This document shows positions 1-64,000 of a DNA stretch of 64,000 nucleotides, piece after piece. Where the stretch lies: positions 62,001-126,000 of the forward strand of contig NZ_JAGTAR010000008.1 in NCBI RefSeq assembly GCF_018156225.1, read 5' to 3'. The notes under the pieces are model-generated. The model made no database searches. It saw only the letters and a program-made list of their open reading frames with translations, and was not told the origin of the DNA. Each line of letters begins with the position of its first letter. Within the stretch, counting starts at the first letter, position 1. This DNA comes from Carboxylicivirga sediminis (GTDB lineage: Bacteria > Bacteroidota > Bacteroidia > Bacteroidales > Marinilabiliaceae). The position numbers and the translations under genes were made by a program.

Positions 1-2
1 CT

Positions 3-482
3 GGCGGAGGTTTGTTAGCGCCATACTTGCAGCAGTTATTGGGCACCGAACTTAATCTTGGTATACTGGTTATTACCTTATTGTCGTTGTTGGTGGCTAA
101 CCTGTTTCCTAAAAAGCTACTGCACCTCGAGCATACGGCCTTTAGCATTGGTTTGTGGATGATGTATGCCTTTTTGGCTGTCATTGGAGCCTCTACCAAT
201 ATTTATGAGGTGCTAAAGGTGGGGCCGTCACTGTTGCTTTTTTATCTCATAATTATGGTCTTTCATTTTCTGTTTTTAATGGTGACAGCACGTGTGTTAA
301 AGCTCAATGTTTATGAGGTAATCGTATCTTCGGCTGCTAATATAATGGGGCCTTCGGTGGCAGCACCCATGGCAGCTTCATTGGGACAAAAAAAGATGGT
401 AACACCTGCCATATTGGTGGGTATCCTTGGGTATGTTATTGGCACTTTTATTGGGGTGAGTATAGCTTTAACATTGGCATGA
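3..482 (+). CDS. DUF819 family membrane protein, C-terminal part
   Basis: Only the C-terminal 159 codons are in the window; the frame is open to the left edge, so the TTG-like codon at 12 is not a real start. About five hydrophobic helices are visible, followed by a Ser/Ala/Gly-rich stretch with SSAANIMGPSVAAPMAAS, which is typical of the DUF819 (YjcL-like) integral membrane family. These proteins are predicted transporters of unknown substrate. The gene ends with TGA at 480-482, which shows that TGA is an ordinary stop in this genome. Family assignment is from recognised sequence pattern; function is unknown. Confidence 0.75.
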   Translation, partial: GGGLLAPYLQQLLGTELNLGILVITLLSLLVANLFPKKLLHLEHTAFSIGLWMMYAFLAVIGASTNIYEVLKVGPSLLLFYLIIMVFHFLFLMVTARVLKLNVYEVIVSSAANIMGPSVAAPMAASLGQKKMVTPAILVGILGYVIGTFIGVSIALTLA

Positions 483-553
483 CAATAGCCGAAATCTATA
501 TATAATTGTTATCGTCAAATTATATATTGTTCCTATTTTCTCGTTGAATTCAG

Positions 554-561
554 TATATTTG
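554..561 (+). promoter_or_regulatory. Bacteroidota -7 box before the GH20 gene
   Basis: TATATTTG matches TAnnTTTG exactly and lies about 75 bases upstream of the GH20 start. No well-spaced -33 TTG was found (the nearest, 527-529, is 24 bases away), so this is only a moderate candidate. Confidence 0.4.
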
Positions 562-635
562 GCTTGGCTCTTATTAAGGGATTTGTTACATCCCTGTAAT
601 AGCTCTGAGAACCGATAAACTTAAAATATTTTACA

Positions 636-2186
636 ATGAAGAAAAATGTCATGGCTTCAATAGCAGCTATTGTGCTAATGCAATTGAGCGTTTCTTGTCA
701 GAAGCCAATTCCGACCGATTTATCTAAAATTAATCTTATTCCTGCACCAGTTCATTTAAATGCCACTGGTAGTTCGTTTCAATTAAACGAAAGCACTAAT
801 ATTTATGTAACAGAAGGGAATGAAGCTTTAAGGAGAGTGGCTCAAGTATTAGCAGGTGAAGTGGAGAGTGTGACTGGCTTAAAGTTACACGTGTCTGAAG
901 TTCCTGAGTTACCAGTGAAGGGGATTAGCCTAACCGTTGGAAGTGCAAATAAAGAATTGGGTAGTGAGGGTTATAAGCTATCTGTTAATGAACGACTAGT
1001 TGCACTAACAGCTAATGAGGTGGAAGGTGTATTCAGAGGTGTGCAATCACTGGTGCAGATGCTTGGTGTTAATGGCAAAATGCAGGAGCATTGGTTGATT
1101 CCATCAGGTGATATTACTGACTATCCACAATATGCTTACCGCGGAATGATGCTGGATGTCGCTCGTCATTTCTTTTCGGTAGATGATGTTAAGCGGGTGA
1201 TTGATCTGGCAGCTATCTACAAGTTGAATGTTTTACATCTTCACTTAACAGATGATCAGGGGTGGAGAATAGAAATTAAATCGTGGCCAAAGCTCACAAC
1301 TATAGGAGGAAGTACTGAAGTAGGTGGTGGCGAAGGCGGCTTTTATACACAGGAAGACTATAAAGAGATTGTTCGCTATGCCAGTCAACGTTACATTACA
1401 ATTGTGCCTGAGATAGATATGCCGGGCCATACAAATGCAGCAGTTGTGGCTTATCCTGAACTAAATGGAAATGGTATGAAGGCTGAATTATATACCGGAA
1501 CTGAGGTAGGCTTTAGTACTCTGGCAACGCAGAAAGAAGTGACGTATCAGTTTGTGGATGATGTGATTCGTGAATTAGCAGCTATTACAGATGGACCTTA
1601 CATTCATATTGGTGGAGATGAGTCACACGTAACCAAAGAGAAAGACTATGTATACTTCATTAACCGGGCTAAAGATATTGTGAAGAAGTACAATAAAACA
1701 ATGATTGGTTGGGATGAAATTGCCCATGCCAATGTGGATGATACTGATATTGTACAATACTGGGCAAAAGATGCGAATGCTAAACTGGGTGTAAAAAAAG
1801 GAGCTAAAGTATTAATGTCTCCATCGAAGCGTACTTATCTGGATATGAAGTATGATTCAACTTCACATATTGGTTTAGATTGGGCTGCACTGATTGAAGT
1901 GGAACAGTCGTATAACTGGACCTTGGAAACGCTGGTTGATGGTATTGGTAAGGAAAATATATTGGGTATTGAATCGCCTTTGTGGACTGAGACGGTGGAG
2001 ACAATGGATGACATCGAATACCTTGTTTTTCCACGTTTAATTGGCCATGCCGAGATTGGGTGGTCGCCGGTTAACCATCTTAACTGGGAGAACTACAAAC
2101 AGCGTCTGGCTGAGCATGGAAATTTCCTGCATAATCTAGAAGTTAATTTTTATCAATCGTCGCAAGTTACTTGGGAGATTGAGTAA
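636..2186 (+). CDS. GH20 beta-N-acetylhexosaminidase lipoprotein
   Basis: A 516-residue family 20 glycoside hydrolase that should remove terminal GlcNAc or GalNAc from oligosaccharides by substrate-assisted catalysis. Residues 1-21 form a lipoprotein signal ending LSVSC, so it is probably periplasmic or surface anchored. The N-terminal GH20b-like domain (about 30-160) is followed by the barrel, which starts at YRGMMLDVARHF with substrate-binding Arg169. The catalytic Asp-Glu pair is D328-E329 in HIGGDESH. Length is normal for bacterial GH20. It stands alone, followed by a terminator. It may act on chitin-derived oligosaccharides together with the locus at 20-35 kb, but that link is inference. 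Confidence 0.93.
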   Translation: MKKNVMASIAAIVLMQLSVSCQKPIPTDLSKINLIPAPVHLNATGSSFQLNESTNIYVTEGNEALRRVAQVLAGEVESVTGLKLHVSEVPELPVKGISLTVGSANKELGSEGYKLSVNERLVALTANEVEGVFRGVQSLVQMLGVNGKMQEHWLIPSGDITDYPQYAYRGMMLDVARHFFSVDDVKRVIDLAAIYKLNVLHLHLTDDQGWRIEIKSWPKLTTIGGSTEVGGGEGGFYTQEDYKEIVRYASQRYITIVPEIDMPGHTNAAVVAYPELNGNGMKAELYTGTEVGFSTLATQKEVTYQFVDDVIRELAAITDGPYIHIGGDESHVTKEKDYVYFINRAKDIVKKYNKTMIGWDEIAHANVDDTDIVQYWAKDANAKLGVKKGAKVLMSPSKRTYLDMKYDSTSHIGLDWAALIEVEQSYNWTLETLVDGIGKENILGIESPLWTETVETMDDIEYLVFPRLIGHAEIGWSPVNHLNWENYKQRLAEHGNFLHNLEVNFYQSSQVTWEIE

Positions 2187-2213
2187 AGCATTTATTAATC
2201 TAAAAATAGTTAA

Positions 2214-2241
2214 AGCCTGTAGCGATTGTTACAGGCTTTTC
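2214..2241 (+). terminator. Rho-independent terminator after GH20 gene
   Basis: Stem AGCCTGTA (2214-2221) pairs with TACAGGCT (2230-2237) around an 8-base loop, followed by TTTT. It ends the GH20 transcript. Confidence 0.75.
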
Positions 2242-2565
2242 TAATGTGGTTACATTTTAACACTTTTTATATCCTTTTATCAGTTTAAGGTATAACTTTT
2301 CATAATACCTGCCGTTAAATTTGCTTAATAGGGAATATCAAGCTGTCAGCTGAGTAAAATCCGATAAAACAAACACAATTTCAAACTCCTGGTATATTTA
2401 CATCGCTAAAATCAAAGTAAAAATAGGTATTTGAATACTTTAAATTCATATAATTGTTTTTACCAAGAAGATTTTGATGTTTTCGTTTGTTACTTGTGAA
2501 AATAATGAGTTTTAAGGATTGTTAATTCAGCTAATGCTTATTGTAATCAATAAGGGGAAATTAAT
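2242..2565. other. Intergenic region before the chemoreceptor gene
   Basis: AT-rich non-coding stretch. The only signal seen is a TAnnTTTG box, TAAATTTG at 2316-2323 on the plus strand, about 240 bases before the chemoreceptor start and without a good -33 partner. No ORF of note. Confidence 0.35.
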
Positions 2566-3672
2566 ATGAGTGATTTAACAATTGAATTTATTAAAACAGG
2601 TATCACTATACCGGTTGCAATATTAATCCTTCGATTGATTTTTAAGAAATCGATCATGTTCAAATTCAGTATGCTAACGGTTTCATTTACCATATTTGTG
2701 GTTTTTATGAAAACGATTGAGTTCTATGAAGCATCCTTTTGGCAATATATTGTTACACCGCTTAATGTTTTAGTAGGTATTGTCCTGTTTGTGTATATCA
2801 ACAAAATGCTTCGAAAGCCACTAGATAAGGCCATTGGTGAGCTTGGTAAACTATCAGATGGGCAATTGGTGTTGGATATTGAAGAGGTAGATTCAAAAAA
2901 TGAGTTAGGAATGCTCAATAACTCGCTTAAGAAATTATCAGAGAAGCTTCGAGTAGTGCTGCAGGATATAGCCAGCGGAGCTGAAGTCGTTTTACAGGCG
3001 AGTCATAAACTGAACGGTACAGCTGAAGAATTGTCCTCTGGCTCGGCCGAGCAGGCGTCGTCCCTCGAAGAAGTATCGACCACCATTGAAGAGTTTGCCG
3101 GTAATGTGGCTAGCAATACCGATAATGCCACGCAAACCTCTGCGATTGCTCAACAATCATCATTGAGCGTTGCCAATGTGTCGGAAATGTCAGATAAAAG
3201 CTACTCAGCTGTTAGTGCTATTTCAGAAAAAGTGATGGTTATTAACGAGATTGCGATTCAAACAAATATACTGGCCTTAAACGCAGCTGTTGAGGCAGCA
3301 CGTGCTGGTGATATGGGTAAAGGCTTTGCAGTAGTGGCTGGCGAGGTACGTAAGCTGGCAGAGAATAGTAAAAAGGCAGCAGATGAGATTGTTGTAATGG
3401 CTGAATCAACACGGGAGCAAACACAATTAGCCAATAACTTACTTACTGATATGAAACCTCAGATTGAGAAAACCTCTGGTTTGGTAGGGGAGATTGCGGC
3501 TGCCAGTTATGAGCAGAACAATGGTGTTGAACAGGTAAATGGCGCTATACAACAGCTAAATGCCACAACACAGCAGAATGCAGCAGCTGCAGAAGAATTA
3601 GCCGCTAACTCAGAGGAGCTAACGGGGCAAGCAGAAAGCCTTAAGCAGGCTATTGCTTTCTTTAAGCTTTAA
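2566..3672 (+). CDS. Methyl-accepting chemotaxis protein without periplasmic sensor
   Basis: A 368-residue chemoreceptor-like protein. Three hydrophobic segments (about 9-25, 31-48 and 61-80) lie at the N terminus with only short loops between them, so there is no ligand-binding periplasmic domain. A HAMP-like linker (about 80-133) leads to a long coiled-coil signalling domain rich in Ala, Gln and Glu. The conserved hairpin tip that binds CheA/CheW is at about 228-250 ([20 protein letters not shown]). It should signal to a CheA kinase, but no che genes are in the window. Sensing may be through the membrane, through cytoplasmic conditions, or through a partner. A weak GGGGAAATTAAT precedes the ATG. 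Confidence 0.9.
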
Positions 3673-3715
3673 GCTATTAAACAGAGCAAAGTTTAATTGC
3701 ATTGGTCAACTATTT

Positions 3716-4258
3716 TCATTCTTTTACGCTGAAAAACGAGAAATGGACCTTTCCATATTTCTTTACCTCTGTGAAGTATGGGTGGTCTTCAAATGATTTT
3801 TTGTCTGAATGCTCCAGAATAAAAACGCCATCGTCCTTTAATAGCTTGTTTTCAAAAAAACGATCGGGTATTTCATCAAAGTTTTTCAGGTCAAAAGGCG
3901 GATCGGCAAACACTAAGTCATAAGTCATACTGTCTTTCTGTATATACTTAAAAACATCGGCTTTAATCACCTTAATGGCATCCGATAGCTCAAATTCTTT
4001 AAGCATTGACTTGATAAAGCTAAAATGCTTGTAATTAAGCTCTACAGTGGTAATGTTGCTGCAGCCTCTTGATGCAAATTCGTAGGAGATACTTCCTGTG
4101 CCACCAAATAAGTCTAATACACTTAAATCCTCAAAATCAATACGGTTATTAAGTACATTAAACAGGCTTTCACGAGCTATGTCTGTTGTTGGACGTGCCG
4201 AAAAGCTTTTAGGTGGAGAGAAACGTCTGCCTTTAAGAGTTCCACTGATTATACGCAT
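3716..4258 (-). CDS. rsmD: 16S rRNA (guanine(966)-N2)-methyltransferase RsmD
   Basis: A 180-residue SAM-dependent methyltransferase of the RsmD family, which modifies G966 of 16S rRNA during 30S assembly. It has the family N-terminal signature (RIISGTLKGRR, RPTTD, RESLFNVL), the SAM-binding motif DLFGGTGS at 49-56 and the catalytic DPPF at 119-122. Length is normal. Its start overlaps the end of the DUF3822 gene by 10 bases, so the two are translated from one transcript. This pairing is common in Bacteroidota. Confidence 0.95.
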   Translation of the reverse strand: MRIISGTLKGRRFSPPKSFSARPTTDIARESLFNVLNNRIDFEDLSVLDLFGGTGSISYEFASRGCSNITTVELNYKHFSFIKSMLKEFELSDAIKVIKADVFKYIQKDSMTYDLVFADPPFDLKNFDEIPDRFFENKLLKDDGVFILEHSDKKSFEDHPYFTEVKKYGKVHFSFFSVKE

Positions 4259-5103
4259 ATAGCCAGGTTAAATAGGTTGTGGAATAGTAATTTGTCACTT
4301 TCTTTGATGCGCATGCCATGACTAAATTTAAAGTGTGGTGTTGGGGCCGTCGTTTTTGCCTGTCTCAGATAATTTTTAAGCTCTTTGTACAAAGGATTTT
4401 GCTTATCGCTTAATCCATGCACTATAACGTTTGTTTTATCAGCTTCCAGCTTTAACTGCTCAAATGTAAATAGTACAAAATACAGAAAATCGTTGATGTT
4501 ACTATAAGCATATGAGTTACATAAAGCCATTTTACGATCTCTGATGACCAATACATCAAAAAACTTATCATGTATACCTATATGCATGACAGTTTCCTGC
4601 TTTCTTTGCTGGCTGGCAATAAGGCAGGCCTCAATAAATGGCGAATAGTGCTGGTAAAACTCGATGCTTTCAAACTGGGTTTTAACCAGGTGATACATAA
4701 ACTGTGGAATGCTGAACAGGTTCCATGCATCGGCCATTTTAATTTTTTGTGCAACTAACTCAATGGGGGCTTCTTCTTTTGAATGATTGAGTGAATAAAG
4801 CTCAGCGTGCCTACCCGAATCATACAAAGCTGTTGGAACAAGTGTTGCTTTTGCCGACTCATATAGGAAAAATACTTTTTTGTAGGGGAGTTGCAATAGC
4901 TCTTCCTTCAATAGTACTTCTTGCGTTTTGATATTGTCCTTGCTGGTGTCAACAAAAGGTATATTGGCAAAAGCAATATAAGTATTGGTTACAGGGTCAA
5001 GTACACAAAAAGAAAGTCCACCCGATGATGATCGGATGGACAAAAAATATGATGTTGTAATACTTGCGTCAAAAGACGGATCTACAACGTATGTCTTGGT
5101 CAT
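4249..5103 (-). CDS. DUF3822 family protein
   Basis: A 284-residue soluble protein matching the Bacteroidota-specific DUF3822 family, which is usually encoded next to rsmD. It has no signal peptide. The order of segments resembles an actin-like/ASKHA fold (VVDPSFD near the N terminus and a VIVHGLSD segment later), but this is weak. Function is unknown; a role around the ribosome is only suggested by the neighbour. It is 4 bases downstream of the preceding hypothetical gene and overlaps rsmD. Confidence 0.8.
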   Translation of the reverse strand: MTKTYVVDPSFDASITTSYFLSIRSSSGGLSFCVLDPVTNTYIAFANIPFVDTSKDNIKTQEVLLKEELLQLPYKKVFFLYESAKATLVPTALYDSGRHAELYSLNHSKEEAPIELVAQKIKMADAWNLFSIPQFMYHLVKTQFESIEFYQHYSPFIEACLIASQQRKQETVMHIGIHDKFFDVLVIRDRKMALCNSYAYSNINDFLYFVLFTFEQLKLEADKTNVIVHGLSDKQNPLYKELKNYLRQAKTTAPTPHFKFSHGMRIKESDKLLFHNLFNLAICV

Positions 5104-5107
5104 ATAA

Positions 5108-5740
5108 TTATTCCCAGTTACCAGCGTTATTGTTAGCAGCTTCTAATGAACCCACTTTAAGACCAGGATATCTTTCCAATTTTTCTGTCTTATCGTTCAG
5201 GTTAATAACTTCCTGAGCTTCAAGGCCAGCCAGGTAAATGTTGTTGTGTACCTTCGCCTCAAATACCTGTACTTTAACACCAGAACCAGTTTCTACTACA
5301 CCAGCGCCCATTTCATACATTTTTCCACCTTCAACAAATGGAATGTACTTTAATGAATCAACAGGGTATCCAGCTGGGAATAGAGAGTCTTTTACACTTA
5401 CACGAATCGTATCACGGCTGATAATACCCAGCGCTAATGCTTTAATTTCTGTCATACCTGCTTCACGCATACTATCAGTTAAACTACCTTCTTTTTTAAC
5501 CAATGGAAGCGAGTCGTTCAGGATGAAGTTAATCAATGTATCAAAGCTACCTGTATATTTATTATAAACAGATTTATAAGCTACTTGTGCATCTCTAGTT
5601 AAAATCAGTTTTTCAACATTAGCATTTTTTCTAATCTCATGCTGCTCTTGAAAACGGATTGGCTTATTGATACTTTCAACACAGTAGTAACCTAGCGCGA
5701 TAATTGCAATAGTAAGAACAATCTGAATAACTGTTTTCAT
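5108..5740 (-). CDS. Conserved membrane-anchored hypothetical protein
   Basis: A 210-residue protein with one N-terminal hydrophobic helix (about 5-24, VIQIVLTIAIIALGYYCVE) that is a membrane anchor or uncleaved signal. The rest is soluble, predicted periplasmic, with an alpha-helical first half and a beta-rich second half. I do not recognise a named domain. It is first in a three-gene operon with the DUF3822 gene and rsmD, with a 4-base gap, and diverges from the helicase gene. The arrangement is one seen repeatedly in Bacteroidota, so the protein is likely real and conserved. Confidence 0.75.
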   Translation of the reverse strand: MKTVIQIVLTIAIIALGYYCVESINKPIRFQEQHEIRKNANVEKLILTRDAQVAYKSVYNKYTGSFDTLINFILNDSLPLVKKEGSLTDSMREAGMTEIKALALGIISRDTIRVSVKDSLFPAGYPVDSLKYIPFVEGGKMYEMGAGVVETGSGVKVQVFEAKVHNNIYLAGLEAQEVINLNDKTEKLERYPGLKVGSLEAANNNAGNWE

Positions 5741-5772
5741 TATCTTCGGATTTTTGTTTTAGTTTGAAGTCA

Positions 5773-5780
5773 CAAATTTA
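5773..5780 (-). promoter_or_regulatory. -7 box for the rsmD operon
   Basis: On the minus strand this reads TAAATTTG, a perfect TAnnTTTG, 33 bases before the start of the hypothetical gene. A run of A bases lies just upstream on the coding strand side; no clear -33 TTG was seen. Confidence 0.45.
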
Positions 5781-5829
5781 AAAAAAAAATCATATTACGG
5801 TTTTTAAATAGCTTTTATCTACATTAAAA

Positions 5830-7254
5830 ATGCTAAATAAACATATATCAACCTTAATTACGCATCAATTTGCCTTCGAGCCCACCAGTTCACAAGAACA
5901 ACTAATCAATGGATTAGGTCATTTTCTAACGGAAGAGGTGGCTTCTTCCGTCTGTTTGATTAAAGGTTATGCCGGTACGGGTAAAACTTCTTTGATGAAA
6001 GCATTTACTGATGTTTTAGTGGATTTGAAGATGCCTTTTCAATTGATGGCACCAACCGGCCGTGCTGCTAAAGTACTAAGCAGTTATACAGGCAAACCGG
6101 CTTATACGATTCATAAACTTATCTATCGGCGGCAATCATCCACTGATGACTTTTCAGCCTTTCACTTAAATTATAATAAAGCTCGTGAAGCGGTATTTAT
6201 AGTTGATGAAGCATCGATGATATCAAATAATAGTCTTGAGTATACTATGTTTGGCAGTGGACGCCTTCTTGAGGATTTACTGAATTTCGTATTCAGTAAT
6301 GAACGGTGTAAATTGGTAATAATTGGTGATGTGGCACAGCTTCCGCCAGTAGGCTTTGAGGAGAGTCCGGCCCTAGATAAACTTTATCTGGAAAGTTTAG
6401 GAATGCAGGTACAGGAATATTTTTTAAAAGAGGTGGTTAGGCAGCAACAGGATAGCGGCATATTATATAATGCTACCAAACTGCGCTTTATGTTGGATGA
6501 GGGTGTGTTTGAACCTACATTCCCTGCCTTGGAAGTCAAGGGGTATGATGATTTTAAACGACTAAGTGGTGAGGAGCTGATAGATGAACTAAACTGGTGC
6601 CAGGAGAATTATGGTTTGGACGAAACCCTGGTGGTCTGTCGCTCTAATAAAAGAGCTAACCTGTTTAATAAGGGAATAAGAGGCAGTATTTTGTATCGGG
6701 AAGAAGAATTGACAGTTACCGATCACCTGTTGATAATGAAGAATAACTACTTCTGGCTGAAAGACAGTAAGGAGGCTGATTTTATAGCCAATGGTGATAT
6801 TGCTGAGGTGGTTCGTATCAACGGTTATGAAGAATTGTATGACCGCCGCTTTGCTAACGTTACCCTCCGATTAACCGACTACGAACACCTGGAGGTAGAT
6901 GTGAAAATTATATTGGATGCTTTACATACTGATACAGCTGGTTTCTCTAAAGAAGAGCAGGAAGCTTTTTTCTATAATGTGATGGAAGATTACGAAGCAG
7001 AAAAGTCTCAGCGCAAAAAGTATGGAAAAATTAAGGAAAATCCGTATTACAACGCTTTGCAGGTTAAGTATGCCTATGCCATGACTTGCCATAAGTCGCA
7101 AGGCGGGCAATGGAAAGCTGTTTTTATCGACCAGGGATATATTCCTGAGGAGCAAATGGGCACCGGTTATTTTCGTTGGCTATACACTGCTATCACACGC
7201 GCTACTGAAAAGGTGTACCTCGTTAATTTCAAAGATGAGTTTTTTGAGGAGTAG
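5830..7254 (+). CDS. RecD-like superfamily 1 DNA helicase
   Basis: A 474-residue ATP-dependent helicase of the AAA_30/UvrD_C_2 type. Walker A is GYAGTGKT at 46-53, Walker B VDEASM has D126-E127, and the C-terminal UvrD-like motif MTCHKSQGGQW begins at 418, followed by a YTAITRA motif. It resembles the helicase part of RecD without nuclease or RecD N-terminal domains, as in the stand-alone Bacteroidota enzymes of this size. It probably acts in DNA repair or recombination. It is transcribed alone, divergent from the rsmD operon, and ends at a strong hairpin. Confidence 0.9.
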   Translation: MLNKHISTLITHQFAFEPTSSQEQLINGLGHFLTEEVASSVCLIKGYAGTGKTSLMKAFTDVLVDLKMPFQLMAPTGRAAKVLSSYTGKPAYTIHKLIYRRQSSTDDFSAFHLNYNKAREAVFIVDEASMISNNSLEYTMFGSGRLLEDLLNFVFSNERCKLVIIGDVAQLPPVGFEESPALDKLYLESLGMQVQEYFLKEVVRQQQDSGILYNATKLRFMLDEGVFEPTFPALEVKGYDDFKRLSGEELIDELNWCQENYGLDETLVVCRSNKRANLFNKGIRGSILYREEELTVTDHLLIMKNNYFWLKDSKEADFIANGDIAEVVRINGYEELYDRRFANVTLRLTDYEHLEVDVKIILDALHTDTAGFSKEEQEAFFYNVMEDYEAEKSQRKKYGKIKENPYYNALQVKYAYAMTCHKSQGGQWKAVFIDQGYIPEEQMGTGYFRWLYTAITRATEKVYLVNFKDEFFEE

Positions 7255-7258
7255 GTAA

Positions 7259-7295
7259 CCCTTTCCCTTCAAAAAGATGATAGGGAAAGGGCTTT
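7259..7295. terminator. Hairpin between helicase gene and T9SS remnant
   Basis: CCCTTTCCCT (7259-7268) pairs perfectly with AGGGAAAGGG (7282-7291). It lies between convergent sequences and may act in both directions. Confidence 0.7.
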
Positions 7296-7300
7296 GAACA

Positions 7301-7624
7301 TTATTGGATGATAATTTTTTTAACGGCAGCTTTCTTGTTGTCAGAAACTTCCAGTAAGTAAATGCCTTCGCTTAATACAGGGAAATTAATTCGTTGTGAA
7401 CTAGAATTGAAAAAGCGTTTTTCAGAGTACACAACCTGACCTGATATGTTGTATAACTGTATGTTAATGTAGCGGCTATTTAGTTGTTCGCTTGTTATTA
7501 TAACGTAATCACTCACTGGGTTGGGATAGATGCTAAATTCAATTTTATCTTTTTTAAGTCCAAAAATATCGTTGCTAATAGAGCTAATGTTTAAGCGAGC
7601 GATACCACTATCACTTGAGCCAAG
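7301..7624 (-). pseudogene. Remnant: C-terminal T9SS sorting domain
   Basis: The frame is open from a TAG at 7625-7627 to the end at 7301 and has no plausible start codon at its head. It encodes IEFSIYPNPVSDYV followed by an about 70-residue beta-rich tail with LYNISGQVVYS, SEGIYLLEV and the terminal KKIIIQ. This is the type A C-terminal sorting domain used for type IX secretion (PorSS). The passenger domain is gone, so this is the end of a broken secreted protein. The only ATG-like start in frame (GTG at 7516) would split the YPNP motif and is not credible. Confidence 0.8.
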
Positions 7625-7681
7625 CTATATGTTAGACGAAGAAGTTGCTTTTAATTGGTTGCTTCCTGAAGGACTCAGAAG

Positions 7682-7861
7682 CTCATCGGCGTATACAGCT
7701 TTTATTTTATTGGTAGGCAGTCCCTCATTGGTCGTATAGTGGTAAAATTGGCTGTAATCGAAATAGCTCACTCCTTCGCCAATATTCCAGTCATATATAA
7801 TCCATATTCCTTCTTTATCGGCGGTTAGATTTTGTATATAATCCTGTTTTAGATCAGGCGC
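7682..7861 (-). pseudogene. Remnant: two-component-regulator propeller repeat
   Basis: About 60 codons in a frame different from the sorting-domain remnant downstream. They read like repeats of a Reg_prop beta-propeller: IQNLTADKEGIWI, then GVSYFDYSQF, then HYTTNEGLPTNKIKAVYAD. Such propellers are common in Bacteroidota secreted or hybrid sensor proteins. The codons further upstream in this frame do not look coding. With the neighbouring sorting domain it probably derives from a single secreted propeller protein that has been deleted and frameshifted. Confidence 0.6.
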
Positions 7862-7895
7862 GCAGCTCAATGCCACAGAGCTTAAATGGTAGGTG

Positions 7896-8024
7896 GTGAA
7901 AATCATCAAAAGCAAACTGTTGGTGTACCTGCGTGCCATGGTGCAGGTCGATGCGGCAAGGTATGGTGATTTTGACTGGCTGGTGCAGGAGATCATCAAG
8001 TCTAATAACAACACCGTAAAGTAG
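7896..8024 (+). other. Short unidentified ORF fragment
   Basis: An open stretch of 42 codons from GTG, bounded upstream by TAG at 7890-7892. It reads KLLVYLRAMVQVDAARYGDF and onward with normal protein-like composition, ending at TAG 8022-8024. It looks like the C-terminal end of a lost gene but I do not recognise it. A possible hairpin (GGATCGCATC at 8073-8082 with GATGTGATCC at 8106-8115, then CTTTT) follows and could be its old terminator. Confidence 0.25.
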
Positions 8025-8183
8025 CGCCGGAAGAGTCACGTAAATAGAGAGGTGTAGTCTTAATGTTTCTCAGGATCGCATCCTTCTTGGAAGGTGTAAA
8101 ACAAAGATGTGATCCCTTTTGTCAAGTTACAGAACTATAAACTGAAAAAAACATCTCAAGACTTATTGTTTTTTGCGATAGCA

Positions 8184-8585
8184 ATGAAACAAATATTAAT
8201 ACTAATGCTGATGTTGTCACTGGTACTAACATCATGAAATAAAGACGATGAAAAAGAGACAACAGTTGATGTTAATAATATTGGTGTCTGGGATCGCTAT
8301 AAAGAGTATAAGGGCGTTGATGGTAACAGGTCTGAAGTGGCAGTGTTTAATGATGGTGGCACCGGTTCTCAAGTATATGAGGAGAATTTTAATGGTGAAT
8401 ATACTTAATGCAAAAGAGAGTTTACCTGCGTAATAAATGTTAGAAACATTACGCTTAAATTGTCAGCTGTTGATGGTGAACCTATTTTCTCAGAGTTAAT
8501 TATCGATGAGGTGTATTTTACTTTTGAGGATGAAATGGTATTCAGTCATTTGAGTGATGAGTCGGAAACTTATAAGCGCAAGTAG
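8184..8585 (+). pseudogene. Lipoprotein pseudogene with two in-frame stops
   Basis: One continuous frame of 134 codons with ATG at 8184 and TAG at 8583-8585. It is broken by TGA at 8235-8237 and TAA at 8406-8408. Residues before the first stop form a lipoprotein signal (KQILILMLMLSLVLTS), and TGA sits exactly where the lipobox cysteine (TGT or TGC) should be, followed by NKDDEKE, a typical Bacteroidota +2 linker. The rest is acidic with IIDEVYFTFEDEMVF. No frameshift is needed, so decay is recent. A strong terminator follows. Function unknown. Confidence 0.75.
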
Positions 8586-8603
8586 TCTATTAAGAAAGAC
8601 GAA

Positions 8604-8640
8604 AGAAAAGGCTGTCTGCACAATGCGGACAGCCTTTTCT
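8604..8640. terminator. Bidirectional terminator hairpin
   Basis: A 16-base stem (8604-8619 with 8625-8640, one G-U pair) around ACAAT, flanked by A and T runs on both sides. It serves the pseudogene on the plus strand and the minus-strand gene ending at 8644. Confidence 0.85.
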
Positions 8641-8643
8641 GTA

Positions 8644-9150
8644 TTATAGTTTTTGTTTTTGCTTCGTTGGGTTAATGTTATTAATAATTGATACCCATTT
8701 ATTGCCTGTTTGCAATTCATCCTCAAGTTGGAGCGCGTTTTCGGCCGCATAAAGAGGACAAGTGTAATTGGTATCACCTGCTCCGGTCGAGAAGCATAGC
8801 TCCAGCCTGTCGGTCACTGTTTCGCTTGTTTTGTCGAACTTAACAGTGTGACTGCTGCTTTGTAGCCAGCATTTTTTTACCTCATTCAAAGGTATGAAGT
8901 AGGTGATAAATGTATTGTTTTTAGCTGCTTTTTTTACAAATAACACATGCTTTTTCGATAAGGCCAGGCCAATGGCAAATTGAGGCTGGATATCGTGTTC
9001 TGATAGTTCACTCCCTGTTTGGGTGGCTAGTTGTTTTAATGTTGAAAGCAGAGCTTTGGTTTCTTTTTTATTGGATACGCTTAATATTACAACAGGTATA
9101 ACAAAAGCACTAAGCATAACAATGCCAATGATGGTTGTTGATAAATCCAT
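8644..9150 (-). CDS. Uncharacterised membrane-anchored protein
   Basis: 168 residues from the ATG at 9150 (MDLSTTIIGI). A longer reading from 9318 exists, but its extra 56 residues are basic and unlike protein, and it would overlap the next gene. One transmembrane helix (about 4-25) is followed by a cytoplasmic or periplasmic domain of about 140 residues. A segment HVLFVKKAAKNNTFITYFIPL, read across positions about 80-100, resembles PH-like or YcxB-like membrane protein domains only vaguely. I do not recognise a family. Downstream of the 125-residue ORF on the same strand. Confidence 0.55.
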   Translation of the reverse strand: MDLSTTIIGIVMLSAFVIPVVILSVSNKKETKALLSTLKQLATQTGSELSEHDIQPQFAIGLALSKKHVLFVKKAAKNNTFITYFIPLNEVKKCWLQSSSHTVKFDKTSETVTDRLELCFSTGAGDTNYTCPLYAAENALQLEDELQTGNKWVSIINNINPTKQKQKL

Positions 9151-9275
9151 TTCGTTTAGTTTTATACGAATTAGTAATGTCAGGGATTGAGCCCGTTTTA
9201 CGGCTATTTTGCTGTTTATTTCTCCATTACGGTAATGGTTGGAGTGTATCGAAATGCTCCGAAGACGGAAACGAA

Positions 9276-9653
9276 TTACCAGAAGTAGTGAAACGGATAG
9301 AGTAGGATAGACGTACACACCTTAATACCAATTGCAAAATGCCTGTGTAAAAGATATACGTACTGCTTCGTTACGTTAAGGTTATTATTGGAGAGTGCAG
9401 CGCTTAAGCGCTTATTGGTTTCTTTTGCCGATGAGGAGTGACATCCGCGAACAGAAAAGGCATGACTGTATTCTGTTTTTGGTGTAATGCCATGCTGATT
9501 TAGTTTTAACTGTTCAAAAACAATGCGGTTTTCATCGGGCTGCGAATGACTGGAAGCCTGTATATTGCCAATGCTCACAAAACAAAATACCCAGCTAAAG
9601 ACCATTAATATAGCCGTGTTTACTAGGTTTTTATGTGAGAAGATCCACTTCAT
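9276..9653 (-). CDS. Small secreted hypothetical protein
   Basis: 125 residues with an N-terminal signal-like helix (NTAILMVFSWVFCFVSIG) and cleavage likely after the Ala of IQAS. The remainder is Ser/His-rich with two or three Cys and a hydrophobic C terminus (TSILLYPFHYFW). No family recognised. It precedes the 168-residue membrane protein gene on the same strand with a 125-base gap. Could be a real small envelope protein or an ORF in decaying sequence next to the graveyard. Confidence 0.4.
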   Translation of the reverse strand: MKWIFSHKNLVNTAILMVFSWVFCFVSIGNIQASSHSQPDENRIVFEQLKLNQHGITPKTEYSHAFSVRGCHSSSAKETNKRLSAALSNNNLNVTKQYVYLLHRHFAIGIKVCTSILLYPFHYFW

Positions 9654-9843
9654 ATCATGCTTTTATTTGTAAGCGCAACGTAGTTTCTTTTTATATTCGT
9701 TAGCCTCCCTGGCTACTTTTTTTGTGCGGTTTTTCTTTTGGTTTTACGGTGCATAGCACGTCATCCCTAACGATTTTTCTAAGATTTAAGATATAAGACG
9801 CAAGATTACCCCGCTATCGCACATGTCCTCACGTGTGATGTGC

Positions 9844-9885
9844 TTTTAAGGATTGCAGCTTAAATACAAGATGCAATCCTTAAAA
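9844..9885. repeat. Perfect 14-bp inverted repeat in intergenic region
   Basis: TTTTAAGGATTGCA (9844-9857) pairs with TGCAATCCTTAAAA (9872-9885) across a 14-base loop. It lies in the 346-base gap 9654-9999, which otherwise holds only low-complexity text (tracts such as TTCAACTCTTCAACTTTTAAC) and the terminator at 9944-9973. It could be a transcript hairpin or an imperfect mobile-element footprint. Confidence 0.5.
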
Positions 9886-9943
9886 TATCCACTCGAAACC
9901 CTAAACTTTCAACTCTTCAACTTTTAACTCTAAACCCTTGGAT

Positions 9944-9973
9944 AAAAAAAGCTGCCAACCTCACGTTGGCAGC
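9944..9973 (-). terminator. Terminator of the phosphosugar mutase gene
   Basis: GCTGCCAAC (9951-9959) pairs with GTTGGCAGC (9965-9973); on the minus strand it is followed by a T7 run (AAAAAAA at 9944-9950 on the plus strand). Confidence 0.85.
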
Positions 9974-9999
9974 CTTTCTGGTATATTGATGGTATTGTA

Positions 10000-11748
10000 T
10001 TAAATGCCTAAATCCTTTGCGATATTATCGATGATAGCATCGGCCTTTTCATTTGCAGCATAAAATTCATCTTTGCTATTCATTGGCACTCTTACTTCAA
10101 AGTAGAATTTTATTTTTGGTTCGGTACCCGATGGGCGAACAGACACCTTATAGCCGTTCTCAGTAAAGAATTGTAGCACATTTGATGTGGCAGGCAGATC
10201 AATGGCCTCATGTTTGTTTTCATTGATGTGGAAAGCGTCCAGCTTAGAGTAGTCCTTAATCAGGCTTACTTTATCTCCGGCCAGTGTTTGTGGTGGGGTG
10301 CTGCGGAAGTCAGCCATCAGTTGTTTAATTTCATCAGCACCTGATTTTCCTTCGCGCACAATGTATATCATCTTTTCTTTCGAAAAGCCATACTCCATGT
10401 AGATATCCTGTAATACATCGTATAGTGATTTGCCGTTATCCTTTGCCCAGGCAGCTATTTCAGCAGTGATGGTAATGGCTGCTACAGCATCCTTATCACG
10501 TACATAATCGCCAGGTAAAAATCCATAAGATTCTTCACCTCCGCAGATGTATTTTTTCTCGCCTTCCAGCTCACGAATCACTTTGGCAATCCATTTAAAG
10601 CCAGTGTATACATCAAAAAAATCAACATCGTTTTTAACGGCAATATCTTTGATTAGTTCAGATGTAACAATGGTTTTAACTATGTACTCCTTACCGGTTA
10701 ACATGCCGTTTTCTTTCCATTTTTTCAGGATATACCAGGTAAGCAGCGTGGCTGTTTGGTTACCATTTACCAATACAAATTCACCCTTCTCATTTCTTAC
10801 TGCAATACCTAAACGATCTGAATCAGGGTCTGAGGCCATTACAATATCAGCGTCGGTTTCAATGGCTTTGTTAAGAGCCATTTCAAGGGCCGCAGGCTCT
10901 TCGGGGTTAGGTGAAATAACTGTTGGAAATTCGCCACTTACCACATCCTGCTCAGGTACATTTATCACATTCTCAAAGCCACACTTGCGCAATGCTGCAG
11001 GTATCATCTTTACACCTGTTCCGTGTATTGGTGAGTATACAATTTTAAGGTCTTTGTTGCGATTAATTAGTTCCTGATCCAGCACCAGCCTTTTAACCTG
11101 GTCCAGGTATTGGTTATCCATTTCTTCGCCCAGTACCTCAATCAAATCTTTGTTACCTTCAAACTTAATGTCATCTACCGAGGCAATTTTGTTTACTTCA
11201 TCAATTACATTGGTGTCGTGTGGAGCTGTTAATTGTGCTCCATCATTCCAGTATGCTTTATAACCGTTATATGCTTTAGGGTTATGTGAAGCTGTGATAA
11301 TTACACCACTCTGGCAGCCTAACTGACGAATTGCGTAGGAAATTTCGGGTGTTGGTCGTAAATCTTCAAATAAATAGGCCTTGATACCATTGGCGCTAAA
11401 AATATCGGCTACCACTTCTGAAAACAGGCGGCTATTGTTACGGCAGTCGTAACCGATAACTACGCTAATTTGCTCAAGATCACTAAAATTCTTTAGCAGA
11501 TAGTTGGCCAATCCTTGAGTGGCGGCACCTACTGTATAGATGTTCATGCGGTTAGAACCGGCGCCCATGATACCGCGCAGACCGCCCGTACCGAATTCAA
11601 GGTCTTTATAAAATGAATCGATTAATTCTGTTTTATCTTCTTTCTCCATCATGGCTGTGATGGCTGCTTTGGTGTCTGCATCGTAATTACCGCTAAGCCA
11701 GCTTTGGGCTTTCTCAACTACGGTATTTAAAACATCCTGATTTTGCAT
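10000..11748 (-). CDS. Phosphosugar mutase (phosphoglucomutase/phosphomannomutase)
   Basis: 582 residues of the alpha-D-phosphohexomutase superfamily, interconverting 1- and 6-phosphates of glucose or mannose. The catalytic phosphoserine is S144 in ITASHNPKAYNG; the Mg site is D297, D299 and D301 in SDPDSDRLG; the sugar-binding loop GGEESYGF and the C-terminal phosphate-binding RPSGTEPKIK are present. Length matches the long phosphoglucomutase-type family found in Bacteroidota and Firmicutes. It sits upstream of nucleotide-sugar genes in orientation but is the last gene of the block, 33 bases after rfbD, and would supply glucose-1-phosphate for them. Exact hexose preference is not visible. 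Confidence 0.93.
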   Translation of the reverse strand: MQNQDVLNTVVEKAQSWLSGNYDADTKAAITAMMEKEDKTELIDSFYKDLEFGTGGLRGIMGAGSNRMNIYTVGAATQGLANYLLKNFSDLEQISVVIGYDCRNNSRLFSEVVADIFSANGIKAYLFEDLRPTPEISYAIRQLGCQSGVIITASHNPKAYNGYKAYWNDGAQLTAPHDTNVIDEVNKIASVDDIKFEGNKDLIEVLGEEMDNQYLDQVKRLVLDQELINRNKDLKIVYSPIHGTGVKMIPAALRKCGFENVINVPEQDVVSGEFPTVISPNPEEPAALEMALNKAIETDADIVMASDPDSDRLGIAVRNEKGEFVLVNGNQTATLLTWYILKKWKENGMLTGKEYIVKTIVTSELIKDIAVKNDVDFFDVYTGFKWIAKVIRELEGEKKYICGGEESYGFLPGDYVRDKDAVAAITITAEIAAWAKDNGKSLYDVLQDIYMEYGFSKEKMIYIVREGKSGADEIKQLMADFRSTPPQTLAGDKVSLIKDYSKLDAFHINENKHEAIDLPATSNVLQFFTENGYKVSVRPSGTEPKIKFYFEVRVPMNSKDEFYAANEKADAIIDNIAKDLGI

Positions 11749-11781
11749 TTTTTATAAATTGTGGTGTGTTAGATAATCACT

Positions 11782-12654
11782 TTATGCGTTAAGTTGGTTC
11801 AAACATTTATTAAGACTGTCCTTCCAGTAGGGGATATTCAACTGGTAGATATCTTTTATTTTGGTTTTATTCAATACACTATAGTGTGGCCTTGGTGCCG
11901 GTGTTGGATAGTCTTTCGATTCTATCGGACTGATTTCGCAAGTTATACCCAATTGTTGGTGAATGGCAAGTGTAAAATCATACCAACTGGCAACACCTTC
12001 GTTGCTATAGTGGTAAATGCCAGGCTGAAAAGCGATGCTTTCTTCAAGATCGCAGCGGATAATGTGCAATATGGTATCGGCCAAATCACCGGCATAGGTA
12101 GGCGTACCAATCTGATCGAATATAACATTCAACTCATCACGTTCTTGCCCCAAGCGTATCATCGTTTTAACAAAATTGTTGCCATAGGTTGAATAAAGCC
12201 ACGATGTTCTTAAAACAATTGAATCAGGATTGTATTGAATCAGGTTTTGTTCGCCATCAAGCTTGGTTTTGCCATATACAGAAGCCGGACAGGTATCGTC
12301 ATCTTCGGTATATGGTTTATAATTGGTGCCGTTAAATACATAATCGGTTGATACGTGAAGCACCTTTGCTTTAATACTAGCACTTGCTTGCCCAATAATT
12401 TTAAGTGCATCGGCATTAATGGCCTGGGCTAGTTCTGTTTCAGATTCAGCCTTGTCAACAGCCGTGTATGCAGTGCAGTTAATAATGTATTTGTATGGTT
12501 GTTTTCGAATCGTATCTGTCAGCTTTGTACTATCAGTCACATCAAGCGTTTCGAGTGATGTAAACGTGAACTGGCTGTCTTTAACAGATGCACATCTGTT
12601 TTGTATTTCTTGCCCCAATTGGCCTTCGGAACCAATGACCAGAATTTGTATCAT
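11782..12654 (-). CDS. rfbD: dTDP-4-dehydrorhamnose reductase
   Basis: 290-residue extended SDR of the RmlD family, which reduces dTDP-4-keto-L-rhamnose to dTDP-L-rhamnose, the last step of the pathway. The Rossmann motif GSEGQLGQE (8-16), VSTDYVF (101-107) and catalytic Tyr127 and Lys131 (YGKTK) are clear. It follows rfbC by 5 bases and is probably co-transcribed with it. Confidence 0.95.
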   Translation of the reverse strand: MIQILVIGSEGQLGQEIQNRCASVKDSQFTFTSLETLDVTDSTKLTDTIRKQPYKYIINCTAYTAVDKAESETELAQAINADALKIIGQASASIKAKVLHVSTDYVFNGTNYKPYTEDDDTCPASVYGKTKLDGEQNLIQYNPDSIVLRTSWLYSTYGNNFVKTMIRLGQERDELNVIFDQIGTPTYAGDLADTILHIIRCDLEESIAFQPGIYHYSNEGVASWYDFTLAIHQQLGITCEISPIESKDYPTPAPRPHYSVLNKTKIKDIYQLNIPYWKDSLNKCLNQLNA

Positions 12655-12659
12655 AAGGT

Positions 12660-13220
12660 TTAAATGCTGTAAACAAAGTTGTGTTCTGCTTCTTTAAAAG
12701 AAGGTAAAATGCTGTCTTTAGAGGAAATAATGGCTTTCTCAGCGGGTATTTTCCAATCTATCTTCAGGTTGGCATCATTGTAAGCGATGCCTCGTTCTGC
12801 TTCCTGGCTAAAGTAGTTATCACATTTATAAACAACCACTGCGCTTTCGCTTAAAACAGAAAAGCCATGTGCGAAGCCCTGAGGAATAAAGAACTGAAGT
12901 TTATTTTCATCTGATAATTCAATAGCGAAGTGCTGACCAAATGTTGGTGAATTTTTTCGCAAATCAACAGCCACATCCAGTATAGTGCCTTCTATTACAG
13001 AAACTAGTTTTGATTGGGAATAGGGAGCTAATTGGTAATGCAGACCTCTTATAACTCCGTAACTCGATTTTGAGATGTTGTCTTGTATGAATTGAGCATT
13101 AATACCGGCTTCTTTATACCTTTTTTCGGAAAAGGATTCTAAGAAATAGCCACGCGGATCACTGTATACTTCAGGCTTGATTATAATAAGGTTGGGGATT
13201 TCCGTATTAATAATTTCCAT
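12660..13220 (-). CDS. rfbC: dTDP-4-dehydrorhamnose 3,5-epimerase
   Basis: 186-residue cupin of the RmlC family that converts dTDP-4-keto-6-deoxyglucose to dTDP-4-keto-rhamnose. Key features are DPRGYFLE near 21, catalytic His61 in RGLHYQ, and PQGFAHGF at 113-120. Length is normal. It begins a short transcription unit with rfbD, preceded by a 111-base gap with a good -7 box. Confidence 0.95.
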   Translation of the reverse strand: MEIINTEIPNLIIIKPEVYSDPRGYFLESFSEKRYKEAGINAQFIQDNISKSSYGVIRGLHYQLAPYSQSKLVSVIEGTILDVAVDLRKNSPTFGQHFAIELSDENKLQFFIPQGFAHGFSVLSESAVVVYKCDNYFSQEAERGIAYNDANLKIDWKIPAEKAIISSKDSILPSFKEAEHNFVYSI

Positions 13221-13237
13221 ATAGAATAATTTGGATA

Positions 13238-13245
13238 CAAATATA
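13238..13245 (-). promoter_or_regulatory. -7 box before rfbC
   Basis: Minus-strand reading TATATTTG is a perfect TAnnTTTG located 18 bases before the rfbC start, so the leader would be very short. No paired -33 TTG at the usual distance. Confidence 0.4.
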
Positions 13246-13331
13246 GGAAGATAATAAGTGTATCTAATGTAGTTTTAACAAATTAAAAGTAAAATGGTGT
13301 TAAAAATGATTGTTCATCAAATTTACTCTGC

Positions 13332-14204
13332 TTATTTGGCAATTTTAATAAGGTATTGTCCGTATTCATTCTTTTTCAGTGGTTCGGCCAGCTTAAGTAG
13401 TTGCTCTTTATCGATGAATCCTTTTGTATACGCTATCTCTTCGATACATGCTACCATCAGCCCCTGCCTGTTTTCGATGGTGGAAATAAAATTGGACGCT
13501 TGCAACAGGCTATCATGAGTTCCGGTATCAAGCCAGGCGGCTCCTCGTCCCAGCATCTTCAGCTTCAGGCGCTGTTCATTCAAATAAAGACTGTTTAGGT
13601 CGGTAATTTCCAACTCACCTCGTTTTGATGGTTTAAGTGACTTGGCTTTTGCTACCACATCGCTCGAATAGAAATACAGGCCAGTTACTGCATAGTTGCT
13701 TTTGGGTTCCGCAGGTTTTTCTTCCAGCGAAATAACATTACCCTGTTGATCAAACTCAGCTACACCATATCGTTCCGGGTCATTCACATAATAGCCGAAA
13801 ATAACTGCTCCATCCTCTGTTTTTGATGCATCAGCCAGCGTGCTGCTAAAATCAAAAGAATAGAAAATGTTATCTCCCAAAACCAATGCAACATTATCAT
13901 CGCCTATAAATTCCTCACCAATGATAAAGGCTTGAGCCAAGCCGTCTGGTGATGGTTGCTCTGCATAGGATATGTCCAGTCCAAGTGACGATCCATCTTC
14001 AAAAAGCTGCTGGTACAAAGGCAAATCCTGCGGCGTACTGATGATTAATATTTCACGTATACCTGCCAGCATCAATACCGACAAGGGATAATAAATCATT
14101 GGTTTGTTGTAGACCGGTATGATTTGTTTTGAAATACTTTTAGTAATGGGGTAGAGGCGCGTGCCTGAACCGCCTGCCAGTATAATGCCTTTCCGTTTTT
14201 TCAT
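13332..14204 (-). CDS. rfbA: Glucose-1-phosphate thymidylyltransferase
   Basis: 290-residue nucleotidyltransferase of the RmlA type that makes dTDP-glucose from glucose-1-phosphate and dTTP. The N-terminal [16 protein letters not shown] loop, [15 protein letters not shown], the metal Asp in LGDNIFY and [10 protein letters not shown] are typical. Length is normal for the short RmlA form. It is 31 bases downstream of the UDP-glucuronate decarboxylase gene on the same strand. Confidence 0.96.
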
Positions 14205-14235
14205 GGTAGTATTTGTTAAGTGGGTTATGCTTGAT

Positions 14236-15186
14236 TTAAGTGTTATTGCTCTTTAATAGATTGTCAAAGTACTCAATGGTTTTTGTTAGTCCTTCCTTTA
14301 ACTGTATGTTGGGTTCCCAGTTATTCAGCTTCTCTTTAGCCAGACTAATGTCTGGTTGTCTTTGTAATGGGTCATCGGCCGGAAGTGGCAAGTACACTAT
14401 TTTCGATTGCGAATTGGTCAATTCAATCACGGCATTGGCCAATTCCAGCATGGTAAATTCATTTGGATTACCAATGTTTACCGGGCCAATAAAATCTTCG
14501 GTATTCATCATCCGAATCATGCCTTCAACCAAGTCATCTACATACTGAAAGCTGCGGGTTTGCTTGCCATCCCCAAATATTGTAATGTCTTCACCTTTAA
14601 GTGCCTGTACAATAAAGTTGGAAACCACTCGGCCGTCATTGGGATTCATACGCGGGCCATAGGTGTTAAAGATGCGGATGATGCGTATATCTACGTTGTT
14701 TTGTTCATGGTAGTTAACAAAAAGGCTTTCGGCGCAGCGCTTGCCTTCGTCGTAACACGAGCGGATACCTATTGGATTAACATTGCCCCAATAATCCTCT
14801 TTTTGCGGATGCACCAATGGATCACCATACACCTCACTTGTTGAGGCTTGCAACACCCTTGCTTTGATGCGCTTCGCCAGTCCGAGCATATTAATGGCGC
14901 CCATTACCGATGTTTTTATGGTTTTGATGGAGTTGTACTGGTAATGAACAGGGGATGCCGGACAAGCCAGGTTGTATATTTGATCTACTTCCACAAAATA
15001 GGGGTGAGTTACATCATGGCGTATTAGTTCAAAGTATGGATTGTTCATTAAATGAACAACATTGCTTTTGGCTCCTGTAAAATAGTTATCCATGCAAATA
15101 ACTTCGTTGCCTTCATTTAACAGCCGCTCACATAAGTGTGAGCCAATAAAACCTGCACCACCGGTTACTAAAATTCTGTTCTTCAT
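14236..15186 (-). CDS. UDP-glucuronate decarboxylase (UDP-xylose synthase)
   Basis: 316-residue extended SDR. The motifs GGAGFIGSH (9-17), [19 protein letters not shown] and [14 protein letters not shown] with catalytic Tyr145/Lys149 are those of UDP-glucuronate decarboxylase rather than of dTDP-glucose dehydratase. It makes UDP-xylose from UDP-glucuronate, the product of the dehydrogenase encoded about 100 bases upstream. It occupies the position where rfbB would often be in such clusters. Confidence 0.93.
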
Positions 15187-15288
15187 TGCTCGTGTCTTTG
15201 TACGCTATGCGTGTCTTACTTCTGATAAACTACAAAAGCCTGAAAGAATGCGCTTAACTTCCAGGCTTTGAATTGTTTGTTCAGTATT

Positions 15289-16614
15289 TTATTCTTTAAT
15301 TGAAGGGCGTCCAATACTATAGTATGTGTAGCCAAATTCTTTCATTTCTTCTGGTTCGTATATGTTACGTCCATCAAAAACAACCTTGTTATTCATTAGC
15401 TTGTCCATTACCTTGTAGTTAGGCACTCTGAATTCAGGCCATTCGGTAATAAGAATGAGGGCATCAGCTTCTATGAGCACATCGTATTGGTCTTTACCAT
15501 ATTCAATGCTATCACCAAGCTCATGTTTAGCTTCTTCCATAGCCACCGGATCGTAAGCCTTTACTTTAGCACCCAGTTCAGTTAAAGCATTTGCAATCAC
15601 TACTGACGGAGCTTCGCGCATATCATCCGTGTGCGGTTTAAATGAAAGCCCCCACATGGCAAATGTTTTTCCTTTGATGTCAGGGAAATGCTGTTTGATT
15701 TTTTTGATGAGTACTTTTTTCTGGTCATCGTTTACATTCTCAACAGCTTCTAAAATGCGAAGATTATAGTTGTTAAGCTGAGCCGTTTTAATGATGGCTT
15801 TTACGTCTTTTGGGAAGCATGAGCCTCCATATCCAGCCCCGGCATAAATAAATTTATTGCCAATACGGGTGTCTGAACCAATACCACGACGCACATTAGT
15901 TACATCTGCACCAACTATTTCACACAGATTAGCTATGTCATTCATGAAGCTGATCTTGGTGGCGAGCATGGCATTGGCTGCGTACTTCGTCATTTCAGCT
16001 GAAGGAATATCCATAAATAATATAGGATGACCATTTAATACAAACGGTTTGTATAGTCGATTCATCAGTTTCTCGGCTTTTTCCGATTCGGTGCCGATAA
16101 CAATACGGTCTGGTTTAAGGAAGTCTTCAATGGCATTGCCCTCTTTTAAAAATTCAGGATTGGATGCCACGTCAAATTCCAGTTCAGCGCCTCTTTTTTC
16201 CAACTCATCCTGTATAGCCGCTTTCACTTTTTTTGCAGTACCAATGGGCACGGTACTTTTGGTAACCACCACCACATAGTGGTTCATATGTCTTCCAATT
16301 TGTCGGGCTACTTCCAATACATGGCTCAGATCGGCACTGCCATCTTCTCCCGGAGGCGTACCAACGGCAATAAAAATGGCCTCGGCATGCTCCATGCTTT
16401 CTTTAAGGCTGGTTGTGAAATGTAATCTTTCTTTTTCAACGTTTTTCAGAACCATCTGGTCCAGGCCTGGTTCGTAAATTGGAATAATACCATTTTCCAG
16501 ATTCTTGATTTTTTTCTCATCAATATCAACGCAGGTAACGTTAATGCCGGTATCGGCAAAGCATGTGCCGGTTACTAATCCAACATAACCAGTTCCAACT
16601 ATTGAAATTTTCAT
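15289..16614 (-). CDS. ugd: UDP-glucose 6-dehydrogenase
   Basis: 441-residue NAD-dependent dehydrogenase that oxidises UDP-glucose to UDP-glucuronate. N-terminal Rossmann motif GTGYVGLVTG (7-16), the central helical dimer region, catalytic Cys266 in GGSCFPKD and the C-terminal UDP-binding domain (GLSFKPHTDDMREAPS) are all present at normal length. It heads the nucleotide-sugar block and its product feeds the next enzyme, giving UDP-xylose. Confidence 0.96.
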   Translation of the reverse strand: MKISIVGTGYVGLVTGTCFADTGINVTCVDIDEKKIKNLENGIIPIYEPGLDQMVLKNVEKERLHFTTSLKESMEHAEAIFIAVGTPPGEDGSADLSHVLEVARQIGRHMNHYVVVVTKSTVPIGTAKKVKAAIQDELEKRGAELEFDVASNPEFLKEGNAIEDFLKPDRIVIGTESEKAEKLMNRLYKPFVLNGHPILFMDIPSAEMTKYAANAMLATKISFMNDIANLCEIVGADVTNVRRGIGSDTRIGNKFIYAGAGYGGSCFPKDVKAIIKTAQLNNYNLRILEAVENVNDDQKKVLIKKIKQHFPDIKGKTFAMWGLSFKPHTDDMREAPSVVIANALTELGAKVKAYDPVAMEEAKHELGDSIEYGKDQYDVLIEADALILITEWPEFRVPNYKVMDKLMNNKVVFDGRNIYEPEEMKEFGYTYYSIGRPSIKE

Positions 16615-16704
16615 AGGCGATTGTCTAATTTTTATTTAGGGCTCATCAATATATTTCTTGCATATTTTGATGAAAGTACGATTTAATTCAGTTATTACAA
16701 AAGT

Positions 16705-16712
16705 CAAAAGTA
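16705..16712 (-). promoter_or_regulatory. -7 box before ugd
   Basis: Minus-strand TACTTTTG, a perfect TAnnTTTG, about 90 bases before the ugd start in the 359-base gap 16615-16973. That gap also holds the rpsA promoter and nothing else recognisable. Confidence 0.45.
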
Positions 16713-16910
16713 TAATTTTTATTGATGTTTACATTGATGTATTTTAACCAAGGGGCATGATTTTTATTAGTAACTTCAGATACTGCCGGAATACTCTTGT
16801 GGCACTGACTGATTCGTACAAGATGGCTTGACGGATGGCTGTATCTGTCTTATTTTTACAATTCGTATTTTTATTTGACTCAGAAGCTTTTATACAATGA
16901 AAAAAGTTTC

Positions 16911-16918
16911 TACTTTTG
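16911..16918 (+). promoter_or_regulatory. -7 box before rpsA
   Basis: TACTTTTG, a perfect TAnnTTTG, 55 bases upstream of the rpsA start. No clear -33 TTG at 19-21 bases; strong housekeeping expression is expected. Confidence 0.5.
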
Positions 16919-16973
16919 CACGGATTTTTTCAATATAATGTCTAACTACTAGATTTTTAACATTTAAACAAAA

Positions 16974-18827
16974 ATGACAGAAGAAAAAGTAAATGCTGAG
17001 GAGCAGGAAAAAGCTCCTGAAGTGAATGTAAACGCGAATGTTCCAACAGAAGATTTTGATTGGGATAGTTACGAAGCAGGTGACGTTGTAGGCGCTGGTG
17101 CTTCAAAAGAAGAGTTAGCAGAAATGTACGATAAGACATTATCTACTATTTCTGAAAAAGAGGTAATTGAAGGTGAAGTTATTGCTCTTACAAAGCGTGA
17201 GGTTGTAATTAACATTGGCTTCAAGTCTGACGGTATCGTTAGCCGTAACGAATTCCGTTATAATCCTGAATTAGCTGTAGGCGATAAAGTTGAAGTTTAC
17301 GTTGAAAGCCAGGAAGATAAAAAAGGCCAGTTAGTTCTTTCTCACAAAAAGGCACGTGCATTACGTTCTTGGGATAGAGTTAATGAAGCGTTGGATAACG
17401 ACGAAGTTATCAAGGGTTACATCAAGTGTCGTACTAAAGGTGGTATGATTGTGGATGTATTTGGTATTGAAGCTTTCTTGCCAGGTTCACAAATTGATGT
17501 TAAGCCAATTCGCGACTATGATATGTATGTTGGTAAAACAATGGAATTCAAAGTGGTTAAGATTAATCCAGAGTTCAAAAACGTTGTTGTATCACACAAA
17601 GCGCTTATTGAGGCTGAGCTTGAGCAGCAGAAGAAAGATATTATTTCTAAGCTGGAAAAAGGTCAGGTATTGGAAGGAACTGTTAAGAACATCACTTCTT
17701 ACGGTGTATTCATCGACCTTGGTGGCGTAGACGGATTGATTCACATCACAGACCTTTCTTGGGGTCGCGTAAATCATCCGGAAGAAATCGTTCAGTTAGA
17801 TCAGAAGTTGAACGTTGTAATCCTTGATTTTGATGATGAGAAGAAACGTATTGCGCTTGGATTGAAGCAGCTGACTTCTCACCCATGGGATTCATTGGAT
17901 GCAGAAATGAAAGTTGGTGACATTGTTAAAGGTAAAGTGGTTGTAATGGCTGACTATGGTGCTTTCGTTGAGATTGCAGCTGGTGTTGAAGGTCTGATTC
18001 ACGTATCTGAAATGTCATGGTCACAGCACCTGAGAAGCGCACAAGACTTCTTAAAAGTGGGTGACGAAGTAGAAGCTATGGTATTGACATTGGATCGTGA
18101 CGAGCGTAAAATGTCACTTGGTATCAAGCAGCTGAAAGCTGATCCATGGGAGAAAATTGAAGAGAAATATGCTGTTGGCAGCAAGCATTCTGCTACTGTT
18201 CGCAACTTCACTAACTTCGGTGTATTTGTAGAAATCGAAGAAGGAATTGACGGCTTGATTCATATCTCTGACCTTTCTTGGACTAAGAAAATCAAGCACC
18301 CTGCAGAATTCACTGCTATTGGTGATTCTATCGAGGTGGTTGTTCTTGAAATCGACAAAGAAAACCGTCGTTTAAGCTTAGGTCACAAGCAACTTGAAGA
18401 GAACCCTTGGGATGTGTTCGAAGGTATCTTTACTGTAGATTCAGTGCATGAAGGAACTATTATTGACATTTTCGATAAAGGTGCCGTAATTGCATTGCAG
18501 TATGGAGTAGAAGGATTCGCAACTCCTCGTCACTTGGTGAAAGAAGACGGTTCGCAGGCTAAAGTTGATGAAAAACTTGATTTCAAAGTAATTGAGTTCA
18601 ATAAAGCTGCTAAACGTATTATTCTGTCCCACTCTCGTATCTTCGAAGATGAGAACAAGTCGGAAGAAGTTGCCGCTAAGAAAGCTGCTGCAAAAGCAAC
18701 TAAAAAAGGCGTGAAGAAGTTGAATGATAACTTAGAAAAGACTACTTTAGGAGATATTTCTGAGTTGGCTGCACTGAAAAATCAGTTGGAAGCTAACGAA
18801 GGCAAGTCTGAAGGAGACAAAGAATAA
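16974..18827 (+). CDS. rpsA: 30S ribosomal protein S1
   Basis: 617 residues with six S1 RNA-binding repeats, roughly at 60-125, 140-205, 225-295, 312-380, 397-467 and 485-555, recognisable from the repeated [20 protein letters not shown]-like cores. It binds mRNA and recruits it to the 30S subunit, which matters in Bacteroidota where Shine-Dalgarno sequences are weak. The N terminus is an acidic extension of about 55 residues and the C terminus a Lys/Ala-rich tail, both common in this phylum. Start chosen at the first ATG after the promoter. Confidence 0.97.
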   Translation: [617 protein letters not shown]

Positions 18828-18845
18828 GTTTAAAAACAACGATTT

Positions 18846-19202
18846 ATGGACTTCAAAATTGATAAATTAGACGATTTTACGCTGGTTCAGGTTCTGAAAG
18901 AGAAGATGGATACGCATGTAGCGCCCACCTTAAAATCAGAACTGGTGCTACTTTCTGGTAATGGTGAGAAAAACATTTTACTGGATTTAGGTAAGTGTAA
19001 TTACTGTGATTCGTCCGGTTTAAGTGCAATTTTGGTGGCCAACCGTTTGTGTAAAAATGCTGATGGTGTATTTGTATTGGCAGGTCTGCAGCCGGCTGTT
19101 GAGCGTTTAATCTCTGTGTCGCAGTTAGATTCTGTATTAAATATAGCACCGTCTTTAGAGGATGGTATTCAAATGATACGTAAAGCCATTGAAACAATTT
19201 AA
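18846..19202 (+). CDS. STAS domain protein (anti-sigma factor antagonist-like)
   Basis: 118-residue single STAS domain. The phosphorylatable Ser is likely in CDSSGLSAIL at about 57-59, as in SpoIIAA-type anti-anti-sigma factors. Gap of 18 bases after rpsA and one-base overlap with rnz suggest one operon. In Bacteroidota this gene commonly sits with rnz; its partner kinase is not in the window. Confidence 0.88.
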   Translation: MDFKIDKLDDFTLVQVLKEKMDTHVAPTLKSELVLLSGNGEKNILLDLGKCNYCDSSGLSAILVANRLCKNADGVFVLAGLQPAVERLISVSQLDSVLNIAPSLEDGIQMIRKAIETI

Positions 19203-20113
19203 TGGCCTTAACATTAACTATTCTCGGAAGTAATTCTGCATTACCAACATCGGATAGATATCCTACCGCTCAGATACTACGTGTATCTGAGCGTTTTTTT
19301 TTGATTGATTGTGGCGAAGGAACTCAAATGCAGTTGCGTCGCAATAAGGTTAATTTTTCAAAGATTAATCACATCTTTCTGTCTCATTTGCATGGCGACC
19401 ATGTATTTGGGCTCATAGGACTTATTTCAACGTTTGGATTGCTTGGTCGTAGAAAAGCTCTGACCATTCATGCACATGAAGATTTAAAATGCTTGCTTCA
19501 GCCTCATCTGGACTATTTTTGCGCTGATTTACCTTATCAGATTCATTTTAATGATTTGCGTTATGATGAGCCTGCTATAATTTATGAGGATAAGAAAGTA
19601 ACTGTCGAATCATTTCCATTATCGCATAGGGTGCCAACGTGTGGTTTTCTTTTTAAGGAAAAGGCAAAGGAGCCAAATATAAGAAAAGAGGCTATTCTGA
19701 AATATCAGTTAACTGTGCCTGAAATTGTAGCGATTAAAGATGGGCATCCATTTATTGGAGAGGACGGTAATGTAGTGCCGGAAGAGAATTTAATAACTCC
19801 AGCGCCCGCACCATTGTCTTACGCTTTTTGTTCAGATACCAGGTATTCTAGACGAATTATTCCAGTGATACAAGGGGTCAGTTTGTTATATCACGAAGCT
19901 ACGTTTTTGCATGAGCTAAAAGACCTGGCTAAACGAACAGGTCATACAACAGCGAAACAAGCGGCTGTTATTGCCCGAGATGCTGATGTAGGGCAACTCA
20001 TATTAGGGCATTTTTCCAGTCGTTATAAGGATGTTAGCCTCTTTGAAAATGAGGCGAAAGAAGTATTTCTGAATACAGCCCTTGTTTCAGATAATACTGT
20101 CATAGAATTATAA
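19202..20113 (+). CDS. rnz: Ribonuclease Z
   Basis: 303-residue metallo-beta-lactamase-fold tRNA 3-prime endonuclease that removes trailers from tRNA precursors. The zinc motif SHLHGDH is at 61-67, with the later His (PLSHRVPTCGF), the Asp in CSDTRYS and the His of ILGHFSSRYK completing the site. The family exosite lies in the middle region. Normal length. Its ATG overlaps the stop of the STAS gene. Confidence 0.96.
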   Translation: MALTLTILGSNSALPTSDRYPTAQILRVSERFFLIDCGEGTQMQLRRNKVNFSKINHIFLSHLHGDHVFGLIGLISTFGLLGRRKALTIHAHEDLKCLLQPHLDYFCADLPYQIHFNDLRYDEPAIIYEDKKVTVESFPLSHRVPTCGFLFKEKAKEPNIRKEAILKYQLTVPEIVAIKDGHPFIGEDGNVVPEENLITPAPAPLSYAFCSDTRYSRRIIPVIQGVSLLYHEATFLHELKDLAKRTGHTTAKQAAVIARDADVGQLILGHFSSRYKDVSLFENEAKEVFLNTALVSDNTVIEL

Positions 20114-20262
20114 GAATCCTCGCGTACTATTCTTTCCGCATTAGTCTACTTCAGGTTAAATTGTAAAAAAATGTAAATTTTATATGCGGCTGTAAACCTT
20201 ACTGTAGCTGCTTTCGCTTGATATTTTTCACTTCAATGAGTATTGCATGAAAGTAAAATAAA

Positions 20263-20303
20263 ATGCAAACGCTTGCATTATAAAAAATGTCAGTGCATAT
20301 TTG
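20263..20303 (+). promoter_or_regulatory. LacI-type operator and promoter before susC
   Basis: The palindrome ATGCAAACGCTTGCAT (20263-20278) has the CpG-centred inverted-repeat form of LacI/PurR-family operators. The TTG at 20273-20275 inside it is spaced 20 bases from CATATTTG at 20296-20303, a one-mismatch TAnnTTTG box, so the operator overlaps the -33 element. The same arrangement occurs at 26971-27011. The regulator encoded at 25886-26914 is the obvious ligand (inference). Confidence 0.75.
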
Positions 20304-20348
20304 TGTCAGTTTTTGATAATAATTATCGTTTAACCAAAATTAGATCAA

Positions 20349-23300
20349 ATGAATGAAAATCCAATTAATGGCATAAGTATACGTCTTTGTGTCATGCAAA
20401 TTGGCAGGCGCTTATTTTTTTTATTGCTGTTTGCTTTGATTTTTTCAACAGTGCAAGTGTTTGCGCAAAATGAGGTGAATATCGCCGGAAATGTGACTGA
20501 TATTAGTGGAGAAACCTTGCCTGGCGTGAATGTTTCGGTAAAGGGTACTACCAATGGGACTATTACTGATATTGATGGAAACTTTACACTGACAGTATTG
20601 GAAAATGATGTCCTTGTTGTAAGTTTTGTCGGGTATAAAACCCAGGAAGTTTCTGTTAATGGACAGGTTAAGTTTGAAATTGTTTTAGAGGAAGATGTAA
20701 CTGACTTGGATGAGGTTGTGGTAGTTGGTTATGGTGTGCAAAAAAAATCAGATGTTACAGGTGCTATCTCAACGGTTAAGCCCGAAGAGTTAGTCAAGCG
20801 TGATGTGGCAACAGTAGATCAGGCACTGCAAGGGCAAATGGCTGGTGTTACTGTTACGCAAGGTTCGGGTACGCCTGGCGAATCACCAAACATTTCTATT
20901 AGAGGCTTAGGTTCGCTTAATAATACATCCCCGTTGTATGTGGTTGATGGTATGATGCTTGATGATATCTCACACATCAACGCTAAAGATATTGAATCAT
21001 TGCAGGTGCTGAAAGATGCTTCAGCATCAGCTATATATGGTTCGAGAGGTGCAAATGGCGTTATTATTTTAACGACAAAAAAAGGTAAGGCCGGACAAGG
21101 GAAAGTAAGTTTTAGTGGTTACTATGGTGTTCAGAATTTTGCACATACACCCGAGTTGACAACTGCTAGTGAATGGGGCATGCTCAATAATGAAGCGTTA
21201 CTTGCATCTGGTCAGGCACCGTTATATAATAACCCAGAGGCTTTAGGTAGGGGAACAGACTGGCTTGATGCCATCTCGAAAAAAAATGCTGCGATTCAGA
21301 GTTATGATCTTTCATTTTCCGGTGGTACTGACAAGAGTACCTATTTCATTAGTGGGCAGTATTTTAACCAGGATGGTGTAATCAACAAAACTAATTACGA
21401 GAGACTGTCTTTAAGGGTTAATACTGAGCATCAAATTAAAGACTGGTTAAAAGTTGGTGAAAATCTGACTGTTACAAACTCTAGTCAATCTACTGTTTTA
21501 GAAGGTGACGAATGGAATAACTTACTGATTACACCTTTGAATATGGAACCTGTAACACCTGTTTATAACGAAGATGGTTCCTATGCTGCTTCTAAAAACC
21601 AGGTAAACAATCCTGTTGCTGCTATTGATAATACTTTTAATAAAGACAAGTCATTCCGGGTTCTGGGTAATGTGTATGCAGATGTTACACTGTTAAAAGG
21701 TTTAACATTTAAAACCAACTTTGGTGCGAACTTTGCTTTTGATGAGGGTAATGATTATAACCCTGTTTATTACGTATCTAACACGGATAAGAATGATGTA
21801 AATACCCTTTTTAAGGGGCATGATAAGGAGACATCTATTTCATGGACAAATACAATGAATTACCATACTACTTTCGGCGAGAATCATGATTTTTCAGCCA
21901 CTGCCGGTACTGATTATTATGAGCAAAAATTTGAGTGGGATGGTACAACTGTATCTAATCTGCCTACTGACGATGAAAAGTACAGAGTAATTGACAACTC
22001 AAGGAATAAAAAAGTAGCTAATTCTTATGGTTCGTTTTTTGAAAACCGTCAAATATCTTATTTAGCCCGTGTTAATTATGCGTATAACGGACGTTACTTA
22101 TTGACTGCAAATTTCAGAGCTGATGGTTCGTCTAAATTCGGATCCAATGAAAAGTGGGGATATTTCCCTTCGTTCTCTGCAGGTTGGCGCATTGTAGAGG
22201 AAGATTTTATGGATGGTGTTGATTGGGTTAGTAACTTGAAATTACGCGCTGGTTGGGGGCAGATAGGTAACCAGGGAGCAATACCCGCATATACACAGTC
22301 TACCCTCGCGTCAACCGGGCTAAACTATGTATTCGGAATACCTAAATCAATTATTAGTGGTTCTGCTTTTCAAAGTTTAGGTAACGATGAAGTAAAGTGG
22401 GAAACTGTAGAAACCACAAACTTAGGATTGGACTTTGGCTTTTTCAGGGGACGTCTTTCTGGTAGTGTTGAGTATTATATCAAGAATACACGCGATATGT
22501 TATTGACGCCTCCGGTACCTGGGCAAACCGGTATTGAAACACCTCCATGGCTCAATGCAGGTGAGATGAAAAATACGGGTGTTGAGCTAGGTCTTAACTG
22601 GCAGGATAGGATTGGACAAGTAAGGTATTCGATAGGTGGAAATATTACTACCATTAACAATGAAGTGGTGAGCCTGGGAGATGCCTCGCAAATTGATGAT
22701 GGTGACTTCAGAAGTTCAGGGAATGTAAATCGTACCGTGGTAGGCCGCCCAGTTTCTAATTTTTATGGCTTAGTAGCTGAAGGACTATTCCAGAATTGGG
22801 AGGAGATTAATGTCTATTACCAGAATGCAGCTGACGGCGTGCCTGATAATGTAGCTCCGGGTGATATACGTTATCGTGATGCAGACGGCGATGGTGAATA
22901 TGATTATGATTTTATCGGAAGTCCTATTCCGGAGCTAACGTATGCATTCAATGGTAGTATCTCTTACCGTGGTTTTGATTTTAACTTTTTATTAAATGGT
23001 GTTTACAGCATTGATGTTTATAACGGACCAGGTTACTATCAGTTAAGTTCAAGAGCTTATTGGAATACAGCTAAAGAACGCCTGAACCGCTGGACCGGAG
23101 AAGGAAGTACCAATGATCCTCGTAATGCACGCATGGTCAATGATGACTCACACAATACGCGTATCTCCAGTCGTTATATTGAGGATGGTTCCTATCTGAG
23201 AATTCAGAATGTGCAGCTGGGATATACATTGCCCGAAAGTGTTGTAGCAAAGTTAAAGCTGGAATCATTGAGGGTATATGTTAGTGGACAAAACCTTTAC

Positions 23301-23423
23301 ACATTTACCGAATATACTGGCTATGACCCAGAGGTTGGCGGCTATGGTACGTCTATCGGACTTGATCGGGCTACTTATCCGGTTCCTCGCACAATTACTT
23401 TTGGTATGAACCTAAGCTTCTAA
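20349..23423 (+). CDS. SusC/RagA-type TonB-dependent outer-membrane transporter
   Basis: Up to 1024 residues; the start at 20394 (MQIGRRLFFLLLFALIF) gives a cleaner signal peptide ending VFAQ, so the first 15 residues may not be translated. A carboxypeptidase-regulatory-like domain (about 40-125) is followed by the TonB-box-like DEVVVVGYG, a plug domain (LYVVDGMML, IYGSRGANGVIILTTKKG) and the 22-strand barrel. It imports oligosaccharides captured by SusD. It is shorter than many SusC but complete. First gene of a susC-susD-lipoprotein operon behind a LacI-type operator. Confidence 0.95.
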   Translation: MNENPINGISIRLCVMQIGRRLFFLLLFALIFSTVQVFAQNEVNIAGNVTDISGETLPGVNVSVKGTTNGTITDIDGNFTLTVLENDVLVVSFVGYKTQEVSVNGQVKFEIVLEEDVTDLDEVVVVGYGVQKKSDVTGAISTVKPEELVKRDVATVDQALQGQMAGVTVTQGSGTPGESPNISIRGLGSLNNTSPLYVVDGMMLDDISHINAKDIESLQVLKDASASAIYGSRGANGVIILTTKKGKAGQGKVSFSGYYGVQNFAHTPELTTASEWGMLNNEALLASGQAPLYNNPEALGRGTDWLDAISKKNAAIQSYDLSFSGGTDKSTYFISGQYFNQDGVINKTNYERLSLRVNTEHQIKDWLKVGENLTVTNSSQSTVLEGDEWNNLLITPLNMEPVTPVYNEDGSYAASKNQVNNPVAAIDNTFNKDKSFRVLGNVYADVTLLKGLTFKTNFGANFAFDEGNDYNPVYYVSNTDKNDVNTLFKGHDKETSISWTNTMNYHTTFGENHDFSATAGTDYYEQKFEWDGTTVSNLPTDDEKYRVIDNSRNKKVANSYGSFFENRQISYLARVNYAYNGRYLLTANFRADGSSKFGSNEKWGYFPSFSAGWRIVEEDFMDGVDWVSNLKLRAGWGQIGNQGAIPAYTQSTLASTGLNYVFGIPKSIISGSAFQSLGNDEVKWETVETTNLGLDFGFFRGRLSGSVEYYIKNTRDMLLTPPVPGQTGIETPPWLNAGEMKNTGVELGLNWQDRIGQVRYSIGGNITTINNEVVSLGDASQIDDGDFRSSGNVNRTVVGRPVSNFYGLVAEGLFQNWEEINVYYQNAADGVPDNVAPGDIRYRDADGDGEYDYDFIGSPIPELTYAFNGSISYRGFDFNFLLNGVYSIDVYNGPGYYQLSSRAYWNTAKERLNRWTGEGSTNDPRNARMVNDDSHNTRISSRYIEDGSYLRIQNVQLGYTLPESVVAKLKLESLRVYVSGQNLYTFTEYTGYDPEVGGYGTSIGLDRATYPVPRTITFGMNLSF

Positions 23424-23451
23424 TTAGGTAGTTAATTAAAACATTAAAGAA

Positions 23452-24957
23452 ATGAAGAAATTAAATATACTTACAATAGCAATAGCACTTATCACATTGC
23501 TGGGCTCTTGTTCGCAGGACTTATTAGATACCCCTGCGCCAAATATTTCAGATGCATCATTTTTTACATCTGATGAGGCTGCGTATGATGTACTGGTTGG
23601 TGTTTATGATCCTTTATCGCGTTACAACTATTCGCAAATACATGAGTGGATGATTGGTGACGTTGTGTCTGATGATGCCGAAAAAGGTGGTGAAGGACAC
23701 GGTGACTGGGCTGAGTGTCAGGATCTGAAAAATTTTAGAGCTAACACCGAAAATTCCATTTTACTGGCTCGCTGGCGCGAACCGTATGTAGGAATTAATC
23801 GTGCCAATAAGTTGATTGAAGGTATAGATGGAAATGAGAACATTTCGATGGATGTGCAGAAGCGTTATATTGCAGAAGCTAAGTTCTTGAGAGCCTGGTA
23901 TTATTTTCATTTAGTTAAAGTGTTTGGTGGTGTACCGATTGTTACTAGTGTGTTGCAGCCTTCGGAGTTTACATTACCTCGTAATACTGAAGCTGAGGTG
24001 TATGCACAAATCGAAAAGGATCTTAAAGAGGCTGCGCCAGAACTGCCTTTCAAGACTGAGTTTAAAGATCCGGTAACATTAATTGACCAGGAAGCCGGTC
24101 GTGCTACACGTGGGGCAGCTGAAGCTATGCTGATAAAGATGTACGTTTTCCAGGAGAAGTGGAGTGAAGCAGCAACTTTGGCTCAAAGCTTTATCGATAA
24201 TTATGATTGGTATGATCTGGAAGAAAATTATGCAGATGTTTTTACAAAGAAGGGAGAGAATGGTGTTGAGTCAATTTTTGAGATACAACATCTTGGAGTA
24301 GAGGGTGATGATGAATGGGGTGACTCTAACGATGGTAATGTAACAGCTATCTATCAAGGCAGTCGCGAGCTGTATAATGGCGATGGAGAAATAGTAAGTG
24401 GCTGGGGCTGGGGCTTTAATTTGCCCACTCAAGATTTGTATGATGAGTATGAGGATGGTGATTTGCGTCGCGAAGCTACTATCATAGACGATAAAGATGT
24501 GTTGTGGGAAGGATCAGATGATGAAGAAATCATTTGCACCAAGCACATCAATAGTATTGGGTATGACGCGAAAGTGTATCATTCAAAGAAATATTACATT
24601 CCGGCAAGTGAGCGCTTGAATATGTCCAATTCATCGAATAACTGGCGTGCAATCCGTTTCGCAGATGTGCTGTTATGGCATGCCGAGGCTAATGCGCACA
24701 CAGGCGGTGACTGGGAGTATGGTGTTAATCGGGTTAGGGCCAGAGTTGGGCTTGATCCAACAAGCTCTGCCGACGCATTGGAAGCAGTTTATCATGAGCG
24801 TCGTGTTGAATTAGCGATGGAAGGGCATCGTTACTGGGATTTAGTGCGTACCGGAAGAGGCAATCTGATGAATGGGTATTCAGACAATAAACGTTTAATG
24901 CCGATACCGCAGGCTGAAATTGGATTGAATCCAAATCTTGAGCAGAATCCTTATTAA
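23452..24957 (+). CDS. SusD/RagB-type glycan-binding lipoprotein
   Basis: 501 residues with lipobox LLGSC. Helical TPR-like SusD fold: the N-terminal SusD-like segment, KRYIAEAKFLRAWYYFHLVK at about 140-160, and the C-terminal ERRVELAMEGHRYWDLVRTG followed by MPIPQAEIGLNPNL. It caps the upstream SusC on the cell surface and binds the target glycan. Starts 28 bases after susC; one-base overlap with the longest reading of the next gene. Confidence 0.95.
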   Translation: MKKLNILTIAIALITLLGSCSQDLLDTPAPNISDASFFTSDEAAYDVLVGVYDPLSRYNYSQIHEWMIGDVVSDDAEKGGEGHGDWAECQDLKNFRANTENSILLARWREPYVGINRANKLIEGIDGNENISMDVQKRYIAEAKFLRAWYYFHLVKVFGGVPIVTSVLQPSEFTLPRNTEAEVYAQIEKDLKEAAPELPFKTEFKDPVTLIDQEAGRATRGAAEAMLIKMYVFQEKWSEAATLAQSFIDNYDWYDLEENYADVFTKKGENGVESIFEIQHLGVEGDDEWGDSNDGNVTAIYQGSRELYNGDGEIVSGWGWGFNLPTQDLYDEYEDGDLRREATIIDDKDVLWEGSDDEEIICTKHINSIGYDAKVYHSKKYYIPASERLNMSNSSNNWRAIRFADVLLWHAEANAHTGGDWEYGVNRVRARVGLDPTSSADALEAVYHERRVELAMEGHRYWDLVRTGRGNLMNGYSDNKRLMPIPQAEIGLNPNLEQNPY

Positions 24958-24977
24958 TGAATTTAAAAAGTTATCCG

Positions 24978-25793
24978 ATGAAATATATAAAATACATAGC
25001 TACTTTTCTGGTGGCAGCTTTAATGGTCTCATGTTCGCCTGAGGTTGAATTAAGAGATCTTGGTCCCGATCCTAGCGGTGAAATCAAGGTTGATAAAATT
25101 GATGGTAATAATTTTAATTACTCTTTTGAAGGTAAAGATGCCTTTTTATTAAACTGGTTCTTTGATAATGGGATTCATTCACAGGAGCAAAAATTAGATG
25201 TTTATTTTCCTTTTAAAGGTGAATATGATAACAAATTATTGATTTCAGGTGGTCCTTCCACAGTAGAATTAAATCATAAGTTAGTGGTTGAGAATACCGA
25301 TCCTGCAATATGTGAAGTTCCTGAATTAAAAATGTTAACAGGGGGTTGTGAAGGTGAAGGAAAAACCTGGGTATTTGCAACCGATCGTCCGGATAGTAAT
25401 CCTTTTGCGGGTAGTGGTGTTGGTCTGCATTTTTTCATGGTTGATCCGGCTGATTGGACAGTTTTCTGGTGGAATGCCGGAGACCCGGGTTCTGGAGGTT
25501 CTGTTGTGTCAGATATTAATGCTGAAATGACGTTTGACTTAAATGGTGGATTCAATTATACCTACATGCATGATGGTGAGGTGAAAACGGGTAGTTTTAC
25601 TCTTGACCTGGACAAGCAGACACTGTCAATTAATGGCGCTGATTTGGTTGGTGCCTATGGTACGTACCTTGACAATACTAAAGGAGGTAAATATGAATTG
25701 AAGAAGCTCTCGGATGATGAGTTGATACTATTTCAGACTCATGGAGAAGGTTTCTGCTGGATTTTTAAGCCTAAGGGGCACGATTATAATTAA
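24978..25793 (+). CDS. Surface lipoprotein of the susCD operon
   Basis: 271 residues from the ATG at 24978; an alternative ATG at 24957 overlaps the susD stop but would put seven extra residues before the signal. Lipobox ALMVSC. The first half is beta-rich like a PKD or Ig-like module, the second half (about 115-270) has FNYTYMHDGEVKTGSFTLDL, reminiscent of lipocalin-like domains in SusE/SusF-position proteins. Position suggests a surface glycan-binding protein. Family not recognised. Confidence 0.7.
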   Translation: MKYIKYIATFLVAALMVSCSPEVELRDLGPDPSGEIKVDKIDGNNFNYSFEGKDAFLLNWFFDNGIHSQEQKLDVYFPFKGEYDNKLLISGGPSTVELNHKLVVENTDPAICEVPELKMLTGGCEGEGKTWVFATDRPDSNPFAGSGVGLHFFMVDPADWTVFWWNAGDPGSGGSVVSDINAEMTFDLNGGFNYTYMHDGEVKTGSFTLDLDKQTLSINGADLVGAYGTYLDNTKGGKYELKKLSDDELILFQTHGEGFCWIFKPKGHDYN

Positions 25794-25805
25794 GTGTTTA
25801 TCAGA

Positions 25806-25830
25806 TGGGAGCTGCCTAACCCAGCTCCCA
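25806..25830 (+). terminator. Hairpin after the susCD operon
   Basis: TGGGAGCTG (25806-25814) pairs with CAGCTCCCA (25822-25830). The T tract after it is poor, so it may only partly stop transcription before the LacI gene. Confidence 0.55.
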
Positions 25831-25885
25831 CTGCTTTACTTCGCTTAATTTTTGTTACTTTGCACTTTTAATCAATAAAAGCAAA

Positions 25886-26914
25886 ATGTCCCCTAAAGAG
25901 AAGAAAGGCGAAATAACCATTAATGATATAGCCAAAGAGCTTAATATTTCACCATCAACAGTTTCGAGAGCCTTAAATGATAATGCTAAAATCAGTGAGG
26001 CAACTAAAAACAAAGTTAAAGCGGTAGCAAGAGATTTAGGTTATGAGCTGAATTTGGTGGCGTCAAGTCTTTCAAAGAATAAAACGAATGTAATTGGGGT
26101 TATTATTCCACATCTTGGTTCGCAGTTTTTTGCCAAAGCATTGAGTGGTATACAAGAGGTGGCCAGAGATAATGGATATAATGTTATTATTAGTCAAACC
26201 AATGAAAGTGTGCAGCAAGAGGTTGAAATGACGCGCGTGATGAATTCGGCCCGAGTGGATGGGTTGGTGTGTTGTTTAACTATGGAAACAGACAATGTTG
26301 ATCACTTTAATGTTTTCGTCAAAAAAAGTATCCCGGTTGCTATGTTCGATAGGGTTAGTTATGCTGTCCCCGGACCAAAAATTGTTGTTGATAATTATGA
26401 AGCTGGATATGTCGCTACTGAGCATTTAATTAATTTAGGATGTAAACGTATTGCTCACCTGGCAGGAGTGGTTTCTTCAAAGGTGTTTGAGGAGAGGTCG
26501 GAAGGTTTTAAAGATGCTTTAAAGAAGCATAGTTTACCGTTATTGTCTCAATTTTTGTTGTCAAGCGATTTGACTGAGCAAGATGCACGTGATGCTGTGC
26601 GCTTGTGGATGAATTTGCCCCAGAGACCTGATGGTATTGTTGCGGCAAGTGCCTCCTCTGGCTTAATTATAGCCTCGGCAGTTAAGGCTTTGGGAATTAA
26701 ACTTCCTGAGGAGCTATCCATAATTTCGCTTGGGAATGAGCGTTGTAATGAATTTGTAACACCTTCCTTATCGGCAGTTGATATGCCTGGTTATGAAATG
26801 GGTAAGGCCGCAGTAACTCAGTTAATAAAATGTATTAACGATGGTGTATCTGATAGTTCAATCACATTAAAGCCTATTCAGCTGTTAATACGAAATTCAT
26901 CATTTAAGCATTAG
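25886..26914 (+). CDS. LacI family transcriptional regulator
   Basis: 342 residues. The helix-turn-helix (about 11-30, TINDIAKELNISPSTVSRAL) and hinge helix are followed by a periplasmic-binding-protein-like effector domain (NVIGVIIPHLGSQFFAKAL, then VDGLVCC, GCKRIAHLAG and IISLGNE). It should bind the paired palindromes at 20263-20278 and 26971-26986 and respond to a sugar or sugar phosphate. It lies between the susCD operon and the GH2 gene, both of which carry the operator; no copy of the operator precedes its own start. Confidence 0.93.
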   Translation: MSPKEKKGEITINDIAKELNISPSTVSRALNDNAKISEATKNKVKAVARDLGYELNLVASSLSKNKTNVIGVIIPHLGSQFFAKALSGIQEVARDNGYNVIISQTNESVQQEVEMTRVMNSARVDGLVCCLTMETDNVDHFNVFVKKSIPVAMFDRVSYAVPGPKIVVDNYEAGYVATEHLINLGCKRIAHLAGVVSSKVFEERSEGFKDALKKHSLPLLSQFLLSSDLTEQDARDAVRLWMNLPQRPDGIVAASASSGLIIASAVKALGIKLPEELSIISLGNERCNEFVTPSLSAVDMPGYEMGKAAVTQLIKCINDGVSDSSITLKPIQLLIRNSSFKH

Positions 26915-26970
26915 TCAATAAATCTAATGATTAAGAATTTAAATCAGGCTCAATGTTTTTGTGTAAAAAA

Positions 26971-27011
26971 ATGCAAGCGCTTGCATGGATGATAATATTT
27001 GTGCATATTTG
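26971..27011 (+). promoter_or_regulatory. LacI-type operator and promoter before GH2 gene
   Basis: ATGCAAGCGCTTGCAT (26971-26986) is a perfect 16-bp palindrome. TTG at 26981-26983 is 20 bases from CATATTTG (27004-27011). The 14 bases between operator and GTGCATATTTG are the same in number as at the susC promoter, so both promoters share one architecture. Confidence 0.78.
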
Positions 27012-27035
27012 CTGCAAACCAAAAAACATTATTAA

Positions 27036-29669
27036 ATGAAACTATCTGTATTAAGTAATTGGATGTTATGTCTTTCAGTCATTGTTTTGACAGGATGTAC
27101 ATCAAGTGAAAAAGCGGAATATATGACAGAGTTGAATAGTAACTGGTTCATTCAGTCAGCAGATCAAGTGCCGGTAACTGGTGCAGAGTTAAGTAAAACT
27201 GCCTATAATTCCGATAGCTGGGTGAAAGGTGATATACCGGCAACCGTAATGACTATTTTACGTGAGAATGGAGAATACGATGATTTATTCATGGGCGATA
27301 ATATTGATAGGATTGATGATTCGCGTTTTAAACAGCCATGGTGGTATCGTAAAACATTCGAAGTAAAAAACTTTGATAAGCAGGCAACTTATCAACTTCG
27401 TTTTGAAGGATTGAACTATAAAGCAAATATCTGGCTTAATGGGCATCAATTAGGTAAAGCTACTGTTATTGAAGGACCATTTAGCCGATGGACATTTGAT
27501 GCCAGTGATTATTTAGTGCCTGGTAACAATGTTATGGCTGTTGAAATCATTCCTCCTGTTAAAGGCGATTTAACCATTGGTTTTGTAGACTGGAATCCTG
27601 CAGCGCCCGATCAGAATATGGGTTTATGGCGTGGCGTTGAGTTAATAAAAAGTGGTGCAGTATCTATCGAATCACCTTTTGTTAGTACTAAGTTGGACGA
27701 AAATCACGTCAATCATGCTGAATTAACGGTGACAGCCCTGGTAACAAATCATTCCGAAAGTCCGCAGAAAGTAACTGTTGAAGCTTTTATTGAAGAGATT
27801 GGAAAGGTTGCAAAGCAAATAGAACTGAAGGCAGGAGAGTCAAAAGACATTGCTATTACATCTAAAGATGCATCACTGCTTAAAGTTGAGAATGCAAAGT
27901 TGTGGTGGCCCAATAACCTTGGTGAGCCGAACATGTATGCTATGACCGTTAGTGCTAAAATTAATGGTCAGGTATCGCAGGAGATTAGCACGCGTTTTGG
28001 AATTCGCCAAATAGAAGAGTACTGGAATGAACAAGGCCATAAAGGTTGGAAAGTGAATGGTAAGCCCTTAACCATTAAAGGTGCCGGATGGGTAGATGAC
28101 ATGTTCTTGGCCGATAGTGAAGCTAAAGTTCGGGCTCAGGTCGAATACGTAAAGCATATGAACCTGAACTGTATTCGTTTAGAAGGTTTTTGGGGACGTG
28201 ATAAAACGATATATGATGCAGCTGATGAGAATGGTTTGCTGATTATGGTTGGTTGGAGTTGTCATTGGGAATGGGAACCTTATTGCGGTCGTCCCGAAAC
28301 TGACTTTATGGCCATTACAGGCAAAGAAGAGATTGAGCGTCATGCCTTATCATATCGAGATCAGGTTTTGTACTTACGAAATCATCCCAGTGTATTTCTA
28401 TGGGTATTTGGAAGTGATAAATTACCAGTACCCGAGCTGGAAGAAAAGTTGAATGATTACATTACCAATGTAGATGATTCGCGACCTATATTGGCAGCAT
28501 GTAAATACCAGGATTTTGGAACAGACCATTATAATCATAGCGTAGTGAGTGGTTCAACGGGTGTTAAAATGTTAGGCCCATATGGCTATGTTCCGCCTGT
28601 TTACTGGTATATAGATACTATTGCCGGAGGTGCTTATGGCTTTAATACCGAAACAGGACCTGGACCACAAGTGCCACCAGTTGAAAGTATTAAGAAGATG
28701 ATTCCCGCTGACAAGTTATGGCCAATCAACGATACCTGGAATTTTCATTGTGGCAGACACCAGTTCGGTTCATTGGATCGTTACTTAAATTCATTCAACA
28801 AGCGCTATGGCGGAGCCACTTCGCTTGAAGAATTTGCTTTCAAGTCGCAGGTGTCCAATTATGAAGCGATTCGACCAATGTTCGAGGCTTTTCAGTCTAA
28901 TAAATTTGAGGCAACAGGTGTTATTCAGTGGATGCTTAATTCTGCCTGGCCTGAAATGTTCTGGCAGTTATATGACTACTATTTGCTGCCTAATGGAGCG
29001 TTTTATGGCACAAAAAAGGCATGTGCTCCGTTAAATGCTGTTTACAATTATAAAGACAAGAATATTTATTGGGTAAATGATTACAATACGACGCTTAGTA
29101 ATCACAGTATAAGCATCGAAGTGTATGATATAAATTCCAAACTTTTATTTGCTGAGAAGGTAATGGTTGATATGGATGCGCATAACTCAGGGCTGGCTTT
29201 TGAAATGCCAGAAATAGAGGGCTTGTCAACAGCCTACTTCATCAATTTGGAGTTGCACAATGAGGCAGGTAAACTAATGACAGATAACTTTTATTGGTTA
29301 TCCACAAAGGCGGATGAGATGTTGTTTGAAGAAACAACATGGGTTTATACCCCTCCAAAGGATTATGCTAATCTTCAGTTGCTTAATTCGCTTCCTGAGG
29401 TTAACGTGAACGCTCAATGGACACAACATAAAGATGCAAACTATACCTACTTTGAATGTCAGCTTGAGAATAGATCAAATCAAATAGCATTCTTTGTCGA
29501 AACAGCGGTGCTTGATAAGGCTACCAATGAAGTAATTGTTCCTGTATTTTGGGATGACAACTATATTAGTATCATGCCCAATGAGACGAAGATAGTTACA
29601 GCCCGTATTGCCAATGAACTCATGCCCGAGTCAGTGGAGTATAGGATAGATGGCTGGAATATAAAATAA
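27036..29669 (+). CDS. GH2 exo-beta-D-glucosaminidase-like lipoprotein
   Basis: 877-residue family 2 glycoside hydrolase with lipobox VLTGC. Jelly-roll sugar-binding domain (about 30-200), Ig-like domain, barrel from about 330, then C-terminal beta domains. In place of the usual GH2 NE pair it has FGSDKLP with Asp461 at the acid/base position, and Glu539 in FNTETGPGP at the nucleophile position. An Asp at the acid/base is a mark of the exo-glucosaminidase (CsxA-like) subfamily as I know it. It would release GlcN from chitosan oligosaccharides. Own promoter with LacI-type operator; terminator after it. Confidence 0.82.
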   Translation: MKLSVLSNWMLCLSVIVLTGCTSSEKAEYMTELNSNWFIQSADQVPVTGAELSKTAYNSDSWVKGDIPATVMTILRENGEYDDLFMGDNIDRIDDSRFKQPWWYRKTFEVKNFDKQATYQLRFEGLNYKANIWLNGHQLGKATVIEGPFSRWTFDASDYLVPGNNVMAVEIIPPVKGDLTIGFVDWNPAAPDQNMGLWRGVELIKSGAVSIESPFVSTKLDENHVNHAELTVTALVTNHSESPQKVTVEAFIEEIGKVAKQIELKAGESKDIAITSKDASLLKVENAKLWWPNNLGEPNMYAMTVSAKINGQVSQEISTRFGIRQIEEYWNEQGHKGWKVNGKPLTIKGAGWVDDMFLADSEAKVRAQVEYVKHMNLNCIRLEGFWGRDKTIYDAADENGLLIMVGWSCHWEWEPYCGRPETDFMAITGKEEIERHALSYRDQVLYLRNHPSVFLWVFGSDKLPVPELEEKLNDYITNVDDSRPILAACKYQDFGTDHYNHSVVSGSTGVKMLGPYGYVPPVYWYIDTIAGGAYGFNTETGPGPQVPPVESIKKMIPADKLWPINDTWNFHCGRHQFGSLDRYLNSFNKRYGGATSLEEFAFKSQVSNYEAIRPMFEAFQSNKFEATGVIQWMLNSAWPEMFWQLYDYYLLPNGAFYGTKKACAPLNAVYNYKDKNIYWVNDYNTTLSNHSISIEVYDINSKLLFAEKVMVDMDAHNSGLAFEMPEIEGLSTAYFINLELHNEAGKLMTDNFYWLSTKADEMLFEETTWVYTPPKDYANLQLLNSLPEVNVNAQWTQHKDANYTYFECQLENRSNQIAFFVETAVLDKATNEVIVPVFWDDNYISIMPNETKIVTARIANELMPESVEYRIDGWNIK

Positions 29670-29683
29670 TCTGAGTAATTGCT

Positions 29684-29746
29684 AAGAAACCGGCTGATTT
29701 TAACTCAACTAAGCCGACCTGAAAATGAGGCCGGTTTCTTCTTTTG
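29684..29746 (+). terminator. Terminator after GH2 gene
   Basis: AAGAAACCGGC (29684-29694) pairs with GCCGGTTTCTT (29730-29740) across a 35-base loop, followed by CTTTTG. Separates the GH2 transcript from the ROK pair. Confidence 0.6.
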
Positions 29747-29859
29747 CTTCTAATGAATAACTGAGAGATAAACCTTTTTTGCATGAGTTATTTTGAGAGG
29801 TAACTGATGTACACTGAAGATGCCCGTCAATGGGTGTGCAAAAACAAAATGTAAAATTA

Positions 29860-30720
29860 ATGGAACAAACAAGAACAATTATAGGGGTTGATTTGGGAGG
29901 AACGAACATGAGAGCAGGCCTCGTTGTAGGTGATAAAATACTTGAGGTGTCTTCTTGTTTAGTACCCAAAACTGATAATGCTCCTGATGTAACTCAGGCA
30001 CTCATAAAAACGATTAGAGATGTAATCACGCCCGAAGTGGAAGGAATAGGTATTGGTGTGCCAAGTCTGGTTAAATCAAGCAACGGTGTTGTTTATGACG
30101 TGCAGAATATACCTTCATGGAAAAAAATACCGTTAAAAGACATATTGGAGAAGGAATTCGAACTGCCTGTATGCATCAACAACGATGCTAACTGCTTCGC
30201 TGTAGGTGAGCGTGTCTATGGTGCTGGTCAGGAATATGATGACTTCGTTGGTTTAATCACCGGAACTGGTGTAGGAGGAGGTATTATCAAAAATGGGCAT
30301 TTGCTGCCGGATCAAAACTGTGGAGCTGGTGAATTTGGGATGATCCCTTACCTGGAACACGATTATGAATACTACTGCAGTGGACAGTTTTTTGAGAATA
30401 AATACAATGTAAGTGGCAATGAATTGGCGCAGAAGGCTTCAGAAGGTGATGAAAAAGCACTGTCTGTTTTTGCCGAGTATGGTACTCATTTGGGCAAGGT
30501 GATTAAAACTATTTTATTTAGTGTCGATCCAAAGGCCATAGTTTTGGGAGGTTCTGTTTCCAGGTCATTTGAGTATTATAAAATAGCCATGTGGAAAGAG
30601 ATAGCTACCTTTCCATACCAGTTTGTTCTTGAAAATTTCGTAATTGTACCGTCTGTAGTGAAGGAAATTGCTATTTTAGGTGCTGCAGCTCTTTATATTG
30701 ATGCTGTTGGTGAAGATTAA
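29860..30720 (+). CDS. ROK family sugar kinase
   Basis: 286 residues from the ATG at 29860 (MEQTRTIIG); an ATG at 29830 would add ten residues. Phosphate-binding motif DLGGTNMRAG with D11 and T15, catalytic Asp109 in INNDANC, and the ATP-site TGTGVGGG (134-141) are intact. The classical ROK zinc motif (CxCGxxGCxE) is absent; instead there is GEFGMIPYLEHDYEYYCSGQ, as in a Bacteroidota ROK branch. A cytoplasmic glucosamine, GlcNAc or glucose kinase is expected; context favours glucosamine. 26 bases before a paralogue. Confidence 0.88.
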   Translation: MEQTRTIIGVDLGGTNMRAGLVVGDKILEVSSCLVPKTDNAPDVTQALIKTIRDVITPEVEGIGIGVPSLVKSSNGVVYDVQNIPSWKKIPLKDILEKEFELPVCINNDANCFAVGERVYGAGQEYDDFVGLITGTGVGGGIIKNGHLLPDQNCGAGEFGMIPYLEHDYEYYCSGQFFENKYNVSGNELAQKASEGDEKALSVFAEYGTHLGKVIKTILFSVDPKAIVLGGSVSRSFEYYKIAMWKEIATFPYQFVLENFVIVPSVVKEIAILGAAALYIDAVGED

Positions 30721-30746
30721 ACTACTAACTATCCATACCGAAAGAT

Positions 30747-31619
30747 ATGATACAAGATATGACAGTTCAAAATCAGTGTGCTGTAGGTGTTTACCTTGGA
30801 GGAAAACACTTACGTGTGGGACGGGTTCGAAATAATATTGTGGAGGCATCACTGGCGCTTGAAATAGATAACCATAATTCAGAGGAAGTCATCCTGAAAG
30901 ATATTATGGATGCCATTGATCAGGTGTTTAATGAGGATGTGGGTGGCATTGGGATTGGGGTGCCTAGTCTTGTTGATGTATCAAAAGGAATAGTGTATAA
31001 TGTGGAGCATATGCCATCGTGGCGCGAAGTTCACCTGGGCGATTTACTATCTGACCGTTATAAGGTAGGTGTTTATGTAAATAATGATGCTAACTGCTTT
31101 GCTATCGGAGAAAAGTACTTCGGGAAAGCAAAGAAATATGCCAATGTAGTAGGCATTGTTGTTGGTGTTGGACTAGGGGCAGGTGTCATCACAGATAACC
31201 ATTTATACTCAGGCACAAATTGTGGGGCCGGTGAGTTTGGTTGTATTCCTTATCGCGATCATAATTACGAATATTACTGTACAACACAATATTTTGAAAC
31301 CAAGTATGGCCTGAAGCCAGATGTGCTTTACCGAAGAGCTAAAAAACAGGATAAAATTGCTTTGGCTATTCTGGAGCAGTTTGGTTTTGATTTTGGGCAA
31401 GCTGTTAAAACCATATTATATGCCTATGATCCGGAGTGTATAGTGATTGGTGGTAATGTAAGCCGTTTCTTTCCATATTTCGAAGAGTACATGTGGAAAG
31501 CAGTTCGGAAGTTTCAATATGAAAAAACCATTGAAAAACTGAAGATAGAGGTAAGTGAGCAGCCTGATATAGCCGTGCTTGGTGCTGCTGCATTATACTA
31601 TGATGCCATCTCTAAATAG
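30747..31619 (+). CDS. ROK family paralogue with altered ATP-site motifs
   Basis: 290 residues, clearly homologous along its length to the upstream ROK protein (GIGIGVPSL, VNNDANCFAIGEK with Asp114, GAGEFGCIPYRDHNYEYYC). The phosphate-1 motif DLGGTN is replaced by VYLGGKH, with Asp to Tyr16 and Thr to Lys20, and the adenosine/phosphate-2 motif TGTGVGGG is replaced by VGVGLGAG. The catalytic Asp remains. It may be a sugar-binding pseudokinase, a regulator or a partner subunit of the first ROK protein. Start at 30747 or 30759. Confidence 0.85.
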   Translation: MIQDMTVQNQCAVGVYLGGKHLRVGRVRNNIVEASLALEIDNHNSEEVILKDIMDAIDQVFNEDVGGIGIGVPSLVDVSKGIVYNVEHMPSWREVHLGDLLSDRYKVGVYVNNDANCFAIGEKYFGKAKKYANVVGIVVGVGLGAGVITDNHLYSGTNCGAGEFGCIPYRDHNYEYYCTTQYFETKYGLKPDVLYRRAKKQDKIALAILEQFGFDFGQAVKTILYAYDPECIVIGGNVSRFFPYFEEYMWKAVRKFQYEKTIEKLKIEVSEQPDIAVLGAAALYYDAISK

Positions 31620-31649
31620 CTAGTCAATAATTAAATAGGTAGATAGGGC

Positions 31650-31781
31650 ATGCTTCGTTATGAGGCTGAATGGGAGAGTTATATCCAATTGACAAATAAA
31701 ATGATGTTGTTAGCAGAAGTGATTTGTCAGGAATCTTGTATTATCAAAAACATTAGATCAGCAAATGAAGCTTTTGAATAG
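31650..31781 (+). CDS. Possible 43-residue small protein
   Basis: An ATG-to-TAG frame between the ROK pair and the GH9 gene, reading LRYEAEWESYIQLTNKMMLL and onward, with amphipathic helical character and two Cys. No recognised family and no strong start signal. The 214-base gap has no other content. It could be chance. Confidence 0.25.
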   Translation: MLRYEAEWESYIQLTNKMMLLAEVICQESCIIKNIRSANEAFE

Positions 31782-31833
31782 ATGATAGCTACATAATTAA
31801 GCCAAATACTTAAACCATTATAAACTTAAACAC

Positions 31834-33612
31834 ATGAAGAAACTTTTGTACTTAACTATTTTAATAACTTCATTATTATCGTGTAAGAAGCAAACAACCG
31901 ATGATGGGATTTTCCTGATTAACCATGTAGGTTATGAGACCGAGGCTTATAAGTCTGCTGTATTTCAAATTAAGTCAGATGTTATTCCTTCAAAGTTCGA
32001 GATTATCAATCAACAGGATGAGCTGGTGTTTGAAGGAAAGTTCGAATTGGGTGGCGCAATTGATAACTGGCATACTGGTAATGCTTATAAAGCGCTGTTT
32101 TCTGAATTTAAACAGCTTGGTACATTTCGAATAAAAGCTATTGTTAATGATGGCTTTGTGCTTTCAGAACCATTCATTATTTCCAATACGTCACAGGCAG
32201 CCGACTTATTGCCATTGCTAATTAAAGCTTTTCAGCAGCAGCGGTGTGTATCGCCTTACGACGACAAGGATAAGGTAATGACTTTTTTTGGGGAGCGTAA
32301 AGACACGGTTGATGTAAGTGGTGGGTGGTACGATGCCTCCGGTGAAAAGGGCAAGTACCTGAGCCATTTGAGTTTTTCCAATTACATGACACCTCAGCAG
32401 CTCCCTATGATGGTCTGGAATATGTTAGAAGCGCATGATGTAATTCAAGGCTCTGATATTGCTAATCACCAGTTGTTGCATGAGTTGACAAAGGAAGCAG
32501 CTCATGGTGCCGACTATCTGGTTAAGGTACAGGATGATGCCGGTTACTTTTATACCACTGTTTTTGCTGGTTGGACCAAAGATCCGGAGCAACGTCAGAT
32601 TTGTGCGTATGAGGGGCAGGATGGTAAGCGCAATGAACGTTACCAGGCTGCTTTAAGAGAAGGTGGGGGTATGGCCATTGCTGCCTTGGCGCGTTCATAC
32701 TCAGCTGATCTTAATGGGGAGTTTAATGCGGGTCAATACCTGAATGCCGCTATCAAAGGTTATGAGCATTTAAAGCAAAATAACCTGATGTATTGTGATG
32801 ACGGGAAGGAAAATATTATTGATGACTATTGTGCCTTGCTAGCTGCCACTGAGTTATTCAAGGCCACACGAAATGATATATATATGACCGATGCCCGTAT
32901 CAGGGCGAGTTCACTTAAAGCACGCCTTATGAGTGATGTAAACGGGAAATATTGGTTGCGGGCCGATGAGCATGGTGAGCGTCCGTTTTTTCATGGTGCT
33001 GAAGCAGGACTGCCTGTTATTGCAATGACACATTATCTTGCCATTGAAAACGATGTGCATCTGCAAGAAGAAGCGAAGGTATTTATTGCTAAAGCTTTGA
33101 GTTTTGAGTTATGGGTGACAAAAGAAGTAACTAATCCTTTTGGCTATGCACGTCAACTGATAAAATCAACTAATGAGCCAAAAGCACGAACGGCTTTCTT
33201 TCTGCCACATCATAACGAAACAGGTTATTGGTGGCAAGGTGAAAACGCTCGTCTGGCATCATTGGCTACGGCAATGCTGAAGTCGAAAAACTTATTAAAC
33301 AATGAAATGCAGGAGGCTGCCGCTAACTATGCATTTGATCAAATAAATTGGGTGCTTGGCCTCAATCCTTACAATGTATGTATGCTGCATGGAGCAGGAC
33401 GAAATAATCCTGATTATAAAGAAGATGGTAAATCGATGAATTACATGGGTGGTATTTGCAATGGTATTACGGGTGGATTTGATAATGAGCAGGATATTGC
33501 GTTCAGGCCTATGCCATATGATGATGATCCTGCGCAGAGGTGGCGTTGGTCGGAGCAATGGTTACAGCACGGAGGGTGGATGATTCCGGCGATTGCCTAT
33601 ACTACAAAATAA
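31834..33612 (+). CDS. GH9 enzyme, glucosaminidase-like type, lipoprotein
   Basis: 592 residues. Lipobox SLLSC, N-terminal Ig-like CelD_N domain (about 25-115) and an (alpha/alpha)6 barrel. The GH9 signature appears as SGGWYDASGEKGKYLSH with Asp167 followed by Ser-Gly-Glu rather than the cellulase DAGD. The catalytic acid is Glu470 in YWWQGENARL. The DASG variant is, as I recall, the form seen in GH9 exo-glucosaminidases of Vibrionaceae chitin catabolism. Two other GH families here that can act on chitosan support that reading, but cellobiose-type substrates cannot be excluded. Confidence 0.78.
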   Translation: MKKLLYLTILITSLLSCKKQTTDDGIFLINHVGYETEAYKSAVFQIKSDVIPSKFEIINQQDELVFEGKFELGGAIDNWHTGNAYKALFSEFKQLGTFRIKAIVNDGFVLSEPFIISNTSQAADLLPLLIKAFQQQRCVSPYDDKDKVMTFFGERKDTVDVSGGWYDASGEKGKYLSHLSFSNYMTPQQLPMMVWNMLEAHDVIQGSDIANHQLLHELTKEAAHGADYLVKVQDDAGYFYTTVFAGWTKDPEQRQICAYEGQDGKRNERYQAALREGGGMAIAALARSYSADLNGEFNAGQYLNAAIKGYEHLKQNNLMYCDDGKENIIDDYCALLAATELFKATRNDIYMTDARIRASSLKARLMSDVNGKYWLRADEHGERPFFHGAEAGLPVIAMTHYLAIENDVHLQEEAKVFIAKALSFELWVTKEVTNPFGYARQLIKSTNEPKARTAFFLPHHNETGYWWQGENARLASLATAMLKSKNLLNNEMQEAAANYAFDQINWVLGLNPYNVCMLHGAGRNNPDYKEDGKSMNYMGGICNGITGGFDNEQDIAFRPMPYDDDPAQRWRWSEQWLQHGGWMIPAIAYTTK

Positions 33613-33761
33613 ATCAAGTTATACCGGCGGAACGCTATTGGCAGAGTGGTAGCAAATCCTTTGTAGCTAGTTGAAAATCTTTTCCTGGTAGCAAGTATTT
33701 CTTCAATTGGCATTGCCTTCAGCTCCTTTAATAAATAGTGTTCCGCTTTAACCCTGAAATC

Positions 33762-35030
33762 ATGAAATTGAGAGGTCTTTTTATATTGTTTACCAGTTTG
33801 TCATTAAGTGCATGTAATTCTGATGAGGTTCCTGTAAGACCGAATGGGCGCTCATTAATTATACATGAACCGTCAGAAGCAATAAAACCATTTCCGCAGG
33901 CTCAAACATTTGTAAATAGTATCAAGCCCAATAACCTGAGCCAGGAGGAATTAAATAACGATGTGGTAACGTACTATCAGTATTGGTTAAAGAAGTATAT
34001 GAGGGAGTCAAATGGTCAGACACCGGGTGGCGGTTATTATGTGCGCATGAAAGGTACCGGTGGTGATGGTTCAGAAATAACAACTTCTGAAGCTCATGGT
34101 TACGGAATGATTGTGTTGGCCTTAATGGCGGGTTACGATGTTAACGCCAAAAAGTACTTCGATGGAATGCTTAATATGTGTTATCAGCATTACAGCAGTG
34201 GTAATTCAAAATGTATGTCGTGGGTAATTCATGAAAGTGAAGAAAGCCAATACTGACAAGCTAGTGCCACCGATGGAGATATGGATATTGCATATGCCTT
34301 GTTATTGGCCGATAAACAATGGGGATCTGATGGAGCTATTAATTATTTACAAATGGCAAAAGATGTTATAGCAGGGCTCAGAGAAAGTTGCCTTTCGTCA
34401 TCTTCCAAACGGATGATGCTTGGCGATTGGGATAGCGATCCCTATACAACGCGTTCTTCAGATTGGATGACCGGACATATGCGTTGCTTCTATGCGGTAA
34501 CAGGTGATGCCTTATGGCTCGAAGCCATTGAGGAGGTCTATTCAATGATTGATGAAATGACTAAAAATTATAGTCCGGAAAAAGGCCTGATGCCCGATTT
34601 TGTAGTCGGAAAAACACCACAGCCTGCACCTGAATATTTTCTGGATGAGTATAAGCAAACAAATCACTACAGCTGGAATGCCTGTCGTTACCCATGGCGG
34701 ATTTCGGCTGACTATTTGCACTTTGGGGGCAGTGATGCGAAAAGTGCGATGGCCACCTTAACGGATTTCTTTGTGGATGCGTCAGGCGGTCATCCGGCTA
34801 ACATTAAAATGGGATATTATCTTAATGGGAAGCCCATGGACAACTATTCGAGTGCGGCATTTATAGCACCTGTCATCACAGCATCAACCACCGATGTTAA
34901 ATACCAGGCTTATCTTAACGAAGGGTGGGATTGGCTAAACCGGTTTGTTAATGAAACGTATTACAGCGATACAATAACATTACTTAATATGTTGCTGATA
35001 TCTGGTAATTGGTGGAATCCGGCTGAATAA
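33762..35030 (+). pseudogene. GH8 (chitosanase/endoglucanase family) with in-frame TGA
   Basis: One frame of 423 codons from ATG 33762 to TAA 35030, interrupted only by TGA at 34254-34256 (codon 165). Lipobox SLSAC. The GH8 signature with catalytic Glu110 is TTSEAHGYGM; SATDGDMDIAYALLLADKQW lies just after the TGA, and the C-terminal half (34257-35030) continues the barrel (NACRYPWRISADY). The family includes chitosanases, endoglucanases and xylanases. Both halves are well preserved, so the lesion is recent, a sequencing error, or subject to read-through. A separate start at 34281 would give a truncated, inactive half-barrel. Confidence 0.82.
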
Positions 35031-35056
35031 GCTCATTAATACACAAACACTATATG

Positions 35057-35099
35057 AATTCCGGCAAAGCAAGGTTAATTATCTGGCTTTGCCGGAATT
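35057..35099. terminator. Bidirectional terminator between GH8 and permease genes
   Basis: Perfect 14-bp stem, AATTCCGGCAAAGC (35057-35070) with GCTTTGCCGGAATT (35086-35099), 15-base loop, T-rich on the right. Separates convergent operons. Confidence 0.88.
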
Positions 35100-35102
35100 A
35101 TT

Positions 35103-36149
35103 TTATAATATCCAGTTAAAGAGATAGCCTAACAGGATAATAAACAGAGTGATGGTTGCGAAGAATATGCCTATCAGCTTCCATTGCATAACCTTTTTAA
35201 GCAGTGTGGCTTCAGGCAATGAAAGCCCTATAACGGCCATCATAAAAGCAATGGCTGTGCCCAGGGGAACGCCTTTGGCCACAAATACCTGTATAATTGG
35301 CACAATTCCTGATGCACTGGCATATAGCGGAACAGCCATAATAACTGCCAATGGGATGGCATACCATTTGTCCTCAGACAGATACTCTGAAAAGAAATTC
35401 TCAGGAACAAAACCATGCATGAGTGCACCAATTCCAATACCCAGAATAATGTATGGCAGTACTTTTCGGACGATGCCCCATCCATCTGCAATAATGGCAG
35501 GCAGTCGTTCAGTAAAGCTCTGGTTTTCTAACTCAAAATCAGCTATGTTAGCCGGATCTGCATTGCGCTGTATTTGCTGAACCCAATCGGCCAGGTAGCG
35601 ATCAAGCTTTAGCTTGCCAAGTAGGAAACCGCCAATGACTCCAAGGAAAATGCCGCTTGTAGCATAGATAAGTGTGGTTTTCCAGCCAAAGAAGCCCAGG
35701 AACATAGCTACAGCCACTTCGTTTACTAAAGGCGAGGTAATGAGGTAGGCAAAGGTGACTCCTAATGGGATACCTCCTTGCACAAAGCCAATAAACAATG
35801 GGATAGAGGAGCATGAGCAAAATGGAGTCACAGCACCAAATAATGAAGCAAATAAATATTGCAGCCCATACAGCTTTTTTGTAGTCAGGTAATTTCTTAG
35901 TCTTTCTACCGGAAAATAGGTATTAACAAGGCCCATCAATGAGCTGATTAAGAAAACCAGTATAATAATTTTAATACTATCATAGAAAAAGAAGTTTATT
36001 ACTTGCCCCCAATGGGAATCAGCCTTAAGTGTAAATAGTTCATATGTCATATAGTCGACAAGTGGCTGCAAATAATAGAACAATACGATAATAGCAGGTA
36101 GAGCTAATGCTATTTGTGTTGAAATGCTTAAGCGCTTTTGTAATCTCAT
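35103..36149 (-). CDS. ArsP/DUF318-type permease
   Basis: 348 residues with about eight to ten membrane helices in two homologous halves (NEVAVAMFLGFFGW and GTAIAFMMAVIGLS regions) and the FCSCSSIPLFIG motif of the DUF318 permease family. Members include ArsP, an exporter of trivalent organoarsenicals, and putative Cu/Zn effluxers. Last gene of an ArsR-controlled operon, 2 bases after the preceding membrane gene. Substrate is not shown. Confidence 0.85.
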   Translation of the reverse strand: MRLQKRLSISTQIALALPAIIVLFYYLQPLVDYMTYELFTLKADSHWGQVINFFFYDSIKIIILVFLISSLMGLVNTYFPVERLRNYLTTKKLYGLQYLFASLFGAVTPFCSCSSIPLFIGFVQGGIPLGVTFAYLITSPLVNEVAVAMFLGFFGWKTTLIYATSGIFLGVIGGFLLGKLKLDRYLADWVQQIQRNADPANIADFELENQSFTERLPAIIADGWGIVRKVLPYIILGIGIGALMHGFVPENFFSEYLSEDKWYAIPLAVIMAVPLYASASGIVPIIQVFVAKGVPLGTAIAFMMAVIGLSLPEATLLKKVMQWKLIGIFFATITLFIILLGYLFNWIL

Positions 36150-36151
36150 TA

Positions 36152-36850
36152 CTAAAATATTAAGGTTATCACAAAATAGATACCGACGCCGATAAATAAA
36201 ATGGCGATAGCACGTCGGAACCAGATTTCAAAATTCTTTAACCTATTATAGAAGCTGCCTATTGAGCCAATACTGTAGGCAATTAACCAGGCAAAGATCA
36301 TGACAGGTATGCCTGTTGCCAGTGCAAAAACAATGGGTAAATAAAGCCCCTCGGCACTTGCTATGGTCATGGGTATCAGCATGCCAAAGTAGAGTACGCC
36401 GCTATATGGACAAAATGCTAAGGCAAATGCGAAACCTAATAATAGTGCTCCCCAGTAACTATTGCCGGCTTTCTTTTCCAGCTTATCGTTTAAGAAGCCA
36501 AGGCCTGGAATAGTTAGTTTAATAATTCCGAGCATAAACAGACCTATGATTATTAACAAAGGACCTAATAGTTTTTCGCCCCATTCCTGAAAAAAGCCTG
36601 AAAGTTGAAACTGGCTTAAGCCGAAAAAGAAGATAAAACCCAAACCAGTATAGGAAATGGCCCGTCCTAATGTGTAAACAAGACCATTGATAAATACTCG
36701 CTTTTGACTTTTGATATCTTTACTGATAAAACCGATGGCTGTGATGTTAGTTGCCAATGGGCAGGGGCTTACAGCTGTCATCAGTCCCAGTATAAATGCT
36801 GATAAAATTGGAAGCTGAGAGTTTTCCAACAAATTCTGTAATACTTCCAT
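36152..36850 (-). CDS. ArsG/DsbD-like membrane protein
   Basis: 232 residues, six to seven membrane helices. The motifs AVSPCPLATN and AFCPYSGVLYFGM place a Cys in each half, as in the CcdA/DsbD superfamily; this size and neighbourhood match proteins annotated ArsG-type aromatic arsenical permeases. It may pass electrons or thiol equivalents across the membrane to the lipoprotein encoded just upstream, or act as a permease. One-base gap to the ArsF-like gene. Confidence 0.8.
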   Translation of the reverse strand: MEVLQNLLENSQLPILSAFILGLMTAVSPCPLATNITAIGFISKDIKSQKRVFINGLVYTLGRAISYTGLGFIFFFGLSQFQLSGFFQEWGEKLLGPLLIIIGLFMLGIIKLTIPGLGFLNDKLEKKAGNSYWGALLLGFAFALAFCPYSGVLYFGMLIPMTIASAEGLYLPIVFALATGIPVMIFAWLIAYSIGSIGSFYNRLKNFEIWFRRAIAILFIGVGIYFVITLIF

Positions 36851-36851
36851 A

Positions 36852-37307
36852 CTATGACATTGATTCGATTGTTGATTTAATCAACGCTTCCAGCTTTTCT
36901 GGTTTGGTACGGGCATTTAAAAAGGCTTCGTTGGTCAGGTTCTTAATCTGATCACCTTTCATGATTAAAAGGGTTTGCCACTCTACCTCATATTTCTTTG
37001 CCAATTCTTTTTCTACTTCGCGGTTAATAGAATGGAACGGGACAGTAGTATCGAAATATTTAGCCAAAGTTTCTTTCGTAACTTTTTCAACAGCTTCGCA
37101 AGTGGCACAACGCCTGGTAGCATGAAAATAAACTACATTGACTTTGCTGGTGTCAATGGTTGTAGTACTTGTTTTTGAACTACAGCAGCTTTGAGATTCA
37201 CACGAACTGCAATCTGTTTCGGTCTTAGTTTTTTGCTTATTAGAATTGCAGCCAGCAGTTAGTAATATTGTGACCCCAACCACAAAAGTGTAGAATATTT
37301 TAGTCAT
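36852..37307 (-). CDS. ArsF-like thioredoxin-fold lipoprotein
   Basis: 151 residues. Lipobox LLTAGC; then a Cys-rich linker (CSSCESQSCC) and a thioredoxin-like domain (NVVYFHATRRCATCEAVEKV, with a CxxC pair near 73-76). It matches the ArsF-type family found beside ArsG. Likely periplasmic redox partner of the DsbD-like membrane protein. The Cys-Ser linker may bind metalloid or metal ions. Confidence 0.8.
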   Translation of the reverse strand: MTKIFYTFVVGVTILLTAGCNSNKQKTKTETDCSSCESQSCCSSKTSTTTIDTSKVNVVYFHATRRCATCEAVEKVTKETLAKYFDTTVPFHSINREVEKELAKKYEVEWQTLLIMKGDQIKNLTNEAFLNARTKPEKLEALIKSTIESMS

Positions 37308-37343
37308 AATAAGAATAAATGAAAAGGTTAGTTGTATTAGTGC

Positions 37344-37571
37344 TTATAATAAATCCTTGATTTCTTCAACAGAAGGAACACGTCCTTTAACAGCGACTTT
37401 GCCATCGATTACTAATGCGGGTGTGGTCATTACACCATAAGTCATAATCTGAATCAAATCTTCTACCTTCTCAACATTTGCATCAATGCCTTTTTCTTCA
37501 ACCGCTTTACGTGTTACTTCCTCTAATGATTTACATTTAGCACATCCGGTGCCTAGTACTTTAATATCCAT
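37344..37571 (-). CDS. Small thioredoxin-like protein (TM0996/MTH895 type)
   Basis: 75-residue glutaredoxin-like protein with active site GTGCAKCKSLE (Cys9 and Cys12) and the cis-Pro region MTTPALVIDG. It probably supplies reducing power in the cytoplasm for the metalloid operon. Second gene after the ArsR regulator. Confidence 0.9.
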   Translation of the reverse strand: MDIKVLGTGCAKCKSLEEVTRKAVEEKGIDANVEKVEDLIQIMTYGVMTTPALVIDGKVAVKGRVPSVEEIKDLL

Positions 37572-37596
37572 AATATTGTGTTTAAATTATTCGTCA

Positions 37597-37614
37597 TTCG
37601 TAAAACAACGAACA
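37597..37614. promoter_or_regulatory. Second ArsR operator-like site
   Basis: TTCGT-AAAACA-ACGAA, the same half-sites and 6-base spacing as the main palindrome at 37924-37945, in the 58-base gap between the ArsR and thioredoxin genes. An internal control point of the operon is likely. Confidence 0.6.
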
Positions 37615-37629
37615 GGATTGATAAATTTT

Positions 37630-37914
37630 TTAGTCTTCAAAAAATGCTTTAAGTAAGTCCTGCGCCTCAGCCCAGTTGGCTTTATTTATGCAGTATTTTA
37701 TCCTAGGCGCTTCAATTTCTCCTTGAATCAAACCAGCCTCTTTCAACTCCTTTAGATGTTGCGACAGAGTTGATTTGGCAATCGGTAATACCTCACTTAA
37801 GTCGCCACTGTAACAGCAGGTTTGTTTGGCCAGGGTTTGCAACACATATATCCGAACGGGGTGTCCGAGTGCTTTGGCGTATCTGGCCAGTTTTGTTTGT
37901 TGTTCGTTAAACAT
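37630..37914 (-). CDS. ArsR family transcriptional repressor
   Basis: 94-residue winged-helix regulator. Recognition region AKSTLSQHLKELKEAG at about 46-61. A CC pair in QTCCYSGDLSE (about 32-33) replaces the classical ELCVCDL metal site and could bind As(III) or thiols. It heads an operon with thioredoxin, ArsF-, ArsG- and ArsP-like genes and is probably autorepressed through the palindrome over its own start region. Confidence 0.92.
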   Translation of the reverse strand: MFNEQQTKLARYAKALGHPVRIYVLQTLAKQTCCYSGDLSEVLPIAKSTLSQHLKELKEAGLIQGEIEAPRIKYCINKANWAEAQDLLKAFFED

Positions 37915-37923
37915 CTGTAATGA

Positions 37924-37973
37924 TTGTTCGTAAATTTACGAACAAAAGTAATGCTTGTTTTTGAAATACCAAA
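37924..37973 (-). promoter_or_regulatory. ArsR promoter with overlapping palindromic operator
   Basis: Minus-strand promoter TTTG (37970-37973), 19 bases, TACTTTTG (37943-37950). A perfect 22-bp palindrome at 37924-37945, core TGTTCGTAAATTTACGAACA, covers the -7 edge and start point, a classical position for repression. Confidence 0.85.
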
Positions 37974-37983
37974 TTTAATAGCT

Positions 37984-38793
37984 TTAAAAACCGAAGTAAT
38001 CAGAATGCGGAGGGCATGAGCTGAAAAGCTGCCTTGGTGTCAGACCTGCCAATTTAATAAAGTCATTATTCATATGTGCTTGATCGTAGTAACCACTTTG
38101 AAAGGCAACATCAAACAATGACAGATGAGGCTGCTTTGATTTTAGATGAAGTGCGTACTGAAAGCGGATGATATTAGTAAACTGTTTCGGACTACATCCC
38201 ACCAATGATTTAAATGAACGGTCAAAATTTTTTCGACTCCAGCAGCTTTGTTCAGCCATGGATTGAATAGACATCTTTTTAGCCGGATCAATGTGTGGAA
38301 TGATGTGTCTGACTCTTTCTGTTTTGTAGCAAGGCTTTTGTTCAGCCATTTGCTTTATTAAAAAATGTTCTATTAATAAGATTTGTTGTTGTAAGTTGTT
38401 TGATTCATACAATTGTTCACAAACTTCAGAAATGGATTGCCCCCAAATTTGTCGGGCACAGATTGTTTGGTTAAATAGTTCACTGGCAGGGTGTTTGCAG
38501 ATCTGAGCAAAGCCAGAAGGAAATAATGTGACTGCCAACAGCTTTAGTTTGCCTGAAGCTTGTATGTCGTAAAACGAATTTTGCTGGCCTGATATAAGTG
38601 TATGTGAATTAAAATAGCCGGAAACGCTTTGGGAAGTGATTTTGTTACCCAAGATAAAAGTTAACTCCGGCAAACCGGTTGGAACAATTCGTTGGTTGTG
38701 TACTGTTTTGGCCTCATAACTGAACTCCATAAGCCAGTAGTGCTTTACAATGCCTGCTAATTGACGGGACGGGTGTATGATTTTGAAATTCAC
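37984..38793 (-). CDS. AraC family transcriptional regulator
   Basis: 269 residues. N-terminal about 150 residues are a cupin-like effector domain (HYWLMEFSYEA, IVPTGLPELTFILG, as in DUF6597-type regulators). The C terminus holds the two AraC helix-turn-helix motifs (SIQSMAEQSCWSRKNFDRSF and LFDVAFQSGYYDQAHMNNDF). 48 bases downstream of the VOC gene, so they may be one unit. Confidence 0.9.
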   Translation of the reverse strand: MNFKIIHPSRQLAGIVKHYWLMEFSYEAKTVHNQRIVPTGLPELTFILGNKITSQSVSGYFNSHTLISGQQNSFYDIQASGKLKLLAVTLFPSGFAQICKHPASELFNQTICARQIWGQSISEVCEQLYESNNLQQQILLIEHFLIKQMAEQKPCYKTERVRHIIPHIDPAKKMSIQSMAEQSCWSRKNFDRSFKSLVGCSPKQFTNIIRFQYALHLKSKQPHLSLFDVAFQSGYYDQAHMNNDFIKLAGLTPRQLFSSCPPHSDYFGF

Positions 38794-38841
38794 TATGTAA
38801 AGATAAGCAGGGACTTGACTCCCTGCAAATTTGTACTTGGC

Positions 38842-39201
38842 TTAATTTTGGCTGTAAAGTCCAATTTTATTCCCTTCACTGTCAATAAAGATGGCAAAGT
38901 AACCTCTCCCTTCCGCCTCAATTTTTGTTTTGGGGAATACAATGGTTCCATTTCTTTCAATTATATGCTCAATGGTGGATTCCATCGAATCTGCAACATT
39001 AAAACTTGCCAATACCCCATCTTTCGAAGGATTGAAGTTTTTTGCTTGTGATAAAGCTCCTTCGTCATTGGGAAAGAAGGCCATCTTCTCATTTCCAAAA
39101 TCCATAGCCTTTAGGGATAGCTTAAAAACTGCGTTGTAAAAGTCGACAGCCCGGTGCATATCCAATACCGGTATCTCAACCCATGCGATTAATTTGTTCA
39201 T
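38842..39201 (-). CDS. VOC family (glyoxalase-like) protein
   Basis: 119 residues with the vicinal-oxygen-chelate fold: WVEIPVLDMHRAVDFYNAVF at the N terminus and GYFAIFIDSEGNKIGLYS at the C terminus. Such stand-alone proteins bind small molecules or act on aldehydes; substrate is unknown. Sits before the AraC gene. Confidence 0.85.
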   Translation of the reverse strand: MNKLIAWVEIPVLDMHRAVDFYNAVFKLSLKAMDFGNEKMAFFPNDEGALSQAKNFNPSKDGVLASFNVADSMESTIEHIIERNGTIVFPKTKIEAEGRGYFAIFIDSEGNKIGLYSQN

Positions 39202-39314
39202 AAAGCTTTGTTTTATTTTGTTTGACCATACAAAACTAGCTATGAGCTAACTATATTAATTGGAAAAAAAGGACATTCAGTGCCAATTGCAAGGGTAGTG
39301 CCGAAAGTATCTGT

Positions 39315-40241
39315 TTAATGGGAGTCAATACCATGCAACATTCTCAATGAATGTTCAATAGTTGGTATTATCTCTGTCAGGTATTCCTTTACCGCTTTAA
39401 CACTGCCCGGCAGCACATAAACAAGGGTTTGTCTCATTACTCCGGCTACACTGCGACTAAGTAGAGCATTAGGTTTATCAATACCGTATTTCATTCTGAT
39501 GGCTTCCATAATGCCGGTAATTTCTTTTTCCAGCAGTGGTTTGATGACATCGGGAGTAATATCGCGCGGGCCAATACCAGTTCCGCCAGTTGTAACGATG
39601 ATGTCCACTCCGCTAGCCACCAATTGGAGAATGGTGTTTTTCAGTTGTTGTTCATCATCGGGAAGAATAGTGCGATTAAAACTGTATTGCCTGTTCTGCT
39701 CATCAAAATATGTGCTGAGCAGTTTTTCAGTAAACGGACCGCTCTTATCATCATAGATGCCTTCAAAAGCACGATCACTTAATGTGACGATATGCACGTT
39801 GATGATACGTGGCACATATTTTAAAACATCACCTGGCTTTAGAGCACCACCTTTCAGTACTCGGCAGAAAATCCCTTCCTTGGGCATAACGCAGTCGCCG
39901 GTCAGTTCCTTGATTTCGCAACCATTGTGGCACTTTTTACCTATTTGCGTTACTTCCAGTTCAATGGTATCATTAACAAAGCGGTCGAATATTTTGGTGT
40001 GATGCAGCGCTAATCCTTCAGTTGTGATGTTTTCGGCAAAATCACCAAAGTTTAGTTTTGTGCCCGAAGCATCCTCCGTTTTCTGGTAGCTTTCGGTACC
40101 AAGCAAGCTCACCTGCCGATGCCAATGCCCTGAATGAGCGTCGCCATCAACTCCCAGGTGGTTAAGAGTAATACTTTTAAAAGGCGTTTTTTTTGTGCCT
40201 TTCTTTTCCGATATATTAACTGATTTTATTTGAATCTTCAT
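39315..40241 (-). CDS. MOSC domain-MogA fusion protein
   Basis: 308 residues from the ATG at 40241 (MKIQIKSVNIS); a start at 40295 would add 18 residues and overlap moaC. N-terminal MOSC domain (about 1-145, with the conserved FAENITTEGL and CHNGCEIKELTGDC) is fused to a MogA/MoaB-type molybdopterin adenylyltransferase (about 150-305, TLSDRAFEGIYDDKSG, TTGGTGIGPRDITPD, LPGS). MogA adenylates molybdopterin before Mo insertion; the MOSC part may bind sulfur for the cofactor. Last gene of the molybdenum-cofactor operon. Confidence 0.9.
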   Translation of the reverse strand: MKIQIKSVNISEKKGTKKTPFKSITLNHLGVDGDAHSGHWHRQVSLLGTESYQKTEDASGTKLNFGDFAENITTEGLALHHTKIFDRFVNDTIELEVTQIGKKCHNGCEIKELTGDCVMPKEGIFCRVLKGGALKPGDVLKYVPRIINVHIVTLSDRAFEGIYDDKSGPFTEKLLSTYFDEQNRQYSFNRTILPDDEQQLKNTILQLVASGVDIIVTTGGTGIGPRDITPDVIKPLLEKEITGIMEAIRMKYGIDKPNALLSRSVAGVMRQTLVYVLPGSVKAVKEYLTEIIPTIEHSLRMLHGIDSH

Positions 40242-40275
40242 CTCTGTAGTTTTTACTGATGCAATAAATAAACGG

Positions 40276-40725
40276 TCAGACTTTTGTTTTCTCAACTAAA
40301 CGAATATCAAGCATTTCCATATCTTTATCAACGGCCTTACACATATCGTAAATTGTTAGTAACGCCACGTTAACGGCGGTTAGTGCTTCCATTTCCACAC
40401 CTGTTTGACCCAGGCAGCGCGATAAGGAATTGACCATTATGCCATCTTCTTTAATATCAAAGCTGACATCAACCTTGGTTAGTTGTAAGGCATGACACAG
40501 CGGAATGAGTATGTGTGTTTGTTTGGCTGCCTGAATGCCGGCAATGCGCGCAACGGATAATACATCGCCTTTTTTCATCATGTTATTACTTATCAAACTT
40601 ACAGTATTGGCCTTTAGTTTGATAAAGCCAGTTGCTCGGGCTGTACGCTTTTGAATAGGTTTATCGCCTACATCAACCATGTTGGCTTCCCCGTTTTTGT
40701 TTATGTGAGTTAATTTATCAGACAT
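40276..40725 (-). CDS. moaC: Cyclic pyranopterin monophosphate synthase MoaC
   Basis: 149 residues, normal length. Converts the MoaA product to cPMP in molybdenum-cofactor synthesis. Conserved NMVDVGDK, GDVLSVARIAGIQAAKQT, IPLCHAL and GQTGVEMEALTAV with DMCKAVDKDM are present. Three-base gap after moaA. Confidence 0.96.
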   Translation of the reverse strand: MSDKLTHINKNGEANMVDVGDKPIQKRTARATGFIKLKANTVSLISNNMMKKGDVLSVARIAGIQAAKQTHILIPLCHALQLTKVDVSFDIKEDGIMVNSLSRCLGQTGVEMEALTAVNVALLTIYDMCKAVDKDMEMLDIRLVEKTKV

Positions 40726-40728
40726 AGT

Positions 40729-41529
40729 TTAACCTCCAATATTGTAAAACTTATGATTTTGATTAATGGTACCTTCCAGAGGTTTGGCCCCCAGGGCCAA
40801 TTGAAAGGCTTCTGTAATGCCATGCTTCTTAACATTAAAGCCACTGTTGCTGAAAAGGCAGGGTTTAATGTCGCCATTGGCCATTAGGCGAAGGCGGTTG
40901 CAAAGCTGGCAATTGCCACCCTCTCCACCTTCAACAACCGAGAAATCACCGGTTTCCAAATCCATCTGATGAATAAAACGAATGTTCAGGCCTTCATCAA
41001 GGCAGAATTGCTTAATGGCATCAATGTTTTGTTTGTTTGAAAACTTTGTTTTGACCACATTGATTTTAATAGGCGTGAGGCCTGCCTCCTGAGCTGCCTT
41101 AATGCCCTTTTTTACATCATTAATATTGCCCAGCCTGGTAATACTTCTGAACTCTTCTGCATCAAGTGTGTCCAGGCTGATATTGACTCGATTGAGGCCA
41201 GCCTTTTTAAGGTCTTTGGCGTATTTACTCAACAAAACGCCATTGGTGGTCATGGCAATTTCCTCAATGCCTTCCACCTGCTTAATCATATCCACTAACT
41301 GCACAATCCCTTTTCTTACCAGAGGTTCACCACCTGTTAGTCGTATCTTTTTAAGGCCCATTTTAGCGCCTTCACGAATCACCTCTGCTATTTCTTCCAA
41401 AGACAGTACATCATCGTGCTTTAGCAACTGAATACCTTCTTCTGGCATGCAGTAGCGGCATCTTAAATTGCACCGGTCAGTTACCGAAACACGTAAATAA
41501 GTAATTTTTCTGTTATAGGCATCTAACAT
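40729..41529 (-). CDS. moaA: GTP 3',8-cyclase MoaA, short form
   Basis: 266 residues against about 320-330 in most MoaA. Radical SAM cluster motif CNLRCRYCMPEEG at about 20, GGEPLVRK, and TTNGVLL are intact. The second 4Fe-4S motif is NCQLCNRLRLMANGDIKPC, and the essential C-terminal Gly-Gly is present (FYNIGG). The segment between IRFIHQMDL and this motif is about 50 residues shorter than usual. The frame is continuous, so this is a compact enzyme, not a frameshift. Overlaps moeA by 17 bases. Confidence 0.9.
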   Translation of the reverse strand: MLDAYNRKITYLRVSVTDRCNLRCRYCMPEEGIQLLKHDDVLSLEEIAEVIREGAKMGLKKIRLTGGEPLVRKGIVQLVDMIKQVEGIEEIAMTTNGVLLSKYAKDLKKAGLNRVNISLDTLDAEEFRSITRLGNINDVKKGIKAAQEAGLTPIKINVVKTKFSNKQNIDAIKQFCLDEGLNIRFIHQMDLETGDFSVVEGGEGGNCQLCNRLRLMANGDIKPCLFSNSGFNVKKHGITEAFQLALGAKPLEGTINQNHKFYNIGG

Positions 41530-42688
41530 TGATTAAATCTCCTTTTTTAAGTTCTTTAACTCCTATAGGTATTTCAAATAGCACCTGCGCATTGCTTAAA
41601 CCGTTAATGTGCGCCGAACCATGAAATTCAAGGGGCACCACTTCACTTCGTTCATTGATGATAGCTGGTGCAAAGAGCAAACGAGCGTCTTTCTTCCTGC
41701 CAAAATCAGTGTTTAGAGGAAGTATCAGCTCTTTTGGTTTATATGGATGGCCCATTAAGGCTGATAGGAATGGACGTGTGTACAATTCAAACTGTATAAA
41801 CGACGATACCGGGTTGCCGGAAAGCCCAAAACAGTAGCTTTTTCCTTTTCTGGCAAATACCATGGGCTTACCTGGTTGAATGGCCGTTTTATATACTATT
41901 ATTTCATAACCAAGGTTTTGAAGTGTATCTGGTATTAAATCGTATTCACCAACCGAAACCCCACCTGTTAATATCAGCACATCGTTTTCTTGTAGGGCAA
42001 TGTTGATTTGTTCTGCCAGCAGAGGGCCTTCATCTTTGGTAATTCCTCTATAATGTCCTTTTATATTGAGCTGCTGCAGCTGTGCTAGTAATTGCGATGA
42101 ATTGGAATTTCGAATTTGAAATGGTTGAGGCGTTTCATGGGGTTCAACAAGCTCTGTTCCACTTGCAATTATAGTTACCTGGGGCTGCCTGTATACTTGA
42201 ACAGTGCTTTTACCTGCCATAGCCAATAGTGGCATATGGCGCGCTTCTAACAAGGTAGATGCAGGGAGTAGTAAATCGCCAGATTGCGCATCTTCACCCC
42301 GAAGGCTTATGTTACTCTTGGTATTGATATTGGTACAACGGACATGTTTTTCATCAATCACTTCTGCATCTTCAATCATAAACACACAGTTGGCCCCTTC
42401 GGGAACGACGGCACCAGTCATGATTTTGGCGCATTGATTTTCGCCGATTATATGTTCGGGATTTTTTCCAGCGAAGATGGTTTCAACTACTGTAAGCGTA
42501 TTAGTAAGATCTTTTTTGCGGCAGGCATAACCGTCCATGGCCGATTTGTTAAATGGCGGCATATCCATGTCAATGCAAACATCTTCAGCTAAAACCCTTT
42601 GATAAGCATGCATAAGTGAAACGCTTTCTGATGGTAGCGTTTCAGCTTGATCAACGATTATTTTTAACGCGTCTTTATACTCTCTCAT
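41513..42688 (-). CDS. moeA: Molybdopterin molybdenumtransferase MoeA
   Basis: 391 residues of normal length and domain order. Inserts Mo into adenylated molybdopterin. Conserved PFNKSAMDGYA, KIMTGAVVPEGAN, GTELVE, LTGGVSVGEYD, PGKPMVFA and GLSGNPVSS are visible. It overlaps moaA and, by 14 bases, the MobB-like gene. Confidence 0.96.
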   Translation of the reverse strand: MREYKDALKIIVDQAETLPSESVSLMHAYQRVLAEDVCIDMDMPPFNKSAMDGYACRKKDLTNTLTVVETIFAGKNPEHIIGENQCAKIMTGAVVPEGANCVFMIEDAEVIDEKHVRCTNINTKSNISLRGEDAQSGDLLLPASTLLEARHMPLLAMAGKSTVQVYRQPQVTIIASGTELVEPHETPQPFQIRNSNSSQLLAQLQQLNIKGHYRGITKDEGPLLAEQINIALQENDVLILTGGVSVGEYDLIPDTLQNLGYEIIVYKTAIQPGKPMVFARKGKSYCFGLSGNPVSSFIQFELYTRPFLSALMGHPYKPKELILPLNTDFGRKKDARLLFAPAIINERSEVVPLEFHGSAHINGLSNAQVLFEIPIGVKELKKGDLINVRCL

Positions 42689-43214
42689 AGTCCTGGATTT
42701 TTAACAGAGACTCATCTGAAAAAACGCTCTCCACATTGAATACTAAAGCTTCATCAGGCGATAGCACAATTATATTATTTCCGTCTCTCATTGGCTTTTG
42801 CTTTGATGAGTCTTCTCCTTTGATGTAATACAAAGCGTGGGGATTAATAAAGTTATACAAGCCACCTGTCTCAATAATAACAGGTTTATCTTTTGGCAGA
42901 TAGTTCGTTAATGATGCAAACATTAGGGGAAGATGAGGATTCTTGCATTGTACATAGAATACTTCAGAAGCGCCTGCTCTCAACATGCGCGAACTATCTT
43001 TGCGGGTATCAAGGGTTTCTTTCACAATGGTGAAATCATCAGTGCAGGTTATTATGTGCGCCTCATTATCCAGACTATGAAAGTGCGATGATATTTTTAC
43101 AGCGTACACATCGGTTGATTCAGCCAGGTGCTTTATTATGCGGCACGACAGGAGTGTTTTTCCAACATTTCGCCCGTTGCCGGCAACCATTAGTATGTTA
43201 GGGTATTGTTTCAA
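42675..43214 (-). CDS. MobB-like P-loop protein
   Basis: 179 residues. P-loop VAGNGRNVGKTLLSCRII near 10-27, KISSHFH and VIIETGGLYNFINP resemble MobB (molybdopterin-guanine dinucleotide adaptor) GTPases. It is more divergent than MobB of proteobacteria, and the Mo-cofactor role rests on the overlap with both mobA (4 bases) and moeA. Alternative: a generic P-loop accessory protein. Confidence 0.7.
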   Translation of the reverse strand: MKQYPNILMVAGNGRNVGKTLLSCRIIKHLAESTDVYAVKISSHFHSLDNEAHIITCTDDFTIVKETLDTRKDSSRMLRAGASEVFYVQCKNPHLPLMFASLTNYLPKDKPVIIETGGLYNFINPHALYYIKGEDSSKQKPMRDGNNIIVLSPDEALVFNVESVFSDESLLKIQDYERV

Positions 43215-43756
43215 ATTAAATCCTCCGGTGAGTTAAAGTTTAAAAGACTTTTATCATCCTCAATCAAAATAGTTTGAGCCTTTAGCTCTTTCATCAATAG
43301 TTGTAATTTATATTGTCTTTGTTCGATGAATTGAAGAATAACCGGCAAGCAGCTTTTATGGTAATAGCCTAATGTCGGATATATTTTGTTGGCAGCAGAT
43401 ACGGCAATAGCGGCTTTATTTTTACCTTTTTCATTCAATAGCTTATCGAATAATTCGGTGGTGATAAAGGGCATATCGCAAGGGCATACAATAACATCTT
43501 CTGTGCCAGTTTCAGCCAGAGCGGAGTAAAGGCCGCCAATAGGACCAACTTTCTGATACACGTCTGCAATCACCCGAAAGCCAAACTGCTCATATTCTGC
43601 ATTGTTAGAGCTGATGATAATTTCTGAGCACATAGGTTTAAGAGCATCAATACTATACTCTACTAAAGCACGCCCTTTGTATTGGAGCAATCCTTTTTCT
43701 TGTCCCATGCGTGAGCTGAGTCCGCCGGCTAATATGATTCCTGTAATTGACTTCAT
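43211..43756 (-). CDS. mobA: Molybdenum cofactor guanylyltransferase MobA
   Basis: 181 residues. GIILAGGLSSRMGQEKGLL at the N terminus is the nucleotidyltransferase signature, with VCPCDMPF for the metal site. Attaches GMP to Mo-molybdopterin to give the dinucleotide cofactor used by PsrA-type enzymes. Its ATG overlaps the TGA of the TSUP gene. Confidence 0.93.
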   Translation of the reverse strand: MKSITGIILAGGLSSRMGQEKGLLQYKGRALVEYSIDALKPMCSEIIISSNNAEYEQFGFRVIADVYQKVGPIGGLYSALAETGTEDVIVCPCDMPFITTELFDKLLNEKGKNKAAIAVSAANKIYPTLGYYHKSCLPVILQFIEQRQYKLQLLMKELKAQTILIEDDKSLLNFNSPEDLI

Positions 43757-44487
43757 CAGGCAAAGTAAAAGAGTTTAAAACTGGCAAACAACAGCACAAA
43801 TGATAGCATATACATCAGATAGCGCGGTGTCAGCCTTTTTTGTCCCAGTTGCGAACCAATAATACTACCAATAATTCCAAGTACAATTAAAATGTATATG
43901 CTGCTGATAGGCTCAAATCCCTTGGCGATAACCCCTAGAATGCCACTGGCCGAATTCAGAAAGATAAAGATGGCTGAGATGGCTGCTGTTTCCTTGATTG
44001 TGGCCCAACCCATAAGCAGGAGCAAAGGGCTCAGGATGATGCCTCCTCCGATGCCAATCATGCCTGAGAAAAAACCTAGCACAGCACCAAAAACAAGTGC
44101 TAATGGCAAATAAATAGGCTTCGCTTCTTTCTCTGACTTGGTGAAGAAAAGCATCCTTATTACAGCTATCAATAAGAAAATGCCGAGGATAATTTTATAG
44201 GTGTAGGGGTTGACATCAAGTCTGGCACCAATAAATGACATAGGGATAGACAAGGCAATAAACGGCAATAGCAGCTTTAGCCTGAAATGACCGCCTCGGT
44301 AAAAATGGAAGAAAGAGATGCCGGCTACAAACATGTTAAGCGTTAAGGCGGATGCCCGCATATAAATTGGGTCAATGGCAAATAAAGCCATTATAGCCAG
44401 GTAGCCGCTTGCACCTCCATGCCCTACTGAGGAGTAGAGGATAGATGTGAAAAATATAGCCAGGTAAAAAAGAAATTCTGTTTCCAT
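43756..44487 (-). CDS. TSUP family transporter (TauE/SafE type)
   Basis: 243 residues, about seven to eight membrane helices in two repeats, each with the glycine-rich motif (SSVGHGGASGYLAIMALF and GMIGIGGGIILSPLLLLMG). TSUP proteins move sulfite, sulfonates, thiosulfate or similar anions. First gene of the molybdenum-cofactor operon; sulfur respiration is encoded upstream, which fits export of sulfite. Ends with TGA at 43756-43758. Confidence 0.88.
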   Translation of the reverse strand: METEFLFYLAIFFTSILYSSVGHGGASGYLAIMALFAIDPIYMRASALTLNMFVAGISFFHFYRGGHFRLKLLLPFIALSIPMSFIGARLDVNPYTYKIILGIFLLIAVIRMLFFTKSEKEAKPIYLPLALVFGAVLGFFSGMIGIGGGIILSPLLLLMGWATIKETAAISAIFIFLNSASGILGVIAKGFEPISSIYILIVLGIIGSIIGSQLGQKRLTPRYLMYMLSFVLLFASFKLFYFA

Positions 44488-44754
44488 TCTATTAATAATT
44501 GATACTAAATAAATGAAAGCAGAAAGGGAACGCTATTAAGCCTATTGTGCGTTAGTTGCTAAATGCTAATGAAGCATTATAAGCATGCACTCTCTCAGCA
44601 TCAAGCTTTGCAATTAGTCTTTTTCCTTTCTCCTTTCCAAGTCATTCTGAGCCATTTCAGAAATCGGGAGGATTGATTGTTTCCGACCAATCCCATCGGT
44701 AAGCACCCCATGTCCTTTGATTTAGGAGTAATTACTCGAAGAAACTTCTCATAT
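44488..44754. other. Intergenic region before the TSUP-moco operon
   Basis: No ORF, RNA or clear promoter found. A small inverted repeat AATGCT/AGCATT lies at 44572-44588. No Moco-riboswitch-like structure was recognised by eye. Confidence 0.3.
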
Positions 44755-44801
44755 TAAAAAGCGGATGCCTGCCCGGTTATTTTCTATTGAACAGGCATCC
44801 G
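44755..44801 (-). terminator. Terminator after the sulfur respiration operon
   Basis: CGGATGCCTG (44762-44771) pairs with CAGGCATCCG (44792-44801), with an A run at 44755-44760 that is a T run on the minus strand. Also separates this operon from the TSUP-moco operon. Confidence 0.78.
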
Positions 44802-44862
44802 GTGTATTTCATGTTTAACTTTCTGTAAATAAAGATACAAAAAGAATTATTGGATATGTAGT

Positions 44863-45483
44863 TTAGCAGCCACCTGCCACACGCTTCTTCTTCGCTCTCT
44901 TTTTGATGGTTGGCTTTGGTGCTGATGGTGCATCTTCAGCAGCTGCGTTTAGGTTGCCGCCACCGAGTGCTGCACTGGCACCTTTCCTGAAATCATATCT
45001 TGCAAACTCATCATCAGGACTGGTTGATGCTGGTGCTGATGGGTTCATAATGGTTTCGGCATAATGATTTAATCCGCCTTGCATCACGTAGTTATTAATA
45101 TATCCAAGCTGGCGGGTAATCATCCAGGCTTCGTTAGATGAAGTTGTTCCATTGGAGTAGAATACATTCATTTTCACATCCTGGTTAAGGTAATCTTCGT
45201 TTTCAACTGAAAGAAGATCGGCTAATGGAATATTAATAGCACCCGGCAAATGGAATTTATCGTAGCTGTCTTTATCGCGTACATCGATTAACTGCAACGA
45301 TGGATCTTTCTGAATGAGCATGTCTGCCACTTCATCGGTCGATACAAACTGTATTCCTTCTTTTACTTCGTCCAATAGTTGTGGTGCAGTTAATTTATAT
45401 GGTCTGGTTGTATTTTCAGGCACTGCGGCAATTATAATTCCCAAAGGAATGATTGCCATGGCCAGTTTTAATCGCATATTCAT
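44863..45483 (-). CDS. Rhodanese-like domain protein lacking active-site Cys
   Basis: 206 residues with an N-terminal signal helix (LKLAMAIIPLGIIIAAVPEN), so periplasmic or membrane bound. Rhodanese domain at about 40-150 (IDVRDKDSYDKFHLPGAINIP). In the active-site loop, FYSNGTTSSNEAW, Ser stands where catalytic Cys is expected. The C terminus is a Ala/Pro then Lys/Arg-rich tail (KKRAKKKRVAGGC) ending in Cys. Last gene of the psr-type operon; it may bind rather than transfer sulfur, unless the terminal Cys does so. Confidence 0.85.
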   Translation of the reverse strand: MNMRLKLAMAIIPLGIIIAAVPENTTRPYKLTAPQLLDEVKEGIQFVSTDEVADMLIQKDPSLQLIDVRDKDSYDKFHLPGAINIPLADLLSVENEDYLNQDVKMNVFYSNGTTSSNEAWMITRQLGYINNYVMQGGLNHYAETIMNPSAPASTSPDDEFARYDFRKGASAALGGGNLNAAAEDAPSAPKPTIKKRAKKKRVAGGC

Positions 45484-45533
45484 CTCTCTAAATTTTAAAT
45501 GATTAGCATTTAATCAAATTTGTTACAGTACAA

Positions 45534-46124
45534 TTAGTACTCTTCCCTTGGAAACTTTCGCTCAGCCCATTCGCCAATAAAGAACATCCCAAAGGCAGCC
45601 AAAATAAGAATGAGGCCAAAAGCACCACGTGATAATCCAAGCAGGTTATTAATGGTAGGTGTTCCCATGTTTTCGGCGTAGAATAGTTCTTCCCATAAGG
45701 GGAATCCTTCGGTGAAGATAACCACACCAATCACCAAACCCCCAATAAATGTTAAGGCATCCAGTTTACCGATTGATAAGGCACAGAAGGCTGTTCCCGG
45801 ACAGAAGCCACCCAAAATAAATCCGGCGCCCATAATGGCACCACCTACAATGGCAGACCATAGGAAGGTAGGATTGATGTATATTAAGCTTAAGTCAATC
45901 CAGCCAAACAGGCTGAAGAATAATAAACCAAGCATTGCTACAATGGCAGCAGTGAAAAATACCTTGAGTACGGTAGTGTCATAACCATAAAACATGCCAG
46001 CTAACTTACGTGATGATGAAAAGCCGCTGCGCTCAAGTACAAATCCAAACGCAATGCCAATGATGAAGGCCATCAGCAAATTGGTATTCTCTGAAATATA
46101 TTCGTATACAATTAAAGGTCCCAT
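45534..46124 (-). CDS. YeeE/YedE half-transporter B (sulfur transport)
   Basis: 196 residues with about five to six membrane helices and the motif GGFCPGTAFCALS, which carries the conserved Cys of the YeeE/YedE family (thiosulfate uptake in TsuA). Pairs with the half-size protein encoded 13 bases upstream; together they correspond to one full-length transporter. Follows psrABC-like genes, so it likely moves thiosulfate or a related sulfur species. Confidence 0.85.
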   Translation of the reverse strand: MGPLIVYEYISENTNLLMAFIIGIAFGFVLERSGFSSSRKLAGMFYGYDTTVLKVFFTAAIVAMLGLLFFSLFGWIDLSLIYINPTFLWSAIVGGAIMGAGFILGGFCPGTAFCALSIGKLDALTFIGGLVIGVVIFTEGFPLWEELFYAENMGTPTINNLLGLSRGAFGLILILAAFGMFFIGEWAERKFPREEY

Positions 46125-46137
46125 ATCTGTATTTTTA

Positions 46138-46662
46138 TTAAATCCATAATTTACGTGCGAAATAAGCTAATGCAAAGGCAGTTCCGAAAATAAATGCCAT
46201 GGTAATAAATCCGCCCAGGGATAATACCGCCATACCACTTAAAGCCGAGCCACTGGTGCAACCGCGGCCCAACTGAGAACCGAACCCAAACAGTATACCT
46301 CCAAGAGCAGCAAATATTAAACGTGTTTTGCTGGTAATTTTGGGGCTATGTTCCACTTTAAACTTCAAACGGCCAGCAATGGCACCCGAAACAAATCCGC
46401 CTACTAAAACTCCTAACATCTCCCAAACCAACCAATCTTTTAGAGGACCTCCGCTATGTGACTCTTTGTAATTGGTATAAAAATCGCTTGCCTCTGCGTG
46501 TGCGGGTGCAACTGTTTCAACACCAGCAACCACTGCACTTTTTACAGCACCACTCGCTCCTAATCCTCTGCCCGAGAAATAAAAGGCAGTCAGTAACACA
46601 AGTCCTAATAGTACACCTCCCATATATGGGTTCATGTACTTTTTGCTTTGTTCTTTATTCAT
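46138..46662 (-). CDS. YeeE/YedE half-transporter A (sulfur transport)
   Basis: 174 residues, about four membrane helices. Conserved Cys in GRGCTSGSALSGMAVLSLGG. It is the N-terminal half of a split YeeE/YedE transporter; a hydrophilic insert (about 50-70) faces outward. Encoded between the NrfD-like subunit gene and its partner half. Confidence 0.85.
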   Translation of the reverse strand: MNKEQSKKYMNPYMGGVLLGLVLLTAFYFSGRGLGASGAVKSAVVAGVETVAPAHAEASDFYTNYKESHSGGPLKDWLVWEMLGVLVGGFVSGAIAGRLKFKVEHSPKITSKTRLIFAALGGILFGFGSQLGRGCTSGSALSGMAVLSLGGFITMAFIFGTAFALAYFARKLWI

Positions 46663-46697
46663 TTATATGCGTTTATATTATTGATCACTATAATGTT

Positions 46698-47639
46698 TTA
46701 ATACAACCATCGGCTCATTTGACCTGCATAGGCCATGATGAAACGAAATAACAGACCGCCGAAGAGTACCAGGACAGGAGCCACCATATAGGGTATCTTT
46801 TTATGGCGCATCTCCAGTATCTCTAATGCGGCTGGTATAACTAAGCCCATTCCAACCACAAGTACCCAGAATGGTGCAGTAAACTGACCGCCGAGGAACA
46901 TGGCTGATGCATCAATTTGCACCTGCGAGCTGGCCCTGAATCCCATAAACATGTGAATGATAAGAAATAATTCAATGGCAATGAGCAATAAGTCAATCTT
47001 AGCAAAAGTGTGACGTTCCACTTTTGATTTGGACAGAATGATAATGGCTGCCGCACCAGTTGACATACCCGACACCAAAAACAGTGGGCCTAATATGGAG
47101 GTGTTCCATAGTGGACGGGCATTAAAAGCAGATAGTAGAATTCCCGTATAGATACCAAGTATAACTGAAAGAATCATTATTGCCCATGCTATTGGGGTTT
47201 TGTATTCTTCAAGCACTTTTATGGCATCTTTAACTATATCAAATTTCCAGTCCCATTTCGGGAATAATGATTTAATATTAAAAGCAGCCCATATTGCTGA
47301 TAAAGGCATGATGGCCATTAATGTCCAGGCACCCCAACTCATAGGTGATTCTATTTTAAAAGCTGTATAAAGTCGCCAGAAATAGAGTTTGTGCTTTAAA
47401 TCCAGCAGCAGAAATAATAAGCCTAAACCAATAAGTAATGGGGTGAATATTGGAGCCAGCTTAACTGCTGTAGGGTATTCCTCGCTTTTTCCTTTAATAT
47501 AAAAGTAACTCGCAAAAAATAGTATTCCGGCTGCTAAACCACCTAAAAATAAGTAGGCAGGTATGTGCCATTCCCATATTTGTAATTGCGGATCGATATG
47601 TGGATTCATGCGTCCGCTAACTATTAATTCTTCTCTCAT
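46698..47639 (-). CDS. NrfD/PsrC-type membrane quinone subunit
   Basis: 313 residues with eight to nine membrane helices (LFLGGLAAGILFFASYF and onward). NrfD/PsrC proteins take electrons from menaquinol and pass them to the ferredoxin subunit. Directly follows the ferredoxin gene (18-base gap), giving the A-B-C order of polysulfide/thiosulfate reductases. Confidence 0.92.
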   Translation of the reverse strand: MREELIVSGRMNPHIDPQLQIWEWHIPAYLFLGGLAAGILFFASYFYIKGKSEEYPTAVKLAPIFTPLLIGLGLLFLLLDLKHKLYFWRLYTAFKIESPMSWGAWTLMAIMPLSAIWAAFNIKSLFPKWDWKFDIVKDAIKVLEEYKTPIAWAIMILSVILGIYTGILLSAFNARPLWNTSILGPLFLVSGMSTGAAAIIILSKSKVERHTFAKIDLLLIAIELFLIIHMFMGFRASSQVQIDASAMFLGGQFTAPFWVLVVGMGLVIPAALEILEMRHKKIPYMVAPVLVLFGGLLFRFIMAYAGQMSRWLY

Positions 47640-47657
47640 TTTGTTCTTTTGAATGAT

Positions 47658-48191
47658 TTATATCAAAAAGTATAATTGAGGATTCGTTCCTGCTTCGGGT
47701 ATAAGCGTTTTATACTTACGCTTTTTAATTACCCGGCTCACATCTGAATTCGGATCGTCTAAATCTCCGAAATACATGCATTTTGTTGGACATACCGCCA
47801 CACATGCGGGTTGCTGTCCTTTTTTAACCCTATGCAGACAGAAGGTGCATTTATCAACGTATCCCTCGGGGTGGGTGTAACGTGCATCATAGGGGCATGA
47901 AGCAATACAAGCTCCACAGCCAATGCATTTGTTTTTGGTAACCATTACAGTTCCGCCATCACTATAGTGGCTGGCACCTGTTGGGCAACACCTTACGCAG
48001 GGCGAATTTTCGCAGTGGTTGCATCGTTCTGAGCGATGTTCCAGTTCCAGTTGTGGATAAGTTCCGTCTGTTACTTCCACAATCCAGTCGCGGCAGTATC
48101 CGATAGGAACATTATTTTCTGTCTGACAAGCTACCACACAGTCACTGCAGCCCACACATTTTTTCGTATCTACGGCCATTGCATATCTCAT
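47658..48191 (-). CDS. Four-cluster ferredoxin subunit (PsrB/PhsB type)
   Basis: 177 residues with sixteen-Cys pattern: CVGCSDCVVAC, CNHCENSPCVRCCPTGAS, CIGCGACIASCPYDAR and CTFCLHRVKKGQQPAC. It relays electrons from the NrfD-like membrane subunit to the molybdopterin subunit. 12 bases after the catalytic gene. Confidence 0.95.
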   Translation of the reverse strand: MRYAMAVDTKKCVGCSDCVVACQTENNVPIGYCRDWIVEVTDGTYPQLELEHRSERCNHCENSPCVRCCPTGASHYSDGGTVMVTKNKCIGCGACIASCPYDARYTHPEGYVDKCTFCLHRVKKGQQPACVAVCPTKCMYFGDLDDPNSDVSRVIKKRKYKTLIPEAGTNPQLYFLI

Positions 48192-48203
48192 AGCTGTCTC
48201 TCC

Positions 48204-50438
48204 TTATGCTTTATTAAATCTAAATGTGATAAAATTACCTCTCATACCTGTGCCACCCATAATAGGGTCCATCATAACATTAGTGATTAACTCTGAGTCA
48301 CTTGCGCCACGACCAAAAGCACGACTCAGTTTTTTGTTGGCATGTCCAAATCCATGCACCATATATACCGAGTCCCAACGAATACGCTCTGTAACTCTCA
48401 CTTTAATCGGGAATGTAGAAACCACGTTGTCCTGGTTTTGAAGGTAAACTTCTTGGCCATTTTTAAGTCCCCATTCTTTCGCAACTTTAGGATTTACCCA
48501 TACTGTGTTTTCATCCATCAAATCCGTCAGATTAGGGTTGTTGGCTGTACGCGAGAATGTGTGCATCGGTGCTCTTCCGTAAATTAATCGGTAGTAGCCT
48601 GCAGGAGGTTCAGGGTGAGCTGTGTATTTGGGCATAGGATCAAAGCCATACTCTTCAAGTGATGTGGAGTACAATTCAATTTTTCCGGTATTGGTATTGA
48701 ACTCAATCTCTTCACCATCTTTATAATACAAGTCATCGTAGGCACGTGGCAGTTTTTTTACACCTATTCGCTGCATTTCTTCCAGCGATGAATCGACTTT
48801 TTTCAATTGGTAGTCCAATTCTTCTTCGATTGAATCAAACGGGAAGTATTCGCCTTTCCCCAGTCGTTCAGCCAGATTCTTGGCCATCCACCAGGCTGGT
48901 TTCGAATCGTATTTTGGCTTCATAGCCGGCATACGCAATGATATGGTTGGTTCGCGATGTTGCGTAACCCTCAGTGAATCATAACGCTCAAGATATGTAC
49001 ATTCAGGTAAAACCACATCAGCATATCCAGTGATTTCCATTGGCATAGTATCTACCACTACCATTAGGTCCAATGCATTAATGGCTTCCATAGTTTTGGG
49101 GCGATTGGGTAGTGTCTCAATCAGATTAGTTCCGTTAACAATCCAGGCCTTAATGCTGCAATCCATTGTTGCAGAAGGAATGGTGGCATCACATACACCG
49201 TTCGCCAATGCCAAATCAGCCAATTCATATTTACCACCCATGGCATCACGCCATGTTCTGCGTGGTTTTGGATAAGGCGGGTGAGGCACTCCTGGTACTT
49301 TGGCTTTATCAGGAATGTAGAAGCCACCTCGGCGCCCCCAAGAACCTAATAATGCATTTAGAATAGCTACAGCTCTTAAACGTTGCGTGTCATCACCATA
49401 CCAGGTGACGTGACGTCCCGGGTGAACAATCGTAGCTGGTGAAGCATAAGACATTTCACGGGCTGTTTCACGAATCACTTGCGGTTTAATAGTGGTTATT
49501 CCATAGGCCCATTCAGGTGTCATGTGTTTCACATGTTCTTTCAACTGCTCAAAGCCAAATGTATATTGTTCAACGTATTTCTTGTCGTATCGTTCTTCAT
49601 AAATCAAAACGTGAATCCAGGCCATCAACAATGCCAAATCGGTACTGGGTTTAATAGGTAACCAGTATTTGGATTTACTTGCAGCTGTAGAAAAGCGAGG
49701 ATCAACCGTGATAATTGTAGCACCTTTATCAATCGCATCTGACATCTCCTGAACGTGCCCATTGTGCATGTTTTCACCAATGTGCGAGCCAATTAATACC
49801 ATGCATTTACTATCACGAATGTCAGTTGGTTCTGGCGAGCTTAAACCTTCACCAAAGGTGGCAATAAAACCAACTTCACGTGGACCACGGCATTGTGCAT
49901 ATGATGGTGCGGTAATATTTTGAGAACCGAGTGATTTTAATAAATTACCGAAATAGGTTCCTCCGGAGCCGTGAGTGAATAAGGCAAGACATTCCGGGCC
50001 ATGCTCTTCAATCACTTTTTCAATCTTTTTTTGAATAAAGTCAAATGCTTCGTCCCAGCTTGCTTCTTTAAAAGTTTGTTTACCATCGGCACCTTTCACC
50101 CTTATTAATGGCGTTTTAAGTCGATCTTCGTCATAGTACATGCCAACTCCGCCAGTTCCTCTTGGACAGAAGCGACCATTGCTATTTGGATCATCATCGT
50201 TACCAATTATTTTCTGAATCTGACCTGCGTCATTCTTGTAGGTCCACCCAGCGCATTTCCAAAAGCACACTTCGCAATAAGTTGGTGTTCTAACCAAATC
50301 ATGCGGCATCCGCCAGGGGCCTTTTGGATTTTCCGGGATGACTATTTGATTTTGAGCCATTAAATATCTTGTGCCAGCAACGAGTCCTGCAGCTCCAAGT
50401 GCCGAAATCTTAATGAAATCTCTTCTGTTCTTACCCAT
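48204..50438 (-). CDS. Molybdopterin oxidoreductase, polysulfide/thiosulfate reductase type
   Basis: 744 residues with Tat signal RRDFIKISALGAAG. N-terminal 4Fe-4S motif YCEVCFWKCAGW with FCPRGTGG, then the Mo-bisMGD domains; a Cys in SYAQCRGPREVGF is the likely Mo ligand, as in PsrA/PhsA. C-terminal dinucleotide-binding domain is complete. With ferredoxin and NrfD subunits it should reduce a sulfur compound in the periplasm. The CEVCFWKC form differs from classical PsrA (CEMC), so thiosulfate, polysulfide, tetrathionate or sulfur are all possible; arsenate seems unlikely. Confidence 0.88.
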   Translation of the reverse strand: MGKNRRDFIKISALGAAGLVAGTRYLMAQNQIVIPENPKGPWRMPHDLVRTPTYCEVCFWKCAGWTYKNDAGQIQKIIGNDDDPNSNGRFCPRGTGGVGMYYDEDRLKTPLIRVKGADGKQTFKEASWDEAFDFIQKKIEKVIEEHGPECLALFTHGSGGTYFGNLLKSLGSQNITAPSYAQCRGPREVGFIATFGEGLSSPEPTDIRDSKCMVLIGSHIGENMHNGHVQEMSDAIDKGATIITVDPRFSTAASKSKYWLPIKPSTDLALLMAWIHVLIYEERYDKKYVEQYTFGFEQLKEHVKHMTPEWAYGITTIKPQVIRETAREMSYASPATIVHPGRHVTWYGDDTQRLRAVAILNALLGSWGRRGGFYIPDKAKVPGVPHPPYPKPRRTWRDAMGGKYELADLALANGVCDATIPSATMDCSIKAWIVNGTNLIETLPNRPKTMEAINALDLMVVVDTMPMEITGYADVVLPECTYLERYDSLRVTQHREPTISLRMPAMKPKYDSKPAWWMAKNLAERLGKGEYFPFDSIEEELDYQLKKVDSSLEEMQRIGVKKLPRAYDDLYYKDGEEIEFNTNTGKIELYSTSLEEYGFDPMPKYTAHPEPPAGYYRLIYGRAPMHTFSRTANNPNLTDLMDENTVWVNPKVAKEWGLKNGQEVYLQNQDNVVSTFPIKVRVTERIRWDSVYMVHGFGHANKKLSRAFGRGASDSELITNVMMDPIMGGTGMRGNFITFRFNKA

Positions 50439-50467
50439 TGGCTTGTTGAATTAGAATGTTGTATGGG

Positions 50468-50475
50468 CAAAACTA
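50468..50475 (-). promoter_or_regulatory. -7 box before the sulfur reductase operon
   Basis: Minus-strand TAGTTTTG, a perfect TAnnTTTG, 30 bases before the catalytic-subunit start. No -33 TTG at the usual place, suggesting dependence on an activator. Confidence 0.5.
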
Positions 50476-50496
50476 ATAAAATATATAGATAACTAG

Positions 50497-50539
50497 ATGT
50501 GTGGATTGATGAATAATTACATGTATGGATTAATCAATA
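50497..50539. repeat. Direct repeat upstream of the sulfur reductase promoter
   Basis: ATGTGTGGATTGATGAATA (50497-50515) and ATGTATGGATTAATCAATA (50521-50539) match at 16 of 19 positions with a 24-bp period, starting about 20 bases upstream of the -7 box. A tandem activator site is plausible. The rest of 50540-50873 holds no gene; only a chance 12-codon ATG frame was seen. Confidence 0.5.
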
Positions 50540-50873
50540 TTTAGACTTAATATACATAAGGAATGTAGAGCACAAGTCCACAGGAGTTATGGAAAGTAAG
50601 CAGATATAAGGATGTAATAGTATTTAAAATTCGTAAGTTAAAGAAGTGCGTAGAATAAGTAATATTCATTTCAATACTAATACTAAGTTTGTATTCTGTA
50701 TGTGTGCGGAAGGGTATCTTACATTAACAAGAATATAAGAGGTCTTCTAAAAAACATTGGGAGGTTTAATTAAAAATGAATAGTAAGCTACTTACCAATA
50801 GCTTATCAATGGATTAAATAGATGTAACTAATCATTATACTTGAAAATTCAACAGTCATTCGGTCAAAGCATA

Positions 50874-51056
50874 CTAGTTGTGTTTTGATTCCTGCTTTTC
50901 CAGAAATGCCTCAATGGAGTTAATGCACCTACCGCAATTAGTGCCTGCTCCGGTTTTATTTTGAATGATTTCAAGCGTGGCCATATCGACATTATTTATT
51001 GTATCGATAAGCTCTTTCTCTCTTACCCCATTGCAAAGACATATTAATTTGCTCAT
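50874..51056 (-). CDS. BFD-like 2Fe-2S domain protein
   Basis: 60 residues from the ATG at 51056 (MSKLICLCNGV); an in-frame ATG at 51074 adds six residues. CxC (LICLC) and CxxC (GTNCGRC) spaced as in bacterioferritin-associated ferredoxin. Such small proteins mobilise iron or serve as electron carriers. It is alone between the sulfur reductase operon and the susC leader; a link to either is not shown. Confidence 0.85.
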   Translation of the reverse strand: MSKLICLCNGVREKELIDTINNVDMATLEIIQNKTGAGTNCGRCINSIEAFLEKQESKHN

Positions 51057-51171
51057 AGTATTTAATTTTAGCACGCGAAAATATAGCTTTTTGGTGTTTT
51101 TTTTAATGATTACACCTAAATTAAAGGGGTTAAAAGGGGATTAATAAAAATTAACAAAAATTCATAAAAAT

Positions 51172-51202
51172 TTTGCTTTTAAAAATCTAAAAAGTATATT
51201 TG
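51172..51202 (+). promoter_or_regulatory. Promoter P1 of the first susC operon (tail end)
   Basis: TTTG (51172-51175), 19 bases, TATATTTG (51195-51202). Perfect match to the Bacteroidota consensus, about 400 bases upstream of susC. Confidence 0.6.
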
Positions 51203-51284
51203 ACTAGCTCTTTGATTTAGAGGAATTAATGAAAAGTGATTAAAAACATTAGTGAAATTACAAATAGAAATAAAAAGAAATGAA

Positions 51285-51315
51285 TTTGTGATAAATTAAT
51301 ATTTTTGTACTTTTG
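51285..51315 (+). promoter_or_regulatory. Promoter P2 of the first susC operon
   Basis: TTTG (51285-51288), 19 bases, TACTTTTG (51308-51315). Perfect consensus; start point near 51322, giving a leader of about 290 bases before the susC start. Confidence 0.8.
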
Positions 51316-51319
51316 TAGC

Positions 51320-51338
51320 GTCAATTTCGCCAGTTGAC
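51320..51338. repeat. Inverted repeat 1 with centre TTCGCCAG
   Basis: GTCAA-TTTCGCCAG-TTGAC at the predicted P2 start point. Shares its centre with the repeat at 51491-51512 although the arms differ. Confidence 0.55.
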
Positions 51339-51414
51339 ACTTTTTAAAAGAATACAACACAATTAAATAAAAGTTTAACCTTTATCGCCATTATTAACTT
51401 TTAAACCTTTAGTC

Positions 51415-51468
51415 ATGAACACTAGAAACCGTATTTTTAAAAAGAACATTCCTATTTATTTTTATTAA
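51415..51468 (+). CDS. Possible 17-residue leader peptide
   Basis: ATG to TAA frame encoding MNTRNRIFKKNIPIYFY in the susC leader. It is preceded by TTATTAACTTTTAAACCTTT, nearly the same context as before the two susC starts at 51609 and 57891, which suggests ribosomes may initiate here. Basic and aromatic composition. Regulatory role is speculative. Confidence 0.35.
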   Translation: MNTRNRIFKKNIPIYFY

Positions 51469-51490
51469 AACTGCACTTTGTTGTTTGTCT

Positions 51491-51512
51491 ATGAATATTC
51501 GCCAGTATTCAT
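51491..51512. repeat. Inverted repeat 2 with centre TTCGCCAG
   Basis: ATGAATA-TTCGCCAG-TATTCAT, a 7-bp perfect stem with an 8-base loop, within the susC leader between the leader ORF and susC. Confidence 0.6.
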
Positions 51513-51608
51513 ATGTAAACGGATTTATTGTGTGGTTAAGTCTATGAATGAATTAGCGTATGTCGCGCTATAATTTTATCACTATTATTAACTTAAACCT
51601 TTTGTTTT

Positions 51609-54600
51609 ATGCGCAGATTAGCATTAATCGCGTCCCTGATATTATTCGTGGGACTGAACGCAATGTTTGCTCAAACAACAACCATTACCGGTCTTGTAAC
51701 CGATAGTGAATCTGGTGAGCCAATGCCAGGCGTGTCAGTTGTTGTTAGAGGAACAACTATTGGTACTGTCACAAATGTTGATGGTAACTATACTTTAAGT
51801 GTACCTGATGATGCAACAAATTTGTTGTTCTCATTTGTTGGTATGAAAACACAAGACGTTGTTATTGGAGGAAGAACCACCATTAATGTGGTACTGGAAT
51901 CTGAAGCAATTGGTGTAGATGAGGTGGTTGTAACTGCCTTGGGGGTTTCCCGCGAAAAGAAGTCCTTAGGTTATGCTTCGCAAAGTGTAAAAGCTGATGA
52001 TTTGACTGCAGCTAATAATACAAATGCAGTATCTGCTTTGGCAGGTAAAGTTGCTGGTGTTCAAATCTCTGGTTCGAATTTTGCTGGTTCGCAAAATGTA
52101 TTAATACGTGGAGCAAGTTCTTTAACAGGTAATAACCAACCGTTATACGTTGTTGATGGAGTACCTTTAGATGCATCGAACTTTAACAGTACTGGTGCAC
52201 AAACTGGAGGTGGTGGTATCGACTATGGTTCAATGAGTAATGACTTGAACCCTGCGGATATTGAAAGTATCAATATTCTTAAAGGTAGTGCTGCAACGGC
52301 TCAGTATGGTAGTCGTGGCCAGAATGGTGTTATCATGATAACAACTAAGACAGGTAAAGCAGGCAAGAAGACTTTTGCAGTTGATGTTAATTCTGGTATT
52401 TCATGGGAAAAAGTTAATGTTATTCCACAACAACAAAAGAAATATGGTGGTGGTCTTGGAGACTTTAGAACTGAAACTATTGATGGAAATGATTATGAAG
52501 TAGTACTTTATCGTATGGATGAAAGTTGGGGTCCAAAATATGATCCTAATCGTGAGGTAATACATTGGTGGGGTGCAGCTGATTATGAAAAAGGGATTAC
52601 AACCACTCCTGAGACAGCACCTTGGGTTTATCCAGAAGAGAATTACGAAGATTATTATGAAACAGGAGTTGCCTACACAAATTCTGTTTCAATCCGCGCT
52701 ACTACTGAGAAGTCAGCTTTGAGATTTGGTTATACTAATGTGAACATGACAGGAACTATGCCAAATTCAAGTCAAGATAAGCATACGTTCAATATTAACG
52801 GAAGTACTGAGTTATGGGATGGTTTTGCTGAGGTAAATGCTAACATGACTTATGTATACACTTATACAAAAGGACGTCCGGAAGGTGGATATGGTGATAA
52901 ATCAGTATCTCAGAAATTTTTCCAGTGGGGACAAACTCAATTAGATATGTCTCGCCTGAGAAATTATAAAAACCCTGATGGCACGCAAAGAACCTGGAAC
53001 AGGAGATCATTCTCTAATGGTACACCTGTATATTCAGACAACCCATATTGGATTGCTTACGAAAGTTATTCAGATGATGATCGTGAGCGTGTTTTCGGAA
53101 CAACTGGTATGAAGTTTCATTTGACTGATTATTTGACTGCTGAAGGTAATGTTTTCCTTGATACTTATGCTTTCAATATTAGAGATAGGATGGCTGTTGG
53201 TTCACAAGCTCAATCATATTTTTACAAAGCAGATCGCCAGCGTACCGAGTTAAACTTAGAAGGTAGACTTAACTTTACAAAGAAGATAAATGATTTCAAT
53301 ATTCTTTCATATGTAGGAGTTAACCGTCGTAAAGAGCATTATCAATCATTGATTGGTGAAACTGATGGTGGTCTTGTTATTCCTGGTCTTTATGATCTAA
53401 ATAACTCAGTAAATACACCTGCTGTACGTGACTATTTGGAAAAGAAAATGGTTAACAGTTGGTTTGCATTTGCAAGTTTTGGTTGGAAGGATATGGTATA
53501 CTTGGATGCTTCTATCCGTCAGGATTTTGATACATCACTACCAACAAATGATAATATTTATACTTATCCATCTGTTTCTTTGAGTTATATTTTATCTGAA
53601 AGCTTGAATTTACCTTGGTTAAACATGGCCAAAATTCGTGCTAATTACGCAGGTGTAGGTAACGGAACTGATCCATACAGAGTTAAGACGCTATTTGAGA
53701 CAGGTCAGCCGTTTAATGGTTCTCCTATTTTTACTCTTCCTGCAACATTGAATAATCCTGAGCTGAAGGCCGAGAGTACTTCGGAGTATGAAATTGGTTT
53801 TGAAGCTTCTGCTTTTAATAACCGTATTTTCGTCGACTTTAGTTATTATAACCGTGCTACCAAAGACCAGATTGTTGCTTTAGAGTTAAGTACAACAACC
53901 GGTTATGGAAGTAAGTACATTAATGCTGGTAAAATTGAAAACTCAGGTGTTGAATTAGTACTTTCAGGAACTCCTTATATTACAAGTGATTTCCGTTGGG
54001 ATATTGATTTTACTTTCGCTAAGAATGATAGTAAGGTACTTGAATTACCTGAAGGCATTGATAAAATACAGTTAGCGAGAGCCCCGTTTGGAGGTGCTTA
54101 TGTTAATGCTTCGCAAGGAGATCCATATCAAATGCTATGGGGATATGACTTCGTATATGACGATGCCGGAAATAAGGTTATTGACGAAGGAACAGGTTTC
54201 TATGCTACATCAGGAGCTCTAACTCCTATTGGTTCTGCTTTGCCAGACTATAATATGGGTATTAGAAACAGCTTCCGTTTCAAAGATTTCGATCTAGCAG
54301 CTTTAATTGACATCCAAAAAGGTGGTAATTATTACTCATTGACTAATATGTGGGCGATGTACTCAGGTATGGATGAGAAAACTGCGGTTGCTACTGCAAA
54401 TGGAAATACTATTCGTGAGGATGGTTTAGTATTAGATGGAGTAATTGCTACTTATGATGATGATGGTAATATTGTATCAACTCGTCCTAATGATGTGCAT
54501 ATTTCGGCACAGGATTATGGCGCGTATCATTATCATGGATTTGGAATGCCAAGTGCTACTAGCTTCTATGATGCAACTTACATTAAATTAAGAGAGGTAA

Positions 54601-54809
54601 CATTAGGTTATACTTTACCGCAATTTACAGACGTAATTAAAAATGCCCGCGTTTCTCTTTATGGACGTAACCTGTTTGTATGGGGCCTTGACAATGACGG
54701 AATTGATCCTGAATCAACTGTAAATGGTTCTGGTAATATTCAGGGTTTAGAAGGAGGTATTATTCCTGCAACCAGAACCTTTGGATTTAACGTGCAATTA
54801 ACATTCTAA
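51609..54809 (+). CDS. SusC/RagA-type TonB-dependent transporter
   Basis: 1066 residues. Signal peptide ending AMFAQ, carboxypeptidase-regulatory-like domain (about 25-100), DEVVVTALG, plug domain (LYVVDGVPLD, QYGSRGQNGVIMITT) and barrel ending in FGFNVQLTF. First gene of a susC-susD-lipoprotein operon with a long regulated leader. Its N-terminal 100 residues are close to those of the third SusC at 57891. Substrate unknown; no enzymes adjoin it. Confidence 0.95.
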   Translation: MRRLALIASLILFVGLNAMFAQTTTITGLVTDSESGEPMPGVSVVVRGTTIGTVTNVDGNYTLSVPDDATNLLFSFVGMKTQDVVIGGRTTINVVLESEAIGVDEVVVTALGVSREKKSLGYASQSVKADDLTAANNTNAVSALAGKVAGVQISGSNFAGSQNVLIRGASSLTGNNQPLYVVDGVPLDASNFNSTGAQTGGGGIDYGSMSNDLNPADIESINILKGSAATAQYGSRGQNGVIMITTKTGKAGKKTFAVDVNSGISWEKVNVIPQQQKKYGGGLGDFRTETIDGNDYEVVLYRMDESWGPKYDPNREVIHWWGAADYEKGITTTPETAPWVYPEENYEDYYETGVAYTNSVSIRATTEKSALRFGYTNVNMTGTMPNSSQDKHTFNINGSTELWDGFAEVNANMTYVYTYTKGRPEGGYGDKSVSQKFFQWGQTQLDMSRLRNYKNPDGTQRTWNRRSFSNGTPVYSDNPYWIAYESYSDDDRERVFGTTGMKFHLTDYLTAEGNVFLDTYAFNIRDRMAVGSQAQSYFYKADRQRTELNLEGRLNFTKKINDFNILSYVGVNRRKEHYQSLIGETDGGLVIPGLYDLNNSVNTPAVRDYLEKKMVNSWFAFASFGWKDMVYLDASIRQDFDTSLPTNDNIYTYPSVSLSYILSESLNLPWLNMAKIRANYAGVGNGTDPYRVKTLFETGQPFNGSPIFTLPATLNNPELKAESTSEYEIGFEASAFNNRIFVDFSYYNRATKDQIVALELSTTTGYGSKYINAGKIENSGVELVLSGTPYITSDFRWDIDFTFAKNDSKVLELPEGIDKIQLARAPFGGAYVNASQGDPYQMLWGYDFVYDDAGNKVIDEGTGFYATSGALTPIGSALPDYNMGIRNSFRFKDFDLAALIDIQKGGNYYSLTNMWAMYSGMDEKTAVATANGNTIREDGLVLDGVIATYDDDGNIVSTRPNDVHISAQDYGAYHYHGFGMPSATSFYDATYIKLREVTLGYTLPQFTDVIKNARVSLYGRNLFVWGLDNDGIDPESTVNGSGNIQGLEGGIIPATRTFGFNVQLTF

Positions 54810-54821
54810 TTTGATTATATC

Positions 54822-56339
54822 ATGAGAATATTTAAATATTATATACTTGTTGTAGTTATTGCTGCGTTGACTGCCTGTGAAGTCGAATATTACGACAGTC
54901 CAAATGCTGCAGCAGTAGTACCAACTCCGGGTATTATTAACCGGGTACAAAAACAGTTAATGACTGACACTCGTGATGAGTGGTTTTCAGGACGTCAGGC
55001 ATTGTTGTGGGCTCAATATTGGGGACAGGTTAACTATACAGAGGAAGACCGTTTTCAATACCGTGAAACCGTTAACGAAGGTGGATGGGATGATCTTTAT
55101 ATGCATGCTGAGGATTTAAAAGCTATTATTGACTTAAATACAGATGAGGCTACAAAAGCTGATATGGCAGCATATGGACCAAATGTAAATCAGATTGCAG
55201 CAGCACGTATTATGTTGGCTTATGTTTTCCATCAGGCTGTTGAGGTTTGGGGTGATATTCCTTATTACTCATATGGAAGCGATGACCCAGAATTCCAAGC
55301 ATTGGATTTAGTAGTTGGAGATCAAAAATACCCTGCATATGCCAGCCAGGCTAAAATTTACGCTGACCTTCTGAAAGAATTAGATGAAGCTGAAGCTCAA
55401 ATTACGGGTGACTATGTTATTGATGGTGATAATTTCTTTAATGGCGATGCAGCTAAATGGAAGAAATTTGCTAACTCTTTAAGATTAAGAATAGCCAACC
55501 GCATTAAGGGAGCGAACGCTACTTTAGCTAATCAGCATATTGCTGACGCTTCTGGTAATGTAATGACAAGCAATGCTGACAATGCAGGCGTGACTTATAC
55601 TGCCGACAATGATGCTAATACAGCACCTATGTATGCTGCTTTTTACATTAGTAACCGTTTAGACTTTGCACCAGCGCATACTTTTGTTGAGCTGCTGAAA
55701 GGCGAAAGAGGTCCATTTGGTTGGGACCCTCGAATTGATGCAATGGTAGCTGATAATGACGAAGGTTTTAAAATTGGTATACCTGTTGGAGCTAGCCGTG
55801 ATGTAGTTGGTGATTTTGAATGGGAATCATTACCTGGTGATGGTATCCTTGACCCTAAATACACTGAACTATTTATGGAGTATTCAGAAGTATGCTTCTT
55901 GTTAAGTGAAAACAATGGTTGGGATCAAACCTGGTACGAAAAGGGTGTTGCTGCTTCAATGGAAAAATGGGGTGTTGACGCTGCTACAATTGCAAGTTAT
56001 GTAGCTGGTTTACCTGCTGCTTCTGAAGAAACTGTACTAACTCAGAAGTACATAGCTTTATACATGCAACCATATGAAGCTTGGGCAGAATACCGTCGTA
56101 CTGGTTATCCTAAAACTTTGGTAATGCCAGGTCAATCTTACGATGTTGTTGTTCCTCGCGCAGATGGTTCGACTACCACATTTAGTTATGAGTTTGATCC
56201 TTTAGTAGATTTAACTGATTTGCCTAACCGTATCAACTATCCATTAGTGGAGCAAAACCTAAACGGAGAGAATAATGCTGCTGCAGCCGAAGCCATTGGT
56301 GGAGATGCAATGGATACAAAATTATGGTGGCAAAAATAA
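54822..56339 (+). CDS. SusD-like lipoprotein (SusD_2 type)
   Basis: 505 residues, lipobox AALTAC. The order RVQKQLMTDTRDEW, ARIMLAYVFHQAVEVWGDIPY, AAKWKKFANSLRLRIANRI and the C-terminal LYMQPYEAWAEYRRTGYP marks the SusD-like_2 branch. Surface binding partner of the SusC encoded 12 bases upstream. Ligand could be glycan or peptide; this branch is less tightly tied to polysaccharides. Confidence 0.9.
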   Translation: MRIFKYYILVVVIAALTACEVEYYDSPNAAAVVPTPGIINRVQKQLMTDTRDEWFSGRQALLWAQYWGQVNYTEEDRFQYRETVNEGGWDDLYMHAEDLKAIIDLNTDEATKADMAAYGPNVNQIAAARIMLAYVFHQAVEVWGDIPYYSYGSDDPEFQALDLVVGDQKYPAYASQAKIYADLLKELDEAEAQITGDYVIDGDNFFNGDAAKWKKFANSLRLRIANRIKGANATLANQHIADASGNVMTSNADNAGVTYTADNDANTAPMYAAFYISNRLDFAPAHTFVELLKGERGPFGWDPRIDAMVADNDEGFKIGIPVGASRDVVGDFEWESLPGDGILDPKYTELFMEYSEVCFLLSENNGWDQTWYEKGVAASMEKWGVDAATIASYVAGLPAASEETVLTQKYIALYMQPYEAWAEYRRTGYPKTLVMPGQSYDVVVPRADGSTTTFSYEFDPLVDLTDLPNRINYPLVEQNLNGENNAAAAEAIGGDAMDTKLWWQK

Positions 56340-56362
56340 TTGAACCCTAATAATTAATGAAT

Positions 56363-57439
56363 ATGAAAAATATATTATTATACAGTGTATTAATCGTTTT
56401 TATTAGCGTATTTGTTGCTTGTGATGACGATGATGATACCAATTTTCTGCCTTCTACAACCGTAGGGGTAGATGTGGACGAGGTAACAATCTTCGATAGT
56501 CCGTTTACAGTTAATTTTACTACTTCAAATACAAATGTAAGTGAGCTGGTAATTAATGGTGGAGAAGTTGCTGATATGAAAGTAGCTATTTCGGATATGA
56601 AGGGAAGTAGTACTTTCGATATGACTGACTTTGGCTCAAGCTGGGCAATTGGTAAAGGCGAAAGTTTTAGTACTACAGTTGATTTTGGTTCCAGTCAGAG
56701 TGTAAGTTATTTCTCTGTGGCTGTAGTTGAAGCTTTAGCAGCAGAATTGTCAGCAGCTACTATTGCGGAATATGATTCTGCTATGAGTGAAGTTACCTTA
56801 AGCGGTGCTACTATGTTTAACGCTCTAGGAAATGTTGTGGTTGAGCGTAAGATCATAACAGAAGCAGAACCAAATCCTGCATTTGTTGAAATGGATAGTG
56901 ATACTCCTGGTAATGAGTATGAATATACTGAGGAGTACTATGGAGTTGATTATAACCTGAATGACACTATTGTATACAAGATTACTGCTACTTCAGGTGC
57001 GCATGTTGAAACGACAATGATTGAATTGCCTGTTGTCTCTAAAATGTTGCCAGATGTTAGTGCTGAAGCTTTGGATGCTACTAATAGTCCTTTTGCATTT
57101 ATGCCTGTTAAAGATGGTGATGATGTTGGCGTTTTAACTTTTGTTAGCCCTCGTAGTATTTCTTCTGCAGATGTTATGTTTGTTGAGATTGAAGAAGGTA
57201 ATCAGGTGGAGTTATTCGCAGAATTAAACACTTTCTCAACTTTAGTAGAGATTGTTGATGCTGCTGCACTTAGTGCTACAATAACTGATGCTGCTATCGG
57301 AGAAGTTTATGCATTTATGTATGATTTCGAAGATGTGAGTTATTATGGTTATATGACTATTACCGAAATCCACTCGACCGATATAGGTGATGCAATGGAT
57401 GGAATTGAATTTACATATACGCAAGATGTAAGACAGTAA
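56363..57439 (+). CDS. Lipoprotein of unknown function
   Basis: 358 residues from ATG 56363 (an in-frame ATG at 56357 adds two residues). Lipobox FVAC followed by an Asp run (DDDDDT), a surface-export-type signal in Bacteroidota. The remainder is beta-rich and acidic, with two Ig-like modules suggested. Third gene of the operon in the position of SusE/SusF-like binding proteins. No family recognised. Confidence 0.7.
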   Translation: MKNILLYSVLIVFISVFVACDDDDDTNFLPSTTVGVDVDEVTIFDSPFTVNFTTSNTNVSELVINGGEVADMKVAISDMKGSSTFDMTDFGSSWAIGKGESFSTTVDFGSSQSVSYFSVAVVEALAAELSAATIAEYDSAMSEVTLSGATMFNALGNVVVERKIITEAEPNPAFVEMDSDTPGNEYEYTEEYYGVDYNLNDTIVYKITATSGAHVETTMIELPVVSKMLPDVSAEALDATNSPFAFMPVKDGDDVGVLTFVSPRSISSADVMFVEIEEGNQVELFAELNTFSTLVEIVDAAALSATITDAAIGEVYAFMYDFEDVSYYGYMTITEIHSTDIGDAMDGIEFTYTQDVRQ

Positions 57440-57499
57440 TGAAAAATCATAAACTTTTAAGCTGTGATGGAACGTAGATTAAAGGTTTAGTTGTGTGAG

Positions 57500-57535
57500 G
57501 AAGGGGTGTCAGGCGGCACCCCTTCTGATTTTTAT
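57500..57535 (+). terminator. Terminator after the second susCD operon
   Basis: GAAGGGGTG (57500-57508) pairs with CACCCCTTC (57517-57525), then TGATTTTTATT. Confidence 0.8.
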
Positions 57536-57620
57536 TAGAATTACACTAGGTTTTAAAAATTTAACGAATAAATTAAAAATAGTTAAATGTTGTTATTTCA
57601 TATTAAATGATTAAATTAGT

Positions 57621-57651
57621 ATTTCGAATGTTACTGTTGAATGTTCGAAAT
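57621..57651. repeat. Inverted repeat in the third susC leader
   Basis: ATTTCGAA (57621-57628) and TTCGAAAT (57644-57651) with a 15-base spacer; candidate regulator site. The 57536-57890 gap also contains a smaller hairpin ATAAAC-CAAGC-GTTTAT (57773-57789) and an isolated ATTAACTTAAACC at 57711-57723. No perfect TAnnTTTG promoter was found here. Confidence 0.45.
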
Positions 57652-57890
57652 GACGATTTTTATTTAGTCTTTTTGTTTAAATAACAATTCATACGAACAG
57701 ATAAAATCGTATTAACTTAAACCAAAATCTAGTCCCAATAGATTTTAATTATTCCTTTTCTTCGAGGATATAATAAACCAAGCGTTTATAGATCATCGCT
57801 ATGCTAAAGGTTTAATAGTTGTGTGAATTATAAAATATTAATTAAGCCCTAGTGGCACTAATCACAATTATTAATTAAAACCTTTAGTCT

Positions 57891-60800
57891 ATGCAAAAAT
57901 TAGCATGTCTACTGTCCGCAATTCTACTAGTCGGACTCAACGTTATGTTTGCTCAAACAACGACCATTTCAGGTAAGATAACTGATAAAGAAGATGGTCA
58001 GCCAATACCGGGTGTATCGGTTGTGGTGAAGGGCACATCCATTGGTACCGTTACTGGCTATGACGGTAATTACTCTCTAGCTGTACCCGATGATGCAGTT
58101 ACGCTCATATTTTCATTTGTTGGTATGAATACGCAGGAAATACCAATTGATGGCAATACTACTATTAATGTAGAAATGGAAAGTGATGAAGTGCAGGTAG
58201 GTGAGGTGATGGTGGTGGCATATGGAACCGCCAAAAAGGAATCTTTTACCGGCTCGGCAGAAGTTGTTGGAGTTGAAAAACTGGAGAAGCGTGTGGCTTC
58301 TAATATTACGAAGGCCCTGGAGGGGCAGGTCGCAGGTGTGCAAACTACTTCCGGTTCAGGACAGCCTGGAGAAGGAGCGACTATTCGTATCAGGGGCTTT
58401 GGTTCCATTAACTCCAGTAATGCTCCTTTATATGTAGTGGATGGCGTTCCGTATGATGGAAATATGAATGCCATTAGTAACAGCGATATTGAGTCTGTTA
58501 CTGTGTTGAAGGATGCCTCGGCAGGTGCTTTGTATGGTTCACGTGGTGCCAATGGTGTTGTACTAATTACCACCAAAAAAGGTAAAAGTGGCAAAACATC
58601 TGTTGAGCTTAAAGTATCCCGTGGTATTTCAAACAGGGCTATAAGGCCTTACGAAACGCTGAACGCAACTGAATACATCGAGACAGCATTTCAGGGTTAC
58701 AAAAATCAGTTGATCTATCAGAAGAACATTGCACCCAATCTGGCAGGAGAACTGGCACTTACTGAAATGGTTAGTAACAATGGTATTTTTGGTTCTGACG
58801 AGCAATACAATTTCTATGATATGCCGGTGGCCAGCCTTATCGATCCTATAACAGGTAAGGTGAATCCTAATGCTAATCTGCTTTTTGAAAGTGACTGGCA
58901 GGATGAGATAACCAATGATAATGCTGTTCGTCAGGAGTACCAGATCATGATCAATGGCGGTACTGAGAATACGCAGGTGTTTTCTTCATTCGCATACCTG
59001 GAAGAAGAAGGATTATTGAAGAATACTAACTTCGAGAGATTCTCGGGCCGGGTTGGTGCTGAGTTTGAAACGAAACCCTGGTTTAATTATGGTGGTAATG
59101 TGAATTTTGCCAAAACCAAAACCGATTATCTTTCATCTACAGGTACAGCCTCTTCCAACGTGTGGTATTCGGCACAGTTTATGCCTTCGCTTTATCCGGT
59201 GTATCAGCGGGAGCGAAATGGTGATTTGATATTATCAGAAACAGGTGAGAAACAATTCGATTATGGAATGAACCGTCCGAGTGGGGCCAGTGCCAACTTT
59301 AACTCTGTGGCAACGCTTTATGAAGATGAGAGTGTTCGTGAGTTTGATAACCTGTCAGGCCGTTTTCATGTGGATCTGATTGGTGACGGTATTGGCGGTT
59401 TTGTTAAAGGTCTGAGCTTAGTCACCAACCTGGGATTCGACTATGTTAATGAAAACCGCTATTGGTATAACAATCCTGATTTTGGCGATTATGCATCTGC
59501 AAAAGGCTACTTGTTTAAGTATAATATCAGAACCTTCGCCTATACCTGGAACCAGTTGCTACGCTACACAAAAGACGTTGGCGAACATAGCTTTAATGTG
59601 CTGCTGGGACATGAGAACTATGCTTATCGATACAATTATATGCGTGGTGAAAAGTCTGGTTTCCCGTTTGCGGGTATTACTGAACTGGCGCCTGGTACCA
59701 CTACTAAAGATTTGACTTCCTACGAAGACAATTATGCCATTGAATCGTACTTCATGAATATCTCCTACGATTTTAAAGATCGCTATTATTTAAGTGCCAG
59801 CTTCCGTGCTGATGCATCGTCCAGATTCCATAAGGATAACCGCTGGGGTAATTTCTGGTCACTGGGAGCATCGTGGCGTATTTCAGAAGAAGGCTTTATG
59901 GATGGCGTGGAGATGATTGATAACCTTAAGCTGAAGGCTAGTTACGGGCTTCAGGGTAATGATAATATCAATACCGTGGATGAAGATAACTACTATGCCT
60001 GGCAAACGTTATATGACTTGACCTGGCCCAATGCTACGCTGGGAGGAGCACGTTTAGCTGACCTGGGTAATGAGAATATCAAGTGGGAGGAAAACCTGAA
60101 CTTTAATATTGGTGTTGAAGCTCGTATTTTTAACCGGGCCAACTTTACATTGGAATACTATAATCGTAAAACGATTGATATGCTGATGCAACGACCAATG
60201 CCGTTGTCAAGCGGGTTCCGCAACTACTGGGATAACGTAGGTGAAATGTCCAATAAAGGTATCGAATTTAGCACGGCCGTGGAAGTCATCAAGTCAAGCA
60301 ACTTTGAATGGATTGCTTCAGGTAACGTTTCAACCGTGAAGAATGAGATTCTGAAACTGGATGGTGAAAAGGAACAAATTATCAGTGGTATCCGAATTAA
60401 CCGCGTTGGCGAGGAGATTAACTCATTCTGGGTGGCAAAGAGTGCAGGTGTTGATCCTACCAATGGCGCTCAACTATATCATGTGTTTGAGGAAGATGAG
60501 GATGGTAATCGTATTTACTCTATTTCAGATAAGAAAAGTGACGCGGTTAATTCAAGTGTAATCAGCGGCAGTCGTATACCTGACTTTTATGGTTCCTTTG
60601 GCAGTGAATTCAGGTTCCTGCGTAATTTCGATGCGTCGTTCTTAACTACCTTCTCAGTGGGTGGTAAGGTTTACGATTACCTATACCAGGATTTATTGAA
60701 CCCAATTTATGTAGGTGCCAATTACCATAAAAACATTAAAAGAGCATGGAAAGAGCCGGGTGATATTACAGATATACCACGTGTGGAAAATGGAACCGGG

Positions 60801-61061
60801 TTTGCACGCGCTCAAAATGATGCCGGCCTGATAGATGCATCTTATTTCGCTATTAAGAATGTGACGCTGGGCTATACATTACCACAAAATCTGGTGTCTT
60901 CTGTAGGTATTGAAAAAGTACGTTTGTATGTAACATTGGATAATATTGCCCTGTTCTCTCACCTCGATGGTTTAGATCCGCAATATAACTTTACTGGTAC
61001 CACCGATTATGACTATACGCCGGTAAGTACGACCCTGTTTGGTATCGATGTTAAATTTTAA
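57891..61061 (+). CDS. SusC/RagA-type TonB-dependent transporter
   Basis: 1056 residues. Signal peptide ending VMFAQ, carboxypeptidase-regulatory-like domain, VMVVAYG, plug (LYVVDGVPYD, LYGSRGANGVVLITTKKG) and barrel ending FGIDVKF. Start context ATTATTAATTAAAACCTTT matches that of the 51609 gene. Heads another susC-susD-lipoprotein operon without enzymes. G+C of the gene is visibly higher than that of the 51609 operon, so the two are not a recent duplication. Confidence 0.95.
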   Translation: MQKLACLLSAILLVGLNVMFAQTTTISGKITDKEDGQPIPGVSVVVKGTSIGTVTGYDGNYSLAVPDDAVTLIFSFVGMNTQEIPIDGNTTINVEMESDEVQVGEVMVVAYGTAKKESFTGSAEVVGVEKLEKRVASNITKALEGQVAGVQTTSGSGQPGEGATIRIRGFGSINSSNAPLYVVDGVPYDGNMNAISNSDIESVTVLKDASAGALYGSRGANGVVLITTKKGKSGKTSVELKVSRGISNRAIRPYETLNATEYIETAFQGYKNQLIYQKNIAPNLAGELALTEMVSNNGIFGSDEQYNFYDMPVASLIDPITGKVNPNANLLFESDWQDEITNDNAVRQEYQIMINGGTENTQVFSSFAYLEEEGLLKNTNFERFSGRVGAEFETKPWFNYGGNVNFAKTKTDYLSSTGTASSNVWYSAQFMPSLYPVYQRERNGDLILSETGEKQFDYGMNRPSGASANFNSVATLYEDESVREFDNLSGRFHVDLIGDGIGGFVKGLSLVTNLGFDYVNENRYWYNNPDFGDYASAKGYLFKYNIRTFAYTWNQLLRYTKDVGEHSFNVLLGHENYAYRYNYMRGEKSGFPFAGITELAPGTTTKDLTSYEDNYAIESYFMNISYDFKDRYYLSASFRADASSRFHKDNRWGNFWSLGASWRISEEGFMDGVEMIDNLKLKASYGLQGNDNINTVDEDNYYAWQTLYDLTWPNATLGGARLADLGNENIKWEENLNFNIGVEARIFNRANFTLEYYNRKTIDMLMQRPMPLSSGFRNYWDNVGEMSNKGIEFSTAVEVIKSSNFEWIASGNVSTVKNEILKLDGEKEQIISGIRINRVGEEINSFWVAKSAGVDPTNGAQLYHVFEEDEDGNRIYSISDKKSDAVNSSVISGSRIPDFYGSFGSEFRFLRNFDASFLTTFSVGGKVYDYLYQDLLNPIYVGANYHKNIKRAWKEPGDITDIPRVENGTGFARAQNDAGLIDASYFAIKNVTLGYTLPQNLVSSVGIEKVRLYVTLDNIALFSHLDGLDPQYNFTGTTDYDYTPVSTTLFGIDVKF

Positions 61062-61072
61062 AAACTGAAAGA

Positions 61073-62656
61073 ATGAAGAAACTTAAATATATTATACTAG
61101 TTTGTTTAGCCATCGCTATTTCTGCTTGTGAAGATAATCTGGATACATTCCCAACAGACCAGGCAGGTGGTGCAGAGTTGTTTTCTGATGTCGATAAAGC
61201 GATGAGTACCATCAATGGACTTTATCGCGCGATGTATGTTACTGAGTGGGGTACCGGATGGGAGCATGAGCAGTTCGGACATATTTCCATTGTGCACTCG
61301 GGTAACCTGATGGCGGAAGATATGGTACAGGCTGAAATGGGTAGTGGTTGGTTCTACTATGATTATATGTACCAGGTGAAATCGGATTTTACCAATACAC
61401 AAGGGCGTCCGTATTCGAGCTGGAACTTCTACTATACTTTAATTACCAATGTTAATTCTATCCTGGCATCAAAGGATGAGTTGCAGGGGGCTCCAAGTAA
61501 AATTAACTCGTTAATGGGGCAGGCTTTTGCCTTAAGAGCCTTTTCATACTTTTACCTGGCCCGCTTTTATCAGCAGTCAATTGCTGTTGGAGGTGGCGAT
61601 TTGCCGGGTGTGCCTATTTACACTGAGCCCACAACCATTGAGACTAAAGGTGTTGGCAGAGGTACATTAAACGATGTGTATCAGCTTATCAATGCAGACA
61701 TTGACAGTGCATTGGTTCGTTTGGATCCTGAAAAAGCGCAGGAGCGTGTGCATATCTCTAACTTAGACTACTATTCGGCTAATGGCTTAAAGGCACGCAT
61801 TATGCTTGAGCAGGAAAGATGGCAGGAAGCATATGATGCAGCTACTGAGGCATTAAAAGGTGGTTCATCGATGCTGGCAGCTGGCGATATCTCTGGCGGT
61901 TATGCCTTTAATGATGCCAGTAAAAATTGTGTTTTATGGGGATTTGAAGTATTAGACGACCAGGTAGCCGGTGCCGGTAGAGCCATGCTGTTTGGTCATA
62001 TGGATTCCCGTTCGTCAGATTATTATGCCAGTCGTGCGCGCGTTTGCGTCAGTAACTGGCTCTATGATCAGGTGGATGTAACAGATGTTCGTAAAAGCTG
62101 GTGGTACGGACCATTGGCAGAAGAAGATGAACAAGCTACAGGTACTGAGAAGAGCTATAACCAGTTTAAATTTCAGTTTGCTAATGTTGCCACAGGTGCT
62201 GGTGACTATATTTTTATGCGTCATGAGGAAATGATGCTAATGCAGGCGGAAGCCAAATGTATGCTGGAGCAGTATGCCGAAGCCCGCACAATTCTGGAGG
62301 ACCTGATGAAAGAACGCCAGGAGGGCTACGATATCAGTGGCCTAACCGATTCTAAAGCGCTTACAACCAATAGCGATAATGGCCCAACTACACCAGCATC
62401 GGGTAGCATCACTTTAATGGATGAGATTATGCTGCAACGCCGCATAGAACTATGGGGTGAGGTATCACGCATTTATGACATTAAGCGACTGGGCACTGGA
62501 TTTACCCGCAATTTTGCAGGAAGCAATCATAGTGAATTAATACCTTACATTAATCCTTTAGATCCGCTTTGTCCTGATTGGGTGATGTCTATTCCGCAGG
62601 CCGAATTTGATGGCAACGATGCCTTGGATCCTAACGCAGATCAAAACCCATGGTAG
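61073..62656 (+). CDS. SusD/RagB-type binding lipoprotein
   Basis: 527 residues, lipobox AISAC. Contains SLMGQAFALRAFSYFYLARFY (about 145-165, slightly longer than one helix) and the C-terminal RRIELWGEVSRIYDIKRLG followed by IPQAEFDGNDAL and NQNPW-like end. Partner of the upstream SusC, 11 bases away. Ligand unknown. Confidence 0.94.
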   Translation: MKKLKYIILVCLAIAISACEDNLDTFPTDQAGGAELFSDVDKAMSTINGLYRAMYVTEWGTGWEHEQFGHISIVHSGNLMAEDMVQAEMGSGWFYYDYMYQVKSDFTNTQGRPYSSWNFYYTLITNVNSILASKDELQGAPSKINSLMGQAFALRAFSYFYLARFYQQSIAVGGGDLPGVPIYTEPTTIETKGVGRGTLNDVYQLINADIDSALVRLDPEKAQERVHISNLDYYSANGLKARIMLEQERWQEAYDAATEALKGGSSMLAAGDISGGYAFNDASKNCVLWGFEVLDDQVAGAGRAMLFGHMDSRSSDYYASRARVCVSNWLYDQVDVTDVRKSWWYGPLAEEDEQATGTEKSYNQFKFQFANVATGAGDYIFMRHEEMMLMQAEAKCMLEQYAEARTILEDLMKERQEGYDISGLTDSKALTTNSDNGPTTPASGSITLMDEIMLQRRIELWGEVSRIYDIKRLGTGFTRNFAGSNHSELIPYINPLDPLCPDWVMSIPQAEFDGNDALDPNADQNPW

Positions 62657-62705
62657 GTTCATCAGATTCAATGTTTCACACAATTAAAAAACAAAATATA
62701 GACAG

Positions 62706-63488
62706 ATGAAAAATATATTATTGATTTTAATGATTGCTGTCGTTGCATTAACGGCCTGTGACCAGGATAATGTGATGACCAAACTAGATACCGGAGGTGT
62801 TGATTATGTGGCTGTGGCGCATACGGCCATAGACGCACCTTACATGCTGAATGCTGATAATAATTATAGTATCTCATTCCCAATTCACCGTACCTATAAG
62901 AATGTAAGCGGCACGGTGGCTAACCTTGAGATGGCCAGTAATGATGACACCGGACTGTTTGTATTGGAAAGCACAACCCTGAGCTTTGCTGATGGCGAGG
63001 CAGTGGCGTATGCGGTTGTATCAGCCACTAATCCGTCGGCCATTGACCCGGCTAAAATATACACTTTCGAACTAAGTGTAACGGGCGACAACGCTTCACC
63101 ACTGTATCATACGGCTGAATTTAACGGGCAGCTGGAGTTGAAGTTTACGTCGATGGGAACAGCCAGCTTTGAGAGTACATTTTTTGGAGAAGCCTGGACA
63201 GTGGAAATTTTCAAAGCAGAAGGATTGAGCATTTATAAAGCTGAAGCCTTATATGAGGATGGATATGATATTCTGATTATTGAGGATGAGGGCGCAGGCA
63301 CTGTTTCTGTACCTGAGCAGAAGGCTTGGTTCCAGACTGATGTTGAACTGCCTGCTCGTATTGCGGGTAGTGGAACAGTTTCAACCAATGGCGATGGGAA
63401 AAAGGTATTTGCCATGGAGATAGAGCATTATTTACCAGAGTATGATCATACATGGGGAGTCTATGATGAGGTATTAACTATGCCATAA
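62706..63488 (+). CDS. Lipoprotein of unknown function
   Basis: 260 residues, lipobox AALTAC-like (VVALTAC). N-terminal half with a Calx-beta-like or DUF1735-like beta sandwich (YSISFPIHRTYKNVSGTVAN), a following domain of about 110 residues. Third gene in the operon, in the position of surface glycan-binding proteins. Family not certain. A terminator follows. Confidence 0.7.
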   Translation: MKNILLILMIAVVALTACDQDNVMTKLDTGGVDYVAVAHTAIDAPYMLNADNNYSISFPIHRTYKNVSGTVANLEMASNDDTGLFVLESTTLSFADGEAVAYAVVSATNPSAIDPAKIYTFELSVTGDNASPLYHTAEFNGQLELKFTSMGTASFESTFFGEAWTVEIFKAEGLSIYKAEALYEDGYDILIIEDEGAGTVSVPEQKAWFQTDVELPARIAGSGTVSTNGDGKKVFAMEIEHYLPEYDHTWGVYDEVLTMP

Positions 63489-63512
63489 ATGGCGATTGAT
63501 ACGATTGAGAAA

Positions 63513-63543
63513 GGGTACCTGCTTGTGCAGGTGCCTTTTTTTA
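63513..63543 (+). terminator. Terminator after the third susCD operon
   Basis: GGTACCTG (63514-63521) pairs with CAGGTGCC (63528-63535) with one G-U pair, then seven T. Confidence 0.8.
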
Positions 63544-63589
63544 TAACTTTTTGTTGATGGTATGGCAGTGTCAGATGTTCCTGAAGCCT

Positions 63590-63876
63590 TCCTGCTGTAG
63601 GAGACCTTACCCGCTTAATCAGGCTGTCTTTCCCATGACAGGAAACACTATCGGGTGAACAAGTCAAGCTTTCCCATGGTAGGATTTAATGGTCGGCAGA
63701 AAAGTTATGCTTTCCCATGGTGGGAAAAGCTCCCGGGTGGAGCAGACAAGTCTTCCTATGGTGGGAAACGGTGTGTGGCAGAAATGTAAGACAATCCCAT
63801 GGTGGGATCAGGAGCCTGACGGAAATTGCAAGCGATCCCATGGCAGTAACAGGAAAGGTTTTCATTGAGCTTTTCA
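63590..63876. repeat. Degenerate 41-bp tandem repeat array
   Basis: Seven units begin at 63590, 63631, 63672, 63713, 63754, 63795 and 63836, exactly 41 bases apart. The core is TTTCCCATGGTGGGAAA, itself an inverted repeat, at the head of each unit; best copies at 63672, 63713 and 63795. The other 24-26 bases diverge strongly but keep their length, with a weak GGCAGAAAAGT-like tail. Not in a gene. Confidence 0.8.
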
Positions 63877-63924
63877 AAGGGTATTCTCTATGAAGAGAGA
63901 CAATTTTAATACTAACAATCTATA

Positions 63925-64000
63925 ACTTCATCACCTCATCCCGGCCTTTCCGCTATGGCGGAATAAATCCTCCTCAAGGAGAAGGTGACTTCACAAATAA
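63925..64000. repeat. Possible interspersed intergenic repeat
   Basis: Text with CATCACCTCATCCCGGCC and CTCCTCAAGGAGAAGGTGA resembles a dispersed intergenic repeat type common in Bacteroidota genomes. Recognised by pattern only; copies elsewhere cannot be seen from this window. Confidence 0.35.

Follow-up and report, generated by a model that had tools for sequence, protein, structure and literature searches.

The second of two tandem ROK-family genes in a 64,000-nucleotide stretch of Carboxylicivirga sediminis DNA (hereafter the window) encodes a predicted pseudokinase, ROK2, in which the ATP-phosphate residues are lost and the sugar-side residues are kept. As judged from sequence, ROK2 is an old, constrained pseudokinase family with few carriers, since it forms a single clade, adjoins its neighbor ROK1 in most loci, and has diverged less than ROK1. 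The reading favored here, with confidence evenly balanced for and against, is that ROK2 would be a catalytically dead kinase duplicate turned non-catalytic sensor or regulator of glucosamine, akin to yeast Gal3.

ROK1 (29830..30720, + strand; PF00480, 1.4e-45) is a canonical ROK sugar kinase with intact DLGGTN, NNDANC, and TGTG motifs and is predicted to act on glucosamine, a substrate assigned from its gene neighbors. An internal ATG at 29860, the start used in the initial annotation, provides an alternative start. ROK2 (30747..31619, + strand; PF00480, 3.3e-40) begins 26 bases beyond the ROK1 stop codon on the same strand, and the two proteins are 44% identical, in agreement with the initial annotation of two adjacent ROK paralogues. 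ROK2 is 290 amino acids long, and PF00480, starting at residue 13, is its sole Pfam match. The same Pfam search found no helix-turn-helix of the kind present in ROK repressors, and a role for ROK2 as a DNA-binding ROK repressor was rejected on that ground. The pseudokinase prediction draws on motif counts, the ROK2 clade, and an AlphaFold2 model.

In the aligned sequences, the ROK1 motifs IGVDLGGTN, CINNDANC, and ITGTGVGGG correspond to VGVYLGGKH, YVNNDANC, and VVGVGLGAG in ROK2, exactly as first read for both proteins. The changes from ROK1 to ROK2 are D21 to Y16, T25 to K20, T144 to V139, and T146 to V141; the NNDANC loop and the GAGEFG and EYYC segments are retained in ROK2. PMC5458393 gives as signatures of ROK sugar kinases (i) the DxGxT motif, (ii) a strictly conserved catalytic aspartate, (iii) ExGH, and (iv) the Cys-rich zinc motif CxCGxxGCx(E/D). 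The DxGxT nucleotide motif is present in ROK1 and absent from ROK2, which has YLGGK in its place, and the catalytic aspartate is found in ROK2 (D114). At the ExGH position ROK1 has GEFGM and ROK2 GEFGC, the histidine being absent from both, as is the zinc motif. These two absences were considered as signs of degeneration and rejected, being common to ROK1 and ROK2 and hence a trait of the subfamily. A Fusobacterium ROK kinase that lacks the zinc motif retains ExGH and other active-site features (PMC5458393), which likewise argues against reading the missing zinc motif as degeneration.

Orthologs were drawn from a search that covered 84,980 species, by the tool's own description, with a single genome per species; of its 173 confirmed loci the best 80 were kept, and all totals are lower bounds for that reason. 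The first locus set obtained from these 80 comprises 51 loci, 50 with ROK2 and one with a fusion protein (L050). For the 50-row ROK2 alignment, L017 (a near copy of the window), L046 and L080 (both cut by contig ends), and L050 were omitted; rows for the window, L095, and L097 took their place in the set. These 50 orthologs were compared with 43 ROK1 partners and 28 single-copy relatives, from which L069 was left out for a masked base in a motif; the latter two sets together form 71 canonical proteins.

Asp21, Thr25, and Thr146 are each invariant in the canonical relatives (71/71). Among the ROK2 orthologs, aspartate occupies the first position in two of 50 and threonine the third in five, and threonine is never found at the second, which is taken by lysine (40), arginine (7), glycine (2), or asparagine (1). 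Thr144 is variable in canonical proteins (threonine in 18 of 43 ROK1s and in none of the 28 single-copy relatives), so that only D21, T25, and T146 are informative and the losses number three, not four. The initial annotation had counted an aspartate and three threonines as lost; all four changes are present, with that at T144 uninformative. Its statement that the catalytic aspartate and sugar-side motifs survive holds throughout the family: Asn113, Glu163, and Glu175 are each conserved in 50/50 orthologs and Asp114 in 49, the exception being one of three genomes of one genus in which no ROK1 was found. With a constant offset of seven, Asn113, Asp114, Glu163, and Glu175 match Asn106, Asp107, Glu156, and Glu168, the predicted substrate-binding residues of the Fusobacterium kinase (PMC5458393).

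The motif losses recur in ROK2 orthologs down to 52% identity. A search of the order yielded 19 more distant relatives, and all 19 have the canonical residues at Asp21, Thr25, Thr146, and the catalytic aspartate. Four further positions (S184, G185, G196, and S242), conserved in 68 or 69 of the 71 canonical proteins, are mostly altered in ROK2, and ten positions are conserved in ROK2 (at least 85%) and not in canonical proteins; Ser155, Arg197, Lys203, Ile204, and Ala207, among these ten, are invariant in all 50. Alignment of orthologs had been proposed in the initial annotation as a check on its pseudokinase reading, and the conserved substitutions, together with the motif table and the clade-wide loss, lend that reading strong support at the sequence level. 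Conservation of the motif loss in distant relatives suggests that ROK2 probably serves in sugar sensing or regulation instead of catalysis.

ROK2 forms one clade in a maximum-likelihood tree (51 rows, SH-aLRT 99) and a tree built without the motif columns still places all its members on the same side of a branch (52 rows, SH-aLRT 98). The second tree leaves out 12 of 33 newly read proteins: L095 and L097 were already in it, and the other ten, which had BLAST scores equal to those of kept rows, were taken as copies. Among the best 80 of 173 loci, the clade occurs within Bacteroidota in Marinilabiliaceae, Prolixibacteraceae, Flammeovirgaceae, Flavobacteriaceae, and Dysgonomonadaceae, and outside this phylum in Balneolota and one metagenome-assembled genome labeled Chlorobiota. 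Cultured relatives include Marinilabilia salmonicolor (L028/L029), Flammeovirga aprica (L018), and Alkalitalea saponilacus (L020). The order search recovered a subfamily match in 41 of 393 genomes and ROK2 in 11, the ROK2 label resting on E <= 1e-98 plus motif reading; the two genome collections overlap, and counts from the species scan and the order search are therefore not independent. Of 296 Bacteroidota genomes sampled evenly, 27 have a subfamily match at E <= 1e-45, and the window's own genome is the only one with two subfamily genes, by match counts and not motif readings. Neither this sample nor the order search supports the view that ROK2 is widespread in the phylum.

The genes around the pair include a LacI-family regulator (25886..26914, + strand; PF00356 and Peripla_BP) that has relatives at related loci, and a GH2 exo-beta-D-glucosaminidase of the CsxA type (27036..29669, + strand), identified by its match to 2vzs (E 1.7e-140) with an aligned GSD segment and by PF18368 (Ig_GlcNase). 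A Ser-Asp pair is the mark of CsxA-type exo-beta-D-glucosaminidases. Downstream of ROK2 lies a GH9 enzyme (31834..33612, + strand) whose best match is 3h7l (E 6.2e-166), in the 3h7l/5dgq/6gdt group, which we take to be exo-glucosaminidases. It is followed by an interrupted GH8 chitosanase-like gene (33738..35030, + strand), divided in two by an in-frame TGA (34254-34256); its second part matches PF01270 at 5.6e-12 and chitosanase 1v5c at E 1.5e-67, and its first part matches PF01270 at 3.4e-4, below the curated cut-off. In the near-identical locus of Carboxylicivirga mesophila (L017), whose ROK2 is 99.7% identical to that of the window, the GH8 gene is unbroken and encodes 422 amino acids. A SusC-like TonB receptor (20349-23423, + strand) and a SusD-like lipoprotein (23452-24957, + strand), both assigned by Pfam, lie further upstream.

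With a chitosanase, an exo-beta-D-glucosaminidase, SusC/D, and a regulator thus predicted in one cluster, as in a chitosan/glucosamine utilization locus, the window locus looks like a LacI-controlled chitosan/glucosamine system. Among the loci of relatives (best 80 of 173), an MFS sugar transporter cluster is present in 22 of 51 and a glucosamine-6-phosphate deaminase/PIG-L cluster in 15 of 51, both identified on representatives; these, with the GH2, GH9, and GH8 matches, point to glucosamine as the sugar. In Bacteroides, D-glucosamine is reported to be phosphorylated by a ROK kinase and a hexokinase (PMC11300592), which makes the predicted glucosamine kinase role of ROK1 reasonable. Beyond GH8, on the - strand (35103-37307), an ArsP-type permease and a DsbD-like transmembrane protein, then a Cys-rich small protein, apparently form a separate thiol/metal operon.

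The palindrome NGCAANCGNTTGCN precedes both SusC and GH2 in the window. Upstream of GH2 it is a perfect 16-base palindrome (26971..26986, unstranded), and upstream of SusC a second, near-identical copy is found (20262..20279, unstranded); the putative LacI operator site is also given as ATGCAAGCGCTTGCAT. Among the best 80 of 173 loci, NGCAANCGNTTGCN occurs upstream of GH2 in 17 of 51 and upstream of other locus genes in two more. All 19 belong to the ROK2 subclade that contains the window (24 loci, or 25 rows when the window is counted; support 99), and none to the 27 loci outside it. On this evidence the palindrome does not qualify as a general feature of these loci; within the subclade it is plausibly a LacI operator. 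The gap between GH2 and ROK1 contains a strong hairpin with a U-rich run (29684..29744, + strand; fold z-score -3.72 over 29670-29760), a possible terminator or attenuator that is missing from the pattern-scan list; ROK1-ROK2 may therefore be partly uncoupled from GH2. Promoter-like sites are near chance in number (26 found, 19.8 expected, sd 4.8).

LacI genes were found within the fetched flanks of 25/50 ROK2-set loci vs 3/29 single-ROK loci, a comparison in which the window-LacI query favors near relatives. Those at more distant loci are 27-33% identical to the window's LacI. They group in one clade with a support of 82 against few controls (three other own-genome LacI genes and three single-ROK loci), and a ROK2-specific LacI clade is not claimed.

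ROK2 also occurs where ROK1 was not found. Six of the 11 ROK2-bearing genomes of the order have ROK1 on the same contig. The other five (G460, G574, G640, G488, and G387), which are 96-99% complete, have no second subfamily member, and their next ROK matches stand at E 3e-19 or worse. G574, G488, and G387 (L117-L119) belong to one genus; in each, a LacI-family gene immediately precedes ROK2, whose catalytic aspartate is replaced by asparagine (NNNANC, 3/3), with no glycoside hydrolase among the four neighbors scanned. In G640 (L120) the gene order is LacI, GH2, MFS, ROK2, and deaminase. G460 has neither ROK1 nor LacI near ROK2; its locus L121 and L039 are apparently one locus in two collections. 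Within the fetched upstream flanks of 4.4-6 kb, ROK1 is likewise not found in L021, L055, and L053. A search for a replacement kinase with PF01869 reached the cut-off in one of six genomes (G460), and PF00349 gave no match in eight genomes, with control genomes equally blank.

The L050 fusion (L050:4467-7187), a Calditrichaceae protein, joins a related and partly degenerate ROK domain (DLDGAN, with GTG kept) to PAS, Hpt, and HATPase domains. Its neighbors, a second sensor kinase (Reg_prop), a response regulator, and CheX, make up a two-component cluster. Together with the genomes in which no ROK1 was found, this fusion suggests that ROK domains can act as input modules in signaling and that the degenerate protein is of use independently of ROK1.

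In the favored sensor reading, GH8, GH2, and GH9 would break chitosan down to glucosamine, which ROK1 would phosphorylate, and ROK2 would bind glucosamine or glucosamine-6-phosphate without turnover. The bound state would most likely affect how the locus is expressed under LacI control, and it may act on ROK1 as well. Seven observations argue for this reading: (i) motif loss is clade-wide while the sugar-side residues are kept, (ii) the clade holds with the motif columns removed, and ROK2 is more constrained than ROK1, (iii) five of the 11 ROK2-bearing genomes of the order are without a second subfamily member, (iv) LacI-ROK2 pairs persist with the catalytic aspartate changed to asparagine in three genomes of one genus, (v) LacI is linked to ROK2 in the proportions given above, (vi) the putative operator stands before GH2 and SusC, and (vii) a related ROK domain is fused to signaling domains in L050. 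The sugar sensor suggested in the initial annotation thus gains indirect support from its kept sugar pocket, the LacI neighborhood, the co-occurrence of LacI and ROK2 where no ROK1 was found, and the fusion.

Several points weigh against it. LacI proteins sense ligands themselves, so that a second sensor is not obviously needed. The ROK2 of L039/L121 has neither ROK1 nor LacI nearby, the distant LacI proteins are only 27-33% identical to that of the window, and the operator is confined to the window's subclade. In addition, two glucosamine loci (L053 and L120, with LacI, GH2, MFS, and deaminase) contain no recognized kinase-like gene besides ROK2.

A wider proposal is put forward tentatively and leans toward doubt: ROK2 would represent a free-standing ROK subfamily of amino-sugar sensors that abandoned ATP chemistry, acts with a LacI repressor, is kept under stricter upkeep than the kinase, and is able to outlive it. 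Its conserved lysine or arginine may bind the 6-phosphate of the product, and the whole would amount to a bacterial Gal1/Gal3 split. If true, a free-standing conserved ROK pseudokinase beside an active sister would show that an enzyme can turn into a sensor by another path, and some genes whose match to the ROK family is as good as that of any kinase would not encode enzymes. The gene pair, the putative operator, and the relatives in cultured strains make the question directly testable.

The AlphaFold2 model of ROK2 has the full ROK fold (pLDDT 91.5, pTM 0.88). Its top match is human ManNAc kinase 2yhy (Z 32.5, rmsd 2.4, 275 residues), which with the PF00480 match places ROK2 in the ROK family. 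The inducer-bound Listeria ROK repressor Lmo0178 (5f7r) aligns with Z 31.8 and rmsd 2.5 over 277 residues, a score tied with other fold matches within 1 Z; on the modeled structure, the fold alone does not separate a sensor, a heteromer subunit, and a kinase. Relative to ROK sugar kinases such as GNE/NanK and the ROK glucokinases, ROK2 is alike in its full-length fold, catalytic aspartate, and sugar-side asparagine and glutamates but is without DxGxT, the second phosphate-loop threonine, and the zinc motif. ROK repressors (Mlc, NagC, and Lmo0178) sense sugars via a ROK domain fused to DNA-binding parts; Lmo0178 is among the best fold matches of ROK2, which however is without a DNA-binding domain.

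For yeast Gal3/Gal1, PMC8964464 describes a post-duplication copy that lost kinase activity and became a sugar-bound signal transducer. ROK2 is similarly a paralogue of a pathway kinase, with loss of activity that is predicted only; at the sequence level it has lost kinase residues and retained those of the sugar pocket, as a Gal3-like sensor derived from a kinase would. Gal3 acts on Gal80, for which the candidate counterpart here is LacI, by genomic linkage only. To our knowledge, Gal1 and Gal3 are not ROK proteins. No ROK pseudokinase or pseudoenzyme, and no such pair, was found in the open literature, outside which most subscription papers lie.

The main rival, possible and on balance doubtful, has ROK1 and ROK2 form a hetero-oligomer in which ROK2 would be an obligate, non-catalytic subunit that activates, stabilizes, or feedback-controls ROK1. 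Among the best 80 of 173 loci, ROK1 is present in the fetched stretch of 43 of 51 and lies less than 150 bases upstream of ROK2 on the same strand in 40 of 51, that is, in 40 of 43 pairs, a count in which the window stands in for L017, its near copy; this arrangement fits a ROK1-directed role as well as it fits the sensor reading. ROK1 and ROK2 divergence is also correlated (Pearson 0.80 over 903 pairs, uncorrected for shared ancestry). ROK kinases dimerize via the C-terminal domain (PMC5458393), and eight of the ten ROK2-specific conserved positions fall in the half with that domain, where about five are expected by chance; these positions hint at a conserved contact surface. A precedent is the trypanosomatid deoxyhypusine synthase, for which PMC3663545 reports a conserved dead paralogue kept beside the active one. 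ROK2 resembles such Prozyme-type proteins as a conserved, predicted-dead paralogue beside an active one but differs in being present without ROK1 in some genomes, the ROK1-ROK2 heteromer being itself hypothetical. The five genomes with ROK2 and no second subfamily member, and the three loci without ROK1 in their upstream flanks, weaken the obligate role; the hetero-oligomer partnership first envisaged for ROK2 is possible in view of the adjacency of the two genes.

It is improbable that ROK2 has remained an active sugar kinase or phosphotransferase, with a phosphate site altered by lysine or arginine in place of threonine or with another phosphate donor. The near-universal catalytic aspartate speaks for such residual activity, as do L053 and L120, in which ROK2 is the only recognized kinase-like gene beside GH2, MFS, and glucosamine-6-phosphate deaminase and which are the chief reason for giving this reading the weight it has. 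Against it, the aspartate, first threonine, and second threonine that are invariant in canonical proteins are lost in 48, 50, and 45 of the 50 orthologs, respectively, and the catalytic aspartate is also gone in all three genomes of the genus without a found ROK1. In the five genomes where no ROK1 was found, phosphorylation of the sugar could moreover fall to the products of other, distant ROK genes that are present there.

That ROK2 is a decaying, functionless duplicate, as its lost active-site residues might suggest, is refuted by clade-wide conservation and purifying selection and deserves practically no credence. Across the 50 orthologs 41 columns are invariant, and the distance between ROK2 proteins is shorter than that between the corresponding ROK1 proteins in 903 of 903 locus pairs. 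Chance or sequencing error behind the ROK2 changes is excluded by their recurrence in orthologs and by the same selection. In all 52 distinct pairs computed, dN is lower for ROK2 than for ROK1. The pairs that allowed an estimate of dS give omega values of 0.014-0.067 (ROK2) and 0.030-0.138 (ROK1), which are rough because many dS are saturated or above 1; in the L014-L016 pair, omega is marginally higher for ROK2 (0.044 vs 0.043).
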